From Ceraceosorus guamensis (taxonomy: Eukaryota; Basidiomycota; Exobasidiomycetes; Ceraceosorales; Ceraceosoraceae), in the NCBI RefSeq assembly GCF_003144195.1, contig NW_020290014.1:62001-126000 (forward strand): 64,000 nt of DNA, read 5' to 3'. Position numbers and translations under genes: made by a program. This document shows positions 1-64,000 of the stretch, piece after piece (position 1 is the stretch's first letter; each line of letters starts with the position of its first letter). Under the pieces are notes generated by a model. The model did not search any database, was not told the DNA's origin, and saw nothing but the letters and a program-made list of their open reading frames with translations.

Positions 1-1659
1 GGATCTGACTCGTCGTACTGACCAGACCCATCTCTAGATTGACCCTGACACACTGGGTGGCAGAAGAATATTGAGGTTCCACAGCCCTGCACAGCAAGAT
101 AATCCTTCCAGGTTCCACGTCCTCCGTGAGGATCAGACCTCTACCTGCGCCTGGGATATCCCGTACCTCGACCGGGCCGATGTACGTCCGAGCGTCGAGC
201 TTCCGCGCGCCTGAAGAAGCGGCAAAGTAGAGAGAGCTGATTTCGGAAGACGAAGGTGGATCTTTCTGCAAAGAGGCTTGGCGCGCTGCCTGGCTCCGGC
301 TCTTTTCCAAAGAAGCGTCATCCACGGCAGGCGGGCTGTGCCCGCTCAAAGCGCTTTGGGAGCTGAGCGCGCCTCGGACTCGCCGAGACTCGCTAAAGGC
401 ATCCGCGGCGCCTAGAAAGTCTTCGCACAGGTATCTGATTCTTCCCTCAATCTCCATCGCGTCCTTTGCTCGATCATCAACCAGTCCAGCTTTTCTAGCT
501 CCGCAAAGCTCGCGCCACGCAGCCCCTGGCCGAGAAAACACCAACAACCTTTCGAGAAGGTGCAGTATTTCTTGGGAAGAAGAGTAGGGGGCGGGTGAGG
601 GTGCGCCATTAGCGAGCCAAGCGGCTAGAGGTGGATCCCTGAGCCAGGTAATGCGATGATCGAGTGCGACCGCGGGTCCGCTGTTGAGCGGTGTCGCCCA
701 TTGGACGTCTCGCAACGCTTCATCCTCGCCTGACAGGAAGATGATGTCCGTCGGCGAGTCGACGCGTACACCGATGCCAGGTTTGGAAGGGACGGCTCTG
801 ACTGTGTGATCCAAAGAGAGAAAAGGCTCCTTGACAGCCAAAAGGGTTCCCGTAGGAAAATTGCACGACGCCTCGTGTGATGTGAGAGGGGTACAAGAAA
901 CGTGCGAAATAGCTATGGAGATCAAATCGCCCTTTGGGTCTTCCCCGAGCAGCTGAACGCCTTGATACGAGATGGGCTCGGCAATGAGCCTGACTACGAG
1001 GTATGCATCTTTGATGGACGAAGCGAGATGAGTTTAAATGCACTTAGCTGAGCTTGCTCGCACCTCTCACCTCGATAGACTTTGGGAACCAGCGTCATCT
1101 CAGCCACTCCGATGCGCCTCATTCGTGCGAGTCTCCCCGAGGAACAATGACTCTTGCCACCGTCGAACACCAAACGCGTCCGATCGTGTCCTGCTAGAGC
1201 GGACATGTTCCTCATCCTGACTAGTGCCGCTTCATGTTTGGACAGCTGCGCTTTGCGGGGTATCGCTTTGACCTTAGTAGGTTTGTCGAGCTGCGCTTCT
1301 TCTCTCTACGTTGCCGTCATTTCACGAGCAAAGGGAATCAACATTGCACCTATGCTCTCACGTCTGCTGAACAATGCTGCGCTCACCTGAAAAGCAGCTT
1401 TTGCGCCATCAATGGAGCTTTTGAAGTTTGCAAGGATGGCGTTGACTGCATCGGTCAGCAACTCGGCTCCCATCAGATCGACGGCCGACGAGGGGTTGTT
1501 GTGGTTGTTGTCATCCTTTTCCGCGCTTGACGTTGTCAGTGCCAGCAACTGCGCAAGAGACTGGGTTGACTTGACATCAGACTCTAGCAGCTCCACCACT
1601 TGATCCGTGCTGGGCAATCCTACGCCCAGATTGAGCAAGCCTTTCAAAAGATCGTCCAT
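1..1659 (-). CDS. TPR/SET-domain protein, 3' part cut by the window edge
   Basis: Minus-strand gene with proposed exons 1387-1659, 1071-1305 and 1-1008, and introns at 1306-1386 and 1009-1070, both GT-AG and phase-consistent. The start chosen is MDDLLKGLLNLG at 1659; in-frame upstream codons exist but look non-conserved. The third exon is open with no internal Met for over 330 codons. It contains the stretch YLVVRLIAEP that fungal TPR-SET proteins carry near the N-terminus. Its end reads GPVEVRDIPGAGRGL followed by VEPGRIIL, which matches the start of a SET domain (GRGLfAt.dI..Ge.I). The rest of the SET domain, including the catalytic NH.. and Y residues, lies outside the window. Family knowledge suggests a SMYD-like protein lysine methyltransferase, but activity cannot be judged from this part. 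The TPR assignment rests on overall similarity to the fungal family rather than clear repeats. Confidence 0.7.
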
Positions 1660-2229
1660 CCCCGGCCGTCGTGCTCGTCTTGTCTCTCCTTGGCCTCGCA
1701 GATCGACCCAGCGTTGTTCCCAATCAGGCAAAGTGCGGCAGCCCTGCGCATCGATTCTCCGAACCTTCTCCCCTTTGCGGTCCGCTTTCTGCGCTGGCTG
1801 ACCTCGGCTTGATTGATGGAGTGGATGTCGTGTGCCAGGAAGCGTATGTGCAGCGAGCAGCTTCCGATCCGTTGCCATGCAGCCTCTGTGTTTTTGGAGT
1901 CGAGAGTGCTGCATTCCCCGCGCGGGGATCTGTTGCAAAAAAAGTCGTGCCGCGGCAATCTACGAAGAAATGCGCACCCGCCCCGACACGTGACTATTCA
2001 CGAGACTCGCCCCGCGCATGTATACGCACACATCTGTGGCCAATCCTGTTTCGAGGTTTGGCAATCACCGCCACTCGCGACTCACGACTGATCATGAATG
2101 CGAATCGTAGGGTTTGTGTGACTCGACACCCTCGACACCCTCCACAGCTTCATCGCTCCGCCATTCACTTCGCAAAATTCAACAAAGACGCGGACGCGGA
2201 GAGCAGTGTGAGTCCAAGGCATCCTCCGC

Positions 2230-4299
2230 ATGCTCAGAGCTGGCATCGCACTTGCACTCTGGCCCTTCAGACCCATTCGGCTCTGCGATAGCGTCATCAT
2301 CGCACCATCTCTTGGGCCCAGCAAGATCCGCTCGACGTCTCACTCGACCGCGGTCTCGCAGCTTTACCAAGGGATGCCTCGCAAGCGAGATCTATTCATG
2401 CCAAGTGCGGGCGCAAGCACAAGTTCAGCAGGGCCCTCATCCCTCAGCAATCCTTCACTCATAGAGGATCCCAATATCCGATCGGGCGCCACAGCGGCTC
2501 GAGATGCTGCACTTGGCTTGGCGGAGAGCGTCACTCTGGCCAGGGAGCTGGCTGGGGGTTATGCACTCCGAAGAAGAGTGTCGAGCGTGCCTGGCAAGGG
2601 GCAGGAAGAGGAAAAAGAGCAGATCAAGCCGAAGCGGCGAAAGACGGCGTGCAGGGCTGGTGATGCCGAGCGCAAAGCATCTGCATCGGAGATTTCAGCC
2701 GGCACGTCGACACACGAAAGCCCTTCGGAGCTGCTGGATCATGACGAGACGGCAAGCGCATCGGACTCGGACTACTGCACGCCCAAGAAGCGCAACACCA
2801 CAAATCGAGCAACTCCGAAGCGCAAGGAAGCTGGAAACGTCTCAGACACCAAGGTCACGAAGCGCAAGATCAAAACCGATGCGAGTGGTGCGAACGAGGC
2901 TGACGAGGCGTCGCTGCTGAGACACACAGACGGCACGCCCCTCTCTCCGCGCAAACCGATCAAACGAATCAAGCTGTCGCTCGAACAATCCGAAATCCTT
3001 TCTGCTCCTTTGCAGTGGGAAGAACAATTAGCAGTGTTGTCTGCTCAGCGCAAAAGAATCAGAGCCCCTGTAGATACGATGGGTTGCGAGGAGAATGGAA
3101 GGGACGAATTTAGAGGGGACAAGGATAGAGTCAAGGAAGATGTGGAGAGGGAACGAAAGAGGGAAAGGTTGGCTGTGCTTGTTGGGCTCATGCTCAGTTC
3201 TCAGGTGAGATGATCAGGCTCGAGAGGCAAGGCATGCTCATCTCCAACTTGCTCATCGATGCACGCTGGGCCTTCTGATGGCTTACTGCGTGTCCTGCGA
3301 CCATGCCACCCCAGACCAAAGATCCAGTCACTGCAGCCGCTGTCCGCTCGTTGCAGACCAACTTACCGGACGGCCTGACACTCCACTCGCTCCTGACCGT
3401 GCAACCTGCGCATTTCAACTCTCTCATCAACAAAGTCGGTTTCCACAATCAAAAGACGAAGCACATTCTCTCCAGCGCGCACTACCTCTCTCTTCATTAC
3501 GACGGCGATGTTCCACGAACAGTGGACGAACTATGCACTTTACCGGGCGTAGGTCCCAAAATGGCCTTTTTGGCCGTTCAGGCTTGCTGGGGGACCAATG
3601 CTGGCATTGGAGTGGATACGCACGTGCACAGAATGACGCAGAGGTTGGGATGGGGTCCTACGAAGAATCCGGAAGAGACGAGATTGAGATTGCAGAGCTT
3701 TCTACCCGATCAGCTTCACACCACGATCAACAAGACGCTCGTAGGTTTTGGACAAGTGATTTGCGTACCTGTTGGTCCTAGATGCGAGTGAGTGCAGCAG
3801 ACTGCTTGCCTGGCTCATTGTGCTCGGCAAATACTGTCCGCTCGCTCATCCTCGCCCTCCGATCTGCTCCGTGTTTTCCTCCTTTCTTTCGTGCAGCTTG
3901 TGCCATCTGGGCAGCAAAGGCATGTGCCCTTCCTTTAAACACATCGACGCAAAACGAGCAGCTTCGCGCATCAAAGTGGAACTCTTGCCAGAGTCCACCG
4001 AGAGTATGCATAGCGTCAAGCGCGAGGAGACGAAGCAGGACCCTGGTCCAACAGGCGAGGTGGAGAGAGCGCAAGGTGTGCAGAGCAATGTTAATGGCTC
4101 AATGACGATGAGCGCACGGGTCAAGGGAGAGGACAGCGAGGTGGCTAGACGATCGTCTGATGTGGCTTCGCAAGAGGCAGACGCAAAGGATGCATTAGAG
4201 GCGGAAGATCTCCTCTTGGCCTCTTTGGTCGCCCCAAGTCCTTCCCGGCGCGCTGCTCGTTCGCGAGGACAACGGGTCAAGTCAGAATTGGACTGGTGA
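2230..4299 (+). CDS. NTH1: Endonuclease III homologue (bifunctional DNA glycosylase/AP lyase)
   Basis: Exons 2230-3204, 3315-3787 and 3897-4299; introns of 110 and 109 nt. Base-excision repair enzyme that removes oxidised pyrimidines and cleaves abasic sites. The HhH-GPD core starts at LMLSSQ and continues across the first intron into TKDPVTAAAV. The helix-hairpin-helix LPGVGPKMA carries the catalytic Lys, and VDTHVHRM carries the catalytic Asp. The 4Fe-4S loop is C-x6-C-x2-C-x7-C (CVPVGPRC, then DLC, then HLGSKGMC); the last spacing is longer than the x5 of bacterial Nth but is common in filamentous fungi. The N-terminal 250 residues are a basic, Ser/Lys-rich extension with likely nuclear signals. 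The first 48 residues (MLRAGIALALWPFRP...) resemble a mitochondrial presequence, with a second ATG (MPRKRD) at 2374. Two starts would fit nuclear and mitochondrial forms; that is inference. The C-terminal tail after the cluster is unusually long and low-complexity. Confidence 0.92.
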
Positions 4300-4556
4300 A
4301 ATCTCGATATGCTCCTCCCGACCTGCATTGCGTTCACCTCCTATATCCTGTCATTGCTGAACATTCATCAATTTAGCATCAAACGACGTACAAGAGCAGC
4401 GTATTCGTGGGCATCAGAGCAAGGGGCGTAATCGATATGCGTGACTGGTCAAGGCTTCTCAACAGGCATTGCTAGCGGGTGAAGCGTGTCCTCGTCAGAA
4501 TCGAGCTGACGAAGCAGCGGCCATTTGACGAGAGGAAGGGCAGCATCGCCTTTCTC

Positions 4557-6892
4557 TCATCCTGCGCGGACACTCTTCAGTAGCGCAGCAGCTCCCTGAT
4601 CTGCGTTGCCATTGGCGTTGGCGCTACCATTCGCGCCGCTCGTTCTAGCATTGGCATCGGACGCCAAGGCGCCCTCTCCACCCGCGCCACTCGATCCAGC
4701 CTTGTTGTTGTCTTCGAGCAGCTCGACCAGAGCACTGACCACGTGATCCACCTCTTCCGCCCCAATGTTTCCCTCGAAACCCGCAGCGATGAGCCTCCTG
4801 TACGCCAAAGCCTGTTTCCCAGCTCCTTGCTCCCTCGCATGCTCCACAAACTTCTTCACCACTTCGGATCGCTTCGTCTTCAAGTCCGTCACTTTTTGGC
4901 GCAGCGAGGCGATGGCTGCTGATGTATCGCCTCCTGGCGCAGGAGCGAGCAGACCCTCGACAGTCGCAGAGCTGGCTTCGCCATTCGAGGTGGGAAGCAA
5001 GGCTCCATCGGGCAAATTCCTCTCCGTTCGTACACGCTTCACGCTTTCTTCCACTTCTGCCCATTCTCTGACCATCTGCTCTCGGCTGCGCTTCTCCACT
5101 CCGCGAGTCAGAGCCAGTTCAGCATTAGCAAGACCCTTGACACCATCTGCGGTTGCTTCCGACGTGGCGTCCCCACCCGGTCCGCCCACTGCCTGCTTTG
5201 CAGCTTCTTGCCTGGCCGACTCTGCAATTTCGGCCTGGATCTGGGCCAGCAGAGCGTGAGCTTGAGCCAGCTTCTTCTCCACGCTGTTCAGCTCCGAATC
5301 GTAACTGTCCGCCAGATTGCCCAGAAGAGATTGCATCAGCTGTGTTGCTCTACCACCGGCGCGTTGACCGGCTTCGCTGGTGTGCAGAGCTGCATTCGTT
5401 GCAGCGCCTTCACCCAGTAGCCCTCCATAGCCTGCTCCGCGGGGCGGGCTGGCTCGGAAGCGCTCATCTTCGACGATGTAATCTTCGGCGCTCTTGCCGT
5501 CCTTGTTTCGAATTTTGGGATCCGAGCCGTGTTCAAGAAGTAATCGGACGATACGCTTGGAACGCGCTCTTGCTGCCATGGTCAGAGGTGTCTCTCCTTC
5601 GTCGTCTTGAAAGTTGAGAATGTCTGCCAGCTGGCTGCCATATTCTGCAAGACGATTGACCATGGTTTCCATGTAGTATCGAGCAGCGTGAGGCTTGCCG
5701 CGTGAAAGGGCCAAGTCGACGACATGGTGAAAGACGGTCCTATCGTTGCGATCGATGTTGAGAATGGACCTATGCAGCAGCTCGAACAGTTCTGGGAACT
5801 TTCTCAAGTCGTAGTTGTTGCTGAACATGGCCGCTCGCATAAGGGCAGTTTGACCCGAGCCGTTCACCCTGAACACGTCGGCTCCTGCAGAAAGAAGCAG
5901 CTTGACTACACGAATCCGTCCCATGGCGCAAGCCCAGTGGAGCGCAGTGTGCTCGTCATCATCGATGGACATGTTCGCATCAAAGTCGGCGGGCGGAGAG
6001 ACGAGCAAGGGTGGAATAGTCGTCGTCTCCGAGATGAAGTAGTCCAGGATTATCTCGGCATATCGGGACTGAGGACTGGGCTCCCGTACATAAGGGTCGA
6101 TGCCCATGCTATGAGCAGCAGCTGCTGCTGCACCTCCAGCACCTTGGCTGCGGACTGCACCAGCGCCCTGCGAGGTGTAGTAGGTCGGCACTGCCGATTG
6201 ACCAGCGATGGGGCTGGGTGTGCGACTAGAGCTGCTGATTTGAGATGGGCTGGGGCTCATTGTGCCCTCCGTGCCCTGCGCACGACCTCCGCTCAGTATC
6301 TCGCTGTCCGACTCTAGGCTCGTGGCGCGCCGAGCACCAGCGCGAGCCTCGCCCAAAGCCTTTTTGGAACGACTGGATGGCGCAATGACATGCTTTGGAG
6401 CTGGTGGAGGCGACTCGGCGGTGGGCTGATAGCCGGTAATCGGGTCAAGAAGATGAGCGACCTTGTACTCGTCTGCCAGCTGGACAGCTAGCTCCAAGGG
6501 GATCCAGGTACCTAGTGTCCAGCATCAAGTCGTCAGCTTGCTCGACATGTAGCACGAGCGCTGCCCTCTCAAGACCGCTCGCACGCACCTTGATATTTGC
6601 CGTATCCACCCTGCACCTTTTCATGCGTGTTCTTTTGCACATCTCGTTCCAGGACGCGGGTACGCTGTGGCTTGTCCAGGCCCACAACCTTGAGGATGTG
6701 TGTAGCGTTCATCCACGAGTCGGATCTGCGTCGCATCACAGCAACCTAAGCAGTCGTCGCGGTGTTAGCGCATGCATCCGATCATCGTGGAGCAGAGAGC
6801 CAGCCAGTACTCACGCCTTTGATCAGACATTCGTACACAGGCACACCGCTGTAGGTGGCCTTGAAGATCATGCCCTCTTGCTTGGCAGGCAT
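4557..6892 (-). CDS. MBP1: APSES/ankyrin transcription factor, MBP1/Res type
   Basis: Exons 6815-6892, 6589-6745 and 4557-6511; introns of 69 and 77 nt; 729 residues. DNA-binding subunit of the MBF/SBF G1-S transcription complex by homology. The KilA-N/APSES domain occupies roughly residues 1-110: [15 protein letters not shown], then [17 protein letters not shown], then [16 protein letters not shown], where the last intron splits the Gly of YQG. Ankyrin repeats lie near residues 265-310 ([19 protein letters not shown]) and 385-430 ([19 protein letters not shown]). They are followed by a coiled coil (residues about 470-510) and an acidic, Ala/Gly/Asn-rich C-terminus, the usual order for Mbp1/Swi4-type proteins that pair with Swi6. 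It converges on NTH1 with about 250 bp between stop codons. Its upstream region is shared with the divergent DUF2433 gene. Confidence 0.93.
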
Positions 6893-7967
6893 CGTGGTGA
6901 GCGCCTGCGGGTGTCCGCACGTGTGATGATAGGAGGATTCCAGGCCAGTAGTCCCGCTACTACACGGGCAGTGCGAGCTTGGCTAATGACAGGTGCTGAG
7001 CCCCGGCTGTTTCGCAAAAGGGTTTGTGATGGAAGAGTACAAAATAGCGGATATCACGAAAGTGCGCAGATTTAAGCCAGCGGTTGACAGCTGAGCGCAA
7101 ATGTGATTGTGATTGATCGCAAGCAGTTAGCCGTTTGGTATGCTGAGGTGTGAGCAGTCAGTATGGAGTCAGGTTGAGATGCTGTCCATGCCACGCTGCC
7201 TTTGATCGTGAGGCTACGGGTAAGCGTGTCTATATGCACAGACTGCTCCGGTCCAAGAGAACGAAATCCATCACGCATCACGAATCACGAATCGCTCGCT
7301 GCTGCCTGCTGCCGCGCTCTTCATCATGGTACGTGATGCTTGTAGAACGACGCGTCTCTTTGACGGTAGCGTTGCGCACGCTTGTAACCTGAAAAGCAAC
7401 GCGCCCACGCGTTTCCAACACAAATCGAGAAGATTCTGTTCTGCTCCCAAACCTGCGGGGAGATCAAAGCTCTAATCAATGAGTAAATCACGCATCCAGC
7501 AGCAGCAGCAACAGCAGCAGCTATAGCAGCTATGTAGCACAGCGTCAATCGCGGATTTGGCCCGCGTTGCGCGTTGAATTGGAGCCGTCTCTTCGTCAAG
7601 TCGTCGTCTTGAAGCCGTGCGCGCGGATTTTGTAGAAAGTCACAATCACAATTAGTCGTGGGTTTGTCGACTGCTGTCGAGCCATCATTCACATTCGTGT
7701 TGGACTGGACCGTCGCGAGTCTCTACATCGACCCCTCCTCGTACATCACTCTCACGACTCATCACCTTGAATAGGCCGATTCTGGGTGGCGAATACGCGC
7801 AAGCACCTTTCCTACAAACTTCGTCCCGAGCTCAACCCAACCCAGCCTTGCAAAGGTAAGGTCCAACGCCTTGCCATACCTGTCCATCCCATCCTCGCTC
7901 TCCTTCTCAAATCAGGTTCCTTGCGCTCTTGCGCTGCGAACGGCCCACCCCGGCAATCTACCTCAGT
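6893..7967. other. Divergent intergenic region, MBP1 / DUF2433 gene
   Basis: About 1.1 kb between two divergent starts. It holds clustered ATCACGAATC-type motifs around 7268-7290 and an alanine-codon-rich stretch near 7490-7530. A possible 5'-UTR intron for the plus-strand gene runs from gtaagg (about 7856) to an acceptor tcaaatcag (about 7916). No gene is supported here. Confidence 0.5.
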
Positions 7968-10269
7968 ATGTCTTCTCCTCGCACCAATGCTATTTCTCCC
8001 GCGCCTAGCCATGGCACAGCAGCTACATTTGGCCATGGCGGTGCTCCCACAAACGGTTCCACGCTGCACCCTCCACCGGGTGGCGTGGCTCCAGCTCGTT
8101 CAGTGAGCGGTGCGAGCGCCTCTTCTCGTAGGGACACCATCCAGCCAGCCGCCCCTCCCCACGTCATCGATGGGCCTGGTGGAAGACTGCTTTGCATTGC
8201 CGATGTCAGAGGTGAGACTGATGAGGATGATCTGTAGCGTCTGTTGCGTCTAAGCGCCAGCAATCGCCGATCCCCACACCTGAATCTGCTCTGCCCTGCA
8301 CAGGCAACCTCTCTAGCTTGAATGCTCTTGCTAGAGAACACAATGCTCAGGCGATCATTCACACTGGTGACTTTGGTTTCTACGAGCAAGCTTCTTTCGA
8401 CCGCATCAGTGACCGGTGAGTCGGCATGCCAGGTTTGTATGCGTCAATCAATGTCAGCTGACCTTACTTTGGCCGTCTTGGCTCAGCACCTTGCGCCACC
8501 TCGTACAATACTCGACCCTCATATCGGCTTCGCTACGCCAAAAGCTCCTCGGAAATGACCCTTCGCGCCCTGGAGCCCCTCCTGTCGCTTCTGTGCGGGC
8601 TCAGTTGCAAGCTCAGAGTGCGAGCCAAGGCACCGGTACACTTCTTTCAGAATTGCAGTCCTTCCTTTCCGGCTCCCTCGCCTTCGACGTGCCCGTATAT
8701 GCGGTGTGGGGAGCCTGTGAGGACGTTGCGGTGCTGGAGCGCTTCAGAACGGGAGAGTACAGCGTGCCCAATCTCCACGTCCTGGACGAAGCCAGTAGCC
8801 ATGTCTTGGAGGTGGGCGGCGTAAGATTGCGTTTGTTTGGACTTGGCGGAGCTGTCGTCCTTCACAAGCTGTTCGACAATGGCGATGGCTCGGCCACGAT
8901 TGCGGGCGGGCAAGGCACGATGTGGACCACGGTTCTGCAGATTGGCGAGCTCATCGACACCGCGCAAAAGGTGAGAAGCACACAGAAGTTGCTCGGTGTC
9001 ATGCACTCCCGTACTGACACAGCACGGTGCTCATGTTCGCAGTGTTACGACCCGACCGAGACTCGCTTGCTGGTCACCCACGCCTCGCCAGGTCGCGAGG
9101 GTTTGCTCGCACAGCTTGCCTTGGCATTGAAAGCTGACTTGACCATCAGCGCAGGCTTGCATTTCCGTTATGGCGTCTCGTACAACGAATTCAGCGTTCA
9201 GCACGACACGGAAAACTTCCGCAACAAGCTTTTGCACTCCAAGACTGCCTTCAACGAAGTCTGGGAAGCGGTCAAGTCGCAGGTGGAGAGCGTCATCGAC
9301 GATGCTCAGAGAATTCTGCTGAACCACGCGCTCGCTGTGACCAACAAGATTCCTCCCGTCACGACTGCGACTGGCGCAGCTGCCGAGGAGCCTGCATGGA
9401 AGAACACTTGGAATTGGAACTTGCCAGATGCTGCCTACGGGTCCTTGGTGCTCGACATCAAAGATGGTAGAGTCAGCGCCGAGACTCGATCTCAAGGTTT
9501 CAACTTTGCGTACAGGCGCTCAAACATGCCCATGAGCGCCGCTACGCCCGTCGCCACCCCTGCCAAGAGCATCCCCCCTCCTGCCGCACCGGCGGGTCCT
9601 ACGCTCACTGCATCTCCCGGCAAAAGCCCGTTGGCGGCAGCTCCATCCAACAATGCGCAGCCACCTACCCAGCCAGCAGCAGCCAAAGCGGCACAGTCGA
9701 GCGCCACACCCACCAAGCCTGGATCGCACCATGGCAAGAACCACAGTCACGGCGCCTCTTCGCTGAAGGGTGAATCAGCTCAGAATAGCGATACCGGCAA
9801 CAAGCAAGATTCGACGTCCGGTACGGCTTCCAAGCGTGGAGGCAAGGCACGCAGGGGCAGGGGCGGTGGTGGTAATGCTAGCGGTCGATCCGACAACGAG
9901 GGCACGGGTCGATCCGACGCCGAAGGTAGAGCCTCTGGCAACGAGTCTGCTCGCAGTCGTGCTGGAGGATCAGCAGCAACGCCGACCACTCCCAACACGC
10001 CAGCAAATGGCAAAGCGGATTCAAACGCTGCCGGGACTGACGGAGGTGCAAAGAGCGGCGATGAAGGCGCCAAGAAGGAAGGAAGTGGAGGCCAGAAGAG
10101 GAACAACAACAGCAACAGAGGCGGAAAGAAGAACAGGGGAGGTGGTGCTGGTGGAAACGCTAGCGGCGCACCTCATCAAGGTGGCGGCAGCAACAAGAAG
10201 GTCCAAAATGACGGAGGAAAGGCAGACGGCGGCCCCAAGCAACCCGTTGTTCCTACCAGCTGGGAGTGA
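7968..10269 (+). CDS. DUF2433 protein, degenerate metallophosphoesterase fold with RGG-like tail
   Basis: Exons 7968-8211, 8304-8415, 8487-8970 and 9043-10269; introns of 92, 71 and 72 nt; 688 residues. The third intron is a multiple of three and could be read through. It was accepted because removing it joins DTAQK to CYDPTETRLLVTHASP, the conserved order in fungal DUF2433 proteins. Metallophosphoesterase-like signposts appear in order: CIADVRGN, IIHTGDFGFY, VYAVWGACEDV and VTHASPGREG. Compared with active enzymes, the D-x-H motif reads D-x-R and the GNHD/E motif reads GACED, so metal-dependent catalysis is doubtful; this degeneracy seems usual in the family. From about residue 410 the protein becomes Ala/Ser/Gly/Asn/Lys-rich with Arg-Gly clusters (GGKARRGRGGGG, GGKKNRGGG), suggesting RNA binding, by inference. 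The real function of DUF2433 is unknown to me. Confidence 0.88.
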
Positions 10270-13200
10270 CCGAACGAGTGCACATTGCCTTTCGTAGCTG
10301 AGAGCGTTGGCTCCCTCCTTGTGTCCTCATTTGATTCAAACAAAGCGCCAAAGCGATGGACGTTGCGAGAGAAGCCGACATCTCGTCCAATCTTTGGCTG
10401 CTGCGCTCCTGTACTCTTCGCGTTTTTTCAAACAAAATCCGAATCTCCATTCGGGGCTCCTTGCACGCACGACACGCGCGTCTACCTACACCATACCATC
10501 CACACATTTTCTCCCCGACGACTGACTCTGCCAGATCATCTCGCGCGTGCCTAGCCACGCCTTTCTCATCACAATACGCCTTTTTTTTTCAAGACCAAAT
10601 GTCATCCGGTTACCTTGTGCCCTCTAGATGACTCCAAACGAGATGATGATGAGCGCTGCTGCTCAGGAGCGCGGTCGTATCAGAATAGTGCCCTCGTCCG
10701 GGCCTTGGTTTGAGCTTCCCATGCCCTGACGGCATGTCGAGCTGCGCGAGTGCTTTTGATTGCGACTCCCACGCAAGGCCCCTGAGGGGTCACACGCCTT
10801 TTGACATGCGTGACCGCTCTTTGTTGGTGCTCGTTCATGCGAGCGGCGACCAAATGGAGCGGCAAGCAACCTGCGAGACGCCATCGAATCGTGAATGGCA
10901 TCAGACTCGATGTGCTACGAGAGACGAAGACTTTGGACCTTTCGGCGCGGCTAGCTGTGAAGGCAATAATGCAAGGGCGGCCTGCCTACCTGTCTTTGAG
11001 CTCCGTCGCGTCAGGTCAGTAGTAGTAGTACGATTCTTGCTGCTCGCCGAACGGGGCCATGCAAGGCACCCCTCACTCGTGACTCGCAACTTTTGACGTG
11101 TTGACGTGAAGCATGCCAATCGTGAATTCTGGGTGGGTGGCTGCCTTCTTGGGGAAGCCATGAGGAGCACTTGCGCCTGCTGGACGCTGTAGTCACGAGC
11201 GGATCGACGAGGGCGCTGGGCGATGGACGGAGTTGCGCATGCACATTTTCTCGCACTTGCCTGCTGTAAGATCAAGAATCGATGTGTGCAAGACCGCTCC
11301 CGACTTATTGCATGGAAGCGAGCGAAGCGCAAGGGCAAGCTAGCTCGGTGTGGGTTGGGGCCGGCTCACGCAGCAGGGGCTTTGCTGCGCGCCGCGCTGC
11401 ACGAGCGCAGCTCGCTAGACCGAGCCGAAAGGAGAATTTGTGCCTTGTGCCTTAATTGTGCCTTGATGCGAGGGGAGGGCCATGCATTCGTTTCTCAAGC
11501 CACACAGCACAGACCTTGGAGTTGGTGCTGATTATCGCACCAACAAGGTGCGATTGCTTCACTGTGCTGAGCACTCTGTCGACAATGCGCACATCAAGTG
11601 CGACTTTCTAAGTGTGGACCAGAGCGCATCCGAATGAGGTCAAGATTCGGGAGGATCCCCTTAGCTGCGCACTTCTCCTGCCCAAAATAAAGACTCCGAT
11701 CGTGATTTGTAATTCCCACGCCTCTCTCCTGCACAAGCATGCAGAGACTCTCGCACGCACGTCCGCGTCTTGCTATTGCCGAGGCTATCTTTCTCGATCT
11801 GCCCAACCTCACGACTAAGCGAAGGACAGTGAGTTCAGGTACCTCCATCATGGGGCGCTCGCGAACCCTTGCCTCGCCTGTCCACGTCCAGCGCTTGCGG
11901 TCGATGCGCGGAGTGGGGCCAAACGGAGGCGCCGCACGCCCGCCCGAAACCTCTGGGAATTGGAAAGCGTGATGCCCGCGCGAGGTGCAAACGCATCCAA
12001 CTTCTGCCGTGTTAGCCGCTCGTCGCATCGGGTATCAGAGCCCACTCGGCGTTTATTGGAGCACTGCTAATGGCAAAGAGTCCACAAAGCGGTGGAATGG
12101 ATAACGCGACATTTTGTCATGAGTGTGAGTGGTAGTACCAGCACCGGCGCCGCCTGTCGTGGTGAAAGAGTCGGTCTTCCCTCAAGGCTCGCGACTGCTC
12201 TGACTAGCTCTGCTCTCTGGACAATCGCTATTGCAACGGTCTAGGAGGGGAGAAAATAAGGTTTATCAGAACATACAAAGAGAAAAAGAAATAGCGGCTA
12301 GTGCGGGCTTCAGCGCCTCGACTTTCGCCACGGGAGCAGGGCAGTCATGGCCTCGCCGGTCGAGTAAAGTTGCGATCGACATGAGGCAAACCGCGCGCAC
12401 GCCATGAGCGCGATTGCCGTACTCACACTCGACCGACTGTGACTACTACCAGTACACGCACGGTACGCGCTGCTGATGAGGACAGGCCGACTCTACATTT
12501 CCTCAAGCGACTCCCTCGATCCTATCGTCATGTGTAGCCATCACATTCACCTTTAGCTGCGCGCTTCACCGCGCGCGCCCCGGCCAAGCCTCGCAAGTTT
12601 GCTCGCGATAGCAAGGCACGGTAAGGTTGCCGAACGGGGCGCGGGCTGTTGTCGCTGCTTTGCTGCATGTGATTGCTGATGCTATATAGCTGCTGCTGCT
12701 GCTGCTGCCTGCTCGTGCGTTTTGGGCCGTGGGTGCGTGCGTCGGCTCATTCACACTCGTGATCCTGATTCTCCTCGCGCTGCCCGCCTAGCGCCGACAT
12801 TTTGAATCTCCGAAGCAAGATGTCGGCCGTGGATGACCAGTCACGAGTGTCGCGATCGATGAGGAGCGTTTGTAGATTTGTCACCCTATACCTGTATGTC
12901 GTTGGCCGATGGGGCTGTACTGTGTGAGAGTGCTGCTTATACGCACTCTGCAATTCGCGCGCGGTTTCCGAAGTCGCTGATGGTGGATCGTGCGTGAATC
13001 ACGCGCGCGGCCGAAGCGAGCCCGACGCTTACGATTATGATGAATGCTGCTGGTGCTGCAGCGGCATCACAGTCAGAGTCGTGAGTGTGAGTGTACCGAC
13101 GCGCGCGGGCGGGGGTGCGAGAGGTGCGCGCGCGGTTGCAGCGGGTCATCAGCAGGAACACACGTTCACAATCACAATCTGTGACGAGACTTCCCGTGCC

Positions 13201-14582
13201 CATGCTATAGCTGCTGGGAGCGCGCAGGACATCCTTTCACTGCGACAGCCACATCGCGATGGCAAGGCGCGATGGATGCTGCTGGATGCAGCATCTAAGC
13301 GGCCCCAGGCAAAGCGCTTCACGCCACTTCGTTGCGACCACTCACAATTCGAGAAAGCGCGCGAGCGCACTAGACGAGGGACAAATTGGGGAAAGGAAGA
13401 TGAATCTACAAAAACTTCCGTCTTGGGGAGGAAGGATCGACCGAGGAAGGCATCACAGCAGCTCGATCCGCTAGCTGATGCGACTGATGACTCACACTGC
13501 ACCGAGCCGCGGCGACACCGCGGGACCGATGATGCTGATGCTGACGCTGACGCGGAGCTGGGATGTCAATGCCACCAGTCAGCCATCCGCAGACAAAGTG
13601 CTGCGAGGTCAGGGTAGGGGACCCTCCAACTTCGTGAGAGGCGCTCGATGGCAGCAGCCATTTCCAACCCACTTGTCGACTTGTGGTACAACTTGGTCAT
13701 CATGCTCTCGTCGACGGACCTTCTATCACGTCAATGTTACATGACAACAACCTTGTGCCCTTGACTTATACTCACACCTACGCTCCTGACTCGATCGATC
13801 GTCGACTTGAGCGCTCACCGCGCGCGCGAGCGGTACTCTCATTGCGTGTGTCTTCAAAGGGCGTCATCCATCAGTGGCTTGTCCAAATTTACCGCGTCCT
13901 TGCATCCACCTTAATTCAGCAGCAACGACAGCAACGGCTCGCGCGCTTTCAAGTCCGCCCACTCTCTCGGCGCCTATCCAGACGGCCGGCTACTCCCACG
14001 CTCGCCGCACGGCCGCAGCGCGACTGGCAGTGTACCCAGCACGCACACGCCTTGGAGGAAGGAGGAAGCAGCAGTCTGTCCTCGACGTTTCGAGCTCTGC
14101 ATCGTCGAGCTGCACGCTCCACGCTGCAACGCATCCTGCCAAGGAATCAGAATCGCAATCAAAGGTCTGCGCACATTCATCGCAACGCGAGCAAGCGCAT
14201 TCCAGATTGCTCGCCTCGCCGCACCTGATCCGATCGTCACGCACACGCACACGCACACGACTCACGACTGTGACTCGCGCCGCACGGTGTGGGTGGACAA
14301 TTACCGCCCCCCCCCCCCCCTCCAGGCGCGTCAGCCACCAACGTTGCTTGCTCGATCGGTTGCCTATACTTAAATGGACCACTCTGACTGGCGATGGAAT
14401 TCCTTGGATCGACATTTAATCTTCGTCATTGACCGACGTTTTGATTTGCGCCCGCCGCACCGCACCGCGTTCCGCACTCGCACTTGACCTCTTGAGCGAG
14501 TCTTCCTAGAGGGACAAATTAAGCGGCGCAGTCTTTCAAATGCGAATCAAAGCATTTTTGTCCCTAAAGGCCACCTGCCAGC
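10270..14582. other. 4.3 kb intergenic stretch, no supported gene
   Basis: Open frames here are short, overlap on several frames, lack splice-consistent extensions and resemble no family. Visible items: a perfect 7-bp hairpin tcgcacc/ggtgcga at 11535-11553; a CTG-type microsatellite around 12690-12712; many CACGA/TCGTG motifs (for example 12750-12850, 13160-13190, 14235-14275); a C14 homopolymer at 14307-14320; and a long GC-rich block 12980-13150. Non-coding transcripts or an unrecognised orphan gene cannot be excluded. Confidence 0.5.
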
Positions 14583-17500
14583 ATGTCCATACCAGACCGT
14601 GTCATCATGCCAATTTCAGCCTCTCATCAAGGACAAGCCACATCTCACACCTCCTTCCACCCTTTTCACGCCAATTCTCATCCTTTCCTCTCCTCCTCAG
14701 CGTCCGGTCAACCGATTCAGCACGTCTCTACATCTCGGCGTCGATCGCACTCTAGCACTGCACACGCCAGTGCATCGCAAAACAGCACACGTTCTGAATT
14801 GTCCTACCGCGCCTTCACCTCACGTCGAAACCCAGTCGATTCTCAAATGCCCTGTCCCATCCGAGACGATCGAGCAACCGCAGCAGACGATCATCCACTC
14901 TCTGTCTTTCCCGAGTCTTCTTACCACACACCACCCCTAGACTCTCAGCTCGAGTCCTCTACCATATCCTCCATCCCAAGCAAGTCATCTAGCTACATGT
15001 CGCGCTTCCACCGAACCGCCCAAGATACGCCCCCTTGGACGCCCGACGATAGGGATGGCCGCAGCACAGAAGCGTCCTCTGTCGCCTCCAGTTCCACGTA
15101 TCAAAGCAAAGTGGCGCCATCTGCGATGGCGTCGCATCGCTCGCCGGCGAGGAGCATCACCATCGCAGCTAGTGCGCACATTGCGCCTAGCCCAGCGCCT
15201 TCCTCCAGGTCGCTCCTGCGACGTCACAAAGCGCCCGACACTGAGCCACCCGTCTCGCGGTCGCCTTCCGCGTGGCTCGCCCGAAAGCTGGGCAGACGAA
15301 CAAAATCGGAACAGGCGCAAGGAATCGCACCGCCGCCGGTCAGTGACCGGCCGCTGCAGAGCATGTTGGGCGCTCCGTTGCCATTTGCGGACGAGTACAG
15401 CGCCACGACGCTGTCAAGGCTGAGAGGTCTGCGCCTGGGTGACACGACCCCAAATGTTGCTCGCAGCCCTTGGGCGGATGATCCGCCCCACTGGCCCTTG
15501 AGCTCAAAGTCTCATTCGGAGCATGCGCCGATTGCATTTTGGTCTGATTTCGTTACGCTGTACGCGGCTGGCGCCGTCGATCTCAGCGACCCTCCCAAGA
15601 TTCCAGTGTCCTCCGTCTCGTACGAAAATCATCCGCTGCACCCTGCCCTTGAGGTCAAATCGACAGGTTCGGATCGTGGCGCGCCGCGATTAGCAAGGGG
15701 AAACACTCTTGCATTGAAAGGCTCCTCTCCACTTCCGCCGCCTACAGGTCCGCTTCCCGCTCCTCCCACCGACGCTCAGAACCAGAGCCATGCTAGGGAC
15801 TCGCTTCGGCCACCCAGGCCGGCCTCTCGACGACCGAGCACGGGTAGCGGTGCGAGTACGCACTCGCACGGAGGTGCGGATCGCTCCAGTAATGAGAGTC
15901 GGATGAGCACCGTCGTTTGGGAAGTCAATACTCGCGAAGGTGCTCGGTCTACTGAGCCGCCTGTGCCCGACGTCATGCCAGGTGTGCCAACGTCGGAAGG
16001 AGTCGTGCGAGGAGGCATGCCTGCCCCTCTGCCAAAGTGAGTGTCGCGAAGACCACCTCTTCTACCTTTGTCCGACTAGGAGTACCGCTTGACGTGTTTT
16101 CTCATTTTGTGTAGCTTCGAGCAAGCTCGTCTAAAGGCTCTTGCGCGCTGCGATGCTCTGCGCCGACATGAGTCTGTGGGTTCTTCGCAAGGACACATTT
16201 CGGCCGGGCAAGCTGTACGGCTAAAACATCGACAAGCTCCTGCTGTCACTGCCAGTCTAGCGGAAGAGGTGCAATCATCAGACGAGCGTCGTGGGCCTCG
16301 TGAAGAGCTCCAAGCGGTAGCGGATTGCTTGACGGAGAGAGCTCTGGCTCGACTCGGCCCGGATGGGTCTTGTCGGATCGTGTGGATCGAAAAGGAAAAG
16401 GTGTCCATCTTTTCGATTTGCGGTCATGCTCCTGGTGCCCAATCACCCTCAACCTCACCTCGGCCGCATAGCTTAGATGTGAGCTTGTTCGCTTGTCTTT
16501 GTGCTCGATTTTTTGTTTTTTTTTGCACACCCCTGCCCGCACTCACTCGTCTATTCACCGCGTGCAGGCGCATACGATTCTGAACCGAGGCGAAGCCTTT
16601 GTCGTCCCCGACGCCCTCATCGATCCTCGTTTCACGGAATTGCCAGTCGTGCAAAGCGGCGAACAGACGCGCTTCTACGCTGGTGTCCCTGTGATGAGCG
16701 AGGATAAGCTGCCCATCGGTATGTGTAGCGCTGATCGAGAAGCGTCGGGAAATGTTCGACTGATGAAGCATATGCCTCACCGACAGCCGTTTTGTCCATC
16801 TCGTCCAGCCGCCCTCGCCAAGGCTGGACAACATCCGACGATCGATGGCTGCGGGCCTTGGCGCTGGAGTTTGAGCAGGCTCTCGATCGAGTTCGCGAGA
16901 TGGAGCTGGACAGCTTGACGTCGAAGTTGGAAACTGGTGCGTGTGTTTGACATGCTCTCTACATAGCGTATAGGACTGACCGAATCATCGCCTTAGCCTT
17001 GAGCAAGATGCACAAGTTGCTCAAGATCCCGATTACGCCAAAGGTAGAAGGCCCTGCCACCGCAATGTCGACGCCGTTGATCGGCTCTCGCTCGCGCACT
17101 CCGTCTCATGTTTCGTCATTGTCCATGGCGAACAGTACCTCGAGCGTCAAGCATTATCACCTACCAGGCACCCCAGTCGCTGCAAGTCTTTTCGATGAGG
17201 TGTCCGAGCTCAGTCGAATTGAGGCTGCGATGGAGAGCAACGCGGAATGCGAGGCGCAATGGAGCTATAGCGACCCAGCTAGCAAAGCCAGCAAAGCGAG
17301 CCTGGAGTCTGCCGTAAAGACGCTTGCGGCTGCGGTTTCCATGGACGCCGTTTACGTCGCAAAGGTGGGTCGACCGTCAGAGATCATCATCTCTTGCGGT
17401 TTGAGCGAGGCTAGCCCCAACCTCGCATGCCCATTGGACGAAGAAGTGCACGAGAATGCTCGTGCTGCGCTGCACGTGGTTCAGTTCTCCGAGCGAAGTG

Positions 17501-18856
17501 GCCGTGGCACCCGACTGCCTTGGCTAGGCATGAGCCCCTCGGGTAGAGCTTTGCAATTTGCTTCGGGCGTCATGGCGCCCTGCCGCCCCGATACGTCGAC
17601 AGCAGGCGTTTCCGAGTCTGCTGCAAGGTCACGGTGCGTCCTCGTCGCGCTGAGTTGCGAGGGGTCGCGTCTGCTTCAAGATGTTGGTGAGTTGACAATC
17701 GGTCCATCAGACGATCGCAACGGCGCTGATGAGCCTTGAGCGGCACCTCTCAGAACACCGCTTTTTGGAGCGTGCAGCTTCTCTACTTGCCACCCAGCTC
17801 GACTGCTACGAGTTTTTGAGCCCAAACGATGCTCGTTGTCTCTCGGAGAGCCCTCTTGCCATGCCCTCGAATTGGACAGTCGACAAGTCTGGCAGCCCTG
17901 CAAGTCGTGCGAATGCTGTCGGAGTCTCTGCAAGTAGTGTGCTGAACGAGTATCGCACATCTTCGTCAAAAGGTAGCGGGCCGTTGCACGGCACCACGAA
18001 CAGAAGGCATCGAGAACACTCTACTGCAACCTCGACGCACTCTTCGAAAGCCACGTGCGACTCGTCCAGCCATTTCACTCTCGGTCTGGGGAGCGAGGGC
18101 TTGACTTCCAAGGAGCCCACGGAAGCTTTTCACGCAGTTGTTGGCGAGATCATTGTTGGACGAAACTCCCGCATCAGCCCCACATTTGAGTCACCAGCAC
18201 TTTCCACTCCTTCGCTGGCGACCACTCTCACATCCGATCCGTCCAGCAGTATACCCGACAGCTACTTTCACACAACTTCGCTGGATTACTCTTCGGCGCC
18301 GTCGCAGCGACACGGGACAGCGACAGAGGGCAGTCTCTTGATGTCGCCCTTGACGCTCAAGCAGCGCACACAGAGCGTGTCCTCCCTGAAAGCCAAGTAC
18401 GATGCGGCTGAACAACTCAGTCACGAGCGATTGGCCGATGGCGGGAAGCTCTTGCGCCGCAAATCGAGTGCGCTGTCAGGAAAGCTTCACAGTACACGCG
18501 CTTCGGCAACGTCCGTGAGCGGGGCCTCGCCCGAAAGGCGTAGCTCGATCAGCTTCGTCGGATGCCCATCAGACGAGCCAAGATCCGTCGAGGGCGTCGA
18601 TTCGCTGCAACCGTACTTTGCAGCGGCTTACACAGAACACTCTGTCCAAGTCTGCGGGCAGTCTATTGACGGGCCGCAAGCTCAGGAAGAGGTGACGGGC
18701 TTGTCGCAGGAGCTTGCTTATTTGCGCAGGCACCGCGCCAAAATGGCCGAGCAGCGCGCCATCAGTCCGAGCTCGTGGAAAGAGGAGCTTGGTGAAGCAC
18801 CGTCGCGTCCGGACACGGCGTCCACTGTGCCCTCCTTCCATCGGACTTTTCACTGA
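14583..18856 (+). CDS. Large GAF-domain protein
   Basis: Exons 14583-16036, 16115-16478, 16568-16718, 16787-16936, 16997-17686 and 17754-18856; five introns of 60-90 nt; 1303 residues. Residues 1-480 are Ser/Pro/Arg-rich and probably disordered. From NFEQARLKALARC (about 485) the sequence has the lead-in typical of fungal GAF proteins. GAF signatures follow: LNRGEAFVVPDALIDPRF, then RFYAGVPVMSEDKLPIAVLSI, split exactly by the third and fourth exons. A second helical region with a Ser-rich tail follows (to 1303). No histidine-kinase HATPase, response-regulator or cyclase domain follows the GAF, unlike hybrid kinases that share this GAF type. A role as a small-molecule or protein-sensing scaffold is inferred. 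The last intron (17687-17753) was chosen by phase; a shorter acceptor at 17710 would leave only 24 nt and the wrong phase. Confidence 0.82.
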
Positions 18857-19083
18857 GGTGTGTGCGCTAGCACAAGCGCGGAGAGCCGAGAGAAGAATGA
18901 TGCGTCCCAGACTTGTCAATCTTGTGTACCAGACCAGAAGTGCCTGCTCGAGTCTGAAACTTCATCGTCACCTTTGACCGTCACCCGAACTTGCTCATGC
19001 CCTGCATTTGTATTGCTTGTTTTTTTTTTCTTGCTACAGTGCCGCTAAGTGGTATCCAATAACATTTTCCCCCGCATGCTTGC

Positions 19084-19660
19084 TCAGGCTGCTGCGCTGA
19101 ATTCTAGGGCCTTTTGCAGACGGTTCATCGCGAGCTCGTAGGCTTCGTCTCTCAGCTTGGCCGGCTCTGTGCCTTCCTTGACCATCTTGTCCCAGTTATG
19201 TCCTTGACCTTTTGCCTCGTAATGCACCACATCTCGTCCAGCTTCCTCGAGCTTCTTGGCCAGATTCCGCGCTTCTCTAGCCAGCGAATCGCCCTGGCAC
19301 GTGATGATGGTGGTGCTGCTCGGGAAAGCTTGGGTCGATGCGTAGATGGGCGAGACGAGCGGGTCGTCCCTCTTTTGCGGTGGAGGCAGGTAGCAGGCGT
19401 AGAGGAAGTGGCGAAGCTGGGGAGGAAGGACACCGCCGGCTGCGCCTTTTGATGGAGATAGAGCTGGCTTGTTGTAAGGAGATTCGGCGAGGTCGGTGGA
19501 AGGATAGAAGGCGACCACTGCTTTGATGCTCGCGTCTCCGCGCTGATGAGCGCGAACGCAGGCTGTGAGGACGAGATTTCCGCCGGAGCTGAAGCCGGTC
19601 AGAGCGATTTTGGAGGCATCCCAATTTATGGAAGAGGCTTGTGGGCTCGTGTGGGGTTTG

Positions 19661-19702
<42 letters not shown>

Positions 19703-20184
19703 ACCACCACCTCCACCTCCGCATCGTCGGATGCGATGCAACCTTGTTGCAAGAAGGACAAGACGGCATCCACATCCTCGCTTGCTGCTGGGAAAGGATG
19801 CTCGGGGGCGTGCGAATAGTCGACATCAAAGACGATGGCGTTGATGCTATCCGCCATCAATTGACAAAATTTGCCATCCTCTCCAAAAGAGTGGAAGCAG
19901 AAACCCGAGCCGTGCAAATTGATGATGGCTGCTGGTCTTGCGCTCCGACTTGAGGCAGTAGAGCTGCCCGGAGGAGGAGGAGAAGGAGGAGAAGGAGAGA
20001 GATTGCTGCTGTTGCTGCTCGGTTGATAAATGTGAATCAATACTCGACGTTTGGACTTGGTCTTGAGACGCAGCTTGATGCTGGGCTTGGCAGGCGGACC
20101 GTGCGCTTTTGGACCCATGAACTTGAGCACGACTGGAATGAGGAACCGCAGAAAGCGGATTCCAGCTACTTTGAGCGCGTACAT
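19084..20184 (-). CDS. Alpha/beta hydrolase, HSL/lipase-esterase family
   Basis: Intronless, 366 residues, starting MYALKVAGIRFLRFLIP, a probable N-terminal membrane anchor or signal. Catalytic features in order: oxyanion-hole motif LHGSGF (HGGG-type, here HGSG), YSHAPEHPFPAA, nucleophile elbow GFSSGGN, Asp within CQGDSLAREA, and His within GQGHNW. These form a complete Ser-Asp-His triad of the hormone-sensitive-lipase-like family that acts on short acyl or carboxyl esters; the substrate is unknown. A pure run of 13 Gln, coded by an uninterrupted CAG tract (19663-19701), sits in the loop before the nucleophile strand and is not a family feature. A Ser/Pro-rich insert also occurs near residue 65. 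Confidence 0.88.
19663..19701 (+). repeat. (CTG)13 / polyglutamine microsatellite inside hydrolase gene
   Basis: Thirteen perfect CTG units on the plus strand, which are CAG codons for 13 consecutive Gln on the coding minus strand. A perfect run of this length is prone to length change. Confidence 0.97.
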
Positions 20185-21539
20185 TCCCACACTTCAGCGT
20201 GAATCGCCAAGGGTGCGGGGGCAGGAGAGGAGAGGGCGGAAAGGCAATCGACCTTTCAGCGAAGTCTTGGGACAGGGGAGGATGAAACAAGTCAAAGTGC
20301 TAATCGCAAATGTCTTTGGCTTGAGATGACCAGATCTACAGAGACGTCGTAGTTTCCCTTGGGTGTTGATATAGACGTTCGGAGGGCAAGCGGCGTCGCT
20401 GCTGCCCATGCGTGTTGCACGGATGTGGAGGTCTGCTCTGTCAGCCGCACAAGCTGATTCCGGCCCTGCATGGTCACGTGTCGCTTTCTGCGTAGAGATT
20501 TTTGATCTTCACAAATGGCGAGGGGCAATTGCAAGTTTGATGATGGGTGTGATGAAGTTTGAGTGCGTGGGACATGGATGACAGCAGGCATGCATGCGCG
20601 CGTGACCCTGGGGTCCCTATGCGATAGCCGCTGCCGGGCCGGGCGTCAGAAGAGACTCAAACTACATATGACTGCTGGGAACTCGCAAAAGACTCACCAG
20701 GGCGTCAGGCGTGACCTTTCTTAACTTACGAATCGCTGCCGCTGCCTCACCCAATTGAAGACCAGGACAGCTTGGTTGCAATAGCGACTCGCATTCACCA
20801 TTCATCATCGCCGGTTCCCGCCTTCAAGATGAAACCAGGACGCGGACGGGGATCAAATAGCGAAATCACACTTCACGGCATTCATTCATTCACGATTCCT
20901 GGGTTTTCTTCCGGAATGGCGCGCGCGCGTACACCGAACACGCACAGCATTATCAGACGCGCATCGTCGAGTTTGATGCCCATCATTGGTCGTCCCGATC
21001 GAATGATTTGAGATTCTGATTGAATGGGCTGGGATGCGCTGGGCTGCTGGTTATTGCGCGCGGCCATATACGCGCGGCTGAATATGCTGCGCCAGCTGCG
21101 CGCGGTACGATCGAGTGGCGGCCATATATGCAGCATGCGCACCGCAGTCGCCATCATATATATGCGCAGTCGAGTCCTCATCTATGCGACTGCGCAAGAA
21201 ATCACGACTTGATTGTGATTGCGGCGGGGGGGTGGATGTTGCATGGTGAGTTTAATGTTTGATGTAGTGATGAGTCAAATAACAGCATCGAGGTACGCCG
21301 CTGTAATTAATCACAATTGTGAGGAAGAGGAGGGCAATCAAGAATCAACAATGCAAAGATGGAGAGATGGCGGCCGCGTGCGGTCGAGCTTTCAGTGGAG
21401 AGAAGAGAGCGCACCCAAAGCCCCTCTCTTCATGCTCCTGCCCATGGGCACCTGCCATGCTGCACGCTTCTATCTGCTCGACATTCACGGCTGAGCACTT
21501 GCGGGCTGCTTCGACAGCCCAACAAATAGCCAGGCAATC
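20185..21539. other. Intergenic region between divergent genes
   Basis: About 1.35 kb without a supported gene. It contains several ATTCACGATT/TCACGACTT-type motifs (20890, 21200) and ATATAT-containing palindromic patches (21060-21170). Confidence 0.45.
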
Positions 21540-24500
21540 ATGAGCGATAGCAATCCATCCAACATCCAATCCTCCTCCACCAACCCTCCCTCGTCCTCGC
21601 CCACAATCACAGTGACAGGTCAACTACCCACGCTCACCATTGTCCTGTTCTCTTGCGGTCTGACACTATTTATAGCGCACCTATCACGAAGCAGCAGCAA
21701 CGGTGCAAGTCTACCCAGCCTCCAATGCGCGAGCGGATCGATAGCGGGATGCGGTGCGCCTGCTGCTGCGGCAGGCGACCCTTTCGAGCCTCATCGTCCA
21801 CACTTGAGACTTTATAGGGATCACGTGGGTTCATGGGGCATGCCTGGTGTACCTGCTCCGCCCGAACCTGCTGCTGCTATCGTCTATCCCCACACTGCTG
21901 CAGGCGCAGCGCATGTACACGCACACGCACACGCACAGCCGCGCGAGACGGCTTCGAGGGAGAGTGGGACGTGTACTCCTTCTACATGCCCAAACAAGCT
22001 TCTTCTCCTTCTCTACCGCCTGCTGCTCAGGTCCCGCACGGAGCGAGAGCAAACAGAGTGCAATCGTACGATCCCATACTGCAACATGCGCGAGGACCTG
22101 CATTGCCAGCTTGGGCCGCGCTCCTCCTCACGTTGGGCTTTGTGTTTGCGGTGGGCGCTGGGTTCATATGGATTCAACCTGCGACTCTTACGCAGCAGCA
22201 GCAGCCGCCGCGGCAGAACACGCCTGGCGGTGGCGGTGGCGGTGGCGGTTCAGGTGCAGGTTCTTCATCAAGTCCGGGCAACAAGGGCAAGGAGAGAGGA
22301 AAGGAGGAGGAGGATTCAAAGGGAGCAAATGCTTTTAAGACGGACAAGACAAAGCTGGATGCTGCAAAGGAAAAGATCGGACAAGCTCTTTCTTCTTTGG
22401 CTGCGTTTGACAAGGTCGAGCCTCGTCAAGAGAGGCAATCAGCAGCAGCAGCAGCAGCAGGTCAAAAGATGACTGGACAAGCTCACTGCGAACATTGCGA
22501 GCATTGCACTCAGCTCCAAGCTCAAGCTGCTGGCTCCTCGACTGGCATGCAGAGTCAGAGCGCAGCGGTCGAGGGTTGCACGTGCAAGCTTTGTAGGATA
22601 TGCGTCAAGTTGGGTGGTGGGCCCAAGAAGGCCAACACGGCGAACAGCAGCGCGGATGCGAGTAGCAGTGTGAGCGACGAGGGCGGGAATAAGCAAAAGT
22701 CCTCAGCGAAAGGCAAAGAGAAGCAGTCGGAGCAGGATGAGGACAAGCGCAAGGATAAAGGGGAGCAAAAGATTTCTGATCCGGAAGGGCAAGAGCAAAA
22801 GGAAGACAAAAAGGAGCAAAAGACGCTCAGATCGAGCACGTCGGCGGAGAACATGCCTACAAGCACGCAAACCACCAAGAGGACCACGGTGGAGGAAGTG
22901 CAGGAGAGTCAGAGCTCCGATGGAAAGTCTCACAAGCTCATCACCACCATCGAGGTGGAAGAGCAGCCCGGACGGTCAGGCGCACCATCTTCCAGCTTCA
23001 ACAATTCGAGCACCAAGTCTGACAAGAGCAAAGGCAACAGTGAACGCAAAAATGAAGTTCGAGCGGGAAAGGAGGGACAAGTTGAATCTGAAATTCAGAC
23101 TGTGCCCGCCATCGTCATTGCACCTCCTTTGCAGGCCGATACGAGGATCGAAGCTGTGCAGATCCGACAGCCTGGCGGCGGTGCAGCCAAACGAAGTGAC
23201 CTACTCAGCGCGCGTAACAAAGACGAAGCGAATGCTCAGTTGCAAAAGGGCAGCGATAAGGGCAGTCAGAGCGCCAGTAGCGATGATCGCGAAGAGAAGC
23301 AGAGCGGCAACAGCAACGACAATGGCACCGCCAACAGTGGATCGGCAAACGGCAACGAGAGGCAGCAAGACGAGAGGCAAGAGGGCCGAGGCAAAAAGAC
23401 GCGCAAAGAAGACTTCAAAGAGTTCAAGAAGGAAATGAAGAGCGCCATTGTTGATTTGCTCACTGGCTCTTCTTCCGACGCCCAAGTTACGACGGAAGCT
23501 GGCGAAGAAACGCAGGAGAAAGGCACGGCCGATTCGTCGAAAGGCAAAGGGACTTCTCTCACCAAGGAGGCGCTGGAAGCTATGAGCACGCGGGCTGAAC
23601 AAGCCACCGAAGCTGGCGAGAGAGATGAAGATCTGGAGAGCGTTAGCCTGGACGGTATCGATGTGCGCTCACAAGAGGCTAAAGATTATTTCTCACACGA
23701 TTCGAGGCGACACGCGCAGGAGCTACCGATGATCAGCGAACCTCCTTTGGCTCAGCCGGACATCTTTCCAGCTGTGCTTGTGAGGGAAGACAAGTCCAGC
23801 TCGACGGAGAATGAAGAGAATGTGCAAGGATTGAGACCTCCAAGATTGCCTAGACCCACGCTGCTCTCTCCCCCGCCCCCCGCTGCTGCTCTTCCGGCCG
23901 TGCTCATCACTTCGAGCACGCGTGCGGCGCAAGAAAAGAGCGCGAACGGATCTTCTGCTCGCATTTCAAGCGCGACCACCTCTGCAACGAATGGAGACGG
24001 CAGCGCATCGAGTCAGAGCCGCAGTCAGAGCCAGCAGAGCGAAGGATCGTCTACTTTTTCGCCCGCTGTGCTCAGCGAGACGGAGCGAAGAGCTTTGATG
24101 AAGAGAGCGAAACAGAGGGCTTTGTTGCAAGCTGCTACGGAAGAGCTTGTGGACAGATATCCGGCGCTGGCGAGAGAGGGAAGCGCAAAGGTGCTCGACG
24201 CGCTGGATCGATTGTTTGTGGAGCAAAATACGAAGATCGACTCGGCTTTGGTGTTGCCCAAGAGGGTTGCCGGAAACGTTTCCGAGCGGAGACCGAACGA
24301 CCCTTTGGTCGATGCGCTTGACGGACTCAGAAAATGGAGATTGGCTACGCAAATCGAGGGAGATTTGTCTGAAACGGTCAAACCTGTTGCCCTACCCTCC
24401 TCCTCCGCAGCAGCAGCAGCCGCATCGAGCACCTCTGCGCTGATCGATAAAGTGGAGCAGCTAACGCGAGAGTCAGTGGAAGAGGTGATTCAAAAAGCTT

Positions 24501-24970
24501 CGGAGGCGAGGGAAAAGTTGCAGAGCGTGCTGCAGGATGGAAAGGGCATGATGATGAAGAGGAACAAGAGGAAAAAGAAGAAGAGCGTGCAATTTGCGGA
24601 TGAGGTGGAGAATGAGGAATGGAGCGATAATGATCGGGAGACGAGGAGGAGGCTTAGGAGCGCGGAGAGGGCCGAGAGGAGAAGACGTAGGAAGGAAGAG
24701 GAGGAGATGCAAGAAGCAGGCGAGGAAGAAGAGGAACAGGAGGAGGAGAAAGAGGAGGAAGAGAGGGCGGCTTTGAAGGGGAAGAACAAGGTGACAAAGA
24801 GCTCTTTGAAAAACACCAACGCGCAAGGAGAAGAGGCGGGAGAAAAGCAAAAGTTGGAGAAAGGGACGAGAAGGGCGAGCAGGACATCGGACAAGATGGA
24901 GCCGGTCAACCTTTCGGACGATTCGTTGCGACGCATCATGAACCTCACACGCCAACTACAAGCGGCATGA
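21540..24970 (+). CDS. Two-TM protein with very long charged tail
   Basis: Proposed exons 21540-21824 and 21959-24970; intron of 134 nt; 1098 residues. The long downstream frame is certain, but the exact first splice is a best guess: the donor gtgggt is weak and the acceptor was chosen because it restores phase into GEWDVYSFYMPKQ. Hydrophobic segments: LPTLTIVLFSCGLTLFIAHL (near residue 35) and ALLLTLGFVFAVGAGFIWI (near residue 140). The remaining 900 residues are Lys/Glu/Ser/Gln-rich with Cys-His clusters (HCEHCEHC, CTCKLCRICVKLGG at about 230-270). They end in a basic stretch KRNKRKKKKSVQF followed by a Glu/Arg-rich coiled coil. The topology suggests an ER or mitochondrial membrane protein with a large cytosolic tail; the function is not recognised. 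Confidence 0.65.
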
Positions 24971-25077
24971 AATCACCTGATCAGGCGATTCAATGCAGTC
25001 GCGCCACACGCACTGACCCATGGCCCATTCTCTCGATCGCAAAAAGCAAAGACGCCGGTTTGAAAAGCTGCATCGCT

Positions 25078-26749
25078 TTAGAGCTTTTTCAATTTCACCT
25101 GATTCCAAACCCTCCACATTGTCTTTTTCTCCTTGCGATTCAGTAGCAACCTGCGATCCACTGCTAGCTGAAGCGTCTCAAAGTTGTGCTTTTCAGTCTG
25201 CCCATCTTGCGCTTCGGACGGCAGGATGGCAGATGCAGAGTCTGGTGCTGGAGAAGCGTTGAACATTTCTCGAATCTCTTCGCTGGTGAAGAAGTACACT
25301 GGTAGCGAAAGGAGCTGTCAGTCAAGTCGTAGAGCGAGGAATGGCAGGATGTGGGTAGTCGACTTGGCTCCTCACCTCGAGTACCATCCCCGCGCACTGA
25401 GATGGAGGGGCAAGTGCAGGCATGCTCCGATGAGCGCAAATCGGCGCAGACATCTCAAGAACTCTCCATCGGCCTTTTCCTCGCTCTCTCACCATAAAAA
25501 TTCTCCTCCAAATATCGTCCTTTTCTGAATCTGAGCTGGGGCAAATCGTGTCTTGCATAGTCTCTCAAGAGGACGATGCCGCCAGGTTTGAGCAGGGTCG
25601 CAATGTTCCGAACGGCAGCCCGCCACTCTTTGGGATGCAGCGCAGATAGGACAAAGATGAGGACTGCAATGTCTACGCTTGCGGCTTCGACGCCTCTTGG
25701 CAGGTTTGCGCCGCCCGCTCCTGCTTCGGTGGAGGAGAGATCCCAGACGGATGCGTCCAGTGTACCGCATGAAGGCCTCCTGTACAGCTCGTGAGACTGC
25801 AGAGGGCGTGCATGCTGAGCGGTCAGTCCCATCTCGCGTCCGAATGCGCGCGCTCTGTCCACTCTCTCGAGCCCCTCGCACTCACTTGAACCACCCGTAC
25901 GGCTTCTGCAGAGTAGTCGCACGCTACGAGGCTAAGATGCGGATTGCGGTTCATCTCTAGCAGCGGAAAGACGGTATTTCCAGCTCCACATCCTACTTCA
26001 AGCACCCTGGCTGGTCCGTACTGGCCCGTCCAAAAAAGGAAGCAGAGAGAGAGCGCAAGCATTTTCATCAGTCTAGCGTCACGCCATGCTGGTCCTTTGT
26101 GACTGCGCTACTTCATCGCGTTCTGCGCGCTATATACACTCACATCCGCAAAGGTCGTCGCTGTCAGTTCTGGGAATTCGTGGTGCAACCAATGTCTGTC
26201 CCTAAAGAATCGATTCTCGTGACTCGCGTAAAATTCGTCCCAATAGCTAGCCGCATTGCTGTGATAGCGTTCTGGAAGCGATGGATGGCGGGGGGATACG
26301 GTATGGGTGTCAGGTCCGACGAGTGGGGGATGACGAGTGGCGAAATTGTAACTTGGCTCACCGGCTTCTTCTGCAGTGACTTTGCTTTCCCTTTGTTTGC
26401 TCAGCAGACCTTCGACCATTTGCAGATGCTCTGGCGGCGGCTTGGCGTGGTCCCTATCCTCACCGACGAAGCGCGCGGGCCCGTGAGTAGGGGAGCGGGG
26501 GCGGAGTGAAGTGAGTATGGCGCATCGTGAGGGGATCAATCACCCCTTGAAATGTAGCCATGCGTTGAATGGAACGCATGCGATGCCGACTCACCAAGCA
26601 TTGTGTTTCCACATGTCATCGTCCGTGCTCAAAATGCGGTTTCCAAATGTCCGACCTCCTCGGTCGATGCTTTCTGACGACACACGCTCGGCCGCAGCAT
26701 GCAAGAGAGTCTCGGATCCAAAAGCACCGCTGGAGGAGGCGATGGTCAT
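25078..26749 (-). CDS. TRM140: tRNA N3-methylcytidine methyltransferase (Trm140/METTL2 family)
   Basis: Seven exons: 26595-26749, 26362-26453, 26144-26271, 25886-26020, 25493-25796, 25376-25396 and 25078-25298; 351 residues. Class I SAM-dependent enzyme that makes m3C32 in the anticodon loop of tRNAs, by family knowledge. Markers in order: RTFGNRIL then MWKHNAWDH (family N-terminus), [29 protein letters not shown]-binding [49 protein letters not shown] and FYVRGDGTRVYFFT. The sixth exon is only 21 nt and encodes RGDGTR with split Val codons on each side. The intron 26272-26361 is 90 nt and in frame; its removal joins EEAE to [10 protein letters not shown] as in homologues. There is no actin-binding N-terminal extension of the S. 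cerevisiae Abp140 type. Confidence 0.9.
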
Positions 26750-27120
26750 CTCTTGGTGCCCTCCGTTCAGCCCTAGACTGTCGAGCGCAGACACGCTACG
26801 CAAGAGAACAGAAAGCCGCAAGGTCAGTATTGAAAATCAATGGGTATCTTCGCTCAACAATCGATTCCGCAGCGCTTTGCTTGTGTTCCTGTGCATTCAC
26901 TGCGAGTGGCCGCGTACACTTTTCCCGTTTGGCTACGGATCTGAAGAGAGGTGCAAACATCGAGAATGGACAAGCTTGGCAACATACAAATACAATTGCT
27001 GCATAGAACCGCTACGAACGTGGCTTTCGTTGACATGCAGTCCATTGCTCCTGGGAGGGGGGCCCGTCGTTCCATCTACACCCCTGCGCCCCGCACCGCA
27101 CCGCACCGCACCTGGACTGC

Positions 27121-28107
27121 TCACTTTAGATCTTCGGCGGACTGGGGAGCAGATGGACCTGTCTGACCTTCTTGAATGGCCGAATCCGCATTTGCAGGCG
27201 CGACTGCCGCTGTAGCTTCAGCAATGATGCCCGCCAACGCATCAGGAAAGGTCAGACCGGACACTGCTTCTTTTCCGACGGGCGATAGTTTGCGCCAGGT
27301 TCTGCGAGGGAGCGATGATGCAGCAGCTAGTCAGTCAAGCTTTGAGCCAGATGAGATACGATGATGAGAACAAAGGAGCATACAGGCATATATGCGATGA
27401 TGACGTGCGTCGCTCCTGCTCCTGGTCTGCCTGGTCTGCCTGGTGTGCCGAGTGATTCCACATCTCGACTGCTACAGCACGCAAAACTCACTTCTTAAGA
27501 ATGTCGATCACCTTTTCCCTGGTGTAGTCCGGGTGCGCTTGTGCGAATGCAGCCAGCTGCTCCTCCAAGAAGACCAATACCGCCGCATCTTCCAGCAACT
27601 GTGTTGAAGGGTTGCGAGTCCTTTCAGTCGAGTGCTTCTACATGCACGTAGCCGAGGAAGCGACATTCGTTTCTGCCTCACCTGAGTGCCCGCTTCCCCA
27701 CCTTCCTTGCCAGGTTTCAGGTCCTCCTTTCTGACCCACATTGCCACATTCTCCGCATCCTCCTCGCTCACTGCAGCCGAAAGCAAGAGCTCCTTTGCTC
27801 TGTTGGCCTGCGTATCGTACAATCCCCTTCTCCACTTGAAATAACCAGCTTTGCCCTCGGGATAGCTGGATCGAGGAGTCTTGAATCGCTCGAGATGTTG
27901 ACATCGCGCAGCTAAGAGCACAACTTTGCGAGCATGACCTGAACGAAGGGTGGAAAAGTGAGAGGTGGAGGAGGGATAGTCTGAGAGGAGCTTGGTGGCC
28001 CAGCTCTCTACGCCGTCTGCGTAGGACAGCTCCTTGGACTCTGGATCACCAGAGTGAGCTTCATCGACTAGCTGCCTAGCTTTTTGTAGCGCAGCGTCAG
28101 AGGACAT
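27121..28107 (-). CDS. DUF4202 domain protein
   Basis: Exons 27682-28107, 27492-27598 and 27121-27301; introns of 83 and 190 nt; 237 residues. The family's conserved blocks are present in order: ARCQHLERFKTPRSSYPEG, AGYFKWRRGLYDTQANRAKEL, MWVRKEDLKPG, LLEDAAVLVFLEEQL, EKVIDILKKTWRKLSPVGKE. The many His/Arg/Glu positions suggest an all-helical HD-like fold, but no activity is established to my knowledge. The start chosen is ATG at 28107; the GTG seven codons upstream is unlikely in a fungus. It is transcribed in the same direction as TRM140, with about 370 bp between them. Confidence 0.85.
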
Positions 28108-28838
28108 GGTTTGAAGAGCAAGAGCCACCGAGTAGCCGCGCGCTCCGATTTCGCCGGCTTTTTGGTGAATGAGTGGCAGCTGGACTGAATGAGAGCACCG
28201 AAGGAGGTTGCCGAGGTACGAGGAAAGGAGTCAGAGTCGCGAGTGTCAAGTGAGGAAATCAGTCAAGTTTAAGGTGCCAAAACCCTCTTGGAATCGCGAG
28301 CCAACGATAAGGCGAACATTTATCAGCTGCTCGACATGCAAAAGGGTCTCGAACAATCTGCCGCGGACCCGCTTGTCGCGTGCATGCTGCACGCCCAGAT
28401 GCACGATCCAATCACAAATTAAGGAGCTCGCAATCAGTTCGTGTATGATAGGTGAGGCCGACGATCGAAGGTGCCTATTTAATTATTGGTGATTGTAGCC
28501 CTGCCCCTCACGCACGCAAGCACTCACACTCCATGCAGTCACAGCTGTTCAGTCACTGCGACAAAGGAGCTCAGCTGTGCCAGGAGCTAGCTGGTGAATG
28601 GACACAAAGCGACTCCAGTCGCAGCTGTTCAGTCACTCGTCATTCAGTAAATGCGACAAAGGAGCTCAGCTGTGCCAGGAGTTGGTGAATGGACACAAAT
28701 TAGCGACGTAGGCAAGACGCTGCCATCGCAATTCACAGCTTGACCGATTACTCTCACTCGCGACTCGTAGGTGTGTCGCTCGAAGTCTTGAGGTCTGAGT
28801 CGAGTAGCACAGAGCAGCATACGCACCATCCATACACG
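28108..28838. other. Intergenic region with a duplicated segment
   Basis: Promoter region shared by the divergent DUF4202 and DUF6604 genes. It carries an approximate tandem duplication (listed separately). No gene seen. Confidence 0.5.
28542..28707 (+). repeat. Tandem duplication of an ~80-95 bp segment
   Basis: Copy 1 (28542-28613) and copy 2 (28622-28707) share cagctgttcagtcact, then gcgacaaaggagctcagctg followed by tgccaggag, then ggtgaatggacacaaa and gcgac. Copy 2 has a short insertion (about 15 bp) after the first block, and copy 1 carries an extra ctagc. It lies about 130 bp upstream of the DUF6604 start. Confidence 0.9.
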
Positions 28839-31794
28839 ATGGCAGGTCCACGCTTTGTGCGGAGTCGGTATGAGCAGTACAAGCGAGATACGCAAGAGAT
28901 CGCTAACTGGTTGGGCAGAGAAGCATTGCGTCATGGCTTCAATTTGGGCAGTCTGGTAGCTGCAACGCAGTCAGAGTCATCGGAGGATGTCAATATTAAG
29001 AAGAAGAAGAAGAAGCAAAAGAAGAAGAACGGGAAGAAAAGTAGTCAGAGTCAAAGTTCGAGTCAAAGTCTCCAGACTTCCACCTCGACTCTGACATCTG
29101 CAGTCCAGCAGCTCGAGCTGGGCAGCGATGCACGTGTACAAGCTTCGGTCGAGGGCGAGCAGGCCAAAGAGGCTCTACAAGACGACGACGACGACGACGA
29201 CGACGACGAAGAAGACGAAGATGATCAAGCTGCTCCCACGCTCGCGCAGACCAGCAGCAGTACCGGCATCAAACAGCACGCACAGCAATTGCGCGGCAAG
29301 TTCGTCCTCAGGACTGCCCAATACACGCAGATAGCCAGGTACCTCGTGCAAAGAGGCGTGGCTATTCCATCCGAGGTTCGCACCCTTGTTCAGCGCTGCA
29401 GCAATCGAAGATCTGCCTTTTTACGAGCATCGGCCGGCAATGAGACCTATGACAAAGCTGGGCATAACCATTTCATCTCAGTCTTGGGAGAAGTCAGCGC
29501 CATATTCGGTCGTGCCCCTGCAGGCGAAGCAAAGTCGAACAATGGCGCATCGGCATCGGGTGCACAGCAACTGCCAGGTCGCACGGAAGTGCTCGAGACT
29601 CGAGCATCACCGCTCGCTGGTGGTCCGACTTCGGACAACCCGTATGCCCCTTTGCTCAACCTATTCTCAGGAGCGGATGAGGGCACCGAGCTTCCGGATG
29701 TGCGCTTACCTGGCACTAGACCTGCAGAGGGTGCCAAAGATCCCGCCTCGGAAGCATCGTTCGAGGTCGAGATGAGTCGCGACTTTGCACTCCTCTTGCT
29801 CCTCAGCTTCTACGACGACTTGCACGAAGTGCGGCAGCACATCAAGACGCTATGGATCGACTACCGTGAGGGTCGCATCGACTTGATCACGGCTTCCGTC
29901 ACCAGCAATGCCGGTCTAGAATTGCTGCGAAAGCCGCACGATGAAGTGATGAAGGTCATTGCTTTGTACTACGACGACTGGATGGCAGCTGGAGCAGCCC
30001 TGTTCCTCGTGCGTCAAATGCTCTTCCTCCTCTTGGATCAGATCGACTTGACCCTTCGAAACTTCGACGACCCTGACATCGAAGCGTGTCCACAGCTCAG
30101 TCGAGATACGCTAGAGTACCTCTTCTTGCCCAACCTCTCCATCATGAGGGGCGTAGCCGATATATCTCTCGCCAACCACGTACCGCTGTGCAAACCCGGT
30201 CACTTTGGCAAACTCACCCCGACCACCACCCCCGAAAGTTGGAGCTTTACCAAGCGAAATGAGCAGTTGACCGTCTTGTTGACAGAGTCACTGCCAGAGT
30301 ACTGGCTAGTACCCCCATTTGAGCTTCCTGGCGCTAGGGACATGCGCTCCGGCACAGTTGATGCAGAGGTGCTCGATCCCAACGACCCCAGCAACGACTA
30401 TCGCGCCGACGAGCTGTCTTTGGAGATGAGTCATCTCCGTCGTACTGGTCAGTCTGCTCTTAATCTTCTACACCCAAGTCTTTGCCGACATCAATTGGGT
30501 ACTCGGAGAGAAGGTCAAAGAGGGTCTTGCGCTTTTGCGGTCATCCGCCAGTGGTATGGCTCGAACCATGAAGAATCGCCGAAAGGTGGAAGGACCGGTC
30601 GCGCCGAATGGTTGGCCTAGGGGCAACGAAGTGCTCATCGAACGCTTCACCGAACGTGCCGACGCCTGGTCTAGGACGGATTTGATTGCGCAGTCGAAGA
30701 TCATGTTTGCCAGAAGGCTTGGTGCTCCGCTGGAAGATTTCAAAGAAAGCCTCTTGCTACCTCGCAATCCGCTATTTTGCGGTGTGCAGCTGTTCAAATT
30801 TCAGCTCGAATACCAAATGATGGGCTTCACGATAGCGAATGCGTGGTCGAGCATCTTGATGACGGTGCATCTTTTCGTGGCGTGCCGCAATCAAGAAAAG
30901 TCTCTGGACCGACCGGCAAATCTGGACTGGGCGGACCTTGATCTAGTGATGGAGCTACATGGAGTGGAAGATATCTTTGGCGGCCCCATCCCGAAGAATG
31001 TCATCGACTCGATGTGTGGCTTCATGAGTGCCCAGAATTGGCCCGAAGATGCCGTTCACTCTTTCAAGCGCTGGTTGAACGGAGGAACGTCACAGAATGA
31101 CCTTGCGCGCATACAGCAAGCGCAGAGGCACACCTTTGACTGTCCGCTGAAGCCCTTTCAGGACCACTCACAGATGCTCCAAATTTTTCAAGAAAAGTAT
31201 CGCAGTCGCAAGCAGCTGCATTCCGACATCGACATCAACTACATCCAGCAATTGCTTTCCGACTTGAAGCGAAAAGAAGAAGAGGCGGAAGAGGCAGAGA
31301 TGCAGAGTACCCAAAAGGGCAAGAAAACGCGCGGAAAGAAGCAAGGAGTGCGAGGTCTTCGAAGGAGTCGCAAGCACAACGATCAGAAATTCTCGATTGT
31401 ACAGCTGCTTTCCGTGCTGGAGGTAGGGCTGATACGCGAGACGGCGTCTATTCGGTTCGACTACGTGTCGATGCATCTGAGGTGTGTGGAGTTCCTCAAA
31501 GAGGTGAAACGGGAAGTGAACGAGTACTTTACGCGCAAGCACGGAGCTACTTGGATCGAAGATGATACTCAAATCGCCTATGTGGCAGGCTACATCTTGA
31601 CGGCTGCATCTTTTAGCCAACTCGGCGCGAGCCAGCTGGGCTTGCAGCAAGCAATCTCTAAAACGGGCGCGTGGGTCGCCAGCAAGGTTCTTTACGACGC
31701 TACAAGAGTGTTTCGTAGGGTGTTGGGCGAAAGTCAAGCTGGAGATGCCGAGATTCGCAAGATTGCACTCAGTCGAGCCAGAGCGGAGAGATGA
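28839..31794 (+). CDS. DUF6604 domain protein
   Basis: Exons 28839-30447 and 30479-31794; 974 residues. The N-terminus RYEQYKRDTQEIANWLGREA matches the start of fungal DUF6604 proteins. A Lys-rich block (residues 50-65), an Asp/Glu run (10 Asp from a GAC repeat near 29180) and a conserved-looking FVLRTAQYTQIARYLVQ segment follow. The second half is helical and ends in a basic region. The intron is only 31 nt (gtcagt...ccaag). It is required to keep frame between RRT and VFADINWVLGEKVKEG; otherwise the gene would be frameshifted. Function unknown. Confidence 0.75.
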
Positions 31795-34010
31795 GCGAGT
31801 GGCTGCCAGATTCAGCGAGATTCTTTGGAGGAGAATGAGATTGTACATTGTTAGAGACGCCCCCGCAAGATTTCGATTGAGTGCCACTGTACCAAGTCAC
31901 TGCTAGCCAAGGCTGCCACCCAACTTTTCACTGCAGCAATCCGAAATGGCTCTAGAGCGCGCGAACCCTTCGAACGGTTCTCTGTGGGCCATGCCATTGG
32001 AATCGTGTGGTTTGTCGTGAGACTCTTCATTTGCAAATTTTAGAAGCAGGATATGGTCGACTTGTCACGCGAAGCGGGATGGTGCTGCGTCTGCGAATCA
32101 GAGTCACGCGTATAGAGCGGAGCTTGACGTGACCGACCGTGAGAGTCAGACATATATATAAGTCACTCGCTCTTCTGTGAGTCGAAAAGTCAAAAGTCTA
32201 ATGGTGAATCAAGAATTGAATCTTGAATCTTTGAATCATGAATGTGGTCAATTCGATCCACGTGAGTGAGTTGTCCGATCGAGACACGTGACACAAAAAT
32301 CGCTTGCTTAGCCCGCGTCTTCATGGCTGCGTGTTCCGACTTCCACAAGATGCGGGGGCCCATCGGCAGCGCCGCGATGAGGCAGCAGCACCTTTGAGGC
32401 ACATCAGCTGGCGTCGCGCACCTGCTCAATGTTCGCAACGACGCAAAGCCTTCTTTGCAGCATGGCTAGCTCCTCGGCAGCTCTTTTTAGCTCGACATCA
32501 GCCACGAACACGCTTGTATGGGGAAAGCGCCTGCATCCATCAGCCATCATAAAGACGACGGCCTACGGCCACGCGGCCACTCCTCTTGACAGTACCCGTT
32601 GCATCTGGCAGCCTCGCGCTGCTGCTGCCTTCGCTCGCCTCGCTTTCATGAAAGCTTCATGCGAGTTGCAGCGGAAGGCATGACCCGCCCGCCATATGTC
32701 CGCGTTCCTCTTGCCGCCTGCCGCCTCTCTTTTTCTTTGCGCAACGCCGCGCTGAGAGGGGTGGCACCGATAGTGTTACAGACTTCTTGAAGAAATCCGA
32801 ACCAGCCAGCCAAACGTCAAAATGGCTCTACTCGTAAATCCGCACCCCTGAACAGACTGTCGATCTCGCGGTGAACCGGCGATTTGACACGCCTTGACTC
32901 TGTCGATCGCTTGATCGCTTGGCGGGCCAATATATCACTGAATGAAAAGTGGCCTGAGCGATGCAAGTGGGCGGCATTTGGGTGTGTTCACCAGCGATGA
33001 GCTCGGATCTGTGAAAGCGCGGCACGGGGCAAATGAGCAAGGGCCGGCCAAAGCGTGCAAGCAAGCAAGCGCCTGAGACACCGTGTGTTTGCCTTGCTTT
33101 GCTGAAGAGCCGCGCGGCTCGATCAACCTCGCCATCAGTCACATGTACAGTATATGCGCATGCATGCGAACTAGACTCAGACTCGATTGAAGCAGAAGCA
33201 GCCCCGACTCACACGGCTGCATCCACTCGACGAAGAAGATGACTTGACATTATGACGAAGGCACAATGTGAGTCTGCATGCACAGTCCAAGTGCTTCGTG
33301 CCGGCCTGACCCCTCAGCTGTCATTCACATTGTGATTGCGGTTGGCAAGTCAAACTGCTCATCTTCTGCAGCCTACTAACTACCCTTTTGAAAAGCACAA
33401 GCGTCAGCTCAACTACGGATCTCTGGACCAGACTCTCGTAGTCCTTGCAAGCATGAATGGGCCCACCCCGCATCCAACGTCAAGGTCATGCAGCGTGCTG
33501 CGCAAGTCTCTCGCCATTCATGGGTGGAGTTGCGGAGGTGCACACTCGTCTCCTTCCTCCCGCAGCAGGCTTGTAGCATCTTAGCAGCGCATGACGACGG
33601 CGGCGACAGAAGGCTGAGATAATTCGGAGTCTGAAATAGCTTTGAATGACGTTTACCCCGCACTCACTAATGTTGACTTGGCTTGCTGCTCTTCTTGGCC
33701 TGATTTCTGCACTTTGGTGCGCCGGTTCGTCTCCATTTAGCAATTTGAGCTCGCTTTCAGTTGCCCTCTCAACCGCTCAAGAAATTGCAAGCACGTACTT
33801 TTCCTTCTTGCCATCTCTCTACCACACACGCACTCGTTCCCGCATCCCCCAACCACCTCTTGATCTGTCTGCTCCGCGCTCTTTGCACGCGACTCCTCGT
33901 CTTGAACCTTTTTGCAGGCTCACTTGTTCAGACGCCCGGACCCCTTTGTATCTTGAGCGCGATTTCCCTTTCTCTTGCCTTTTCGTACAACTTGTCAAAT
34001 CGCTGGAATC
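31795..34010. other. 2.2 kb intergenic region
   Basis: No gene supported. Near 32150 there is an AT-rich patch (catatatatataag), around 32205-32240 a run of TGAATC repeats, and from 33780 to 34010 a pyrimidine-rich leader that probably belongs to the downstream Sec14-like gene. Confidence 0.5.
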
Positions 34011-36777
34011 ATGAGCAAAGTGACTGAGATTGGCATGGCCGAGGTGCCGCTCCTCGAGGTGAGTGCGCCCCGTGTCAACCCCAGCTCAGCTGCTGTACGC
34101 AGATCATACTGACGAGCGTTTCTCTACGCACTTTTCGCAGGGCTATGTCGGTGAGTGGCGGCACTCCAGGTCACCTGTTCACGCCAGCTTCTACGGCCCG
34201 GAGCGTCTTGCTGGCAGAATGACACGTAGCTAGCCCAACTGACCGGAAAGCAACTTTCTTTCACAACAGGCAACCTCACCACTGAGCAGGAGGATGCTCT
34301 CAAGGAGATGTGGCTCAACGTGAGTGATTGAGTCTGCTTGTCGAAGCGCACGCCGGACTCACACTCAGACGACGTCTGTCCTGCTGCCCACAGTTTTTCA
34401 AGACCTGCGCATCTGCCAAGGGCTCTGCTTCGGGCGACAAGCCTGCCGATGGCGAAGCTCAGGACGCCAACTGGGACGAAGCTTCCGGTGATCCCAAGAA
34501 AGCTGGTATCCCCAAGGGTGACGCAGCCAAGGAGGAGGCCACCAAGAAGGAGGAAGAGGCTGCTATGAACGAGCTCCTCACCAAGTACGGCTCCGAGGCT
34601 CTGCGCGAGACTTTCTGGAAGTTTGTCAAGGTTCGTCAGAAAACGCAGCTGCCAGGGTGTTTTCGTGAAGCTCGCGCTGACCGCGCTTGCTACCCAGATC
34701 GACAACCCAGACACTGCCATGCTGCGTTTCTTGCGTGCCCGAAAGGTGAGTAGTCACTGTGGGCTGCGAGATGACGACCTTGCATCCCTTTCGCTGATTT
34801 GTTGACCATTGGCACAAATCCATCCAGTGGGACGTAAGCCGCGCAACTGCCATGCTTGCAGGCTGCCTCAAGTGGCGTCTCGACAACGCCATTGAGGAAT
34901 ACGCCGAGAATGGAGACCTTGGAAACGGCGCCAAGGTGAGTGAAGCGAAAGGTTGCACAAGGTCTCGATTAGAAAGCGCAAGCCAGCTCACGTTCACATT
35001 CTGGCTTTTACGCGACTGCTATACAGATCGACAAGTATCTTGAACAGCACAGATCTGGCAAGACGTACGCTGTTGGAACTGCGAGCAACGAGATGCGTGA
35101 GTCGAAAGTCGAAGCCTCCGCATGTGCGAAGCGATGGGATTCGCGCTCACACTCTTGCCCTACAGCCATCGCTCTGATCAATGTGGCGAAGCACTCCATC
35201 GTCGGACAGCCCGGTGCTACGCTGCAGCGCTTTGTTAGCAGCACCATGGAAATCTGGCGTCTCCTTCTCATCCCGCCCAACGACAAGGTCGTTCTGATCT
35301 TTAACATGACAAACTTTGGTCTCAAGAACATGGACTGGTGAGTCTTGGACGCCTTTGCAACGTCGCAATTTCAGCCCTTCCGCGGGGCTCTGTCACGTGA
35401 TCACGCCTGGCCAGAGGCTGACATGCAAGCTTGCCTCTTGGTTTCAATGATGATCCACCAGGAACTGCATCCTTTACATTGTCAAGTGCTTGCAGTCGTA
35501 CTACCCCGAGTCTCTGGGCATTGTCTACGTTCACAATGCGCCCTGGATCTTCTGGGGTATCTGGAAGATCTTGGGTCCCCTCCTCGACCCCGTTGTGCGC
35601 GCCAAAGTCGCCTTTACCTCCAAGCCCGAGGAGCTCGAGAAGCACATTCCCAAGGAGCGTCTCCTCGAAGAGTTCGGTGGCACAATGAAGAACGTGTACA
35701 CTTTCCCCGAGCCAGTCGAGGGCGAGAACGACAACCTCAAGAACGAGTCCAAGCGCAAGGAGACCTGGGGTACCTACATCGGACTGGCCGACGAGTACGA
35801 AAAGGCTACGACTACCTGGGCCAAGGGTGACAAGGAGTGAGTGAAATGCGACTGTGAATCTCTTCTCAGATTAGATCCTCAATGAACTTCTACCCTCTCG
35901 CAGTGAGAAGCTTGTTGAGAAGAGAAAGCTCCTCGTCAAGCAGCTCCGCGTTGCTCAGTACGAGCAGGAGCCTTACTACCGAGGAAAGGGTGTTCCTCAC
36001 AGAGACGGCACTCTGGACGGCCAAGGTATCGTCACCTGGGAGTACCCTCAAAAGGACGGCTCGACGCTCCGCCACATTGTTGGCCGACAACAATGTGTTG
36101 CCACTCTCAAGCGCGAGATCAAGGAGATGCAAGAGGGCAAGTCCGCTGCAGATGTTGAGGCCAAGACTGCCAAGGCTGTTAACGACAGCGACTGGGTCAC
36201 TCTGTACGGCGACGAGCAGGTGCGTCTGGGCAGCGCGAGTGCAAAGTTGACAATCTAGCGCTCATTCGAAGTGTCTTGACTTCCGCAGACTGCGCGCCGT
36301 ATCGAGGGTGAGCGTCTTGACGGCAAGGTCCCTCCTCCTGGAACCAAGTCTGTCGCTCCTCACCAGGCTGGCAGCGTGGACGCTGTCCTCGGCGCAGCGC
36401 CTCAGGGCGCTCCCGCGACAGGAGCGGCCGACGCCGCTCCCGCCGCGCCTGCTGCTGCAGCAGAAGCAGCCGCGGAGCCCTCTGAGAACTTCAAAGATGC
36501 TCCTCAGGCCGACGCCGCTGCGACCGAGAAGGCTGTCAACGGCGACAAGCCCGCAGCTGCCGTGGAGCAAAGTCAAGCGTCCGAGCCCACCGCTACTACT
36601 CCTGCTGCACCCAACGGCGCTGCTCCCAACGGCGCCACCGCGGATTCGGCGCCAAAGACAAACGGCACCAGCGTCAAGGCGAAGGTTGAAGAGAAGAGCG
36701 ATTACGCCAAGGAGGACCTAAAGAACAAGGGCGAGACCCTCGGCCGTCGTTTCTCCAAGCTCATGGGCCGCAAGTGA
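34011..36777 (+). CDS. Sec14-like CRAL-TRIO phosphatidylinositol-transfer protein (Csr1-like)
   Basis: Eleven exons: 34011-34058, 34141-34150, 34270-34319, 34394-34630, 34698-34745, 34828-34935, 35027-35096, 35166-35337, 35462-35836, 35904-36219 and 36289-36777; 640 residues. The second exon is 10 nt and supplies the phase needed for GYVGNLT. The CRAL-TRIO N-terminal helical part is TAMLRFLRARKWDVSRATAML. The lipid-binding Sec14 domain runs from about residue 190 to 340, with DKVVLIFNMTNFGLKNMDW, YYPESLGIVYVHNAPWIFW and LDPVVRAKVAFT. A further conserved-looking C-terminal part has EPYYRGKGVPHRDGTLDG, then an Ala/Pro-rich linker and a basic end GRRFSKLMGRK that may bind membranes. It is predicted to exchange phosphatidylinositol and another lipid between membranes. 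It is the most intron-dense gene here, consistent with high expression and a pyrimidine-rich leader. Confidence 0.93.
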
Positions 36778-37451
36778 TTCTGGACTTGATCGTCTCGCAT
36801 GTTTCGTGGAGTAGACACCTTTGGAGGATGCCTCTTCATACGTCTCGTATATTGATCCGCAGCTCTCACTTCTTTTCCTTCTTGTAACCCCGAGTGCGCA
36901 TAGGAGCGCGCCCTTTGCAGTGATACCCTCGTCTCTTGCCCTTATCTCTAGACAAGCGCTTTTGCGCACAAGGCAAGAGCACGACCTGCGTAGCTGGTGC
37001 TTCTTGAGTCCATACTGCTCCTTCGTCAGCACTTTCGCCGCCCTTCACTTTTGTCTCTTATCGAAATGGAATACAGATCTATATTGCTCAGACTCATCGC
37101 CCGATCGCAGTTGCCTCACATACGGTCGATGCCAGCATGCAGAAACTTCGCCTTGCTGTCCACGATTCTAATTCGCGCATCGTCTGATAGGTTGTATTAG
37201 CTATTGAGATTTTCAATCTTATCACGGTCGTTGGTTGAAAACTAAAGGTACAATGGGTGAGAGAGAGCCTTGGGATTGAGGAAAGTACCAAAGGATGAGT
37301 CAATGAGCAAAATCACTTTGCACAAGCTGCCACTGAGCTCAGCGCTGCTTCTGAAAGAATGGCGGGTATGCGCTGGCGATGCCCCATTCTCCGCGCCCAA
37401 CAACCGCCAGACACCCGCAAAGTCGGCATGTCTAAGCAGATCTTGAGCTCC
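36778..37451. other. Convergent 3' region
   Basis: About 670 bp between the stops of the Sec14-like gene and BYE1. Nothing beyond 3'-UTR-like, T-rich DNA is visible. Confidence 0.5.
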
Positions 37452-40400
37452 TCACAAGCCGCCTCGACCACGACCGCCCCGCATCATGCCTCGCGCTCGC
37501 ATCGGTGCCCCACCGCCTCTGAAAGGTTGAGGAGGTCGAGGACCCCAGCCATGGTCGACCTGTCCAGGGCCTTGAGCCGCATTGCGATACTCTATGTGCG
37601 TAGGACCGGTATAAGCTGCGTATCGACTAGCGTTTGAGCTACTGGCCTGAGGTGCAGTTGCGGCATTCCATCCCTGTCCATAGGACTGGGCAGCTTGAGG
37701 GTATGGTGCATGAGGCTGGTGATGGTGATGATTCCAACCTTGCCAATCTTGGGTCTGGCTCAGAGATGGATCGGACGGCGAATCAGAGGGAAATTTGGGC
37801 GGGGGTCCTGGAGGCGGGCCCGGAGGAGGTCCGGGCGGGGGCCCTGGGGGTGGTGGCCCGGGATTGGTCTTTGCTGAAGATTGATTCCTGTCGACTCCGC
37901 TCAGACCCGATGAACCCAGGCTAGACAAGAGCTGACTGACAAGCGTAGGATTGGCGGACAGGATATTATCCAGATCAGGCGCCGTCATCTGGGACAAGGC
38001 CGCAGCCGTGGGTTGCGCCATGGGTCCAGTGTGCCCATTGGCAGTCGCGGCCTCCACAAAATCGGCGTGCGTGGCGTTCCCTTCAGACGATGGCACCACC
38101 GGCTGATCAGGTGCAGAAGCTGCGAGCGCACCACCTCCTACCGCTTTGAGCAGATCCTGTAGTGCTGTCGGACCGCCAGGGAATGCTGCGACGCTGCTGG
38201 CTGCGTGAGGCTGCGCGGAACTCGAAGCCTGCTGTGGGGAATGGGCTTTGGGCGCAATGGCAGCAGAGCGGCTCTGACTACTGCTATGCAACCCATGTGG
38301 GCTACTTGCTCCGTCCTTTCTTACGGGCGGTATACGGCTGTAAGGTGAAGAATGACCTTTGTTGACGTCTCTCAAAGCAGCTCTTCTTCCATCGACGGAA
38401 CCGATGGTGTCTTTGAAAATGACGGCAACGAGTAGTATGAGGTCCCTCTCTCTCGGCGCCTCGTCGATAGGCGCGCCCGACTCTGTCAGCCATTCTGGCA
38501 GCTCGGCATGGGCTGGCAGCGGCGCCACGTAGAAATCTTTGATGATCCGCCCGCGAGCACTGCGCGCGGGTGCCAAGACTCCGTAACGAGACCGGCCTTG
38601 GAACCACCCAGCAAAGTTGGAGAAGGCAGCTGCATTGACCTCTTCCGTCTGTGGAGCAGCCATCTTGACAGCAGCTGCAGCTGCAGCCAACCCATCGGGG
38701 ACGAGTTTCGGCTCGAGTTGAAGCACTACCAGCTCGTTGCGTGGGGCTCTGAGGCTTTCGAGCAGATAGTCTGCCGCAACTTTTGCAGGCAGACGACCTT
38801 CCAAAAAGCTGTGCACCGATGGCAAAAAGAGCTGCCAGACGCTCAAGTCATCCCCAAGCGAAGGTCCTGCTACTTGATGAGCTGAGCCACTGCACAGGCC
38901 GACTTCGGGCATGCTGATCGCCCCTTGCCAGACGGAGCGTGATTGTGCTGCTTCTTGATGCTGCTCTGGTGAATGAGCTTCCACATTTGGATCTCCGTTG
39001 TCCGCCTGGTGTTCTGGTGTATCTGCTCGCTTTCCTAAGAATGAATCGATAAAGTCGTCTGCGTCGCCGTGATTTGAGCCCTTGTCATCTTCAACAGGGG
39101 TTCCTTCTTCCATCTTTTCCTTTCCATCGCCCGTGCCATCTTGCTGTTCTTCCTCCGCATTCGTCGTGTCTTCACCAGCTTTGTCATTCCCTGTCCACAA
39201 ATCGCCAAAATCGAAGCTTGCCTTTAGAGGGGAGTCTCGAGCTGGGAGAGGGAGGGGAGGCTCAGAATTGGCGCTGCTTCGATGAGTACCAGGTGAAGCA
39301 GACACCCTCTCTTGCACTTGCTGAGAATGAGGCATCGAGGGTGACTGGAGTGCGTGCGTGGTGCTCAAAGCTGTTTCGGATATCGAACGATGTTCCAATC
39401 TTGCGAGGGCGGTTTCCGTGTTCGAAGCGCCAGGAGGGGGCGAGTGGTGGTCGACAGCCTCTTGTTCCGTCTTGTTGCGCTCCTTGACCGCCAGACGCAG
39501 CTGATCGTCGGCCGCTTCTCGTTCGCGAGTTCCCTGATCAAACTCCACATCCTCTTCTCCCTTGTGCGTGAACTTGCGTCGGGGCACATCAGCCATTTTG
39601 CCCAACACGCTTTGCTCCAGATTTTCTCGCTTTCGACGTTCAAGTTCCTCGCGTGTCTGGTCGTTGGCTAGCTCGTCGGAAGTCATGGCGGCCAATGCAA
39701 CCGCACTGACAGCTGTCTGCTCGTCGGGCTGCAAGACCCCTAGTCTGATACGAGCGTGCAAGCCCTTATTAGCCTTGTCCTTGAGGCTGAACAGTAGCAA
39801 ACGGAGACGATCTTTGTACGCTTTGCCTCCCGTCGCGATTCTCTCCTTTCCCACCGTTGTGATTTCTGCGTTGCCCTTCCACATCTGTTGCTCGAGCGTC
39901 CGCGCGTAGACTGCGGCCGCTTCGTTGTGCTGCTTGCGAGCTTCATCGTTCCCAATGCCAACATCCCTCTCGTCGGCATTGGCGTCGCTCAAAAAGCCTT
40001 GGACAACCGCAGTGAATTGGTTGACGGCGTGCTGACGCAGGGCTACGGCTGTCTGTCGTGCCTTCCTTGCAAGCTCGAAGTCAGAAGACGAGGTTTTACG
40101 TTTCGCAGCTGAGCTGGCCGCGCTCGCGGGCGAAGGCACACGCTTCTCGCCAGCTCCAGAGGACCTTCGGTGCACAGATGCCAGGGCATCAACACCTTGA
40201 GCCGACGCTTTGGACGCTGCACGCGCAGCGGGTACGCTCTGCTTGGTCGCAGCTTTGCCAGCAAGACTGGATGATGCTATTGCATTGGTCGGCTCATCAC
40301 CACTCTTGGCCCGTTTCAAAGGCCGTGGCTCGAGCGGAGATTTGGCACCATCGTCAACACTGGGTTGCTTGCTTTCAATTTCGGGCTTAGAAGACGCAAG

Positions 40401-41710
40401 CGCCACATCAGGATTGTCTATGACGCGGTTGAGACCACTCGGGGCCTCAACATCATGCTCTGCAGCTTTCCTCTTTGCCGCTGCGGTCTTGCCATACTTG
40501 GAAGAGATTGCGGGAGGATTAGTCAAATCGGGTGTCTGATTCTGCTCCAGCAAGGCAGCATCTGAGGGCGAATGATAATGACGCGCGGCCTCTTGCTCTG
40601 AAGCTGATGGTGCGTCCAATTCTAGACCTGCAAGAAGAGGGTGTTGTTGTCGTCAGCCTTGATGGGTGAGGTTACGAAGCAAATCTCGACAATGACAAGC
40701 GGACGCGAGGATGCAAACGCGCGGCACCAAGGTACTACACGAAGGCTTGAGCGTCGCTATGCAGCGTTCTCTCCCCTGCGTGTGGATGCAATGCCAATGC
40801 CTGGCTGAACACGACCAGCCCACCATCACCACTCGACTGGTGATAGTACAGAAGAACCAGACCACATGTGTTGTGACGCCGGCATGCGAACATTCACAGC
40901 ACCATGGGTCTCAATCGAGTGAGGTGGCAGCGTACGGTGCAGGTTGGCTCATCACAGCCGGCGACGGAACGAGGTCATGACTACCGTGCAGATACGACAA
41001 GAGTATGAAGCAGCTCAAGCACGCGAGAGCATGCGGTGAAGCCGTCGCTGACATGGATGTATTCCAGCGCAATGTACCAGGGCAATTCACAGGGGGGGGG
41101 GCGCGTGGAGCATGCCCAAGCAAACGAAAGGAGCTCCAAAGTATGATCCGTGACATCGCACCAATTTGCTGGAGCGCTAAACTCACCTGTAGAGATCTTG
41201 CCAGTTTTAGCCGAGCATGCCTCACAGACATACGATGACAGAGCTTGTGCAGCCTCCTCTGATAACCCGATGCATGCGAAATGGAACCTGTGGTGGTGGA
41301 GGCCTGGGTTTGCTTAGTGACATCTCCCAAATCTCGCGACTACTTGTTACGATCACACCCTTGAGGAGCACATATGCAGCAGCAAAGCTGCCTCAGGGGC
41401 GCGACGGGGGACGGTAGCCTGTACAGGAGCTCACTCACCAATCTTCACACTCTGAGCACCACACCATAGGCTGTCCATCGTCTCCCTTCCTACATGTACA
41501 ATATAACTCTGCTCCCTCTTCTAGCTCGGACGATGCTTCTCGGACCTGCTGTGTTGGCGTCACGCGCGAAGTTCGCGACAGATTGGTTTTCTTGCTCCTC
41601 TTACCAACAGGTTCCTCATACAGTGGGACGGGCACCTCATCTACAGCTTTGCTTGTTGGCTTTCTCGCTCTGCTACCACGACGCGGCCCAGAACCTCCTT
41701 CAAGCTCCAT
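37452..41710 (-). CDS. BYE1: BYE1-type transcription elongation factor: PHD, TFIIS-central, SPOC
   Basis: Exons 41439-41710, 41187-41287 and 37452-40627; introns of 151 and 559 nt; 1182 residues. PHD finger at about residues 67-118: YCTCRKGDDGQPMVWCSECEDW joined across the intron to FHFACIGL and YVCEAC, with all zinc ligands (C4-H-C3). A TFIIS central domain lies near 305-470 (AVVQGFLSD, YARTLEQQMWKGN, YKDRLRLLLFSLKDKANKGLHARI). A SPOC domain lies near 715-865 (SVWQLFLPSVHSFLEG, FAGWFQGRSRYGVLAP). The C-terminus is Pro/Gly-repetitive (PPPGPPPG units) and His/Gln-rich, ending RGMMRGGRGRGG. Bye1 binds H3K4me3 chromatin and RNA polymerase II. The second intron is by far the longest in the window. 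Confidence 0.92.
41092..41101 (+). repeat. G10 homopolymer in BYE1 intron 2
   Basis: Ten consecutive G on the plus strand (C10 on the transcript side) inside the long second intron of BYE1. Confidence 0.9.
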
Positions 41711-44700
41711 TCCCGCGCTTCTTGGTTTGGGGGAAAGGAAGCTGATGGTAGGCTGCGACGCACTGACAGTTGCTGGGGACAGTTAGATGGGAATGACAGG
41801 TGGCGTGGCGTCACCCTCGATGATGAGCCTACACAGCAGCTCAAGGTTAGCGGTGTTTGATGCCACGTAACAAGCTTGTCCCTCGGGCCAGGAGCGGGAG
41901 GCGCTGGGTAGCGTGGCAGGATCTGCCTGGATGACGGAGTACTGATCGTCAACGCGGGGCCGAGAGCAGATGGTGGGCAAAACTGAATGCGTGCACACAC
42001 GCGGCAGCCGATCTGGGCAAAGCGCCCGCCCTCGTCATCTCTCTCACGCATGATGTTTGGGCGGACAGAAATTCTCGGCCGAGTCCCACACCACGCGAGC
42101 AACGGCAAATCACGTGATCTTTGAATCAACAATACGTGGAAGGAGGAGTCACGTGATTCAAAAAAAATGACGAATGCGCACGCGAGCGCGGAGCCAACAA
42201 GTTCGCGCCGGCATCACCACAACAACACCACGAGTTAGGCCAAAAGAGATCGGAGTGACCAGCCAGGGGATCGAACCCGAGCGTGGTCGGATAATTTGAT
42301 ATGGGATGGCTAATTTGATATAAATCACACAGGATAAGATGATATCGGTATGGCAAACTTCGCAGATCCATTGGCGAGTTAGCATACCACACCGGGGAGT
42401 CGTATATAAAGCTCGGAGGGTGCGCAAGTCCGGGCGTTCGATTTCGGCTTCGAGATGACCAGCTCAAGTCGAGTGACGACGTGCTGACGACGACTTGGCC
42501 TGCCGGATTCAAGGTGGACAGAGGCTGCCCTGTGGGTCACGAGAGCGAGTCTAGAGCCCTTTCAACCTCCTGCGACGAGTACGATCGGCTTGGCAGACTC
42601 AGGACTCATCACTGCTCGACGGCATCACTACATAGTCCCCTGATACTTCGTAAGCCAATTCACAGCGTCGACAATCGACGAAAGTCGAGCAGCATGCTTG
42701 AGGCAATGGCATTTTGATTCGAACTGATGTCCGCGGTCGGAATGTCACACTCTTCAGGGTTCGACGGGGCATGCATGACAGCTCCAGAGCTGACGGTCCC
42801 TCCAACGCAACTCGCACCATCCGCGATTGTGACGTTGGCAATGTAGCTCGCCTTGTCAAGGTCCTCTAGCCGCGCGATTCGAAAAGAGGACTGATGCGAG
42901 AGAGACATGCTTGATGCCAAGGAACGAGCGAGTGCGAATGACTGTCTGTCATCGACCAAGTGGTGGATGCGCATGTAATTGTGATACAGCGCTCAGGCTG
43001 AGGTCATGTTTGCATGCCGATCGGCGCAGTCGCGTGAGTGTCGCTGTAAGCCAAGTCGCTCTTCGATGCCATCGTCCACACCAGGACTTTGACTCAAGAC
43101 TGATATTGGAGCAATCGTCAGCAAGTCAATTTATGGATCTCGGATGATGACTCCGGCTTGCTGATGAGCGCAAACCGTGGCTCACATCGAAGGCGACGTC
43201 GTAGCGACCGCGGTCTCTGGATGCCAACAGCAAGGGGGCTGCTAGCAGATATGTACCGTACGTGATTTGTGGAGCGCCTGCATCAGCTCTCGAGCTAGTT
43301 AGGTGTGGTTACGGAAGCAAATCTTCCGCGCCCACATCACGACTTACCCAGCGTCGCCCTGCAACCGCCGAAATCAGCTCCGCCCCGCGCTGACCCAGGA
43401 ATTTACCGGTCGCGCATGCGTAACAAATAAGCGCGTTCGAGCTCATTATCGTCGCGAGTGCTCCAAATCGGGGTACCAAGAGGAAGACTCCATCGGACAG
43501 CATGACATTCAAATTCAAATTGCGATTCGTGATTCCTTTCACGCACCACTCGCTACCGGACCATGAATTCTGAGGCTAGTCATCAAGCTGTAAAGCTCCT
43601 GACTAAAGCACGCGCCGCGTGTGGTGTTGGAAACAAGAAATGGACATTCGTTCCCTGGCAAGGGCGATGGATGACCATCCTAAGCGCGCTTTTCCTTATC
43701 TTTGACCAAGGGAGCCCTTTCTTTGCCAAGAATCCGCTTGGCTTCGCTTCGCATCGCAGGCAGCAGGAATAGAGCGCTTCACGACTACCGGTGCTAGGGT
43801 GCACTGGGTGCCAGACGAGCAGAGCACCTTCTGTAGAAGCCGTGTGATGTGATGCCGGTCATGGTCGCATACCCACATTTCCATCCGCGGTGTGGTACGG
43901 TGATCGTTGAGTGTGCTGGGTCAGACAGCATACATATAGCCAACAAACAGAAGTCCCCACACATGCGCAGCACGGCCTGCCTTGCATTGATGGTCTGCGA
44001 CGCAAGAGCTGGCCGAGGCATTTGGGGGTAAGGCATGTCAAAAGTCTTTATGTCGATACCACACATCGCCGCTCTGTGCTCTGATTGTTGTGGTTCTTAA
44101 AACGCATCTACTGGAGCTCGCACAAGCGGCCGAAATCGTGAATGGTTGGTTGCGCCGCGCCGCGCCATAGCTTGAGAAGATGCTCAGACCGGCAGGGCGC
44201 ATCATTATTAGCGAGCGTTTGTAGAAGGTGGGCGAGCGCGCGGACGGAGGTTTCAAAAGCGCGCTAAGAGCTGCCTGCTAGTGCAGCATGCAGCAGCTTT
44301 GCCTACCTGCACCTGGCATCACAGCGGGACTAATTGCTGACATTGTGGAAATTTATGCACTTTGCAGCTCATGTGTCACTCTCGACCGTTGGAGCCGGGC
44401 TTCGGTCCTTATCATCCAACCAACGCATTCGTGATTTTGAAGTCTCGAGTGCCGTTCAATCACGAATCAGATCCACCTTGCAGCGCAGAGGTGCAGCAAG
44501 TAGCGCAAAAAAGTCGAGCGACGACGCTGCAATTGGAGCAATTTATGCCCTCATGGACGCACATGCAAGATACGACTTTGGAAAGTCTGCTCACCATCGA
44601 AGAGTTGGGGCCAGCGCACCCGGCTATACTGTGACTGTGCAGTAGCTGCACCCTTGATGACATTCTCTTCGGAAATATACAGTAAGCACCTTCTCTCGTC

Positions 44701-45302
44701 GATGCATGAATGTCTGACGCAACGTAGCCAAGTAATGACGCGGGTGCATTAGGCTCAGCGCTATGGACTCGATTCGATGTGGCCTCGGCCAGCGCGCTTC
44801 GGCCTCGACAGACTGGTCGAGCCCCTCGTCGCATCACGACACAGTCACTTCTCAACTATGCCTACAATCTAGAGCTCAATCGTGAATGGGGTGATGCAAC
44901 GGATGTTTTGCAAGCGCGAAATCCGGCGTCCGAGTCAGCCGGTCAATCACGCTAAGAGCATCACCGATCCTCATTCTTCGCGACGCAGCACGAGCCCCCG
45001 TCGCAGGTGAGCATCGGAGAGCGAAGTGCTGGGACCCCCTGGAGTAGCTCGAGTGGATGACAGGCAAAACCCACAAGCCAGAGCTCCACACCTAGCTACG
45101 ACTGTACTTCTTCCTAAATGCACGACGATCTATCAGCAGCTGCAGACATGCGGTAGTAGCCTGGGCCAGCAGAAGTACAAATATCGCCATGTTTCGCGCT
45201 CTCGCTGAGCTCTTTCCCATGCCCACAAATCCCTCACGCCATTGACATCCGCCCTCCCTCCTCTCGCACTTCCTTTGTTCGACCCTACAGCCCCGGAACA
45301 CC
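41711..45302. other. 3.6 kb intergenic region
   Basis: No gene I can support. It holds a tRNA-like 3'-half on the minus strand (listed separately), AT-rich TTTGATAT repeats near 42290-42320, a TATATAAA at 42402-42409, and scattered CACGA motifs. A 104-codon minus-strand frame (42660-42974) has no recognisable domain. Confidence 0.45.
42254..42282 (-). other. tRNA 3'-half-like sequence (possible relic)
   Basis: Read on the minus strand, GGGTTCGATCCCC followed by TGGCTGGTCA resembles a T-arm/B-box with a 3' acceptor strand. No matching 5' acceptor (GACCAGC) or A-box occurs at the right distance, and only three of five T-stem pairs form well, so it is not called as a tRNA gene. Confidence 0.2.
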
Positions 45303-46305
45303 ATGCGCGCCTTCAACATCGTCCTCGGCCTGGCCGCTGTCATGCTGCCCAGCATGCACGCGGTGCCAGTGCAATCCATCTCCGAACGACAGTCGACCGA
45401 CCAGCCAAGCACCATCGACGGCACTCCGTTCCGCCTGGCAGTCCGATATGCGCAGGGCGCATATTGCCAGCCCTCTCTGCAACGTCTACTCTTTTCGAGA
45501 GGTCGGGTCATCTACGTTGCCGGCGACAACGCAAGGCTACCGATCACCTTCGTGGCTTACGACGAGCTGACCAACAAAGTCGTCGTCTCGCACCAGGGTA
45601 CCAAGTAAGTTTGCAGTGCTCTGCCTGATGGAGCAGCGATGTGCCGGCCAACCTGAATCCTTCGCTGACTGTATTCGACTTTTTTTCCGCCCATGCCCCG
45701 TTCGCAGCCCCACATCTGCGGAGTCCGTGTACATCGATGCGCAATATTTGCCCACATTGCCAGACCGCAGGCTGAACGGCTGTGTCGATCCTGGCTCCGC
45801 GATGCACACCGGTTTTCAAAAGGCCTGGGCAGACACTGCTGACCCGATCTTGGCAGCAGTCAAGGAGCAGCTGACCGCGCATCCTGGCGCCACGCTTCTG
45901 GTCACCGGACACTCGCTCGGTGCTGCCCTAGCCACGCTGGACAGCGCTTATCTGCGATGCAATCTTCCAGATGTACCGCTGCAGACCACCGTACTGGGAT
46001 TGCCCCGCGTGGGAAACAGCAAATTTGCGGACAGCATCGACAGGCTACACAACGGCACCTTCCACTACCTGGTCAATGGTCAAGATCCCGTACCTCACAT
46101 CCCATTCCGGCAGCTTTCTTACGAGCACCCCACTGGAGAGGTGTGGATCAACCCGGCCAACGAGAACGAAGCCCTTAGCTGCCCAGGAAGAGAGAATTCA
46201 AGGTGCTCCAACTCGGTCGACCCGAGAACCTACAACATCGGAGACCATATTGGGACCTACTTCGAAAGACAACTCACTGGTTTCCCATCGCCCAACCTCT
46301 GCTAA
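45303..46305 (+). CDS. Secreted class 3 (fungal) lipase
   Basis: Exons 45303-45604 and 45708-46305; intron of 103 nt; 299 residues. The N-terminus MRAFNIVLGLAAVMLPSMHAVP is a signal peptide with cleavage after ...MHA. The nucleophile elbow is TGHSLGAALA; the Asp lies in NGQDPVPHIP and the His in GDHIGTYF, a complete Ser-Asp-His triad of the Rhizomucor/Thermomyces lipase and feruloyl-esterase class. HQGTN marks the strand before the lid, split by the intron. Six or more Cys suggest disulfides. The length is close to the family's usual 280-300. An extracellular triacylglycerol or related ester hydrolase is expected. It borders the CC-peptide gene cluster. Confidence 0.93.
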
Positions 46306-46892
46306 ACGAGATCGGCCTAGACCAATCGTCCGTCGGTACACAACACATTCAGTATCGAGATCTATCTTCCGCTCCAGTCAAAACCCATCTATCCATCCTC
46401 GCATTCTGATTTGTAGCCAAAATTTTCCCGATATCCCTATTCCGCAATATCCCGCTAACGACCTTCCACGAGCAAGGCGGCAGATACATGCTGCTGGTAC
46501 CCGTTAAAGCCACCATACAGCTAGACTGCTGGCTTTTCACGAGTCATCGCTCGCGCTCTTCTTGCTCACGGCTACGCATCGTCTGCATTTCCGCCACGTC
46601 ACCCTCACGAATTCACACGGCGCTCAGGTCGCTTTGCTGCACACCACTGGGAATGATAGAATGACTTGTACGAATTTCCGAGCCGTTGGGCTGTTGGTTG
46701 ATGTCAATATGATGAGCGTTTGACGCAGGATTGCGGCGACGTGGTCCACCCAATGCCAATCGCACACAGCCGCCCGCAAGTGAGGTGATTTTGGCACAAC
46801 AACACAACGTCGTGCATACACGTGCATCCGCATGCATCTTCTTTTGATCCTTCACCATCATCGGGCTGCAGAACGTCCTAGCGCCGACGATC
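46306..46892. other. Intergenic, lipase / CC-peptide gene (convergent)
   Basis: About 590 bp between convergent stops. No gene seen. Confidence 0.5.
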
Positions 46893-48017
46893 TTAGCAGT
46901 CTTTAAGGCCTTCACCGCCGCAACCCAAGCAGCAGGGCTGCGTGCCGTCGGTGCAGCAGCTGTCGCGCTTCACCATCCTGTTGGCAACGGGGCTCCAGAT
47001 CATCTCAACGTCGGCCGCAGCATTGGGGGCGCGCTCATTCAAGCTGTTCTTGTCGGCATCGAAGAGATTCACACTGCGTGGCTAATGGCAGAGAGAAAAA
47101 AATCGCTGAGAGGGTCAGACGCTTGCTCAGCACTCAGCGAGAATATCAAGAGCTTGCCTACGCACGAAGTGAGGTCGGTGGGGGTCAGTATGGCAGCATG
47201 ACTTGTTGTTAGGAGGACAATCACATTCCGGGGGACCACCAGTGGGCGCGCGCTCTTCCAGGGTGTTTGTGTCCGCATCGAAGAGATCGACACTGCGTGG
47301 CTGTTGGCAAGAATGAGAAACGCTGAGAGGGTTAGTCGCTTGCACAGCTCTCAGAGGGCATCTGAATGGCTTGGCTATGCACCTTGTGAGGATTGTGTTC
47401 GCAGCATGCTCCGGTGCAGCACGTCGAGTTGGGGTTGACTGGAGCACATTGACATCCCGGGGGAATGCCAGTGCGCGCGCGCTCTTCCAGGCTGTTTTTG
47501 TCCGCATCGAAAAGATCGACACTGCGTGGCTGTTGGCAAGAAACAGAAAGGCTGAGAGAATCAGTCGCTCGCACAGCTCTCAGAGGGCATCTGGATGGCT
47601 TGACTATGCACCTCGTGGGAATCGGGAAGTCCGAGTCCCCAGCAATCACCGGTGCAGCACGTTGAGTTGGCAGGGTTAGGAGGACATTCGCATCCAGCGG
47701 GAATGCCAGCGCGCTCTTGAAGAGAAACGCCAGACGTCGCACCGTTCTGTGAAGCTGTCGAGCGCTGTCATGGGGATTTGTAGAATGTGAATACGTCAGC
47801 AGTCACATCAGTGCGACCTGACAGTTGTCAAGTCACAACTCACGAAGAGAGAATTCGAGGCCGCAAATTGGTGTAGGCTCCAAAATCAGTATCGACGCAT
47901 GAAAGCCCTAGCATAGGAGAGATCGACATGCGCACCTACTATGGGCTTGGCATTTACGCTTAGAAGCGCTGCAAGGAGCGCCAAGAAAGCGAAGAAGCAT
48001 AGACGCAGATAGTACAT
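46893..48017 (-). CDS. Secreted Cys-doublet protein built from duplicated exons
   Basis: Proposed exons 47936-48017, 47612-47754, 47383-47529, 47166-47300 and 46893-47081; 231 residues. MYYLRLCFFAFLALLAALLS is a signal peptide, and a phase-1 intron follows codon 27. Exons 2-4 are related phase-0 modules with the pattern LEERARTGIPPGCQC...NSTCC; exons 3-5 each begin PRSV(D/N)LFDAD. Exon 5 ends the protein with MVKR followed by DSCCTDGTQPCC and LGCGG, a CC-x6-CC peptide after a KR site. The introns between exons 2/3, 3/4 and 4/5 are also alike, so exon plus intron were duplicated as ~230-bp units. The first acceptor (47755) was chosen for phase; an extra small exon near 47840 is possible. A TATA-like TATATG lies about 120 bp upstream. 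No known family is recognised. Confidence 0.75.
47166..47612 (-). repeat. Tandem exon-intron duplication units
   Basis: Three successive introns start gtgcatag, gtgcatag and gtgcgtag and end in gccaacag, gccaacag and gccattag. They share blocks such as ctctgagagctgtgc and ccctctcagcg. Adjacent exons share the PRSVDLFDAD coding start. The period is about 220-230 bp. Confidence 0.85.
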
Positions 48018-49271
48018 TCTGCTCACAATCGGAAGCTTCAGGTGTTTTGAGAATGTCAGGGGAAAATGGTCGGAAGAGCTGTTACGAGGGAGATGAGACG
48101 AGATTCACCTACTTGACGAATGAGCACGGCTTCATATACAATGTGGAAACAAGGAACGCATGAAGACCCAAACGCTCCTTTCGTAGCGCCCAAATGAATC
48201 ATCCGAGACGAGTCAAATCGCGGCGCCGCATCGGAGCACCTTACCGTCGCACAATCGAAGAGACCAGTCATCCCTTGAGCGCACACAAGGGTCAGGACCA
48301 AAGGGTCGGTCTGCTAGGGGCCGACTCAAATGTCTTATCTCGTATGCTCCGTTGATATGTCATTGCGCCAAGATCATCAATTTCCCCTTCAAACGGGCCC
48401 CATGGCCCAATCGACGTGCCGGAACACACCGCCGCCACTCCGAAATCCAATCTTGGCTTGGCTGCAAGCTCGGCACACACGGCTATGGCGGCATTGGCCA
48501 CGGAGAACGGTCCGTCGATTAGGAGCACAAATGCCCGGCGATGGCATCCTAGGCGAACAGTACGTCCTGAAGCCCGCTACACAGCGAGGCGTTGCGGTCT
48601 GTATTTTGCTCCTTGGCTGTTGGCTTAACGGCGGCCCGCATCGATTGCAGTGTCCTCATGTATTTTCAAGTCATCAATTGGGCGGTCTGATCGATCCATG
48701 GAGGCGCACAGGCATCACGAGCAGCGCAGAGCCAAGGTGAGTATGCCTGTCGATTGCTTGCAAATACAACACTTGGCGGGCGGTTCACGAACGACTCTCG
48801 TGGTCATGCCGCCTCATCCATCAAGAAAACAATCGGTCTCTTCATTGCCTACAATCTGCAGTCCATGCGACTTTCAGAAGGCTTTCGAAAGCTCCTAGCT
48901 CTTCACTATAGCCCGCAACAAGGCTGATAGCTCAGCAGAAAGAGACAAGGACCGAACAACGCATTCGACTTAAGAGCCAGACGGGTCGCGAGGTGCAAGA
49001 CGTCATCCGATTCGACGAACGTCTACGTTTGGCAGATCATCATCCGATGACCTCCACGAAGACCTGTTATGCCTACAAATGATTGACCGGATTGCCTTGG
49101 CGCGGCGCCCTTTAGTCTCCCAAATTTCCGTGTCTTGCAAAAGTGTCTTGGGACCACAGGCCGACGATCGTTTCAGCTTGGTGTTGCTCGACGCGCTGAT
49201 GTTGCACTACACAGCTTTTGGAGGGCCCCGCCCCACTCAGTTGGGGTCACCGCGGCCCTGCCATTCACTCG
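48018..49271. other. Intergenic region inside the CC cluster
   Basis: About 1.25 kb with no gene I can support; open frames are short and lack signal peptides. Confidence 0.45.
48134..48139 (-). promoter_or_regulatory. TATA-like element upstream of duplicated-exon gene
   Basis: TATATG on the minus strand about 120 bp before the ATG at 48017. The spacing resembles the TATA boxes of the other genes of this group. Confidence 0.35.
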
Positions 49272-49853
49272 TCATCGCGAGCGCAAAGCTACGAAACACA
49301 GGGTTTTGGTCAGCGGACTTGACGAGGCCTGTCTTCCGACTGCGCCTGCACAAGCCCTCTTCAAGGTCACCCTCTCTAATGAGTCACGCACCAGGCCTGG
49401 TCCGCATCGGATGGGACAACAGGGGTCTAGGTCCGTCTCGCAGCACTCAGGCGAACGCCTGTACAGGCCCCGTCGGGTGAGAGCCATGCTCACCCACGAG
49501 CGCGACTGCAAGAGCAAAGTTCGGATCAACGTTGCGCACTGAAATGCCCTCGAGCACACTACCCTTACCGGATTGTGAGACCGGGCGTGAAGAAGTCGAG
49601 CTATAGGTGTCAACTAGGGCGAGAGCGCACTGTCAGTACGTGGGTGAGGCTGTGTAGCCGATCTGCTCGCTAGACTCACTTGAAAAGCGTCGTTGGAATG
49701 CAGATGGCCATGCAACAGATTTGGTGCTCAGAGGTGGTACTGCCTACAATCGGTACGGACTCGTGACTCACCAGAGTCGGCGTTGGCCTTCGACTTCAGC
49801 GGCACCAGAACGCTTGCCAAACATACAAAGGTGAGAAGGCGAAATTGATGCAT
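49272..49853 (-). CDS. Secreted peptide precursor with one CC-x6-CC motif
   Basis: Proposed exons 49772-49853, 49680-49726, 49569-49613 and 49272-49505; introns of 45, 66 and 63 nt; 135 residues. The first exon is 82 nt, 27 codons plus one base, the same layout as in the two other long genes of this group, and encodes the signal peptide MHQFRLLTFVCLASVLVPL. Mid-protein there is RR, then GLYRR followed by SPECCETDLDPCCPIRCGPG, a CC-x6-CC peptide preceded by a dibasic site. The tail has further basic sites (LKR, GR). The exon chain was chosen because all phases agree and the later splice sites are strong (gtgagt/ccctag, gtaagg/ctcttgcag). The first intron could instead use nearby acceptors that lead to other frames. 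TATATAA lies about 110 bp upstream. No known family. Confidence 0.6.
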
Positions 49854-49957
49854 AGCAAGAGCGATCTTGGCTGACTTGTGGGTTTGGTGGGTTTGTCAGA
49901 TTTGCTTTCGCTAAAGTTGAGGGGGGGATTGCTTGAAGAGGGGCGCAGGCGCTGCTG

Positions 49958-49965
49958 TTATATAA
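49958..49965 (-). promoter_or_regulatory. TATA box of the 49.3-49.9 kb peptide gene
   Basis: TTATATAA, palindromic, 105-112 bp upstream of the ATG on the minus strand. Confidence 0.55.
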
Positions 49966-50484
49966 CCAAGCTAGGATCCATAGTGACATTTTCACATCGC
50001 CTCAGTCCTTAAGCACTTGGTCTTGTCTCCGTTGAGACGTAGACGACATCGGCATGTCACCGTCAGCTGTCGCGATGGTAGCATGGCAAACGACGCCAAT
50101 AAGCCAGAGTTGCCGGAATAGAGTGCTCTCGTCGGACGTGAAACGATAACGATTGAGTTGGGATTGGCTGGCACAGTTGCGGAACGTCGTCTCATAACTT
50201 CTGCTTGACGGTCGCACATCCCGACACGGACTCACTCTTTGTCACATATTGCATTGCTATGTCGCACCCTCTGAACAGCCGAGTAATCGCACCAGCAGCC
50301 CTGTCGCCTAATTTGCGCTAATCAGTCGCGATCACAGAGTCATAGACTCCGTGGCTATTGACTGCTTTTGACTCAAATGTGATGACTGACTAGTCGTGAT
50401 TCTCACCCGGGGCGTAGCCCGGCCGGTCCCGATTCACATCCAGGTGAATACAGCCCTTTAGATGGCATGGATGCATCGGTGCGT

Positions 50485-50528
50485 GAGTGTCAGTGGATAC
50501 CGGCATGAGTGTCAATGAGTACCGGCAT
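50485..50528 (+). repeat. 22-bp tandem direct repeat (two copies)
   Basis: Copies 50485-50506 and 50507-50528 share gagtgtca, then tg and taccggcat, with two or three mismatches. Confidence 0.85.
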
Positions 50529-51756
50529 ACTCACTGACCACTGGACCCATGCTTCTGCAAAGTCACGAGCATGTGATGACTCGCGTGTGCCAAGTTCCAC
50601 TCGTCAGCGTCCCGCGCGCAACACTGCTTGCTGCTGCTGCTGCAACTCTCTAACTCTTTGACGCCGTGACATCCATGACACATCACATGTAAGCTGCGAG
50701 TGTGGCGGCGCGTGGCGACGCACACATAGAACGCTCTAATGCAGTAGTGCGTGAGTCGATTGTGGGGCCTGCCTAATGACGACGCCTCCCCAAGACATTG
50801 CCTCCTGGAAGGGATACAGCTGGCGCGGATGACATTGCTACCACCCCTCAGCAAAATTGCACAGATCAGAAGAGCACAGGTACTTGAGCCTGCTGAGCGC
50901 GTCCATTTGAATTGCCTGTGCTTCAGCATTCCGAAGAAGCTCTGCGCATACGATCGATCGAGACGACCGGCAACCTTCGTTCTGATCTTGATGCTCCATG
51001 GCTCGAATCCAGTCCGTCGCCTCTGTGGCAGCATCCGAGATCTCCGATGTTTACCTTGGGCTGTGAGTGCAACATATGAGAACTAAAAAAAGATTGGCAC
51101 CATTCAGGACGTGGTAGGTCGAAGACGTCGCCCTGACTTTCCGCACTAGTCATCGCGGATCTGCTCCGGCTCGTATCAATCACAAGACTCGCTTGCCTAC
51201 CAGTGACGTAGGTTGGACGTCGTTTTATCCAACGCGCTTTACCGTCTTGCGTCGAGGTCCGCGCTGCGGTCCCGACCGTGGTACTTGCCCAGGTATTCTG
51301 AAAGTTGCAACTTTGGCGAATCTTGTCGAACAAAGCGGAATTCCTGAGGCGCGACGGTAGTGAGTAGTCTGCGCTGACATGGAAGCATACGAAAGCTCAC
51401 GTTGCTTGGCAATAAAATGCCGTTCGTGCCTGATGAAACCGGGAAGGCATCCCTCTGCGCTTCCGCTTACTTTGCTGCGGAGCGAAGACGAGCACAATGG
51501 CTCCAGGGGCTAGCGGACTGAGGATTGTCAGAGCCTGCGTTTGGCCGGCATCTGAAAGATCCTGAGTACTGGCATGCCATCGCGAGGTGACACCATGCCA
51601 AAGTGACTTTTCGGGACAGTCTATTTGCGAGCAAGGTTACTGGGCTCGGAATCATCCATTCGGCTGCGTCAACGGAATCGATCATCAGCAGAGCTTGGAG
51701 GACGCACTGAGGCATTTCCCAAGTCAACAGCAGGGAAGATAAAGGCTCGCTGCTGG

Positions 51757-51762
51757 TATAAA
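51757..51762 (+). promoter_or_regulatory. TATA box of the 51.9 kb peptide gene
   Basis: TATAAA 163 bp upstream of the ATG at 51920. Confidence 0.5.
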
Positions 51763-51919
51763 GAGCGCTTCAGTGGCGCTGATGACTTCGCCCAGTCCGA
51801 TCTGATGAGTCTCTCACACTGTAAGGGAAATCGACACGAAGCACCGGTAAACACTCATTTTTCCATCCTTGGGCCTGCGACCAGCAAATCCTTCTCACCA
51901 CTCACTAGGAGGTGACAGA

Positions 51920-52324
51920 ATGCTCATACTCCGACTCGATGTGGCAGCCTTCATGCTCATGTTGACGGGTCTACTGGCGTGTGCTCAATGTGAGTTCAAA
52001 TCCGGGAACCATCTACTCGGTCACGAGTTGCGTCGAATTTCGATTACACAACACCGTCCCCATCACTTACCTCTGCTTCTGCATTATGATTCACCGATAG
52101 CGATCGGCACCAAAGAAGTCTTGCCATCCGCTGGCCAAGACCTAGATGTGCGAGACATCAAATGGAGCAAGCGATGGTGTTTGTGCACTATCAACAACGG
52201 AATCTGCTGCCAAGTGGCTCATGAAATGTTGACAATGCCATATAAAGTGAGTTGCGAGCAGCTACTGGACGACTGTCCTGGTGATGCTTCTCGACCGCTC
52301 ACCTCCATTCTATCACAGCGCTGA
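51920..52324 (+). CDS. Small secreted peptide precursor, CLC-x6-CC variant
   Basis: Proposed exons 51920-51989, 52101-52246 and 52319-52324; introns of 111 and 72 nt; 73 residues when spliced. Signal peptide MLILRLDVAAFMLMLTGLL, followed by a phase-1 intron as in its neighbours. A short propeptide ends in SKR, then comes WCLCTINNGICCQVAHEM. The spacing equals CC-x6-CC except that the first doublet is C-L-C. Both introns have gtgagt donors and lengths divisible by three with no in-frame stops, so retention would give longer in-frame isoforms; the unspliced frame ends ...TSILSQR at the same stop. With both introns removed the protein ends in YKR. No known family. Confidence 0.6.
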   Translation: MLILRLDVAAFMLMLTGLLACAQCEFKSGNHLLGHELRRISITQHRPHHLPLLLHYDSPIAIGTKEVLPSAGQDLDVRDIKWSKRWCLCTINNGICCQVAHEMLTMPYKVSCEQLLDDCPGDASRPLTSILSQR

Positions 52325-53396
52325 GTGTATCCAGCTGCAGCCGAACCCAAGAGGTTGTGATGCATGAGCCCAGTCGCTGCGCTGGAGCAGGTCTACTTGG
52401 GTGAAGAGGCCGCTTGATGAATGGCGTCACAATGCTGCCATAGTGCGTTCGGTCCATCGCGCAATGCCAATGTTCGCTCGAATGACACTACTAAAGGAGT
52501 CCTTTGTGGAAGCGATTCCGGCGTGGCATTGAGACACTTTATCTTGAGTCCTTGTTGTCCGGAATTCTCGGACTGTCCTCGTCCGACGAGACTGAGCTGC
52601 TGCGTCTCTTGATGAGTTGAATGTTCTGATCCATTGGCTCCGAGCAAGGAGGCATGCGCTTGCCCGACCGGGAAACAACGAAGGGAGGCCTCTGAGGACA
52701 AGTTCGTCTGTCTGAGATTGAAGGCGACCGTCTGGCAAAGAGCGTCGTCAAAGTCCACTTTGGCACCCACAGTAATCAGCCAGGATCGCCGTGCGTAGCT
52801 AGCGGGCTATGGAGGAGCCAGAGGAACTGCGAGGGTCGTCGATCAGCCACTCACTACTAATCTTATCCCCACGATGAGCACTGAGTGGCAATACGAACGT
52901 TTGAGCACGAGGTAAGGAAGTGTGAGAGGGAGAGTGTCGACATTGGGAAAGTCTGCAAGGAGGACGTCTCTCGAGGGTGCAGTGCAAGCATCGCGCACAT
53001 CAGCATGTTCAAGTGACGATCCCCACGAACGCATGGAAGTCACTTGCCAGGACTCAATGACCATTCTGGCTGCCGGCAAGCCATTCCGGAAGCGAAATGT
53101 GTCAGAGGTTGCTCATTACTAACTTTCTCGTCTCACGGTCCCGTCATCCTCGCAGGTGTCGGAAAGGACCTCCAGACGGGCGAATGCGTTGCAGGCGGTG
53201 CGTGGGTGACTCCTGCTGTCTGACATCTCGCTCAGGGGTGCTGCTCGCGGGAGACGATCCTTTCGTCTATAAAGGGGCCATGTTCTGGCCGTCCTTTGCT
53301 CTCCTAAAGCCTTGACCCACTTACACAAAAACATCGCAATTGACAAGACCCTAGCCTACGTCGAGCCTTGCCAACAACGTCTGTCTCCTCGCCGCC
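52325..53396. other. Intergenic region inside the CC cluster
   Basis: About 1.07 kb. A 63-codon plus-strand frame (52421-52612) is Cys-rich (MASQCC..., ...RLSCCVS) but has no signal peptide, and minus-strand frames overlap it. It was not called as a gene. Confidence 0.4.
53268..53273 (+). promoter_or_regulatory. TATA box of the multi-module CC precursor gene
   Basis: TATAAA followed by GGGG, 129 bp upstream of the ATG at 53397. Confidence 0.6.
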
Positions 53397-55585
53397 ATGC
53401 GCACCACGCGTGGTCTGATCGCTCTTGCGATCTCCTTTGTGGCTGCATCATCATTTGCGCTGTGTAGCCCCGACTCTAGTGAGTCAAATCTCTCGTCCGT
53501 TCGCGCCGTCGAGGTTTGGCGAGTCGCACTCTGCACTGCCAAAGGCTTGCAAAGTCCCGACTTTGTGACTACCGAGCATACCTGTAGCTTCGGAGCTGAT
53601 GTTTTCCCTCTACAACGCTGTGTTCCTCCCGGTATCGGCGGATTCAAAGAGGTGGTTTTGAGCGAACGAGCCCAGATCGACAAGTCAGCCTGCTGCAACG
53701 ACGTCAGTGTTGAATGCTGCGAGTATGTACCTCCCAAGCGAGATCTAGTGCCCATTTCGGACGGACAAAGCGCAATGCCACTTTTACAAAGGGGCACTGC
53801 AATGAACCTGTTCGAGGGTGAGGAAGGTACGTACCACACCACGCATGGTTGCATGCAGCACTCGAGCTGATCTCCCGCTCTCCCACAGAACATCGCTCGG
53901 AGAAGTCAAGCGTGAGACAGAGAGACCTGAAGACTAGACAATTCGAGAGTAATTGCTGTCAGCCAATCCGACTACCGTGCTGCGCCCTGCCACCCCTTCG
54001 CCGCCAGACTTTGGCCACCCTCCAGAGCCGCGAGACATTGGCAGCCGTAGTTGCGAAACGAAGCAACCCTCCGGAAGACGCCGGTCCGTGTTGCAAGGAC
54101 CTAAGTGATCCCTGCTGCGAGCTATATCCTCCTGCCCGATTCGATACGGTAGATGCAACAGCTCAAACACTCGAAGCGAGAAGCGCCAAGACTCTGCCTA
54201 CCCTTCAACGCCAGACTTTGGTCCCTCTGCAGAGCCTCGAGTCGTTGGGAGCCGTAGTTGCCAAACGAACTCATACTCCTGAAGAGCCCTATACGTGTTG
54301 CAACGAAGGAATCGGCCCCTGCTGCGAGCAATTTCCTCCTACCCAAACCCCGTCGGTAGTTACCAAACGAACCAACACTCCGGAAGAGCTCGTCCTGTGT
54401 TGCAAGGACGGAATCGGTCCCTGCTGCGGCGAAGAGCCCTTTCCTCCAAAGAGTTCTATGGCAGTTGCAACAGCTCAAACACTCGAGGTGAGAAGCCAAG
54501 CCTCCGGAACAATGCAGCATATGCTGCAACGAGTAGGCTGATGAGTGTTGCGGGTTTCAGCCTCCTCTTCAAAAGTTCGACAAGATGCCAGAGCGCCGTG
54601 ATATGCAGCTCAAAGAACCTCAACGCGGCGGTGAGTGAGAAGAGCTATAGTCTCTGCGCTGACCAACTACTGATGCCCTTTTTGTGTAACCCAGTATTGA
54701 TGTTGAGGGATGGTCTATTAGAAAAGAGGCAATCCGCCGCCGCACCTCGAGGAGTGGAGGTAAATCCACAGCCCAAAAGGCGCTATTCGCCATACTCACA
54801 AAAGCGAGCATCCTCCACGAGTCCACTCTCCGAGCTGGTGGTCAAAGGTAAGCATTTGGCACCGATGTACCCCGACTGTGACCCGACTTCGGCTTCCGTG
54901 CTGGTCATCTGTTGCAACGGCGTTCGATCTCAAAAGATTACGATCTCGGCGTTGTGGCGGAGCGATTAGCACCTGCACCAACGCCGATTAGGCTTACATG
55001 ACGATCCTTTCCGGCCCCTCCATAGACTTGGTGTATCCCTCAAGGGAGCTCGAAGTACAATCACAAGCAACCGAACTAATGAGGCGTGAAACCTTGGAGC
55101 CTCGACTGGCTCCGAGTCCATGCTGCTACCCTTTCAAGCACCCATGCTGCAAGGAGACCGTCCGACGTGGACTCGAATTGACGACGGAGAGGCGAGTGCC
55201 GACGACGGAGCTGGAACGCAGGCACACCGATGGCAAGCCTTCGACCGACCTGATCCTATCAAAGCGCGACAAGCTCGAACCCAGACAAGTCATTCCTTGC
55301 TGTTTTGGAAAAATCGGTGGTTGCTGCCCTCCTCCTCGTCGATTCCACGAAATCGCGGATCTGATGAGACGCGTCGCGGCGGATGATATGGCACGCCTGG
55401 TATCTTCCACGGAACCAGCAGTGAAGCGAGACGTTCAACGCGAAGATGAGGTGGAGAAGACGAGTGCCCGCGAACAGGGCTCGGACGTACCTTCTGCTAA
55501 AGATGAAAGTCAGAACACCAAGAGGTCTTCCTTGCAGAAGCGCATGCTTGGAGCCGAAGTCCAGCAAGAGAGCGAGTATAGCTGA
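53397..55585 (+). CDS. Multi-module secreted CC-x6-CC precursor with KR/RR sites
   Basis: Proposed exons 53397-53478, 53545-53817, 53889-54487, 54561-54630, 54695-54847 and 55026-55585; 578 residues. The signal peptide MRTTRGLIALAISFVAASSF lies in an 82-nt first exon ending in a phase-1 intron, whose acceptor is uncertain (53544 or 53649; both keep frame). Seven CC-x6-CC modules follow: SACCNDVSVECCEYVPPKR; NCCQPIRLPCCALPPLRR; PCCKDLSDPCCELYPPAR; TCCNEGIGPCCEQFPP; LCCKDGIGPCCGEEPFPP; PCCYPFKHPCCKETVRR; PCCFGKIGGCCPPPRR. Spacers repeat LQSLESLGAVVAKRT(H/N)TPEE and TAQTLE(A/V)RS. Many KR or RR sites flank the modules, so kexin processing into several disulfide-rich peptides in the secretory path is inferred. 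The layout resembles fungal Kex2-processed repeat precursors, but the CC-x6-CC core is not one I recognise. Confidence 0.72.
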
Positions 55586-55655
55586 CGATGCAAAGTCCGA
55601 ACGCGGGACGATGCTGACAGCACACCTTGTCCCTGAATCACCGTCGGTCTTGCAG

Positions 55656-56048
55656 ACGAGCTTCGTGAGAGCTCGCTCGCGAAACGTGAAGCGAGCGAGG
55701 AGACTGGCGTAGTGCGTGAGTTGCTGCAATGGCATCAAAGTCGCTTTGTGTGATGATTGAAGCGCATCACCTTGATTCAGTTCTCACGGCGATCGGCAGG
55801 CGCGAGCGGGATCACACCGAAGAATTTTGCTGCGATCACGGAGAGCCCTGCTGCACCCCGTGATGCCAAACGTGAGGCATCGAAGGCGCGCGTCAAGGGG
55901 TGTGAGTGCCTTCGAAAACACTCTAGCTGGGACAGTGACTAAGTCCAGATTCGCCTGGCCTTGCGATCAAGCTCTGATGGCGAGATGGGCAGGAGAGACC
56001 CCTGAGCACAAGGCGTGCTGTGACCTCGGGCTTGAGTGTTGCAACTAG
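55656..56048 (+). CDS. Terminal or duplicated CC-x5-CC exons (partial model)
   Basis: Downstream of the precursor's stop lie exon-like pieces. Piece 55656-55715 (ELRESSLAKREASEETG) can join in phase to 55781-55863 (RRERDHTEEFCC, then DHGEPCCTP and stop). Directly after that stop, DNA encoding DAKREASKARVKG resembles AKREASEETG, and 55949-56048 encodes TPEHKACCDLGLECCN and stop. Each end carries CC-x5-CC. They may be alternative 3' ends of the precursor gene or a decayed copy of its last exons. I could not connect them to the 55026-55585 exon with a convincing donor. Confidence 0.35.
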
Positions 56049-57331
56049 GTCAGCCCAGTAGGATGTCTGTTAGTCGAGCAGCTTCTCCAAATCCTCCAAA
56101 CGCCCTTGAGCGACCATCGAAGAGACCCGACAAAAGAATTTCCCCACCATCTCCATAACGACCTTCCGACTCGAATCCTGTTGTGTGTTCCAACCGCGTT
56201 CCGAAGACTTGACTCGGCGCCTTGAGCTTCAACGACCATCCGATCTTACCTTTCTCGTCGCATAACCGAACACCTCTCCTCGTCCTCTCGCCAATTATCA
56301 AAGTTGTTCTGTTTGTCTCGCCACAAACTCTCCAATGAGTTCCTCTACCGCCCCTCTCACGTATTCCGAGCCCAAGTGCCGTATCGAGCCCCGAGTACCT
56401 ACTTTAAAGAAGAAAACAACAACCCCCTCCCTTCGCCAATCCTATCCATCATCCCCACAAACGTGTTCCCACAAGTGTGCTCTCTGTGCGTGTGTGTTGC
56501 GTGCTTGTACCGGCCAGCGTACCCGAATCATGGTACTGTTAACGCAGTTGATTTGCAAGCAAATCATCGCGATGGCGGTCGCGACATCGTGGGATACTTC
56601 TGCGAACGGACCACCACGCCAGCATTGTCGGCGAGTTCTCACACTGCGGCGCTTCCATTCGTTGTATGCGACGAGCATGACTGGACTTTGGCAGATCTGT
56701 GCGCATAACGACAGGGAGGACGTGGATTGCGAGCGGTGAGTTTCAGGTTGGTGAATGAGGTCTGCTTGCACACACGGAGCTCCGTGTTGGATGATGAGGG
56801 TTGACGCGCGAGGCGGTCACAGTCACCAGTTCACTCACGGCTGCGAGTGACGCCTCATGCAGTCGCACGCGTCGTCACAGTCGAATCCAAGGCGCGCAAT
56901 CGTTGACTTAGCCGTGTGGAGGCTCGCTGCACGCCACGCCTCCTGACGACGGCCATGCATGCAGGTGAGCCTGACTCGACACCCACCGCGTTCATCATCC
57001 CCAGCCTCACTCGTTACAGTCTACGCTCTTGCTTTAGGAAATACAAGGCTTGCCACTCTTTGTACAGGCGACAAGGGAGCACATACTATTTCTAAGTCTT
57101 CACGTCTTTGCGCCTCATCTCTCTCCCACAAAGATTAGACGACGCTTTGCATAGACCGTAGCAAACGTAGATCGGAAGAGCGCACTTGGAAAGCAGCACG
57201 CACGAATAGACGCACCACTATTGGGCACTTCGTTATTCTTACCTCTCACATCAGGAACTGGGCTATTCGAACAATACAGCAGTGCGCCACAGCGCCCCCA
57301 AGTGGACGAGACGCCGTTGATCGCATCCCTC
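56049..57331. other. Intergenic region with an unconvincing ORF
   Basis: About 1.3 kb. A 134-codon frame begins at 56335 (MSSSTAPLTYSEPK) after a pyrimidine-rich leader, but a second plus-strand frame of equal length overlaps it and no domain is visible. Confidence 0.4.
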
Positions 57332-59564
57332 ATGTCAGACGTAGAGGCAGGCCGGAGGAGGAGCAGGCGGCAAACCATCCTGGCCGCAAGCGCCATCGGT
57401 GCCTGCTCCGTCACTGCTGGCAGCATCTTGTGAGCAAGCCTTTGCGTATGCATACATATGTGACGGCTTATGCAGTGCTGGGCTGACATGAACCTCTTCT
57501 TGACCACCGGTCTACAGCTGCTTCCCGCTTTTCGCTCCCAATCTCACACGCGACCTGGGTCTTTCTTTGACCCAGACAAACGCGATATGGGCCGGCGCGG
57601 TCCTTGGGGAGTACATTACGGCGGGTCCTTGGGGCGCCTTGGCGGATGCCAGGGGTCCTCGGCCTCTTTGCATCTCTGCTGCTCTGTTGTTCGGCGCAGG
57701 ATACGCTCTCATGGCCGGCGCCGATGCCGAAGCGCTTAGAGCAAGGATGAATGCGACGGAAGGGGCTGCCATCTTGCAATCCGCTCTGGCAATAGACGAC
57801 ACAAAGGCGGCTCAGGCTGCGGGACTGATGATGGGCTACTTTCTGCTCGTGGGCGCTGGCGTTGCTGCCAGGTGAGTGGTGATGTCTGAATCACAACGGA
57901 GGTGATAGCATTGCCCTCTGAGGTGACGACGAGCGACAGCTCACACGTGCTTTTGCTACGATGCTCTCTCGATGCCGCAGCTTCTTTGCATCTCTGCGGG
58001 CTGCGACGCACTATTTCCCCTCGCATCCTTCCTTGGCTCTCTCCATACCCAGCACCCTCTTCAGCCTCTCTTCTCTCTTTCTCACCCAATTGGCGGATCT
58101 GCCAGCATTCAAAGATGCTTCAACCGGTGATCTGTCTGCGCCTAGCTTTCTCGGCTTCTTGGGAGCCCTGCTGGCGGTAGTCAACGTGTTTGGAGCCTTC
58201 GCATTTGGGGGATATCACGGCGTGGTCTCACAGCAGAAGGAGGAGGAAGCGCGTCAAGCCATAGAAAGAGCCAGCGCTTCGCAGGAAAGCAGTCATCAGA
58301 CAGGCCACGCGTTGCCTGGCTCGGAAACGGTGCCAGCAGGCATTGCGCCTCCGACGAGTCTGCCAGTACCCGAGCAACCATCGGAAGCCACCCCACTACT
58401 GCGAGGCGACGTTGAAAGCGACCGCAATGCTCCAGCGATGCCCGCGACCCTTCCTCTAGTGTCGTCGTCGCCATCCTTTCGCGCGTACTTGCGATCGCCA
58501 GCATTTTGGAGCCTTACTTTGCTGCTCTTCGCAGCGGCTGGAGGTGCAGAGATGGTCATGTCGAGTGTAGGAAGCATGGTGGTCAGTCTCTTGGCGGTGC
58601 ACGCCACCGATGCTTCCCAGATCGGCAGAGAGGAGCTCAAAGTGCGAACAAGACTCGTTGGTGTGCTGGGTGAGTGTTTTGGCCAATCTTTTCGTCCGAT
58701 GATGCCGGCTGTTGGCGGCGAATCTGGCGAGGACTGCATGTTAACAGACTTCGCCCTTCATCAGCCACCACCAACACAATATCTCGCTTGCTTGCAGGTC
58801 TGGCCTCGGACGCCTTGGATCCTACTCGTCCATTCGCATCGAGCTCCGAAGTTACAAGGGCTCAGTCTCCGATCCGACGTGCCCTGCACCGCCTATCTCA
58901 AATTCGAATGTCTCGAGTCACTATCTTAATGGCGGGTCAAAGCATCCTGCTGCTCTCCTTCGTCTATGCCGCCAGCGCTCTCGACTCGATCGCTGGTCTC
59001 TCAGCACTGTGCTCGGCCGTCGGAGCCGGCTATGGGATGCTCTTTACCCTCATACCTTCCGTAATTCTAATCGCGTGGGGACAACAGCATTTTGGAAGGA
59101 ATTGGGGAAGCATGACGTACGCTGCTGCGGCTGGCAGTCTTGGCTTCAGCATCCTCTTTGCTCAAGTCAGCGACAGTGTCGCGCAACGCACTCAGAATCA
59201 GGCGAATGCAGCGTTGCACGGCTTTGGTGCAGAGGCGATGAAGCTGGGTGCGGCGAGAGCCTTCACTGCAGGTCTTGCGAAACCGAGCTTTGGAGACGCT
59301 TGCTTGATGGCCCATGGTGTGCTTGTACAAGCACTCTTCTCGTCTCAAGACGGAAGTGCAGGACGTACAGCTGGGTTGCTCGGGACACACACGCCCGCAC
59401 TCGATAGTGTGGCAGGGTTGACTCAAGATTCGCTACCAGCAGACAAGTTATGCCTGGTCGGAAGAGCGTGCTTTGGCCCCAGCTTTGCGGCTACTAGCGC
59501 TGTCAGCCTCGTCGCGCTCATAGGCATCCTACCCTTGTGGTACAGGTGGAGAAGTCGCTTGTAA
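57332..59564 (+). CDS. MCH1: MFS transporter, MCH1-like
   Basis: Exons 57332-57429, 57518-57871, 57981-58669 and 58765-59564; introns of 88, 109 and 95 nt; 646 residues. Monocarboxylate-transporter-homologue branch of the major facilitator superfamily. TM1 ends in AGSIFCFPLFAPNL. The loop motif GPWGALADARGPRPL corresponds to the G-x-x-x-D-(R/A)-x-G-P signature. About six helices are followed by a long hydrophilic loop (residues about 230-320), then a second half with NTISRLLAGLASD and a final helix LVALIGILPLWYRWRSRL. The substrate is unknown; yeast Mch1 is vacuolar and does not carry monocarboxylates. It lies 1.3 kb beyond the CC cluster. Confidence 0.88.
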
Positions 59565-60302
59565 TTTAGATCAACTTGCCCAGCTCGCGTCATTTTGTAT
59601 CATGATCCACAATTAGATCTACGTGCCACCCTCGTGCCATTTTCATCCCTTCGTCCGCGAATGGGATGTGATATTGCTTGGCGATTCCATGCGCGCAAGA
59701 GCGAGAGACCGGGCCTGGTCGTCATTTGTGAATGAATCAGGCGCAACTTTTGGGGAGCCGTTTCAGTGACCACGAAGAAGGGCGGTGGGGGTATACGACA
59801 TGTTTGCGTGTATGGGGGCGTTATTGCTCGTGCTCTGCAAGTTGTGCAGCGACTGCCTCTGACGAGGAACTTGGCTTAACAGTGCAGCTTCGATGCGTCA
59901 TATCCTCGTCTTCCGACTTGATCGAGGGTCCTGCTTTGTGAGTGTTGATGAGTTGCATGTCGTGTGTCGCTCGCGATTAAGATCGTACGCGTGCAAGCTC
60001 GTCGTGTCGTCGTCCCATGCGACGGCGCGTAATAGCGCATAGCGCGTCCATGCATGCGTGAGCTCCGCTTCCGCGCGGACCTCAAGCACAGCTTATAGGC
60101 CCTTCAGGAAGCGCGTCCATCCCGTCCTCCACAGTCACAGTGCACACTGAGCAATCGACTGGCCATCAAAGCATTCACATTCTTGATTGGCATCGGGCAA
60201 GTCTCTCGTACATCGCTACTCGTATCGGAAGAGGAGGTCGATACTGGTCGCACATCGCCTTTCAGGAGCTGTATAGGCAACAACCAGCGCGCGCGTCTCG
60301 TC
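59565..60302. other. Intergenic region
   Basis: About 740 bp with no supported gene; CGCGC-rich motifs near 60000-60070. Confidence 0.5.
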
Positions 60303-61440
60303 ATGGCACCCAAACGTGGGGCCGTCGCCGCCGATCCGGCCTCGCAAATTGGGTAAGTGGGGACTGCATGGATGCATGTATGCGATCATTTGTATTGAGC
60401 CTTGTGATCTTTCGTTGCAGGTTCGATTCTGGTGGTATGATGGGTCAGATGAGCGGTTCGTCTGGAAACGGCGGAGGAGGAGGGCAAAGAATCGAGCCAG
60501 AGACGCTAGCACGCTAGCACGACCTAATGAGGTGTTACCCGCTCTTTCAGAATTGGCAGCGGAAAGTGCTAAGAAACGTCGCGCTGCCATCCACGCGCAA
60601 GCCAAGAAGGTAAGTCCTGGATGCTTGCTCTGCTGGGAGCGTGAGATACCCAGGCCTGTAGCGGCTGAACCAGGGTTCCTCGACGTCTGCTCACAGAGCA
60701 GCGCTGCGTACGAAAATCAGGTGCGGTTGCTGCAACAGTCACAGATGGAGCTTGCGAAGCGCATGTATGCCTGACGGCTCTTCGTATGCCTTCTCTCAGC
60801 TGAAGCGAGAGCTGTCAAGTCTAGAGGAGGCTCTGTGCGTCTATTTGGACGTCTTCAGGTGTTAGAAGGTTGCGCCTCCGCCCGTTTCTAAAGCATCTGC
60901 GCTGTCGTGCCAACAACAGCTCGAAAACATACGCCGCTTTCCGCACCGATGACCTCAACACTGAAGGCAAGATTAAAGCTACTTGGCAGCTGATTCAGGA
61001 TGATGTGAAACACCTCCACGTAAGTCTTGCAATACGGAGCAGTCAACAAATGAGCGTTACAGGCTCACCTCGGTTGCCGCCGCTTCGCATCAGTCCAACG
61101 TGTGCCAGAGCTTCGAGAGTGGTGGTGCTTTGCCGCAGATCGCACAAGACAGTGAAAAAGCCATGCTAGCTTTCGAAGCATGCGAGCGCGGTGCGTGCGG
61201 ATCAGGATTTTCTACCTTGCGGGTCTGCGCTTGCTCACCAGCTTTACATTCGCGATCCATGGTGGAACGGCGGGCGCAGATGGCAAGCGCCTTCATCCGG
61301 AGCAGACTGGTCCGACTAACTGATGGATCAAAACATGAACGCCAGTCCCGAAGATTTTGTGGAAGCGGAATACTCAAGCTGTGCCTCGTGAGCGAGCGCA
61401 CCGATCCGCATGAGAGCACAGCGACCTGTCAATCGGGGGT
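60303..61440 (+). CDS. Unrecognised multi-exon gene with helical segments (tentative)
   Basis: A chain of exon-like pieces on the plus strand. 60303-60352 starts MAPKRGAVAADPASQIG with donor gtaagt. A segment ending at about 60609 reads LPALSELAAESAKKRRAA followed by IHAQAKK, donor gtaagt. About 60697-60774 reads SSAAYENQVRLLQQSQMELAKR. 60801-60835 reads LKRELSSLEEAL. About 60866-61020 reads LRPFLKHL and KIKATWQLIQDDVKHLH, donor gtaagt. 61092-61192 reads SNVCQSFESGGALPQI then DSEKAMLAFEACER, donor gtgcgt. 61243 onward reads LHSRSMVERRAQMASAFIR. Long Glu/Lys/Leu helices suggest a coiled-coil complex subunit. The joins around 60490 and 60775-60870 are unresolved and I recognise no family. The end is approximate. 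Confidence 0.35.
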
Positions 61441-61499
61441 GTACTCTAGTTGCGCAGACACCAATGAGCATACAGGTGAACACCTTGCGCTTTGAGAGC

Positions 61500-64000
61500 G
61501 GGGTGTCGGGATCATTCAAGTCGGGATGGGTAGAGAGGACTTGAAGCTGCGAAGTAGAGGTGAGATCGCCCGCACACGACTTGCGACTGCAACAGACTTG
61601 ACGGTCACTTTGCTCGAGGTTCGATCTGAGCGGAATGGAGTTTGGGTAAACATCGCACATCGATCGAGCTTCAATATATCTGCGCTACAGTGGTCTCAGG
61701 CGGATATGGAATCATGAGAAAGCATCTAAGCTACAACTACTTAGACTTCATTGCGAGTCCGTTGATAGGCGAGGATCAGGGCAAATGGGCGCAGAGCCTA
61801 CGCCTGCGTAGACAAAGCCTCGTGTATGGGACTCGCAGCGGGACGCCGCAGCGGTTTCGATCACGCTCAGGGACGTGGTATATGCACCAACATCGCACGA
61901 TTGGCGGACCCAACACACTCCACATTGTTGCCCCATCAATTCGACATTGTTGCTCGCCCCTCCGCCAGACCGCATCCTGATTGGCATTTGCTGGACGAAG
62001 ATTATCTCGACAGTCTACTCCCAGGGCGTCCTAATGACTTGGAGACACCTGCATGCCTACATATGGTCGTCGACCAATGATGCGCGGTGCCTGCATGGTG
62101 GAGGTGACCGACGAAGAGCTCATCGTCACAAGGCCTTTGGGAGGTGCCCCCTTCATACAGCCCAATCGTGTATGGAATGGAAGAGAGTGTCGGAGGGATG
62201 GCGAAGCCCGCGCACCCGACGCACCCAGGCAGCACCTACCAGCCAGATGATGAGGAGCAGGTTCCAAGCCGTGTAAAGGACGACTTCATTTCGCACGTGG
62301 AGAAAGACACTGCAACCCGAGGTAAGGCGGCGGATCAATCTGCGCTCGCCCTCCAGCATCCGCGCCCCTGCGATTAGAAGCATCGCAACAATTAGGCACA
62401 TCCGGTCGCCTGCAGTCACACTCTCATCAAATGATGACGAGTGGTGCTGCTTTGCCGAGATGTTAGGATCCCGGACCACTCTCTCTAATCGCTCCGTCGC
62501 GGTGTCCGGCCGGGCGACCTGGCGCGACAATCTACAGAGGAAATGGCGACAGATGACTCACGACTTGAAGCGCTACAGTGTCGGATCCGTGCGTGCAGCA
62601 CGGACACTATACTTCATCCCTCGCTCTTGCCACTCGCTGGAATTGAGCGGGGAGCCCATGGGCGTCATGCAGGCACAGCTCATTCACGTTGACTCATTCG
62701 TGATGTGGATTCATGAATTTGTCGCATGTGGCACACGCACCAACGACGCAGCGCGGCATCGGCGCTCCGTCGAGTTGAAGCTGTTATCAGCAGGTGCTTC
62801 ACACGCGGGCACTTCGCCTCTGAAAGCAGATCGCAATTCGCGTCGGACGGCGCCGTCATCTCTCGTTTCGCACGACGTTCTTGGGATCGAGCTCTATAGG
62901 CCTCTGACGCAAACCGACGGCTTTTCACCCTCATTTCCGAGGACGACACATCTGCAGGAGCCACAGCCGACATACAGAGCCAGGCCTCGGAATTGGCGCC
63001 CTTTCTTGCCAACTGCTCGCGATCGCACGATGCATGCTGGTGCTCTCCCCTCCTGCTATAATATGCCCTGGATGAAGCTCAAATGAAATCACAATGCGCG
63101 ACCAGCATACGCCCATAATTAGGTCTCAGTGCCAGTCTGCTCGATGCAGCATATGGCGCAGTCACACGGGCGCAAGCCACAGCGATTGGACCACTCGTGC
63201 TCCATTGCCCATGGCCACCTACAGCACGTTTGACTCGCTCACTGACGCGAGACCAGACTCGACGCTTATGCATTCACAGCGGACTGATAACACCTTTCTT
63301 CACGACTCACGACTCTGACATCAGCCATAGGCATTTGTGCAGTCTGCGCACAGCTCGTGCTGAGCCAAGATTCCAGTCTGCGCACATTCACATTGTGGTA
63401 CACGAGTCGGATTGGAAATACTTGCGCACAGTCCACGCACTCGTGACTTCACTTCAACGTCTTTAAGCTAGAATTTGCCTTCACTCTTCTGCTGCACGCC
63501 CAATTAGCCAAAGGCAGAGATCGTGTTCGCACGGCAGCGCAAGACTCACTCACACTGTGACTCACGACTCGCTGTCGTCGCTTCATTAATTTTACGTGCT
63601 TGCGCTTGGGCTGTAGAGGCGTCTATAAAATTGCGGCACCCTCTTACCGCCGACACACGCACCCCTCTCCGTCGTTCCCACATCAACGCAACCTTTCCTT
63701 TACCCACCACCTACCTGCCTTCTCAATCCTGCCTCGGGCGCACCTCAAGAATTTGCTTGATTTATTCGACCTAAGCTATAAGTCTAGCTCCTCTGCCTGC
63801 CTCGTATCTCGCTTCTCTCCCCAGCTCCGACCTCTGTACTTCGCCCTCGATTTGCCTTTCGCCCCGCCACCGCCACCACACCGTATCGTCAGCATCTTAC
63901 GCCGATCACACTCTCATCACTCACTCCACTCACTCTGAAATTTCCCCGCCTTGCTCAGGCCTCCTTGCCACTTCTGACTATTCCGACGAGGTCAAGCGCT
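61500..64000. other. Intergenic region to the window edge
   Basis: About 2.5 kb without a supported gene. CACGACTC motifs are dense at 63300-63330 and 63540-63570. From 63640 onward the plus strand is strongly pyrimidine-rich, as in 5' leaders of well-expressed fungal genes. Confidence 0.5.
63624..63629 (+). promoter_or_regulatory. TATA box for a gene beyond the right edge
   Basis: TATAAA followed by an uninterrupted CT-rich leader of over 300 bp with no long ORF. The start codon is probably to the right of the window. Confidence 0.45.

Follow-up and report, generated by a model that had tools for sequence, protein, structure and literature searches.

Within 9 kb of the Ceraceosorus guamensis genome, four neighbouring genes (A to D) were found on both strands, each with a predicted precursor that carries one or more Cys-doublet modules. 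It is proposed that the cluster encodes Kex2-processed repeat precursors that would release short two-disulfide peptides acting outside the cell, a reading to which we assign a probability of about 0.72. The modules, the repeat structure of the precursors, the enrichment of dibasic sites and a kexin-type gene elsewhere in the genome are all read directly from the DNA. The window analysed is a stretch of 64,000 nucleotides (contig NW_020290014.1, positions 62,001 to 126,000), and the features below are given in its coordinates.

46893..48017, minus strand: gene A, five-exon model, 231 aa; exon 1 is a predicted signal peptide
48017-47936, 47754-47612, 47529-47383, 47300-47166 and 47081-46893, minus strand: exons of gene A, an open spliced model
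46929-46958, minus strand: CC-x6-CC of gene A exon 5, with a KR site directly before it
49272..49853, minus strand: gene B, modelled as 49853-49772, 49600-49569 and 49505-49272, 115 aa
49416-49445, minus strand: the single CC-x6-CC of gene B, CCETDLDPCC, with RR before it
51920..52324, plus strand: gene C, modelled as 51920-51989 and 52101-52324, 97 aa
52178-52210, plus strand: CxC-x6-CC of gene C, CLCTINNGICC, a variant in a gene that has no CC-x6-CC
53397..55585, plus strand: gene D, repeat precursor of 603 aa with seven CC-x6-CC modules within 53691-55327
53397-53826, 53889-54487, 54561-54630, 54695-54847 and 55026-55585, plus strand: exons of gene D, open across four GT..AG introns
54488-54560 (73 nt), plus strand: predicted intron of gene D with a dead module inside (CC-x6-CC pattern at 54522, in-frame TAG)
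54910, plus strand: half-module remnant within gene D
55722, 55828-55854 and 56016-56042 (region 55722..56048), plus strand: module remnants past the gene D stop, from the repeat and motif scan

The motifs quoted in the preliminary description (SCCTDGTQPCC, ECCETDLDPCC and CLCTINNGICC) and the seven modules of its large gene were all present. Its gene list lacked exons 2 to 4 of gene A, which carry CxC...CC modules (CxC-x6-8-CC) ahead of the CC-x6-CC module of exon 5, and its region ran to 56048; the gene D frame ends at 55585, and the stretch from there to 56048 contains module remnants. The introns of gene A measure 181, 82, 82 and 84 nt and are all GT..AG. Its CxC...CC exons are tandem duplicates with repeat units spaced 219 and 229 nt apart, and exons 3, 4 and 5 each begin with a near-identical pro-sequence (PRSVDLFDADKNSLEER and variants), exon 5 ending in KR-DSCCTDGTQPCC. 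Gene A exon 5 and gene B share a common extension of PCC, then Cys-Gly, then Gly-Leu. The acceptor and second intron of gene B were chosen among several, and its frame is open without the second intron too. The four modelled introns of gene D have phases 1, 0, 1 and 1. A class 3 lipase gene (PF01764) with a hydrophobic start (45246-46305) adjoins the cluster, and the window also holds a DUF6604 protein (28704-30620), DUF6604 being a family of unknown function.

The local density of the motif was compared with a background of 229,001 bases, read in six frames and drawn from elsewhere in this genome as 23 stretches, of which 22 lie on the cluster's own contig, C19, and one on contig C106. This background holds three CC-x6-CC matches, one of them inside a Cys run. 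Nine matches fall in the 9.2-kb cluster against 0.12 expected (Poisson P = 1.3e-14, or 1.8e-13 with the rest of the window added to the background). The window contains 15 matches in total, namely the nine in the cluster, two elsewhere (1907 and 21872) and four in a poly-Cys run at 19664 that were dropped from the count. Since the modules are duplicates, the P value marks a non-random locus and not nine independent events. Chance Cys richness was ruled out by this local count.

Common descent of the four genes, as had been argued from their shared intron phase, is supported. In the nine CC-x6-CC modules (A, B and D) all four Cys are invariant, and Pro precedes the second Cys pair in seven (D2-D6, A5 and B). 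An L-x-x-R pro-motif, read from the sequence, precedes the cores in gene A as well as those in D6 and D7. Nearly all Cys of gene D (28/32) reside in the 14 CC doublets of its seven modules; the other four are single and lie ahead of the first module. The exon-1 peptides of A to D were also found to be more alike than region-preserving shuffles (p = 0.0056 by score and 0.0054 by identities, 5000 shuffles), a comparison in which the shuffles keep the signal-peptide layout and the last residue of each peptide depends on the splice model. Taken together, the exon-1 similarity, the invariant Cys, the Pro placement and the pro-motif support the assignment of A to D to one family of predicted secreted Cys-doublet precursors.

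The shared signal peptide and the phase-1 intron directly after it, both asserted in the preliminary description, were borne out in part. All four N-termini are hydrophobic and signal-peptide-like, with a best 11-residue Kyte-Doolittle mean of 2.27-2.89, as judged by hydropathy alone and without a comparison set. Donor-like sites, all in phase 1, follow the first 82 nt of coding sequence in A, B and D, the exact length that had been stated for three of the four genes, and the first 70 nt in C. Splicing after the signal peptide agrees with the downstream frame in A, B and C. In gene D the frame is open unspliced, so that its intron 1, starting at 53479, is optional. Among the frame-keeping acceptors tried for it, only two are CAG or TAG, giving lengths of 210 and 270 nt. 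The 270-nt option would delete the first module, and the CAG acceptor of the 210-nt option ends at 53688, just before that module. The 210-nt intron (53479-53688) is an attractive but unproven model, as it would place the first module directly after the signal peptide and take out three of the four single Cys, which lie inside this stretch. Further upstream, TATA-like boxes were noted ahead of the ATG of B (111 bp, about 49964), C (163 bp, about 51757) and D (129 bp, about 53268), and none within 400 bp upstream of gene A. By raw count, four 8-mers, forming two reverse-complement pairs, each occur in three of the four upstream regions.

Candidate processing sites are concentrated in gene D, where 20 overlapping [KR]R sites were counted against a shuffle mean of 7.2, and none of 20,000 shuffles reached this number. 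Every gene D module has a dibasic site within 3-13 residues on at least one side, and all six gaps between neighbouring modules contain one. A site lies close on the N side of seven of the nine CC-x6-CC modules, 9-11 residues ahead in D3-D7 and directly ahead in A5 and B. No such site closely precedes D1 or D2; in both, the only one is 5 residues past the module, on the C side. The dibasic sites attributed to all four genes in the preliminary description are enriched in D and present directly before the A5 and B modules, but gene A has a single one, ahead of its exon 5 core. The genome also encodes a kexin-type protein, found as a P_proprotein domain (1.1e-25) in a 518-aa frame that appears by eye to be subtilase-like.

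We infer that the products of the cluster are spliced, secreted, cleaved, disulfide paired and active outside the cell. Each signal peptide would take its precursor into the secretory pathway, where kexin would cut between modules at dibasic and probably at some single-Arg sites. The released peptides would be roughly 17-50 residues long, each closed by two disulfides formed from its two Cys pairs. They would then exit the cell as a diversified set whose targets would most likely be host leaf tissue or neighbouring microbes. We favour a putative role as effectors or signals outside the cell. Several observations weigh against the proposed processing reading: the N sides of D1 and D2 that lack a close dibasic site, the single such site of gene A, the CxC variant of gene C, the dead modules in and past gene D, the lack of homologues for two queries and the absence of clear positive selection by dN/dS.

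Typical antimicrobial peptides are cationic. For the 13 putative mature peptides, whose boundaries were chosen by hand, the net charge was negative in nine, neutral in one and +1 in three (D6, D7 and A3). The acidic majority speaks against classical cationic antimicrobial action, and an antimicrobial role, in which the released peptides harm competing phyllosphere microbes, was judged unlikely. It would agree with peptides that are short, Cys-rich, multi-copy and predicted to be secreted, with the three at +1, and with the leaf-surface species of the genus. C. guamensis and C. americanus are described as known only from leaf surfaces, and C. bombacis and C. africanus as leaf pathogens of Bombax (PMC11687029).

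A distinctly unlikely alternative is that the products are cell-wall or surface peptides like those of Ustilago maydis Rep1, which would coat hyphae and help attachment or aerial growth. The layout is alike, as Rep1 is described as a precursor cut by Kex2 into 37-residue peptides that govern the properties of the hyphal wall (PMC6339444), and Rep1 and Rsp3 are likewise repetitive secreted proteins of Ustilaginomycotina. The modules described here are, however, short, mostly acidic and Cys-paired, as opposed to the amphipathic Rep1 surface peptides named in paper titles. Rsp3 differs from A to D in that it is predicted to be unprocessed and has one Cys-rich region, as described in PMC5923269. 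No Pfam family matched A to D at E ≤ 1, which also argues against Rep1-like peptides. Rep1 and Rsp3 were absent from the protein-search homologues of gene A and of the gene D piece, and were compared with A to D by description only.

The protein database searched includes C. bombacis and many Ustilaginomycotina. The MBP1 protein of the genome studied here matches that of C. bombacis at 641 of 651 aligned residues (98%), against about 60% for the next named relatives, which agrees with a Ceraceosorus; given the ten differences, it is probably another strain than the C. bombacis of the database. With gene A as query, no homologue was found at E ≤ 10 (1255 candidates), and none with a 217-aa piece of gene D (1096 candidates), the latter search having a length filter that leaves full-length relatives of D outside. 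The preliminary description had named the absence of homologues from every related genome as a finding that would tell against the family, and the result for these two queries goes partly against it. Short orphan genes are often left unannotated. No PDB chain matched gene D at E ≤ 10. In the fungus's own genome (23.8 Mb, 199 contigs), single-exon and single-protein queries gave no convincing second copy, in a search that scored only the best candidates and that distant copies can escape. Besides the cluster, the single-protein queries gave one weak match (E 0.17), on contig C106. Its 9-kb surroundings have none of the four Cys patterns scanned for, and it was put down to chance.

The lack of homologues for the two queries would also suit a non-functional locus, that is, a decaying repeat array whose modules are read from leftover frames. 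The dead modules in the predicted intron of gene D and past its stop also speak for it. The intron at 54488-54560 contains TGCTGC-18 nt-TGTTGC followed by Pro-Pro in the same frame, as are six of the seven live modules of gene D, and the repeat search groups this dead module with the other modules. No such pattern occurred in 2000 dinucleotide shuffles of the intron; with stops permitted, the background holds 6 in 458,002 strand-bases. The donor of the intron, GTGAGA, corresponds to GCGAGA in the sister copy, where it lies inside the coding LEARS. The simplest reading is that of a broken module now spliced out, possibly by intronization, a process called rare in Cryptococcus by the title of one study (PMC2740785). 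With its donor at a site still coding in the sister copy, this intron would provide a directly checkable example. Decay of the gene D frame after 54541 had been suspected first; it was replaced by the GT..AG intron, which restores the frame, and is kept as a rival. Beyond the gene D stop, CC-x5-CC occurs at 55828 and 56016. These remnants are accompanied by KR-like segments (55586-56048), and the segment could represent alternative 3' exons. Were there no transcript, the dead modules would fit a decaying array too. A non-functional array was nevertheless considered improbable, as the gene D model has 603 uninterrupted codons over four GT..AG introns, the five exons of gene A are in frame and the Cys in the modules are invariant.

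The secretory-pathway route favours disulfides, and four Cys in one separate peptide are few for a metal cluster. Secreted metal-binding peptides, whose Cys doublets would hold copper or zinc in place of disulfides, are therefore regarded as very improbable for products with a predicted secretory route, four Cys per separated peptide and no Pfam family at E ≤ 1, despite the high Cys density of genes A to D (5.3-9.5%) and the spelling CCX5CC in a limpet metallothionein paper (PMC10235030).

Returning to the proposed processed precursors, the repeat units of gene A point to uneven rates of change. Units 3 and 4 are identical at 58/63 positions in the pro-region, 42/72 in the core and 61/82 in the intron. 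Identity is lower in the core than in the intron for units 3/4 (p = 0.040) and units 2/3 (p = 0.010), and units 2/4 show no clear difference (p = 0.24), these tests sharing data and their p values being uncorrected. Just two of the core comparisons gave dN above dS, namely units 3/4 of gene A (0.65 / 0.47) and modules 3/5 of gene D (0.30 / 0.19), and dN was below dS in the remaining comparisons of A and D. A short non-core stretch of gene D gave dN about equal to dS (0.122 / 0.116). Fast change is therefore seen, and dN/dS gives no clear signal of positive selection on the A and D cores.

The resemblance to T-superfamily conotoxins raised in the preliminary description holds for Cys spacing and fails for copy number and superfamily membership. 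Framework V conotoxins have CC pairs 4-6 residues apart and a signal, pro and mature layout (PMC4278219), and the spacing is matched by the nine CC-x6-CC modules. The first conotoxin intron is phase 1 too (PMC3862624), whereas conotoxin introns are given as over 3 kb against 62-181 nt in A to D. The superfamily is defined by its signal peptide, to which no kinship would be expected in a fungus, and typically has one mature copy per precursor near the C-terminus. The copy number is unlike this in D (seven modules) and A (four), with B and C having one each. The cluster is for these reasons a likeness and not a conotoxin member, and the resemblance is at most convergence. As a tentative and rather doubtful extension, the locus may be a lineage-restricted fungal peptide arsenal convergent on venom design, in which a conserved signal and pro-region, hypervariable bis-disulfide cores, exon and module duplication and the turning of failed modules into introns would yield a changing library of extracellular ligands from one locus.

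Granulins have Cys doublets and tandem modules, and one granulin module has twelve Cys. They are like A to D in the first two respects and unlike them in the number of Cys per module, and no granulin domain was among the Pfam results, which gave 0 families at E ≤ 1. The spelling CCX6CC does appear in a progranulin review (PMC12021630). UstYa (DUF3328, PF11807), a marker of dikaritin-type RiPPs, had no match in the genome, and 14 control genomes were equally without a match. Among the literature matches listed, with supplements and most papers behind subscription outside the scope, none named a CC-x6-CC peptide family from fungi.

The closest layout is that of the KEPs, which are common in fungi, with 7878 reported in 1345/1461 strains (PMC7329392). 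As described (PMC6339444, PMC7329392), they resemble gene D, whose start is hydrophobic and signal-peptide-like, in having three or more repeats within the protein, with dibasic sites beside or between them, and a kexin-type gene encoded in the same genome. Repeats reach this number in gene D (seven modules) and gene A (four related exons), and B and C have one module each. Kex2 sites lie between the repeats of gene D and not between those of gene A, which is a KEP only in part because of its single dibasic site. Gene D is accordingly best placed with the KEPs by its predicted layout. In PMC6339444, pheromone-like KEP peptides with two Cys are mentioned and no two-doublet motif is, and the main text of the survey (PMC7329392) does not contain the word "cysteine", whereas the modules found here are Cys-paired, with four Cys in two fixed doublets. 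If the genes are expressed, the fungal KEP repertoire would gain a compact two-doublet disulfide peptide, together with an example, from a smut genus that has both leaf-pathogenic and leaf-surface species, of a conserved pro-region next to a fast core and of modules that arise and die. KEPs are already known; what is new here is the module built on Cys doublets, with its evolution by birth and death.
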